Origin: Candidatus Desantisbacteria bacterium CG1_02_38_46
Lineage (GTDB): Bacteria; Desantisbacteria; UBA1551; UBA1559
DNA: 16,760 nt
Assembly (NCBI GenBank): GCA_001871015.1
Contig: MNUO01000032.1
Location: forward strand, 1-16,760
Direction: 5' to 3'
Shown: positions 1-16,760 of the stretch, piece after piece
Position numbering within the stretch: the first letter of the stretch is position 1
How the letters are laid out: every line of letters starts with the position of its first letter
The notes under the pieces: generated by a model
What the model saw: the letters and a program-made list of their open reading frames with translations, nothing else
Databases searched by the model: none
What the model was told of the DNA's origin: nothing
Position numbers and translations under genes: made by a program

Positions 1-29
1 ACCAATATAATACTAAAAGGAGGCTCTCA

Positions 30-1742
30 ATGGATAAGAACTTCTTTCTTCATCCCCAGGATCCTATGCAGAGGAGGTATGAAATCTTGCGTGCATATTT
101 CGTGGAAGAACTCAATGCAGAGGAAGTAGCTAACAGATGCGACTGTTCCATACATACTGTTTATGGTTTACTAAAACAGTACAGGAAAAAGGAAGAGGTG
201 AATTTTTTCCTTCCTCTTAAGCAAGGACCAAAGGGACATCGTCCTTATGTAGAAAATTTGAAAGAGCAAGCTATTAGTTTACGCAAGAGAAATTACTCTA
301 TTTATGAAATTGAAGAAACTTTAAGTCGCAATGTCCAGCGAATTGCTCCAAAGACTATTGATTTTATTCTTAAGGAAGATGGCTTTAGCAAACTTTTCCG
401 GCGAACCAATGCTGAACGATTAGAAGCACTGCAGGCTCGCCGGGAATATCCGGAGGAATCCAGTATCCAAGGATTTGCCACGGTTCCTCAAGTATCTACA
501 ATCTATGGAGGAACATTTCTTTTCATTCCTCTTATTTTAGAACTGGAACTGGATAAGTTACTTCAAGGAATTTCCTTTTATGGCTCCAAGCAAATTCCAT
601 CACTAAATTACCTGCTCTCCTACCTTGGGCTAAAACTATTAGGAAAAGAACGATTATGTCATATTGAAGATTTCAATTTTGATTACGGCATAGGCAGTTT
701 TGCAGGATTAAATGTACTCCCTAAATGTGCAGCTATTACTCAATACTCCTATCGTAACCCAGGTTCTTTAACCGTACAGTTAGTAAAAGGGTTTTTAAAA
801 ATATTGCATGGCCGCAATTTAGTAAAAGGCAATTACATTAATCTGGACTTTCATTCTATACCTCATTATGGAGATGAAAGCCAGCTTCAGAATAACTGGA
901 TACCCACCCGTGGCAAATCTATGAAGAGCATACTCTCATTTTTTGCCCAGGATTTAGAGACTACCTATCTCTGTTATGCAAATGCCGATATAGAAAGAGA
1001 AGAATCCAGCGATGAAGTATTAAAGTTTGTAGATTTTTACAACTCTACTACTGGAAAATTGCCTCACTGCCTGGTATTTGATTCTAAATTGACTACCTAT
1101 CGCAACATGGATACACTTAACCAGAAAGGCATTTTATTCATTACCCTGCGCAACCGAGGAAAATATATCCATAAAAAGATTGCCAAGATTCAAGAATGGG
1201 AAAAGGTTACAATAGATAACCTGAAAAGAAAGTACAAGAATCTGAATGCCTTTAGCGAATTAGTAGATCTAAAAGACTATCAGGGAAAAATAAGGCAAAT
1301 AATTGTTACAGGCACAGGCCGGGAATTACCAATGGTCTTGCTTACCAATGATAAGGAATCTACAATAAAAGAAACTATTACTACTTACACTCATCGCTGG
1401 TTAATAGAACTCAACATCGGTGAAAATGTAGACTTTTTCAATCTGAATGCCTTAAGTTCACCTATAGTAGTCAAGGTAAACTTTGATATCGCCATGACCT
1501 TAATTGCCAATACTTTATACAAACTTCTGGTAAGAGAAATAAGGAAGTTTCAAAAGTCCAGGCCCAAAACTATTTTTCGTAGCTTTATAGAATCTCGCGC
1601 AAAAATTGACATTGAGAAAGACCTTATTACTGTTAAATTTGAAAAGAGATCCTTCAATCCCCTTATCATGGACTGGGTTAGAAAGAGACAGAACATTCTG
1701 GTACCCTGGATGGGCAACCGTAGACTTCGGTTCAAATTTTAG
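30..1742 (+). CDS. IS4-type DDE transposase
   Basis: A 570-residue cut-and-paste transposase. Residues about 15-60 look like a helix-turn-helix DNA-binding region (EEVANRCDCSIHTVYGLLKQ). A catalytic core follows, with candidate acidic residues D273 (INLDFHSIPH), D351 (LVFDSKLT) and E460. E460 lies in YTHRWLIE, which fits the Y-(2)-R-(3)-E signature of the IS4 superfamily; the lysine usually seen six residues later is absent. The frame is open and full length, so the enzyme may be active. A good ribosome binding site (AAAAGGAGG, 15-23) precedes the ATG, and a TATAAT lies at 6-11, with any -35 box outside the window. I could not find the element's terminal inverted repeats: the left end is at or beyond base 1 and the right end lies somewhere between 1743 and about 1780. 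The exact IS family within the superfamily is uncertain. Confidence 0.85.
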   Translation: MDKNFFLHPQDPMQRRYEILRAYFVEELNAEEVANRCDCSIHTVYGLLKQYRKKEEVNFFLPLKQGPKGHRPYVENLKEQAISLRKRNYSIYEIEETLSRNVQRIAPKTIDFILKEDGFSKLFRRTNAERLEALQARREYPEESSIQGFATVPQVSTIYGGTFLFIPLILELELDKLLQGISFYGSKQIPSLNYLLSYLGLKLLGKERLCHIEDFNFDYGIGSFAGLNVLPKCAAITQYSYRNPGSLTVQLVKGFLKILHGRNLVKGNYINLDFHSIPHYGDESQLQNNWIPTRGKSMKSILSFFAQDLETTYLCYANADIEREESSDEVLKFVDFYNSTTGKLPHCLVFDSKLTTYRNMDTLNQKGILFITLRNRGKYIHKKIAKIQEWEKVTIDNLKRKYKNLNAFSELVDLKDYQGKIRQIIVTGTGRELPMVLLTNDKESTIKETITTYTHRWLIELNIGENVDFFNLNALSSPIVVKVNFDIAMTLIANTLYKLLVREIRKFQKSRPKTIFRSFIESRAKIDIEKDLITVKFEKRSFNPLIMDWVRKRQNILVPWMGNRRLRFKF

Positions 1743-1776
1743 TATTAATTACGGGTCGTGATAATCGGTGTTAAAT

Positions 1777-1805
1777 TTGCTTTTTCCATAAAAATGTGTT
1801 ATAAT
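1777..1805 (+). promoter_or_regulatory. Sigma-70-like promoter for the protease pair
   Basis: TTGCTT (1777-1782), a 17-base spacer, then TATAAT (1800-1805), 28 bases upstream of the start codon at 1834. It lies just after the transposase and gives the small-protein/retropepsin pair its own transcript. Confidence 0.65.
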
Positions 1806-1833
1806 AATATTGTCCTAATGGAAAGGGGGGTTT

Positions 1834-2082
1834 ATGCCTGTTGATGAAAAATTGAAGAAAGAATTTGAATTTTACAAAAGCCAACCAGAAGAATGGCGCA
1901 AGGAGAATCAAGGGAATTTTGTGCTTATTAAGGACCAGAAAATACAAGGAATATTTGAAAGCTACACTGACGCATTACAAGAGGGAGTCAAACTCTTTTC
2001 AACAGAGAAATTTCTCATCCAACAGGTTGGCCAAGAGGACATCATTAATTACAATACTTCATCTCTAATAGGAGTTATGTAA
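1834..2082 (+). CDS. Small DUF5678-like protein upstream of retropepsin
   Basis: An 82-residue soluble protein of unknown function, starting at an ATG behind a strong AAGGGGGG site. The core (GNFVLIKDQKIQGIFESYTD, then ALQEGVKLF and FLIQQVG) has the layout of DUF5678-like small proteins: two short beta strands with a turn (FVLIKDQ.IQGIF), a helix (YTDALQEGVKLF), and a final strand. From memory, such proteins are often encoded directly upstream of retropepsin-like proteases, as here; the protease ATG lies two bases after this stop. The N-terminal 25 residues are charged and probably helical (KLKKEFEFYKSQPEEW). It may be a partner, substrate or inhibitor of the protease, but nothing in the sequence decides which. 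A second, distant relative lies at 13545. Confidence 0.8.
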   Translation: MPVDEKLKKEFEFYKSQPEEWRKENQGNFVLIKDQKIQGIFESYTDALQEGVKLFSTEKFLIQQVGQEDIINYNTSSLIGVM

Positions 2083-2083
2083 T

Positions 2084-2527
2084 ATGCCATCTTTTATAAC
2101 CAGATCCCCTCACCTTATTACAAACGGTCCTATTATAGCCGTTAGAATAGTGTTAGACGCATACACCAGAAAATCCTTGGAACAAGCGAGCAAACCCATC
2201 CCAGCTCCGATTACATTTAGTGCGTTAATCGACACGGGAGCATCAATAACATACATTTCACCCCGAGTTTCGTCTCAATTTAATCTTGTCCCGCGCGGAG
2301 TAAGCCAAATACTCACAGGTGGGTCCCCGGTACTTTCTAATTTATATGATATAGGTATTGATATAGGTGTTCATTTCCGTAGGAATATCATTTTTGACCC
2401 CATTCGTGTAGCTGAAGCTCCGCTAGTAGGCCAAACTAATATTGATTGCCTTCTTGGAAGGGATATTTTATCAATGGGCGTTTTTATTTACATAGGATAT
2501 GATGGAAGTTTCAGCTTTTCGATTTAA
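2084..2527 (+). CDS. Retropepsin-like aspartic protease
   Basis: A 147-residue single-domain protein with the active-site motif of retroviral-type aspartic proteases, ALIDTGAS (catalytic Asp at about residue 50), followed by the second family landmark CLLGRDIL (residues 122-129). One lobe of this size is too small for a two-lobed pepsin, so it should work as a homodimer with one Asp from each chain. No signal peptide or membrane segment is visible, which suggests a cytoplasmic protein. A ribosome binding site (AATAGGAG) lies in the end of the preceding gene, so the two are coupled. Bacterial members of this group have few known substrates. An active enzyme is likely because both motifs are intact; its target is unknown. 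Confidence 0.88.
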   Translation: MPSFITRSPHLITNGPIIAVRIVLDAYTRKSLEQASKPIPAPITFSALIDTGASITYISPRVSSQFNLVPRGVSQILTGGSPVLSNLYDIGIDIGVHFRRNIIFDPIRVAEAPLVGQTNIDCLLGRDILSMGVFIYIGYDGSFSFSI

Positions 2528-2530
2528 TTG

Positions 2531-2556
2531 AGGGGTCCTTCCTGGGATCCTTTTTA
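2531..2556 (+). terminator. Terminator after the retropepsin gene
   Basis: AGGGGTCC pairs with GGGATCCT across the loop TTCCT, with one G-A mismatch and two G-U pairs, followed by TTTTTA. It begins three bases after the protease stop codon. Confidence 0.6.
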
Positions 2557-2572
2557 TCCTTTAGCACAGGTT

Positions 2573-2628
2573 CTCGTGCCCTTCCCGCCATAAAGATTGG
2601 CGGACAAGCGGGGTACGGGAGTTTTTTT
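2573..2628 (+). terminator. Branched hairpin followed by a T tract
   Basis: An inner perfect stem CCGCCA/TGGCGG (2585-2590 with 2598-2603) is nested in an outer stem formed by CTCGTGCCC (2573-2581) and GGGTACGGGAG (2611-2621), with a two-base bulge and one G-U pair. Seven Ts follow. It may be a second terminator, or a dispersed repeat that happens to end in Ts. No gene is visible in this stretch. Confidence 0.5.
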
Positions 2629-2683
2629 ATCCCCCTACCCCTTTATTTTCAAAATCTTTCCGAATCTTACCGCCCCTAAAAAT

Positions 2684-2712
2684 AAAAAGCGGCCTAAATA
2701 GCCGCTTTCTTT
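2684..2712. terminator. Bidirectional terminator
   Basis: A perfect 8-bp stem AAAGCGGC/GCCGCTTT with a 7-base loop (CTAAATA). On the + strand it is followed by TTTCTTTATTT. On the minus strand the stem ends in TTTTTATTTTT, a better T tract, which hints that something on the minus strand (see 2742-3059) is or was transcribed towards it. Confidence 0.7.
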
Positions 2713-2741
2713 ATTTAACCAAACTAATTTACAGGTCTAAA

Positions 2742-3059
2742 TTACCAATCAAAATCGTCATCAAACGATGAACTTTTCTTTTTAGACGAATTGCCCCATA
2801 TGTCGACACTGCTGGAGGGATACCAGTGGCAGTTAATAGTCTTCAGTGACCTTACCAGAAAACAGTCGTTGAGCAAACATTTCCAGAATTTGGTTGTTAC
2901 TCTGGATACAGAAGGTGGTTGTTTTTCTTCTTTCAACGGAATCGAAGTTCTAAAGGATAAACCAGAAGCATATAAATAAAGTTGTGAGGCAACTTCACCT
3001 GAGGTTTTATCTTCCAGTAGGTACAGATATCTTTGAATATAATCTTTGAAAAAATACAA
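2742..3059 (-). CDS. Doubtful minus-strand ORF, possibly a gene remnant
   Basis: I do not recognise this 105-residue ORF. In its favour, its stop codon lies about 30 bases before a good minus-strand terminator, and the protein ends in a natural-looking low-complexity acidic tail (KKKSSSFDDDFDW). Against it, the start is a TTG with no ribosome binding site, the frame stays open upstream without an ATG, and no domain is visible. The opposite strand also carries a 62-codon open frame (2791-2979) that looks no better. Between the retropepsin stop (2527) and rpe (3123) there is otherwise nothing but the hairpins listed. This may be the 3' end of a decayed gene cut off when the rpe promoter region formed. 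Confidence 0.25.
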   Translation of the reverse strand: MYFFKDYIQRYLYLLEDKTSGEVASQLYLYASGLSFRTSIPLKEEKQPPSVSRVTTKFWKCLLNDCFLVRSLKTINCHWYPSSSVDIWGNSSKKKSSSFDDDFDW

Positions 3060-3085
3060 GGAAAATTGAAAATTGAAAATTTTTC

Positions 3086-3113
3086 TTGAAATTATAAAAA
3101 TTTGTGTTATAAT
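3086..3113 (+). promoter_or_regulatory. Promoter of the rpe-rpsP operon
   Basis: TTGAAA (3086-3091), a 16-base spacer and a perfect TATAAT (3108-3113). The -10 box ends only nine bases before the rpe ATG at 3123, so transcription would begin about two to four bases before the start codon. Confidence 0.7.
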
Positions 3114-3122
3114 ATAATTATC

Positions 3123-3773
3123 ATGAAAATAGTTAAGATTGCGCCATCCATATTGTCAGCTGATTTTACTAATCTCGAAAGCGAGATAAAAAAAGTAGAA
3201 AAGGCAGGTGCCGACCTTCTGCATATAGATGTTATGGATGGACATTTTGTTCCAAATATTACTATAGGTCAGCCGGTTGTGAGCGCGATTCGCAAGAAGA
3301 CAAAACTTCCTCTGGATGTGCATTTAATGATTGAGGAACCAGAAATTTATCTGGACGAATTCATTGATGCGGGAGCAGATTGCTTGACGGTTCATCTCGA
3401 GGCCTGCAGGCATCTGCACCGCGCAGTTTCTTTCATAACAAAGAGGAAAGTTAAAGCAGGAGTGGCGCTCAATCCTGCCACGCCATTGGACGGAATTAAA
3501 TATTTGCTTTCAGAATTAAGTCTTGTCCTTTTGATGACCGTAAATCCCGGGTTTGGCGGACAGGATTTGATTCCATCAGCCCTTTCCAAGATTGCAAAGT
3601 TAAATGAGATTATTCAATCCGGAGGGTTTAATATTGATATAGAGGTTGATGGTGGAATAAATAAAGAAACTGCACCAAAGGTAATAAAGGCTGGGGCAAA
3701 TATTCTTGTAGCGGGTTATGCAGTGTATCAGGGTGATGCGCGCAAAGCCATTAAATCATTACGCGGTTTATAG
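3123..3773 (+). CDS. rpe: Ribulose-phosphate 3-epimerase
   Basis: Interconverts D-ribulose 5-phosphate and D-xylulose 5-phosphate in the cytoplasmic pentose phosphate pathway. The TIM-barrel protein of 216 residues shows the family landmarks in order: IAPSILSADF at the N-terminus, HIDVMDGHFVPN (catalytic Asp and metal-binding His), VHLMIEEPE, TVHLEA, MTVNPGFGGQ and IEVDGGIN, with the second catalytic Asp and the phosphate-binding end. I chose the ATG at 3123 because the family begins MKIVKIAPSIL; the open frame extends to a TTG at 3102, but that lies inside the promoter spacer. There is no Shine-Dalgarno sequence. It is the first gene of the run, and its stop codon overlaps the ribosome binding site of rpsP. 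Confidence 0.95.
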   Translation: MKIVKIAPSILSADFTNLESEIKKVEKAGADLLHIDVMDGHFVPNITIGQPVVSAIRKKTKLPLDVHLMIEEPEIYLDEFIDAGADCLTVHLEACRHLHRAVSFITKRKVKAGVALNPATPLDGIKYLLSELSLVLLMTVNPGFGGQDLIPSALSKIAKLNEIIQSGGFNIDIEVDGGINKETAPKVIKAGANILVAGYAVYQGDARKAIKSLRGL

Positions 3774-3781
3774 GAGGTAAG

Positions 3782-4051
3782 TTGTTAAAAATAAGATTAA
3801 GAAGGGTTGGTGGAAAAAATAAACCATGTTACCAGCTCGTCCTTTGTGATTCGAGAGTATCCGTAAGAGGCAAAATTATTGAGAAGATGGGTAATTTTAA
3901 TCCTAAGTTGGATCCTCCACTTATTGGAATCAAAAGGGAGAGAATAGATTATTGGGTGAAGAAAGGTGCTAAATTTTCCGACAGAGTAGAATCTCTACTA
4001 AAAAAAACGTCTGAAACTACTACGGGAGGTTTAAATGAAGTCGCTGGTTGA
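3782..4051 (+). CDS. rpsP: 30S ribosomal protein S16
   Basis: An 89-residue S16 of the small ribosomal subunit. The start of the family is plain (KIRLRRVGGKNKPCYQLVL, then DSRVSVRGKIIEKMGNFNP), and the length is normal. The start codon is TTG at 3782, placed four bases after a very strong TAGGAGG; no ATG is available nearby. Its 3' end overlaps khpA by 17 bases in another frame. It opens the conserved cluster that here runs rpsP-khpA-trmD-rplS. Confidence 0.95.
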   Translation: MLKIRLRRVGGKNKPCYQLVLCDSRVSVRGKIIEKMGNFNPKLDPPLIGIKRERIDYWVKKGAKFSDRVESLLKKTSETTTGGLNEVAG

Positions 4052-4265
4052 ATACATTGTTAAGTGTATTGTAGATAATAAAGAATCTGTTGAGGTTAAA
4101 CAGATTGAAGGTGAAAGGTCAATTGTGTTAGAGGTAAAAGTTGCTCAAGAAGATATGGGAAAGGTTATCGGAAAAGAAGGCAGAACAATAAAGGCAATCC
4201 GTACTGTAATGGGAGTTGCTGCGACAAAGATTGGAAAAAAGGTTATGGTGGAACTGATGCAATGA
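4035..4265 (+). CDS. khpA: KH-domain RNA-binding protein KhpA
   Basis: A 76-residue single type-II KH domain protein. The GxxG loop that contacts RNA is visible as VIGKEGRT (GKEG at residues 46-49). In other bacteria KhpA pairs with KhpB (Jag/EloR) and influences cell elongation and small RNAs. It lies between rpsP and trmD as in many genomes, begins inside rpsP (ribosome binding site GGGAGG within the rpsP frame), and overlaps trmD by four bases (ATGA). The usual next gene, rimM, is missing here. Confidence 0.92.
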   Translation: MKSLVEYIVKCIVDNKESVEVKQIEGERSIVLEVKVAQEDMGKVIGKEGRTIKAIRTVMGVAATKIGKKVMVELMQ

Positions 4266-4972
4266 AGATTGATGTGCTGACGCTTTTTCCTAAGATGTTT
4301 GAGGGTCCGCTAACAGAGAGTATGCTCAAGAGAGCTCAGAAAAAAAAGTTTTTAGATATTAGAGTTCACAATATTCGCGATTTTACTATTGACAGACACA
4401 GAATTACCGATGACTTTTCATATGGCGGCGGTGGAATGGTCCTCAAGCCAGAGCCGATATTCAAGTCGGTGGAATTTCTTAAAAAATGTAGTGGCAGAGT
4501 TCACTCTGCAAAAGTTTTATTAATGACGCCTGATGGTAAAACTTTCAATCAGCAGATGGCAAAGAAACTTGCAAAACGCAAACATCTTATTTTTATTTGC
4601 GGGCATTATGAGGGTGTGGATGAAAGGGTAAGAAAGATAGTGGATGAAGAGATTTCTATTGGAGATTATGTCCTGACCGGCGGAGAACTCCCAGCAATGG
4701 TTGTTATAGATGCAGTTGCAAGGATGATAAAGGGAGTGGTTGGTAAGCAAGACGCTCCCAAGAAAGATTCATTTTACAAGGGGTTATTAGATTATCCTCA
4801 TTATACCCGTCCTCGAGAGTTCAGAGATATGAAGGTACCAGGGGTTCTTCTCTCTGGTAATCATAAGAAAATTCAGGAGTGGCGTGTGACTATTGCGTTA
4901 AAGAGAACGAAACAGCGTCGCCCAGATTTGTTAAAAGGAGATACCAATGCCAGATTTAGTCAGAGAGATTGA
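4262..4972 (+). CDS. trmD: tRNA (guanine37-N1)-methyltransferase
   Basis: Methylates N1 of G37 next to the anticodon of tRNAs reading CNN codons, using S-adenosylmethionine, which prevents +1 frameshifting. This is a SPOUT-fold dimer with a trefoil knot. The 236-residue sequence shows [13 protein letters not shown] at the start, YGGGGMV (residues 54-60), the knot segments [10 protein letters not shown] (114-123) and [12 protein letters not shown] (133-144), and a normal C-terminal domain ([10 protein letters not shown]). Length is typical. It overlaps khpA by four bases and rplS by 26, so the cluster is tightly coupled in translation. Confidence 0.96.
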
Positions 4973-5264
4973 GAAAGAGCAAATAAAAAAGGATATTCCA
5001 GAATTTGTGCCAGGAGATGAGGTAAAAGTTCACTTAAGAATCCCGGAAGGAGAAAAAGAAAGAATTCAGATATACGAGGGAACGGTAATTGCGAGGAAGC
5101 ACGGTAGTTTAAGAGAAACTTTTACAGTAAGGAAAATTTCTTATGGAGTTGGAGTCGAGAGGATATTTCCCCTGCATTCTCCAATGATTGCAAAAATAGA
5201 AATTGCCAAAAAGGGTGATGTGCGCCGCGCAAAATTGTATTACCTGCGCAAGAAGAAAAAGTAA
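4947..5264 (+). CDS. rplS: 50S ribosomal protein L19
   Basis: A 105-residue L19, part of the 50S face that meets the 30S subunit. Recognisable core: [54 protein letters not shown], and the basic end [13 protein letters not shown]. It starts inside trmD with its own ribosome binding site (AAAAGGAG, 4934-4941). It is slightly shorter than E. coli L19 (115), which is common. Confidence 0.95.
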
Positions 5265-5272
5265 CATCGAAA

Positions 5273-5908
5273 GTGGATTTTTCCATTGAAGAAAAATTAT
5301 GGGCTCATGGATATAAACTTATTGCCGGCGTCGATGAAGCAGGACGAGGACCACTGGCAGGTCCTGTAGTAGCAGCAGCGGTAATACTGCAGAATATAAC
5401 GCAGACCTTTAGGTCTGCTGATGTAAAAGACCTAATTTATGAAATAAATGATTCAAAAAAACTGAGTCCTAAAAAACGAGAATTGCTTTTTAAAGAGATC
5501 AGAGAGAAGGCGGTTGGAATAGGGATAGGGACTGCAAACCATAAAGAAATTGATAAAATAAATATTCTTCAGGCAACACTTCTGGCTATGCGCAGGGCAA
5601 TTGAGAACCTGAAGAAAAAACCAGATTATGTCATTGTGGATGGCAAAGAGCTGCCACTTTTTTCTAATTCTCCCATTCCTCAAACTGCAATTATCAGGGG
5701 AGATTCCAAATGTCCTTCAATTGCTGCGGCTTCTATAATTGCCAAGGTTACAAGAGACAGATTAATGAGGGAACTTTCGTCTCAATACCCGCAGTATAAA
5801 TTTGAAAAACATAAGGGATATCCCACCAAAGAGCATATTAGAGTATTGGAAGAATTAGGGCCGTGCAAAATTCATAGATGGTCATTTAGGCCAGTAAAAG
5901 AATTGTAA
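5273..5908 (+). CDS. rnhB: Ribonuclease HII with a repeat-encoded insertion
   Basis: Cuts the RNA strand of RNA-DNA hybrids and single ribonucleotides in DNA. The active site is intact: GVDEAGRGPLAG (Asp21, Glu22), YVIVDG, and GDSKCPSIAAASIIAKVTRD. The start is GTG at 5273, eight bases after rplS, with only a weak ribosome binding site. Two oddities. Between AVIL (36-39) and NDSKKLS (59-65) there are 19 residues, whereas E. coli RNase HII has about nine. The extra stretch (about residues 42-50) is encoded by a palindrome of the dispersed repeat family (5396-5422). The TAA stop codon itself is part of another copy of that repeat (GTAACTCA at 5905). The loop lies away from the catalytic motifs in the linear sequence, so activity is probably kept. 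Confidence 0.94.
   Translation: MDFSIEEKLWAHGYKLIAGVDEAGRGPLAGPVVAAAVILQNITQTFRSADVKDLIYEINDSKKLSPKKRELLFKEIREKAVGIGIGTANHKEIDKINILQATLLAMRRAIENLKKKPDYVIVDGKELPLFSNSPIPQTAIIRGDSKCPSIAAASIIAKVTRDRLMRELSSQYPQYKFEKHKGYPTKEHIRVLEELGPCKIHRWSFRPVKEL
5396..5422 (+). repeat. Palindromic repeat unit inside the rnhB coding region
   Basis: ATAACG leads into GCAGACCT-TT-AGGTCTGC (5401-5418), a perfect 8-bp palindrome, followed by TGA. It matches the intergenic unit at 11171-11193 (GTAACTCA, then CAGACCT-TC-AGGTCTG, then A) at most positions. A third half-site, AGACCTAA (5428-5435), can pair alternatively with TTAGGTCT (5409-5416). It stays in frame and encodes part of NITQTFRSAD. Confidence 0.75.
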
Positions 5909-5987
5909 CTCAAACCTTTTCGAAGAGTCCGATTGTAACTCAAACCTTCAGGTTTGATACAATATCAGGACTAAAGTCCTGAGTTAC
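5905..5987. repeat. Cluster of three GTAACTCA palindromic units
   Basis: Unit 1 (5905-5934) begins GTAACTCAAACC and has a decayed hairpin around TTTTCGAAGAG. Unit 2 (5935-5957) is GTAACTCA with the hairpin CAAACCT-TC-AGGTTTG. Unit 3 (5965-5987) is inverted: TCAGGACT-AA-AGTCCTGA running into GAGTTAC. Units 2 and 3 face each other, so GTAACTCA and TGAGTTAC form an 8-bp outer stem around two hairpins. The cluster fills the gap between rnhB and yraN. Confidence 0.85.
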
Positions 5988-6010
5988 AAACAAAGTAATA
6001 ATAGACGAAA

Positions 6011-6373
6011 ATGGAAAGCCACAGGATTACCCTGGGCAAAAAGGGTGAAGAAATTGCTCTTAAATACTTGAAGAAAAGAGGTTATAAAATAATTGAGTGC
6101 AATTACCGCTCGCGCCTGGGCGAAATTGACATTATAGCGTTTCATAAAGGGGTGATGGCATTTATTGAAGTAAAAACCAGGGGGAGTGCAAATTTCGGCT
6201 TGCCACAGGAATCAGTGAATGAACGAAAACAGCAGCAAATTGCAAGAGTTGCTTTAAATTACATTCGCCACAAAGGATTGAGTGAAAGGAAATTCAGGTT
6301 TGATGTGGTAGGCATTGATTTTTCTTCAGGCAAACCAGAAATTACACTTATTCAGGATGCGTTCCAATCGTAA
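6011..6373 (+). CDS. yraN: YraN/UPF0102 family nuclease-fold protein
   Basis: A 120-residue member of UPF0102. Family landmarks are LGKKGEEIALKYLKKRGYKI, the restriction-endonuclease-like core RLGEIDIIA, and FIEVKTR, spaced as in PD-(D/E)xK folds. The biochemical role is not firmly established; members often sit beside rnhB, as here, which suggests a link to nucleic-acid maintenance. The ATG at 6011 has no clear ribosome binding site. The gene is bracketed by two identical 29-bp repeat copies (5960-5988 and 6379-6407). Confidence 0.92.
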   Translation: MESHRITLGKKGEEIALKYLKKRGYKIIECNYRSRLGEIDIIAFHKGVMAFIEVKTRGSANFGLPQESVNERKQQQIARVALNYIRHKGLSERKFRFDVVGIDFSSGKPEITLIQDAFQS

Positions 6374-6378
6374 TATAT

Positions 6379-6407
6379 CAATATCAGGACTAAAGTCCTG
6401 AGTTACA
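6379..6407. repeat. Inverted GTAACTCA palindromic unit
   Basis: The hairpin TCAGGACT-AA-AGTCCTGA (6384-6401) runs into GAGTTAC. The 29 bases 6379-6407 are identical to 5960-5988. It begins five bases after the yraN stop codon. Confidence 0.85.
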
Positions 6408-6438
6408 TTTAAATGATAAGGATAGTGATAGGTTTTAA

Positions 6439-8160
6439 ATGAGAAAAATAAATTTACTTTTGTTGATTTTTTCTTTAGTTTTAATAAGTTCTGCTGTTTT
6501 TGCAGGTTTATATGACACTTACACTATTTATTCTGTAGGTGCAAAATCTGAAGCTGTAGCTGTGGGCGATATTAACAACGACAGTAAAAACGATGTAGTG
6601 ATTGTCAGTTCTTCTAAGGCAGGAGAAACAAAAGGTCTGTGTGTTTTCCTGCAGAACGAAACCGGTACATTTAATCCAAAAGTGATATATCCCATCGTTC
6701 CCAGTTCATACTCTGTAGCAATCGGTGATTTGAATAACGATGGCAGACAAGATGTGGCTGTAGCAAATGACGATGATAATATTAGAGTTTTCATACAGAA
6801 TAACACGGCTACCCTCGACGCACCTGTCTTGTATCCAGTTTGCTTCCAACCTGACAGCATAAAAATTGGCGATGTTAACAACGACGGAAAAAATGATGTA
6901 GTAGTGTCAAACTGGAATTCCGATTCAATAAGTGTTTTAATCCAGAATGTTGGAGGAACACTGAACCCGCAGGTTACTTATGCCATTGCTTCTTATGGCA
7001 ACAATAAAATTGACATAGGAGATATAAATAATGACGGGCGCAAAGATGTAATTGTTATGAGAGGCAAGAAAGCCGGTATAGACAGTATAGCTGTTTTTAT
7101 TCAGAATGCTACAAATACTCTGGATACGCCCGCATATTATAAAGTTTCTGGAACTGATACCAGAGTTTTTGGCATGGCTATAGGAAGTGTTAATGGTGAT
7201 ACTAAAGCAGACATAGTTACAAGTTTTGGGTCATCGTACATTGCTGTTTTTACACAAACAGATACTACTGCTCTTGATACACCTGTGAATTATACAGCTT
7301 ATAATTCTCCATCAGCCGTAGCAATCGGAGATGTAAGTGGTGATGGGAAAAATGATGTAGTAGTGCTTCATAACGGACAGGGGAAAATAAGCGTGTATAA
7401 ACAAAGTTCATTAGCCACTTTATCTGAGTATAAACTTTATTCTCTTCCTTATTCCAGTTCTTTTAACCCACACAGCATTGCCCTCGGTGATATAAATAGT
7501 GATAGTATCTGTGAAATTTTAATTGCAGACCCAGATTACGGACTTATTGTATTAAGACAGGTATATTCTCTTTCTTTTGTAACTTCGCCGGTTACAGTTC
7601 AACCGAATCAAGTATCAAGTGCTATAAGTGTACAAGTTTTAAATGGAGACCGTGAAAAAGCATCGGTTTTTTCAGGAACAGTCACTCTTTCCACAAGTTC
7701 TTCTACAGGCAAATTTTCTATAAATAAGGATACATGGGTTGATACTACAATTATTATGTTAAATAGCGGTGAAGGCAGTTTTTATTATAAGGACCAGACA
7801 TTAGGTTATCATACAATTGTGGTTTCAAGAAGTGGATTTACTTTGGCATCTCAATTGATATTAGTAGAGATTCCATCAAAAATAATTCCGTATAATAATG
7901 TTTTTAATCCAGCAAAAGGTGAAAAAACAACGATATGGTATGATATATCCTCAAGTTGCAGAGTGACAATAAAAGTGTATAATCTTGTTGGTGAACTTGT
8001 GAAAGTGCTTGTTGACGAAGATAAACTGGCAGGACAGGGGTATTCTATAGACTGGAAAGGTGAAAATTCACAAGGAATTACAGTTGCAAGCGGAGTGTAT
8101 TTAATCCATATAAGCGCAGGTTCATTTAACGCTACAACTAAAGCATTGGTAATAAAATGA
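6439..8160 (+). CDS. Secreted FG-GAP/VCBS-repeat protein with sorting domain
   Basis: A 573-residue exported protein. A signal peptide (residues 1-22, cleavage after VFA) is followed by about seven FG-GAP/VCBS blades between residues 39 and 370. Each carries a calcium-loop pattern such as IGDLNNDGRQDV or IGDVNNDGKNDV, and together they suggest a beta-propeller. Residues about 375-480 look like an Ig-type domain. The last 88 residues (from NNVFNPAKGE, through VYNLVGELVKVLV, to ASGVYLIHISAG) match the FlgD-Ig-like/type IX sorting-domain layout. The fifth and seventh blades have degraded calcium loops. The product is probably a cell-surface or released binding protein. It overlaps the PorV-like gene by four bases, and its leader carries one repeat unit. 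Ligand unknown. Confidence 0.88.
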   Translation: MRKINLLLLIFSLVLISSAVFAGLYDTYTIYSVGAKSEAVAVGDINNDSKNDVVIVSSSKAGETKGLCVFLQNETGTFNPKVIYPIVPSSYSVAIGDLNNDGRQDVAVANDDDNIRVFIQNNTATLDAPVLYPVCFQPDSIKIGDVNNDGKNDVVVSNWNSDSISVLIQNVGGTLNPQVTYAIASYGNNKIDIGDINNDGRKDVIVMRGKKAGIDSIAVFIQNATNTLDTPAYYKVSGTDTRVFGMAIGSVNGDTKADIVTSFGSSYIAVFTQTDTTALDTPVNYTAYNSPSAVAIGDVSGDGKNDVVVLHNGQGKISVYKQSSLATLSEYKLYSLPYSSSFNPHSIALGDINSDSICEILIADPDYGLIVLRQVYSLSFVTSPVTVQPNQVSSAISVQVLNGDREKASVFSGTVTLSTSSSTGKFSINKDTWVDTTIIMLNSGEGSFYYKDQTLGYHTIVVSRSGFTLASQLILVEIPSKIIPYNNVFNPAKGEKTTIWYDISSSCRVTIKVYNLVGELVKVLVDEDKLAGQGYSIDWKGENSQGITVASGVYLIHISAGSFNATTKALVIK

Positions 8161-9080
8161 CTAAGAGACTATTGATTTTTTCTTTACTTTCGTTGTTTTT
8201 ACTTATTAATGTGGCATATGCTGGTAGTCCAAGCACTTCAGGCGCAATAATTATGAAGCAAGGGATAAGTGCCCGCGCTTTAGGTATGGGAGAAGCATTT
8301 GTGGCAGTTGCAGATGATATAAATGCCATTAATTATAATCCTGCAGGGCTTGCCTACCTGAAAAGCTCTGAGATAAATTTTTGTTACCTGAAAGGCCTGG
8401 TCGATACAAACTGGGGTGTTATTTCTTTTGCAATGCCTTTTGCTGGAAGCACAATAGGTATTTCCTGTTTCACTTTACAGGGCGGTTTACTTGAAGTTTA
8501 TGATGGTAGCGGTAGACTTACAAACACCATAAATGCCCAGAGCGATTATATGGCTGTGTTTTCCTATGCGCTCAAAGTAAAAGAAAATTTCCTCTTAGGG
8601 TTTAATGTTAAAGGACTCTCTTCAACGCTGGGGCAAAGTTATAATGCTGCAGCATATGCTTTTGATGCCGGTTTTCTCTATCAGATGTTAAAAAAATTAA
8701 GACTGGGTTTTGCAGTGCAGAATGTTGGTGGAGAAATAAAATACATAGAAGTAGGGGACCCCCTTCCGCTTAACATTAAAGCAGGGTTTGGATGGGAGTT
8801 TTTTACCCGTAAAGAACTTGATAATATTACTCTTGCTGTTGATGCCAATTATCCGAATGACAGCATCTTAAGATACAATCTTGGTATTGAGTACCAGAAT
8901 ATAGAAATGGGTGCAGCAATAAGAATGGGCTATAAGTTTGGTGAAGTCCTGGGTTGCTATACAGACGGTTTCAGTGCAGGTTTTCGAATCAGCGACAGGA
9001 TGGTCCACCTTGATTACGCATTTATTTTGAAGGGCGAGATGGGTTTTAATCAGCAGATTTCGCTTGCAATTGACTTCTAA
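8157..9080 (+). CDS. PorV/PorQ family outer-membrane protein
   Basis: A 307-residue protein with a signal peptide (cleavage after AYA, near residue 22). The opening ISARALGMGEAFVAVADDIN, then INYNPAGLAYL, is the hallmark of the PorV/PorQ (UPF0164) family of FadL-like outer-membrane beta-barrels. The rest is alternating hydrophobic strands and turns. In type IX secretion, PorV carries folded cargo from the translocon to the attachment machinery. It is translationally coupled (ATGA overlap) to a protein with a matching C-terminal sorting domain, which suggests that the protein at 6439 is its cargo. Many candidate phyla carry several such paralogues, so a simpler porin-like role is possible. Confidence 0.88.
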   Translation: MTKRLLIFSLLSLFLLINVAYAGSPSTSGAIIMKQGISARALGMGEAFVAVADDINAINYNPAGLAYLKSSEINFCYLKGLVDTNWGVISFAMPFAGSTIGISCFTLQGGLLEVYDGSGRLTNTINAQSDYMAVFSYALKVKENFLLGFNVKGLSSTLGQSYNAAAYAFDAGFLYQMLKKLRLGFAVQNVGGEIKYIEVGDPLPLNIKAGFGWEFFTRKELDNITLAVDANYPNDSILRYNLGIEYQNIEMGAAIRMGYKFGEVLGCYTDGFSAGFRISDRMVHLDYAFILKGEMGFNQQISLAIDF

Positions 9081-9085
9081 ATTTA

Positions 9086-10225
9086 ATGAATAGAAATGTA
9101 AAAATTCTGCTTTTTATATCAATCCTCCTTGGGCTCTCCCTGGGAATTTATGAGTTTGTCCTCCCGTTTTACCTGAAGGATAGAGGTATTTCTTTCGCAA
9201 ATATGGGAATTATCTTTTCCTTGAGTTATATTGCGATGTTTTTTATTCGCATCCACGCCGGACAACTTGCAGACATCCACGGACGTAAAATCTTTTATTC
9301 ACTTGCTCTCCTGGGTTCCTGCATTGCCAACTTCTTTACTCCATTTACTGCTAAAATCTTCAGCCTCACCATTTTGAAAAGTTTGCGCGAGGCAGGGGCA
9401 ATGGTTCAGGAAAGTATTCACTCTGTAGTTCTGTTTGAATTCTCAAAAAAGAAATTTTTAGATTTTATCGGAAAGACAACCGGTGCCCAGTGGGTTTTTC
9501 AGGGTTTGGGTGCATTTGTGGCAGGAATCTTACTGATATGGATTGGATATCGCAACACTTTTTTCTTCACTGCCGGCTTATTATTTCTGGCATTTTTTGT
9601 ATTCAGTTTCTTTTTTAAAGAGCCAGAGAACCAGAGGGCAAAGCAGTCACCAATTCCTATTAATAAATTGTATGCTTTTGATTTCTCCCGTCCCCTGATG
9701 ATTATTGCTTTGGCAAATTTTGTATTTATGATTGGAATGGGCTGTAGCCATTCATTTATAATGCCGCTGTTTTTTACTGATAAATTTCAAGTCACCCGTC
9801 AGACAGCAAGTATAATAATGGCACTTCACCGTCTTGTCCTTGGAGCGCCAATGATATTTGCTGCATGGTTTATAAAAGAGGGAATGAACCTCAAAAGAAT
9901 ATATATGTGGTTCGTGTTTATTGAAGGACTTGCACTGTCAGCCTGTGCGATTATTCCAAATTTTCTTATTACTACAATTGTGTGGCTGGCACATGATTAT
10001 GTAGGTGCTGCATTCTGGATGCCGGCGCAAAAAACCCTTATCCAGCAATATTCCCGTCCTGAGTCCCGTGCTTATGATGTAAGTAAAGTAGCAGCATTTT
10101 CAACGCTGGGATGGATTGTTGGTCCAATTATTGCAGGTTTTCTATCTCCATTATCTATAAGTGCTCCATTTTTTGTTTCTGGAATCATAATAATGCTTTC
10201 TGCTTTGATGTTAATACCACTGTGA
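9086..10225 (+). CDS. MFS transporter
   Basis: A 379-residue integral inner-membrane protein with about 11-12 hydrophobic segments. After the second segment it has a motif A-like loop, GQLADIHGRK, typical of the major facilitator superfamily. The first helix carries GLSLGIYEFVLPFYLKDRG, an arrangement common among drug or sugar efflux members. Substrate cannot be inferred. The start lies five bases after the PorV-like gene, so it is probably in the same transcript, although its function looks unrelated. It has no strong ribosome binding site. Confidence 0.88.
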   Translation: MNRNVKILLFISILLGLSLGIYEFVLPFYLKDRGISFANMGIIFSLSYIAMFFIRIHAGQLADIHGRKIFYSLALLGSCIANFFTPFTAKIFSLTILKSLREAGAMVQESIHSVVLFEFSKKKFLDFIGKTTGAQWVFQGLGAFVAGILLIWIGYRNTFFFTAGLLFLAFFVFSFFFKEPENQRAKQSPIPINKLYAFDFSRPLMIIALANFVFMIGMGCSHSFIMPLFFTDKFQVTRQTASIIMALHRLVLGAPMIFAAWFIKEGMNLKRIYMWFVFIEGLALSACAIIPNFLITTIVWLAHDYVGAAFWMPAQKTLIQQYSRPESRAYDVSKVAAFSTLGWIVGPIIAGFLSPLSISAPFFVSGIIIMLSALMLIPL

Positions 10226-10257
10226 TAATGCAAACCAAATCCTGAGGGGGTGTTACG

Positions 10258-11073
10258 ATGGGAAATCCCTGGAAAAAAATGACATTAGAGGATGGAAAAA
10301 CTTTCGACGGACAAAAAGAAAAGGGTTCTTATGGGGATATGATAGCTCTTAAATGTGAAATCCTCTGGAATATTATTAAAAAGTATTTACCGGATGACCG
10401 TACAGTTCCTATTTTAGATCTGGGTGGAGGCACGGGCGTTTGGTCAATTCGTCTTGCATTGGAGGGATATTCTGCAATTTTGACAGATATTTCTCCTGGC
10501 ATTCTTGAAAGGGCAAAAGAGAAAATAGACAAAGAAAGTTTGTCTGATAAAATAATCATTGAGCAAGCCGATATTTGTAATTTGAAAAAATATAAAGAAT
10601 CTTCCTTTTTATTGGTGCTGGCGTCGGGCGATCCACTTTCATATTGTGACAATGCAAAGAAAGCACTCGAAGAAATAAGGCGCATTACAAAAGAAAGCGG
10701 TGTTTTAATTGGAGAAGTGGAAAACAGGTATAAAATGTTTGACGGGCGCAGAGCGAGCAGCTGGGAAGATGCGAAGCGGATTTTAAATGAAGGAACAGCG
10801 TTTTGGCCTGACAAGAAAAACCCTGCACCAATCCGGCAGTTTTCTCCTTCTGAATTAGAAAATTTACTTGTGGCTACCGGATGGCAACTAATTGATATGC
10901 AACCCTCCCATCTTATTTTTTCATTGTTGGAGAGAGAGATTCTCCAGCAGGGGCTGGCATCTAAAGAAGGATTCAAAGAGATGGTTGTTTTAGAGGAAAA
11001 ACTTCGCAAAGATAAACATTTGCTTGGTTGCGGGTTCGAAATTCAGTTTATTGCTCGAAAAGCGATAGGTTGA
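10258..11073 (+). CDS. Class I SAM-dependent methyltransferase
   Basis: A 271-residue soluble enzyme. The Rossmann-fold signature is clear: motif I LDLGGGTG (residues 53-60), the acidic end of strand 2 at Asp77 (ILTDISPG), then ADICNL, and the strand-4 region SFLLVLASGDPLSYC. The C-terminal half (SELENLLVATGW) is usual for this class. The substrate is unknown; a small molecule, quinone or sugar are all possible. It has a good ribosome binding site (TGAGGGGG), follows the MFS gene by 32 bases, and is followed by a repeat that may terminate the transcript. Confidence 0.88.
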   Translation: MGNPWKKMTLEDGKTFDGQKEKGSYGDMIALKCEILWNIIKKYLPDDRTVPILDLGGGTGVWSIRLALEGYSAILTDISPGILERAKEKIDKESLSDKIIIEQADICNLKKYKESSFLLVLASGDPLSYCDNAKKALEEIRRITKESGVLIGEVENRYKMFDGRRASSWEDAKRILNEGTAFWPDKKNPAPIRQFSPSELENLLVATGWQLIDMQPSHLIFSLLEREILQQGLASKEGFKEMVVLEEKLRKDKHLLGCGFEIQFIARKAIG

Positions 11074-11147
11074 TTTTGTCATTTTTGTAATTATGCTATT
11101 TTTTTCTTGATAGCTAAGGAAATTATACCAAAAGTTATCCACAACCT

Positions 11148-11198
11148 TCAGGACTAAAGTCCTGAGTTACGTAACTCAGACCTTCAGGTCTGATTTTT
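11148..11198. repeat. Back-to-back GTAACTCA palindromic units, possible terminator
   Basis: An inverted unit (TCAGGACT-AA-AGTCCTGA into GAGTTAC, 11148-11170) abuts a forward unit (GTAACTCA with hairpin CAGACCT-TC-AGGTCTG, 11171-11193). Here the units are tail to tail, opposite to 5935-5987, so GAGTTACGTAACTC makes a third palindrome in the middle. ATTTTTC follows, so the second hairpin could end the methyltransferase transcript. Confidence 0.85.
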
Positions 11199-11199
11199 C

Positions 11200-11228
11200 T
11201 TGACTTTTTTAGCATAATATGTTAAAAT
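11200..11228 (+). promoter_or_regulatory. Promoter of the AAA/DUF4143 gene
   Basis: TTGACT (11200-11205), a 17-base spacer and TAAAAT (11223-11228), 18 bases upstream of the ATG at 11247. The ribosome binding site is AGAGGA (11238-11243 region). Confidence 0.65.
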
Positions 11229-11246
11229 AGTCCTAAAGAGGACAAT

Positions 11247-12521
11247 ATGGAACTTCTGGATAGAGAAATTATCGGCAAGATAAGATCCTGGTTAGACAAG
11301 CCAGAAATCATAGTACTTTTAGGGGCAAGACAGGTTGGGAAAACCTGCATAATGAAAATTCTTGCAAGCCTGGTACCTGGAAAATCTCTGTATTTTGACC
11401 TTGAAGATTCATATAATCTTAATATTTTCAGTTCAGTAGATAATTTTTTAGCTTATCTTAAAGCACGGGGTATTAGTGAAAAAGAGCGAATCTTTGTTTT
11501 TATAGATGAAGTCCAATACCTTCCCAGGCCATCAAATTTCTTGAAACTTATTCATGACCACTATCCCAAAATCAAATTGATTGTTTCGGGTTCCTCTTCT
11601 TTTGATATAAAGAAGAAATTTGGCGATAGCTTAACTGGCAGGAAAATTGTATTTGAAGTTTATCCTTTAAGTTTCGCAGAATTTCTGAAGTTTAAACAAA
11701 GTGAATATGCAAGAACCAAAGAGGACGTGAATCTCCACAGTGTGCTCGAAAATTTCAAACATTTTACTGCACTGAAAATTATCACAGAGAAAATTATTCC
11801 TCTGTTTGAGGAATATGTTCGTTTTGGCGGATATCCCTTGCCAACGCTTACACAGCAGGATGAGCAGCGAATACTGAGACTTAAGGAGATTCATAATACC
11901 TATATACAAAAGGATATTAAAGATCTTGCCCATATTGACAATATTCTTGAGTTTAACAAATTCGTATCTTATCTTGCCGTTCAGATCTCCAATCTTTTAA
12001 ATATAAATGAAGTTATCAAAGAAACAGGTATATCCAGAAGAATTGCTGAGCACTATATATCTATTCTGGGGAAAACTTTTGTTTTGAATCTGGTAAAACC
12101 TTTTTACAAGAATCGGCAAAAGGAAATAACAAAAATGGCAAAGATGTATTTTGTGGACAATGGTTTAAGAAATGTGAACATAGGCGATACGAGGTTTCTT
12201 GAGATAAGGCAGGACAAAGGAGCATTAGTGGAAAATACTTTTTATACGGAAATAACAAGAAGCAAAGAATCCCTTGAGGAAATTTATTTCTGGCGTGCCA
12301 AGGACAAAAACGAGGTTGATTTTATAATTTCAAAAAATAGAGAGTTGACGCCGATGGAAGTGAAGTATCAAAATTTTAAATTTCCTTCTATGCCCAATTC
12401 ACTAAAGTCTTTTATTGCAAGGTATTCACCCACAAGAGCAGTGGTCCTAACCAAAGATTTTATGGAAAGAACCACTTATTTAAAAACAGAAGTTTATTTT
12501 ATTCCTGTATGGATGGCGTGA
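11247..12521 (+). CDS. AAA ATPase with DUF4143 C-terminus
   Basis: A 424-residue protein of the widespread AAA_14/DUF4143 group. Walker A is GARQVGKT (residues 26-33), Walker B is IFVFIDE (82-88), and a sensor-like IVSGSSS lies at 112-118, followed by LTGRKIVFEVYPLSFAEF. A winged-helix-like segment lies near residues 240-280. The C-terminal DUF4143 half resembles a restriction-endonuclease fold: GALVENTFYTEI, then YFWRAKDKNEVDFII and PMEVKYQ, which fits E...D...ExK. Members are common in accessory regions and of unclear function. The gene has its own promoter and a normal length. It is followed directly by the 57-bp repeats. Confidence 0.9.
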   Translation: MELLDREIIGKIRSWLDKPEIIVLLGARQVGKTCIMKILASLVPGKSLYFDLEDSYNLNIFSSVDNFLAYLKARGISEKERIFVFIDEVQYLPRPSNFLKLIHDHYPKIKLIVSGSSSFDIKKKFGDSLTGRKIVFEVYPLSFAEFLKFKQSEYARTKEDVNLHSVLENFKHFTALKIITEKIIPLFEEYVRFGGYPLPTLTQQDEQRILRLKEIHNTYIQKDIKDLAHIDNILEFNKFVSYLAVQISNLLNINEVIKETGISRRIAEHYISILGKTFVLNLVKPFYKNRQKEITKMAKMYFVDNGLRNVNIGDTRFLEIRQDKGALVENTFYTEITRSKESLEEIYFWRAKDKNEVDFIISKNRELTPMEVKYQNFKFPSMPNSLKSFIARYSPTRAVVLTKDFMERTTYLKTEVYFIPVWMA

Positions 12522-12525
12522 CCCA

Positions 12526-12690
12526 GAACCTTATTGCGACATTTTCTCGACATTTACTTCCGAGCAACAAGGTTCTCATAGAGGTTCTTATTGCGACATT
12601 TTCTCGACATTTACTTCCGAGCAACAAGGTTCTCATAGAGGTTCTTATTGCGACATTTTTTCGACATTTACTTCCGAGCAACAAGGTTCC
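12526..12690. repeat. Three tandem 57-bp repeats
   Basis: TTATTGCGAC begins at 12531, 12588 and 12645, an exact 57-bp period. The copies are nearly identical (the third has TTTTTTCG where the others have TTTTCTCG) and end CGAGCAACAAGGTTC. Each unit pairs TTATTGC with GCAACAA and CTCG with CGAG; in the first copy the outer stem extends to GAACCTTATTGC with GCAACAAGGTTC. Since 57 is a multiple of three, open frames run through on both strands by accident. A diverged fourth copy lies at 14009-14070. Confidence 0.92.
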
Positions 12691-12713
12691 TTTATTGTTT
12701 AGGAGAGTTTTAA

Positions 12714-13280
12714 TTGAATAAAAAATTACCAAAAGAATTTAGAAAATTAGAGATGGTAACAGAACCTTTTCGAAAAAGACTCTATTTCGTAGGGATTCTG
12801 ACTAAATATTTGCAGGACAAATTGATAGTGCCTGTTATAGTTGGTGGAAACGCTGTTGAATTTTATACTTTTGGTAGTTATGCTACAGGTGATATTGATC
12901 TTGTATGCCAGGATACTGAATCCGTAGGAAAATTGCTTTCTTCATGGGGATTTAAAAAGACAGGCAGGCATTGGTTTTCAAAAGATTTTGATATTGCAAT
13001 TGAAATTCCATCTTCGAATCTTGATGTCGAGGAAAGGAAGAATGTAGCAAAAGTACAAATAGAAGGGCTGGATATTTATATAATTGGAATTGAAGACCTG
13101 ATTGTGGATCGCCTGAATTCCTATGTGTGGTGGAAATATGTCCGTGATGGAGAATGGGCAACTGAGTTAATGGCTATCCACAGGAAAAAAATAAATTGGG
13201 AATACCTCCGAAAAAGATGTAAGGAAGAAGGCACTCTGAATGCATTAAATAAACTGAGAAGAACAGGCAGGAAAAAATGA
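12714..13280 (+). CDS. Nucleotidyltransferase-like protein (DUF6036 type)
   Basis: A 188-residue protein with the minimal nucleotidyltransferase pattern. VIVGGNAVEF (GG at 44-45) is followed by YATGDIDLV, giving the paired metal-binding acids D60 and D62; a third acid is probably in DFDIAIEIP (91-99). This is the arrangement of the DUF6036/AbiEii-like group, several members of which act as toxins or antitoxins by nucleotide transfer. The start is TTG at 12714, nine bases after AGGAG, just downstream of the 57-bp repeats. It overlaps the next small gene by four bases. A toxin-antitoxin or defence role is possible but not shown by the sequence. Confidence 0.8.
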   Translation: MNKKLPKEFRKLEMVTEPFRKRLYFVGILTKYLQDKLIVPVIVGGNAVEFYTFGSYATGDIDLVCQDTESVGKLLSSWGFKKTGRHWFSKDFDIAIEIPSSNLDVEERKNVAKVQIEGLDIYIIGIEDLIVDRLNSYVWWKYVRDGEWATELMAIHRKKINWEYLRKRCKEEGTLNALNKLRRTGRKK

Positions 13281-13507
13281 GAATAATAGGAGACTTTGAT
13301 AAATATAAAGCATTAAATAAAAAGAAATTTACGGCAGTCAGGGAAAGATTGCTTGCAAATCGTATGAAAAAAAAGGGTTGTAAATCAAAAGACCCCGATG
13401 AATTAAAAATTTTGCGTATTCTTATTTTAGCCCGAATGGAACGCTGGCAGAAGGAAGGAAAACTCAAAATTCTTGGTCCGCGCGAATATAGATTAAGTTT
13501 ATTTTAG
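13277..13507 (+). CDS. Small basic protein coupled to the nucleotidyltransferase
   Basis: A 76-residue protein that I do not recognise. It is highly basic (a KKKGCKSK cluster around residues 36-43), probably helical in the middle (DELKILRILILARMERWQKEG), and has no signal or membrane segment. Its ATG overlaps the stop of the nucleotidyltransferase gene (ATGA), so the two are made together, a layout typical of two-part modules. It could be a nucleic-acid-binding partner or an antitoxin. Nothing confirms this. Confidence 0.7.
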   Translation: MRIIGDFDKYKALNKKKFTAVRERLLANRMKKKGCKSKDPDELKILRILILARMERWQKEGKLKILGPREYRLSLF

Positions 13508-13544
13508 AAATTGCACAGCATATATTTGTCGGGAGGTAAAAGAA

Positions 13545-13736
13545 ATGAAAGTATTGGATATGACGCCGATTATCAAAAAATATTCAGGATACTTTGTGGC
13601 TTTAAGTTATGACAGAAAAAAAGTATTAGGCAAGGGATGTACGCCTGAAAAAGCCCTCAAAGAAGCAAGGGAGAAGGGATTTAAAGACCCTATTTTGACA
13701 AAAATTCCAGAAAAAAATAGCTTATATTTATTATGA
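13545..13736 (+). CDS. DUF5678-like small protein
   Basis: A 63-residue protein with the classic layout of the family: YSGYFVALSYDRKKVLGKG, then TPEKALKEAREKGFKDPILTKIPE. That is two strands, a helix, and the conserved DPILTKIP ending. The ribosome binding site is GGGAGG (13531-13536), nine bases before the ATG. In many genomes such a gene directly precedes a retropepsin-like protease gene; here its stop overlaps the ATG of the broken protease at 13733. It is a distant counterpart of the gene at 1834. Function unknown. Confidence 0.85.
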   Translation: MKVLDMTPIIKKYSGYFVALSYDRKKVLGKGCTPEKALKEAREKGFKDPILTKIPEKNSLYLL

Positions 13737-13911
13737 AAGAAATGCGATTCCCTTACATAAAAATATTTAGTGACACCATCCGCTTGATGTTTACTATTCC
13801 CACGAGTGGGACGATATGCCCTTTGGACTTTTAGGTCAGGCAGGATTTTTTTCAATATTTGATACGTTTTTCAGCTATAGCCAAAAAATGATTATATTAA
13901 AAAGAAGATAG
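13733..13911 (+). pseudogene. Broken retropepsin-like protease, core deleted
   Basis: Two pieces of one protein in two frames. The first (from the ATG at 13733) reads MKEMRFPYIKIFSDTIR, the usual N-terminus of the protease that follows DUF5678-like genes. The second, in a shifted frame ending at TAG 13909-13911, reads LDVYYSHEWDDMPFGLLGQAG and then FFSIFDTFFSYSQKM, the usual C-terminus with the LLGQxGFF landmark. The middle, which should hold the DTGA/DSGA active site, is missing. Compared with relatives of about 140 residues, roughly 80 residues seem lost, with a frameshift at the junction near 13771-13790. The ATG overlaps the preceding stop (ATGA), showing the original coupling. The product must be inactive. 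Confidence 0.8.
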
Positions 13912-13978
13912 AAAAAAGGACAATGTCTGTTTTAATCTGTGGTTCACCTTGTGTTTGAAAGGATATTAGGAGTATGGT

Positions 13979-14006
13979 AAAAAGCCGCCCCAAAGGCGGT
14001 TTTTTT
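13979..14006 (+). terminator. Rho-independent terminator
   Basis: CCGCC/GGCGG with loop CCAAA, extended by A-U pairs from AAAAAG, followed by seven Ts. It closes the accessory cassette. Between the pseudogene (13911) and this hairpin I see nothing else. Confidence 0.88.
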
Positions 14007-14008
14007 AT

Positions 14009-14070
14009 ATTGCGACTATCCCACGACGTTTATTTTCGAACAACAAGGTTCTGACGAAGTCAGGTTCTTA
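14009..14070. repeat. Diverged fourth copy of the 57-bp repeat
   Basis: TATTGCGAC, then CGACGTTTATTTTCGAACAA, then CAAGGTTCT and CAGGTTCTTA follow the order of the tandem units at 12526-12690. Where those have CTC-ATA-GAG, this copy has CTGAC-GAA-GTCAG: a different sequence, but still a hairpin at the same place. Confidence 0.75.
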
Positions 14071-14075
14071 TTTTC

Positions 14076-14104
14076 TTGCAATTTTTATAGATTTGATATA
14101 TAAT
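14076..14104 (+). promoter_or_regulatory. Promoter of comM-nadE
   Basis: TTGCAA (14076-14081), a 17-base spacer and TATAAT (14099-14104), so transcription starts near 14111 and the comM leader is about 105 bases long. Confidence 0.65.
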
Positions 14105-14133
14105 ATATAATCACAGATTACATAAATAAATTA

Positions 14134-14192
14134 TTGTAGTGGTCGAGCTTGCTCGACTGAATAAATTTGCAGAGTAAACTCTGCCACTACAA
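14134..14192. repeat. Two-hairpin inverted element in the comM leader
   Basis: An outer 9-bp inverted repeat TTGTAGTGG/CCACTACAA (14134-14142, 14184-14192) encloses two hairpins: TCGAGC-TT-GCTCGA (14143-14156) and GCAGAGT-AA-ACTCTGC (14169-14184). The second shares one base with the outer arm. The architecture equals that of 5935-5987, but the sequence is unrelated. It lies between promoter and ribosome binding site, so it is transcribed. Confidence 0.85.
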
Positions 14193-14215
14193 GCCATACA
14201 AGGAAGGAGTCGCAG

Positions 14216-15745
14216 ATGCTGTCGAAGATATATTCAAGCGCCATAATTGGAGTTGATGCTTATACAGTTGAAGTAGAAGTAGATGTTGGAGATGGACTTC
14301 CGTCCTTTGACATTGTTGGATTGCCGGATATGGCAGTGAAAGAGGCAAAAAAGCGGGTACGCTCAGCAATAAAGAATAGCCAGTTCAAATTTCCCTCTAA
14401 TAAAATTACAGTCAACCTCGCTCCTGCTGACATAAAGAAAGAGGGACCTTCTTTTGATTTGCCTATTGCCCTTGGAATTCTTGCTGCTACCCAGCAGATT
14501 AAGATAGATGGACTTGGAAAATTTATTATTCTCGGCGAACTTGCACTTGACGGTAGAATCAGGAGAATTAATGGCGCGCTCCCGATTGCTATTTCCAGTC
14601 GCAAGGTGGAGAAAGAGCTGATTGTTCCATACGAGAATTCAAATGAAGCAGGAATCGTAGATGGACTGAAAGCATATCCGCTGCACAATCTCTATCAAAC
14701 AGTCGAATTCCTGAATGGAAAAATAGAAATTTCGCCATATTCATACAATCTTGAAGAAGCATTGCACGAATCATCTTCTTATGATGTTGACTTCAGCGAG
14801 GTTAAGGGACAATACCATGTGAAGCGTGCATTAGAGGTTGCTGCAGCAGGCGGGCATAATTGCTTGATGATTGGTCCGCCAGGCTCGGGTAAGACTATGC
14901 TGGCGCGTCGTCTTCCAACAATTCTTCCACCGATGGTTGCTGAAGAAGCAATTGAAGCGACAAAACTGCACAGTATTGTAGGTCTTGTTCCAGCGGAAAA
15001 GGCGCTGATTGCAACTCGTCCATTCCGCGCACCGCACCATACGATATCAGATGTGGCACTGGTTGGAGGCGGGAGAGTTCCAAAGCCGGGAGAAGTTAGT
15101 CTTGCCCACAATGGAGTTTTGTTTCTCGACGAATTACCTGAATTTCACCGGGATGTTCTTGAGGCATTGCGCCAGCCACTTGAAGATGGAACAGTAACTA
15201 TTTCCCGTGCAATGAGTTCATTGACTTATCCGGCCAGGTTTATGTTAGTTGCAGCTATGAATCCCTGTCCCTGCGGATATTTTACCCATCCATCCAGGGA
15301 GTGTTCCTGTAATCCAAGCCAGATTCAGCATTACCTCGCAAGAGTTTCAGGTCCGCTGCTGGACAGAATTGACATTCATATAGAAACGCCCTCTTTGCAA
15401 TATAAGGAGATGAGTGAGGAATCAAGGGGGGAATTATCTGAGGAAGTACGCCAGCGCGTAAAAAGGGCACGCCAGATTCAGGAGAAAAGATTTTCTGGCA
15501 GGAAAATCTATTGCAATGCCCAGATGAGATCAAAAGAGATAAAACAGTTCTGCAAGATTGATGAGAGCGGAAAGGAATTGTTGAAATCTGCAATCCAACA
15601 ACTCGGGTTGAGCGCCCGGGCATATGACAGAATCCTTAAAATTAGCAGGACGATAGCAGACCTGGATAATAAGGAAAATATTGAAGAGGCACACATTGCT
15701 GAGGCAATTCAATACCGCAGCCTTGACAGAAACTTGTGGATATAA
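14216..15745 (+). CDS. comM: YifB/ComM family Mg-chelatase-like AAA+ ATPase
   Basis: A 509-residue AAA+ protein. In naturally competent bacteria, ComM is a hexameric helicase that helps branch migration when incoming DNA is recombined. Order of domains: an N-terminal Lon-like domain (residues 1-175, starting [20 protein letters not shown]), Walker A GPPGSGKT (220-227), [19 protein letters not shown] (268-286), Walker B VLFLDE (301-306), a zinc-type cysteine cluster (C351, C353, C363, C365), and the arginine-bearing [12 protein letters not shown]. The C-terminal helical Mg-chelatase domain is complete. The ribosome binding site GGAAGGAG precedes the ATG. Most bacteria carry this gene whether or not they are competent. 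Confidence 0.95.
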
Positions 15746-15747
15746 AA

Positions 15748-16518
15748 ATGAGCAAATTTGAAATTAATCCAGAAGAAATGAAGGAGAAATTGGTGAAGTT
15801 TATCAGGGAAGAAGTGCAAAAAGCTGGATTTGGCCGCGGGATATTAGGATTATCCGGGGGAATTGATTCAGCCGTTGTTGCATATCTTTCTTGCCTGGCC
15901 CTGGGACCCGCCAATGTCTGGGGAATTCTTATGCCGTATAAAACAAATCCCAAAAAATCACTAAAATATGCACAGATGATAGTGAAAATGCTTGGCATAA
16001 ACTCGCAAACAATTGACATTACTCTCATTATTGACAGTTATTTCAAACAGTTCCCGGATGCTTCCAGAATCCGCCAGGGAAACAAAATAGTAAGAGAGAG
16101 GATGTCAATCCTTTATGATTTATCAGCCAAACATAAGGCACTGGTGATTGGTGCAAGCAATAAGAGTGAATTGCTTCTTGGCTACGGGACAATTTATGGT
16201 GACATTGCCTGTGCAATTATGCCTCTGGGAAATTTGTATAAAACACAGGTGCGTGTACTGGCAAAAGAGATTGGAATTCCAAAGCCAATTATTCAAAAAG
16301 CTCCGAGTGCTGAATTATGGCCAGGGCAAACCGACGAGAAAGAACTTGGTCTTCGTTATGAGGTGGTGGATAAGTTATTATACTTGATGGTAGATTGCTT
16401 GCAGACAACGCAGGGATTAGTTAAAGATGGTTTCAGGAGAGATTTTATTGACAGGGTGTCTGAAAGAATAAAGAAAACGGAATTTAAACGCAGACTCCCG
16501 CTTATACCTAAAATTTGA
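15748..16518 (+). CDS. nadE: NAD+ synthase, ammonia-dependent type
   Basis: Makes NAD+ from nicotinate adenine dinucleotide, ATP and an amino donor, the last step of NAD synthesis. The ATP-pyrophosphatase loop LSGGIDSA (residues 35-42), GASNKSELLLGYGTIYGDIA, the metal/NaAD region PLGNLYKTQV, and APSAELWPGQTDEKELG are all present. At 256 residues it lacks the N-terminal glutaminase (nitrilase) domain, so it should use free ammonia or borrow it. I chose the ATG at 15748, two bases after the comM stop; a GTG at 15736 in the same frame overlaps comM and would add four residues. It is co-transcribed with comM. Confidence 0.94.
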   Translation: MSKFEINPEEMKEKLVKFIREEVQKAGFGRGILGLSGGIDSAVVAYLSCLALGPANVWGILMPYKTNPKKSLKYAQMIVKMLGINSQTIDITLIIDSYFKQFPDASRIRQGNKIVRERMSILYDLSAKHKALVIGASNKSELLLGYGTIYGDIACAIMPLGNLYKTQVRVLAKEIGIPKPIIQKAPSAELWPGQTDEKELGLRYEVVDKLLYLMVDCLQTTQGLVKDGFRRDFIDRVSERIKKTEFKRRLPLIPKI

Positions 16519-16533
16519 GAGGTGGGAAAATGA
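16519..16533 (+). other. Start of a gene interrupted by a group II intron
   Basis: Directly after the nadE stop lies a good ribosome binding site (GAGGTG, 16519-16524) and, at normal spacing, an ATG at 16530-16532. One further base (A) remains before the intron begins. The rest of this gene should resume after the intron, outside the window, so its product cannot be named. Confidence 0.55.
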
Positions 16534-16760
16534 GTGTGCCGAGAAAGTGTATTAGTTCTTGTTGGTGCAAGTCCGACTTAGGTAAAGGTTAGCCACCAGC
16601 CTAACACTTAATCTCACACTTTATTTGGTAACAAATAAAGTGGTGCGGGAAGCGGGAAATATCGAGCTATAACGCAAGTGAAGGAATTGAGCCCCGAAAT
16701 AACCAGCGTGTCAGTGGTCGATACTCTTCATTAAGGAGCAGACAATAGTCTCACAACCGA
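16534..16760 (+). mobile_element. Group II intron, 5' part
   Basis: The intron begins GTGTGCC, the standard 5' end of group II introns (GUGYG). Domain I landmarks follow: GGTGCAAGTCC (16564-16574), a perfect 10-bp hairpin ACTTTATTTG/CAAATAAAGT capped by the GNRA-type tetraloop GTAA (16618-16641), ACGCAAGTGAAGG, GAGCCCCGAAAT, and a stem-loop TCTTCATTAAGGAG (16725-16738) that looks like the EBS1 arm. TCATT there (16728-16732) can pair with AATGA (16529-16533), the last five exon bases. Such introns are ribozymes, usually with a reverse transcriptase/maturase in domain IV; that ORF and the 3' end lie outside the window. I cannot name the subclass safely. Confidence 0.85.

Follow-up and report, generated by a model that had tools for sequence, protein, structure and literature searches.

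RNase HII of Candidatus Desantisbacteria bacterium CG1_02_38_46 has a loop that is longer than in its homologues and that is encoded in part by a palindrome, which raises the question of whether a repeat entered the gene and, if so, by what route. An initial annotation of this DNA had favored insertion over chance and had likened the palindrome to the Rickettsia palindromic elements. The question is addressed here in the window (the whole 16,760-nucleotide stretch of DNA that was analyzed), in the assembly to which the window belongs (G000, hereafter the focal genome; 1.73 Mb in 133 contigs, 88% complete) and in Candidatus Desantisbacteria CG1_02_49_89 (G001, hereafter the sister genome), which was the only genome of the same order to be compared.

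A palindrome in the expanded loop of RNase HII

The rnhB gene (positions 5273–5908, forward strand) encodes a protein that matches Pfam accession PF01351 and the NCBIfam model for RNase HII. Positions 5396–5418 of the same strand hold the palindrome ATAACGCAGACCTTTAGGTCTGC, in which ATAAC is followed by GCAGACCT, TT and AGGTCTGC to give a hairpin with a perfect 8-bp stem and a TT loop, and which reads I-T-Q-T-F-R-S-A (ITQTFRSA) in the frame of the gene. The palindrome inside rnhB is thus confirmed as real and in frame; it lies where the initial annotation had marked a 26-base stretch (5396–5422), though the repeat unit itself is 23 nt long. A partial unit of the same class, the head GTAACTCAAACCTT at 5905–5918 (forward strand; read directly from the sequence), provides in its TAA the stop codon of rnhB.

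The extra length is equally clear. The loop (5390–5431, forward strand; residues about 40–53) separates the AGP and DSK motifs by 28 residues, compared with 16–22 (mode 18) in 21 homologues, a net excess of about 10 residues (30 nt) for a repeat unit of 23 nt. A phmmer alignment with the Thermotoga maritima RNase HII (3o3g/2etj) places a gap of 12 residues precisely over the unit. The loop, which presumably lies on the protein surface, was placed by alignment, an AlphaFold2 model built without an alignment having given an unusable pLDDT of 43. A search for RnhB relatives in viral contigs, meant to deepen the alignment, found none.

The initial annotation had asked whether relatives share the loop length but not the palindrome, and whether the palindrome is confined to this gene. 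Homologous loops are shorter, and the nearest genome compared, which is related at the level of order, has its own insert in that loop: the same AGP–DSK interval spans 39 residues in the sister RnhB and is encoded by 7-mers plus a palindrome, CCCACTGCTTTTTCAGGAAAGCAAAAAGTGGG. This sister palindrome belongs to no repeat family in that genome at ≤3 mismatches, its two matches representing one locus at overlapping contig ends. The palindrome of the focal rnhB is abundant elsewhere in its own genome. An exact 22-mer of the unit recurs in leuC (C3:33267), the two copies being identical over 22 nt.

A family of hairpin-forming repeats

Stretches read from the focal genome contain 446 GTAR-headed hairpins, compared with 41 in shuffled sequence, and two classes can be distinguished among them. 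Class I, to which the rnhB unit belongs, has the form GTAACTCA-stem-TTY-stem-TGA with stems GACC, AACC, GGACT, GGGCT and others. Class II consists of GTAGTGG followed by a stem (CAGAG, TCGAG, CAGACC and others). At ≤3 mismatches the intergenic class I form occurs at 87 places in the 1.73 Mb of the focal genome and its reversed control at none, which is far above chance. The class I family occupies 44 places in the sister genome, and its pattern was found in none of the 57 other genomes among the 59 searched. Exact whole-genome matches to the class I form closed by a T.A pair number 254 in the focal and 129 in the sister genome. The class II sequence GTAGTGGCAGAGTTTACTCTGC occurs, at ≤3 mismatches, at 147 places in the focal genome and 16 in the sister genome, where the usual class II stem is GAGCTTGCTC.

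Hairpin pairing is conserved across the class I family. Among 158 copies of TAACTCANNNCTTYAGNNNTGA, matched with the three inner pairs unconstrained and no palindrome filter, these pairs are all Watson-Crick in 150, include a G-U pair in 4 and are broken in 4. Covariation was also seen in a set of 14 class I sequences, which, having been chosen as hairpins, are biased towards pairing.

Within the window, the intergenic copy at 11171–11193 (forward strand; GACC stem) is the one that the initial annotation had compared with the rnhB unit. The two do belong to one family, but their flanks are not identical: the outermost stem pair is G.C in rnhB and T.A at 11171–11193, and the supposedly shared TGA is shifted by one base (CTGC-TGA versus CTGA). 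That intergenic copy stands back to back with a GGACT-stem copy at 11148–11170 (reverse strand). Between rnhB and the next gene, an AACC-stem copy at 5935–5957 (forward strand) forms an inverted pair with a GGACT-stem copy at 5965–5987 (reverse strand), and a further intergenic GGACT-stem copy lies at 6384–6406 (reverse strand). Class II is represented by an intergenic unit at 14169–14190 (reverse strand) with the sequence GTAGTGGCAGAGTTTACTCTGC and by GTAGTGGCAGAGTTCACTCTGC at 4488–4509 (forward strand), which encodes SGRVHSA in frame in a second host gene, trmD (tRNA m1G methyltransferase; 4262–4972, forward strand). A search of the window against Rfam gave no match to the palindromes.

The class II word is also present in metagenome-assembled genomes of Elusimicrobia, WOR-3/Stahlbacteria, Planctomycetes/Brocadiales, Nitrospinae and others. 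It lies in long open reading frames in 8 of 89 copies in other phyla versus 20 of 68 in the focal genome (Fisher p 0.0014), and the long reading frames in other phyla look like read-through of intergenic repeats. One 22-nt word, GTAGTGGCAGAGYTTRCTCTGC, is shared exactly by metagenome-assembled genomes of many unrelated phyla, a pattern that points either to a REP/RAYT system that has spread horizontally or to a word that is strongly constrained.

In-frame copies in other genes and in the sister genome

The search for the unit in other coding regions that the initial annotation had proposed revealed in-frame copies of this and related units in more than 12 further genes. Palindromes of the two classes lie in frame in trmD, thrC, asd, thiL (at several sites), tsaB, trpE, trpG, dprA, leuC, topA and hypD, and additional hosts include an NADH-quinone/Mrp-type antiporter subunit (nuoN-like), mfd, a radical-SAM/DUF2344 protein, an alpha/beta hydrolase, a metallophosphatase-type protein and others. 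Host families were named by Pfam and their context was judged from stretches chosen around the repeats, in which coding-like sequence continues on both sides of the in-frame units. Most intragenic units sit where solved homologues lack residues: alignments to PDB structures open gaps at the units in RnhB, ThrC, TrpE, ThiL, LeuC and Asd, and a smaller gap of 4 residues in TrmD. A further hairpin, GTAGCGCCCCGATTTTATCGGGGC, is in frame in a HypF-like gene (hypF, L021:2-1207).

All intragenic units found are stop-free and keep the frame, in a search that required open frames, and this argues that they are translated rather than spliced out or bypassed. Forward class II copies are read in frame 2 as S-G-R-x-x-S-A (SGRVYSA-type) in 13 host genes, whereas the other open forward frame (VVAEFTL) is used in 1–2 genes (binomial p 0.002–0.007). 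Intragenic class I copies are read in frame 0 as V-T-Q-x-F; no bias is claimed for this class because frame 0 is the only open forward frame for most copies.

Two genes show a different pattern. pstB (L127:3-503) and a UPF0164 gene (L081:653-1630) hold the units GTAACTCAAGCCTTCAGGCTTGA and GTAGTGGCAGACCTCGGTCTGC within conserved coding sequence, and protein length is unchanged. Since pstB is of equal length in the focal and sister genomes, these units suggest replacement and not simple insertion.

Orthologues from the sister genome were aligned for 14 host genes (hypD had no match, and the alpha/beta hydrolase and mfd were left out of the queries), and the state of each site was judged by eye from pairwise alignments. 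Of the 17 sites compared, about 12 also carry an insert in the sister genome, and these inserts consist mostly of lineage-specific repeats. Heptamer arrays occupy trmD (CGTCGTR), leuC (AAATTGT), the DUF2344 gene (CAAATTG), thiL (TGCATCG; GTCGTAC) and trpG, 8-mers fill the dprA loop, and other palindromes are found in asd and thiL (GGGACTGTCCC) and in tsaB (CCCCCC...GGGGGG). In thrC, a class II unit stands at the same codons in both genomes with a different stem in each (TTTA in the focal and CTTG in the sister genome). The pairwise alignments show no repeat-like insert in the sister genome at trpE, topA, the nuoN-like gene or the second DUF2344 site. With inserts at most of the compared sites and other repeats in most of them, these loops are permissive, and their repeated occupation involves either different repeats or a single repeat homogenized within each genome. 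Two genomes of one order that use the same loops for different repeats thus amount to a natural test of where proteins tolerate added residues and of whether mobile DNA regularly contributes to loop diversity. The sister orthologues L275, L277, L289 and L293, among others, are housekeeping proteins with loops filled by heptanucleotide arrays in frame.

Taken together, the genome-wide family with conserved hairpins, the homologous loops that are shorter by about 10 residues and the in-frame units in more than 12 other conserved genes lead us to conclude that the extra RnhB loop very probably arose by in-frame insertion of a REP-type palindrome, which is one of a population of repeats that have inserted into many genes in this lineage. 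The preference for insertion over chance in the initial annotation is thereby supported by the genome count, the loop lengths of homologues and the same behavior in other genes.

The closing pair of the stem adds a further dimension. The G.C-closed form of class I (GTAACGCA...TGC) has 4 copies in the focal genome, in rnhB, leuC, the alpha/beta hydrolase and the DUF2344 gene, so that 4 of 4 are intragenic, all in frame 0. Among 158 distinct T.A-closed copies that were read, 6 lie in open reading frames with 30 codons on each side, and pstB is the only recognizable gene among them. This split has a Fisher p of 1.8e-7, or 7.6e-6 when all six open-reading-frame copies are counted. Three G.C-closed copies in the sister genome comprise one that is intragenic near a C-terminus (C147, VTQDFSPA), one that is intergenic and one that is ambiguous. 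The exact G.C-closed form was found in no species of 84,980 searched, a set that may leave out the focal genome itself. Avoidance of stop codons was rejected as the reason for the G.C-closed form, both forms being open in the frame used. A tentative reading is that genes may hold their own G.C-closed sub-population apart from the roughly 250 intergenic T.A-closed copies, and that a fixed set of loops may serve as recurrent docking sites for successive unrelated repeats. If this were true, protein loops would evolve by turnover of mobile DNA. The G.C/T.A split is in any case a specific, testable puzzle for REP/RAYT biology.

Proposed routes of spread and relation to known repeats

The palindrome is presumably selfish and mobile, moving by transposition. 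A RAYT-type single-strand transposase would copy the units, or would have done so in the past, with the hairpin and its GTAA/GTAG foot as its substrate. Frameshifting inserts and inserts that introduce a stop codon would be lost, and those that persist would be a multiple of three bases, in a frame with a short polar peptide and in a loop that tolerates a change of length. The protein would carry the peptide as neutral ballast, and permissive loops may be refilled by whichever repeat is active in each lineage.

A candidate mobilizer is seen in the sister genome, which has ten Y1_Tnp genes. Two of these, each encoding 163 residues (C23:1743-2231 and 3769-4257), directly abut class I arrays: GTAACTCAGACCTTCAGGTCTGA-type units form arrays on one side, and single units stand on the opposite side, a layout termed a REPtron. 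The focal genome yielded three Y1_Tnp matches: one at C60 with a stop, one at C109 and a fragment at the end of contig C53. The C109 gene encodes 347 residues with a DnaA-type C-terminus and scores 79.7 bits against a cut-off of 80 for the REP-associated transposase model. No class I unit lies close to the C60 or C109 gene; a class II unit is found at C53:446, near the truncated Y1_Tnp gene C53:4-99. None of the Y1_Tnp genes found in this 88%-complete genome has class I units directly beside it. TnpA_REP binds and cuts REPs with a GTAG foot in vitro (PMC8266576), and this published cleavage, together with the C23 layout, makes mobilization by a RAYT the likely route of spread. The GTAA foot (ATAA in the rnhB copy) in place of the canonical GTAG speaks against it, as does the lack of a gene with this layout among those found in the focal genome.

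The same insertion could instead have come about by recombination, gene conversion or replication slippage between repeats with no transposase involved, a route that we regard as possible but doubtful. The thrC unit, with the same codon position in both genomes and the stem of its own genome in each, is what concerted evolution would be expected to produce. Length-neutral replacement in pstB and the UPF0164 gene, tandem repeat arrays with periods of 24, 30 or 57 nt and the lack of a clear REP-flanked RAYT among the Y1_Tnp genes found in the focal genome point the same way. Against this stand the class I units that directly abut Y1_Tnp genes in the sister genome and the isolated single units with unrelated flanks in many genes, which require movement without flanking homology. 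Concerted evolution in thrC and the length-neutral units do suggest that recombination or replacement also contributes alongside transposition. One tandem array in the window (12530–12700) lies downstream of an AAA_14/DUF4143 ATPase gene and has three 57-nt units (CTTATTGCGACATTTTCTCGACATTT...); a diverged single copy of the unit is found at 14006–14062.

It is improbable that intragenic copies are kept because they are useful, as mRNA hairpins that tune translation or as functional peptides. The perfection of the intragenic palindromes (as in the identical rnhB and leuC copies), the biased use of frames and the confinement of the G.C-closed form to genes in the focal genome would fit such a role, but the host proteins are unrelated enzymes and no particular peptide or hairpin is conserved, the sister genome filling the same loops with unrelated sequence and lacking any repeat-like insert in topA, trpE and the nuoN-like gene. 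Repeats misjoined during metagenome assembly are a highly unlikely source: the assembly is fragmented into 133 contigs and several of them end in these repeats (C4, C116), yet misjoins would not keep the frame or match homologous gaps in more than 12 genes, and the separately assembled sister genome shows the same habit. A chance resemblance of native RnhB coding sequence to the repeat was rejected as the least credible explanation, since, even though units do coincide with sequence of ordinary length in pstB and UPF0164, our own arithmetic gives about 0.01 expected matches to a 22-mer at ≤3 mismatches in 1.73 Mb against 87 observed (0 in the control) and the loop has 28 residues against 16–22.

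Several known systems resemble these repeats. GTAG REPs, of which intragenic copies have already been described (Di Nocera et al., 2013; PMC3733652), share with the present repeats short perfect palindromes, a conserved foot, TY loops, stem subfamilies with complementary changes, inverted pairs, RAYT association and the presence of some copies in open reading frames. Class I is a short palindrome (8-bp stem, 2-nt loop; 20–50 nt with the foot in GTAG REPs) in high copy number (254 copies), and it is associated with RAYT-type genes at C23 in the sister genome; no such association was seen in the focal genome. Its end, though, has the consensus GTAA (ATAA in rnhB, GTAGCTCA in a minority) and not GTAG, so we claim a likeness in action to GTAG REPs and not strict membership. 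Given its position beside Y1 (RAYT-type) transposase genes in the sister genome, the class of the rnhB unit probably works like a RAYT-mobilized REP. Class II combines a GTAG foot (GTAGTGG-stem), a palindrome and high copy number (147 places in the focal genome).

The present repeats differ from GTAG REPs in the GTAA(C) foot of class I, in their new stems and host lineage, in the confinement of the G.C-closed form to genes in the focal genome and in the mostly non-REP repeats of the sister loops. GTAG REPs hit mainly DNA repair genes, whereas the hosts here are amino-acid, tRNA-modification and cofactor genes. For shared sites there is one precedent: two Xanthomonas species carry different REPs at nearly the same position in recB (PMC3733652). 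REPIN/RAYT systems (TnpA_REP; PMC3116915, PMC8266576) likewise comprise non-autonomous hairpins beside Y1 HUH transposase genes with frequent inverted pairs, but classical REPs are mostly intergenic, whereas class II is often intragenic here and a clear REP-flanked RAYT is missing among those found in the focal genome.

Rickettsia palindromic elements (Ogata 2000, 2002; summarized in PMC10969869) resemble these units: they too are palindromic repeats that lie in frame within protein genes unrelated to one another and favor one peptide reading. They are, however, described as about 150 bp long (PMC10969869) and carry CGTC at one end (PMC3733652), compared with 22–23 nt and a GTAA/GTAG foot here. 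The analogy drawn by the initial annotation therefore holds for behavior, and membership was rejected on end motif and length: the rnhB unit is a GTAR-headed REP-type element of 23 nt with an ATAA/GTAA foot and no CGTC tag. Heptanucleotide tandem repeats within genes of Geobacter metallireducens (PMC2700814) are matched by the sister inserts, which are largely 7-mer arrays (TCGTGCG, CAAATTG); such tandem 7-mers lack palindromic structure and differ from the insert in the rnhB gene of the window.

We found no paper on intragenic palindromes of this kind in Desantisbacteria. What is new is the host lineage, a GTAA-footed class with a G.C/T.A split, the scale on which core genes are affected and the finding that a sister lineage has other repeat families in the same loops. 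Insertion of palindromes in frame is familiar above all from Rickettsia; here it is seen at large scale in core metabolic and tRNA-modification genes of an uncultured lineage with no known intracellular link.

Two further features of the window were noted. A 570-residue open reading frame at 30–1742 (forward strand) is transposase-like by eye and has no Pfam match. Group II intron domains D1-D4-6 were detected by Rfam (67.7 bits) at 16568–16760 (forward strand), where the match ends at the contig edge.
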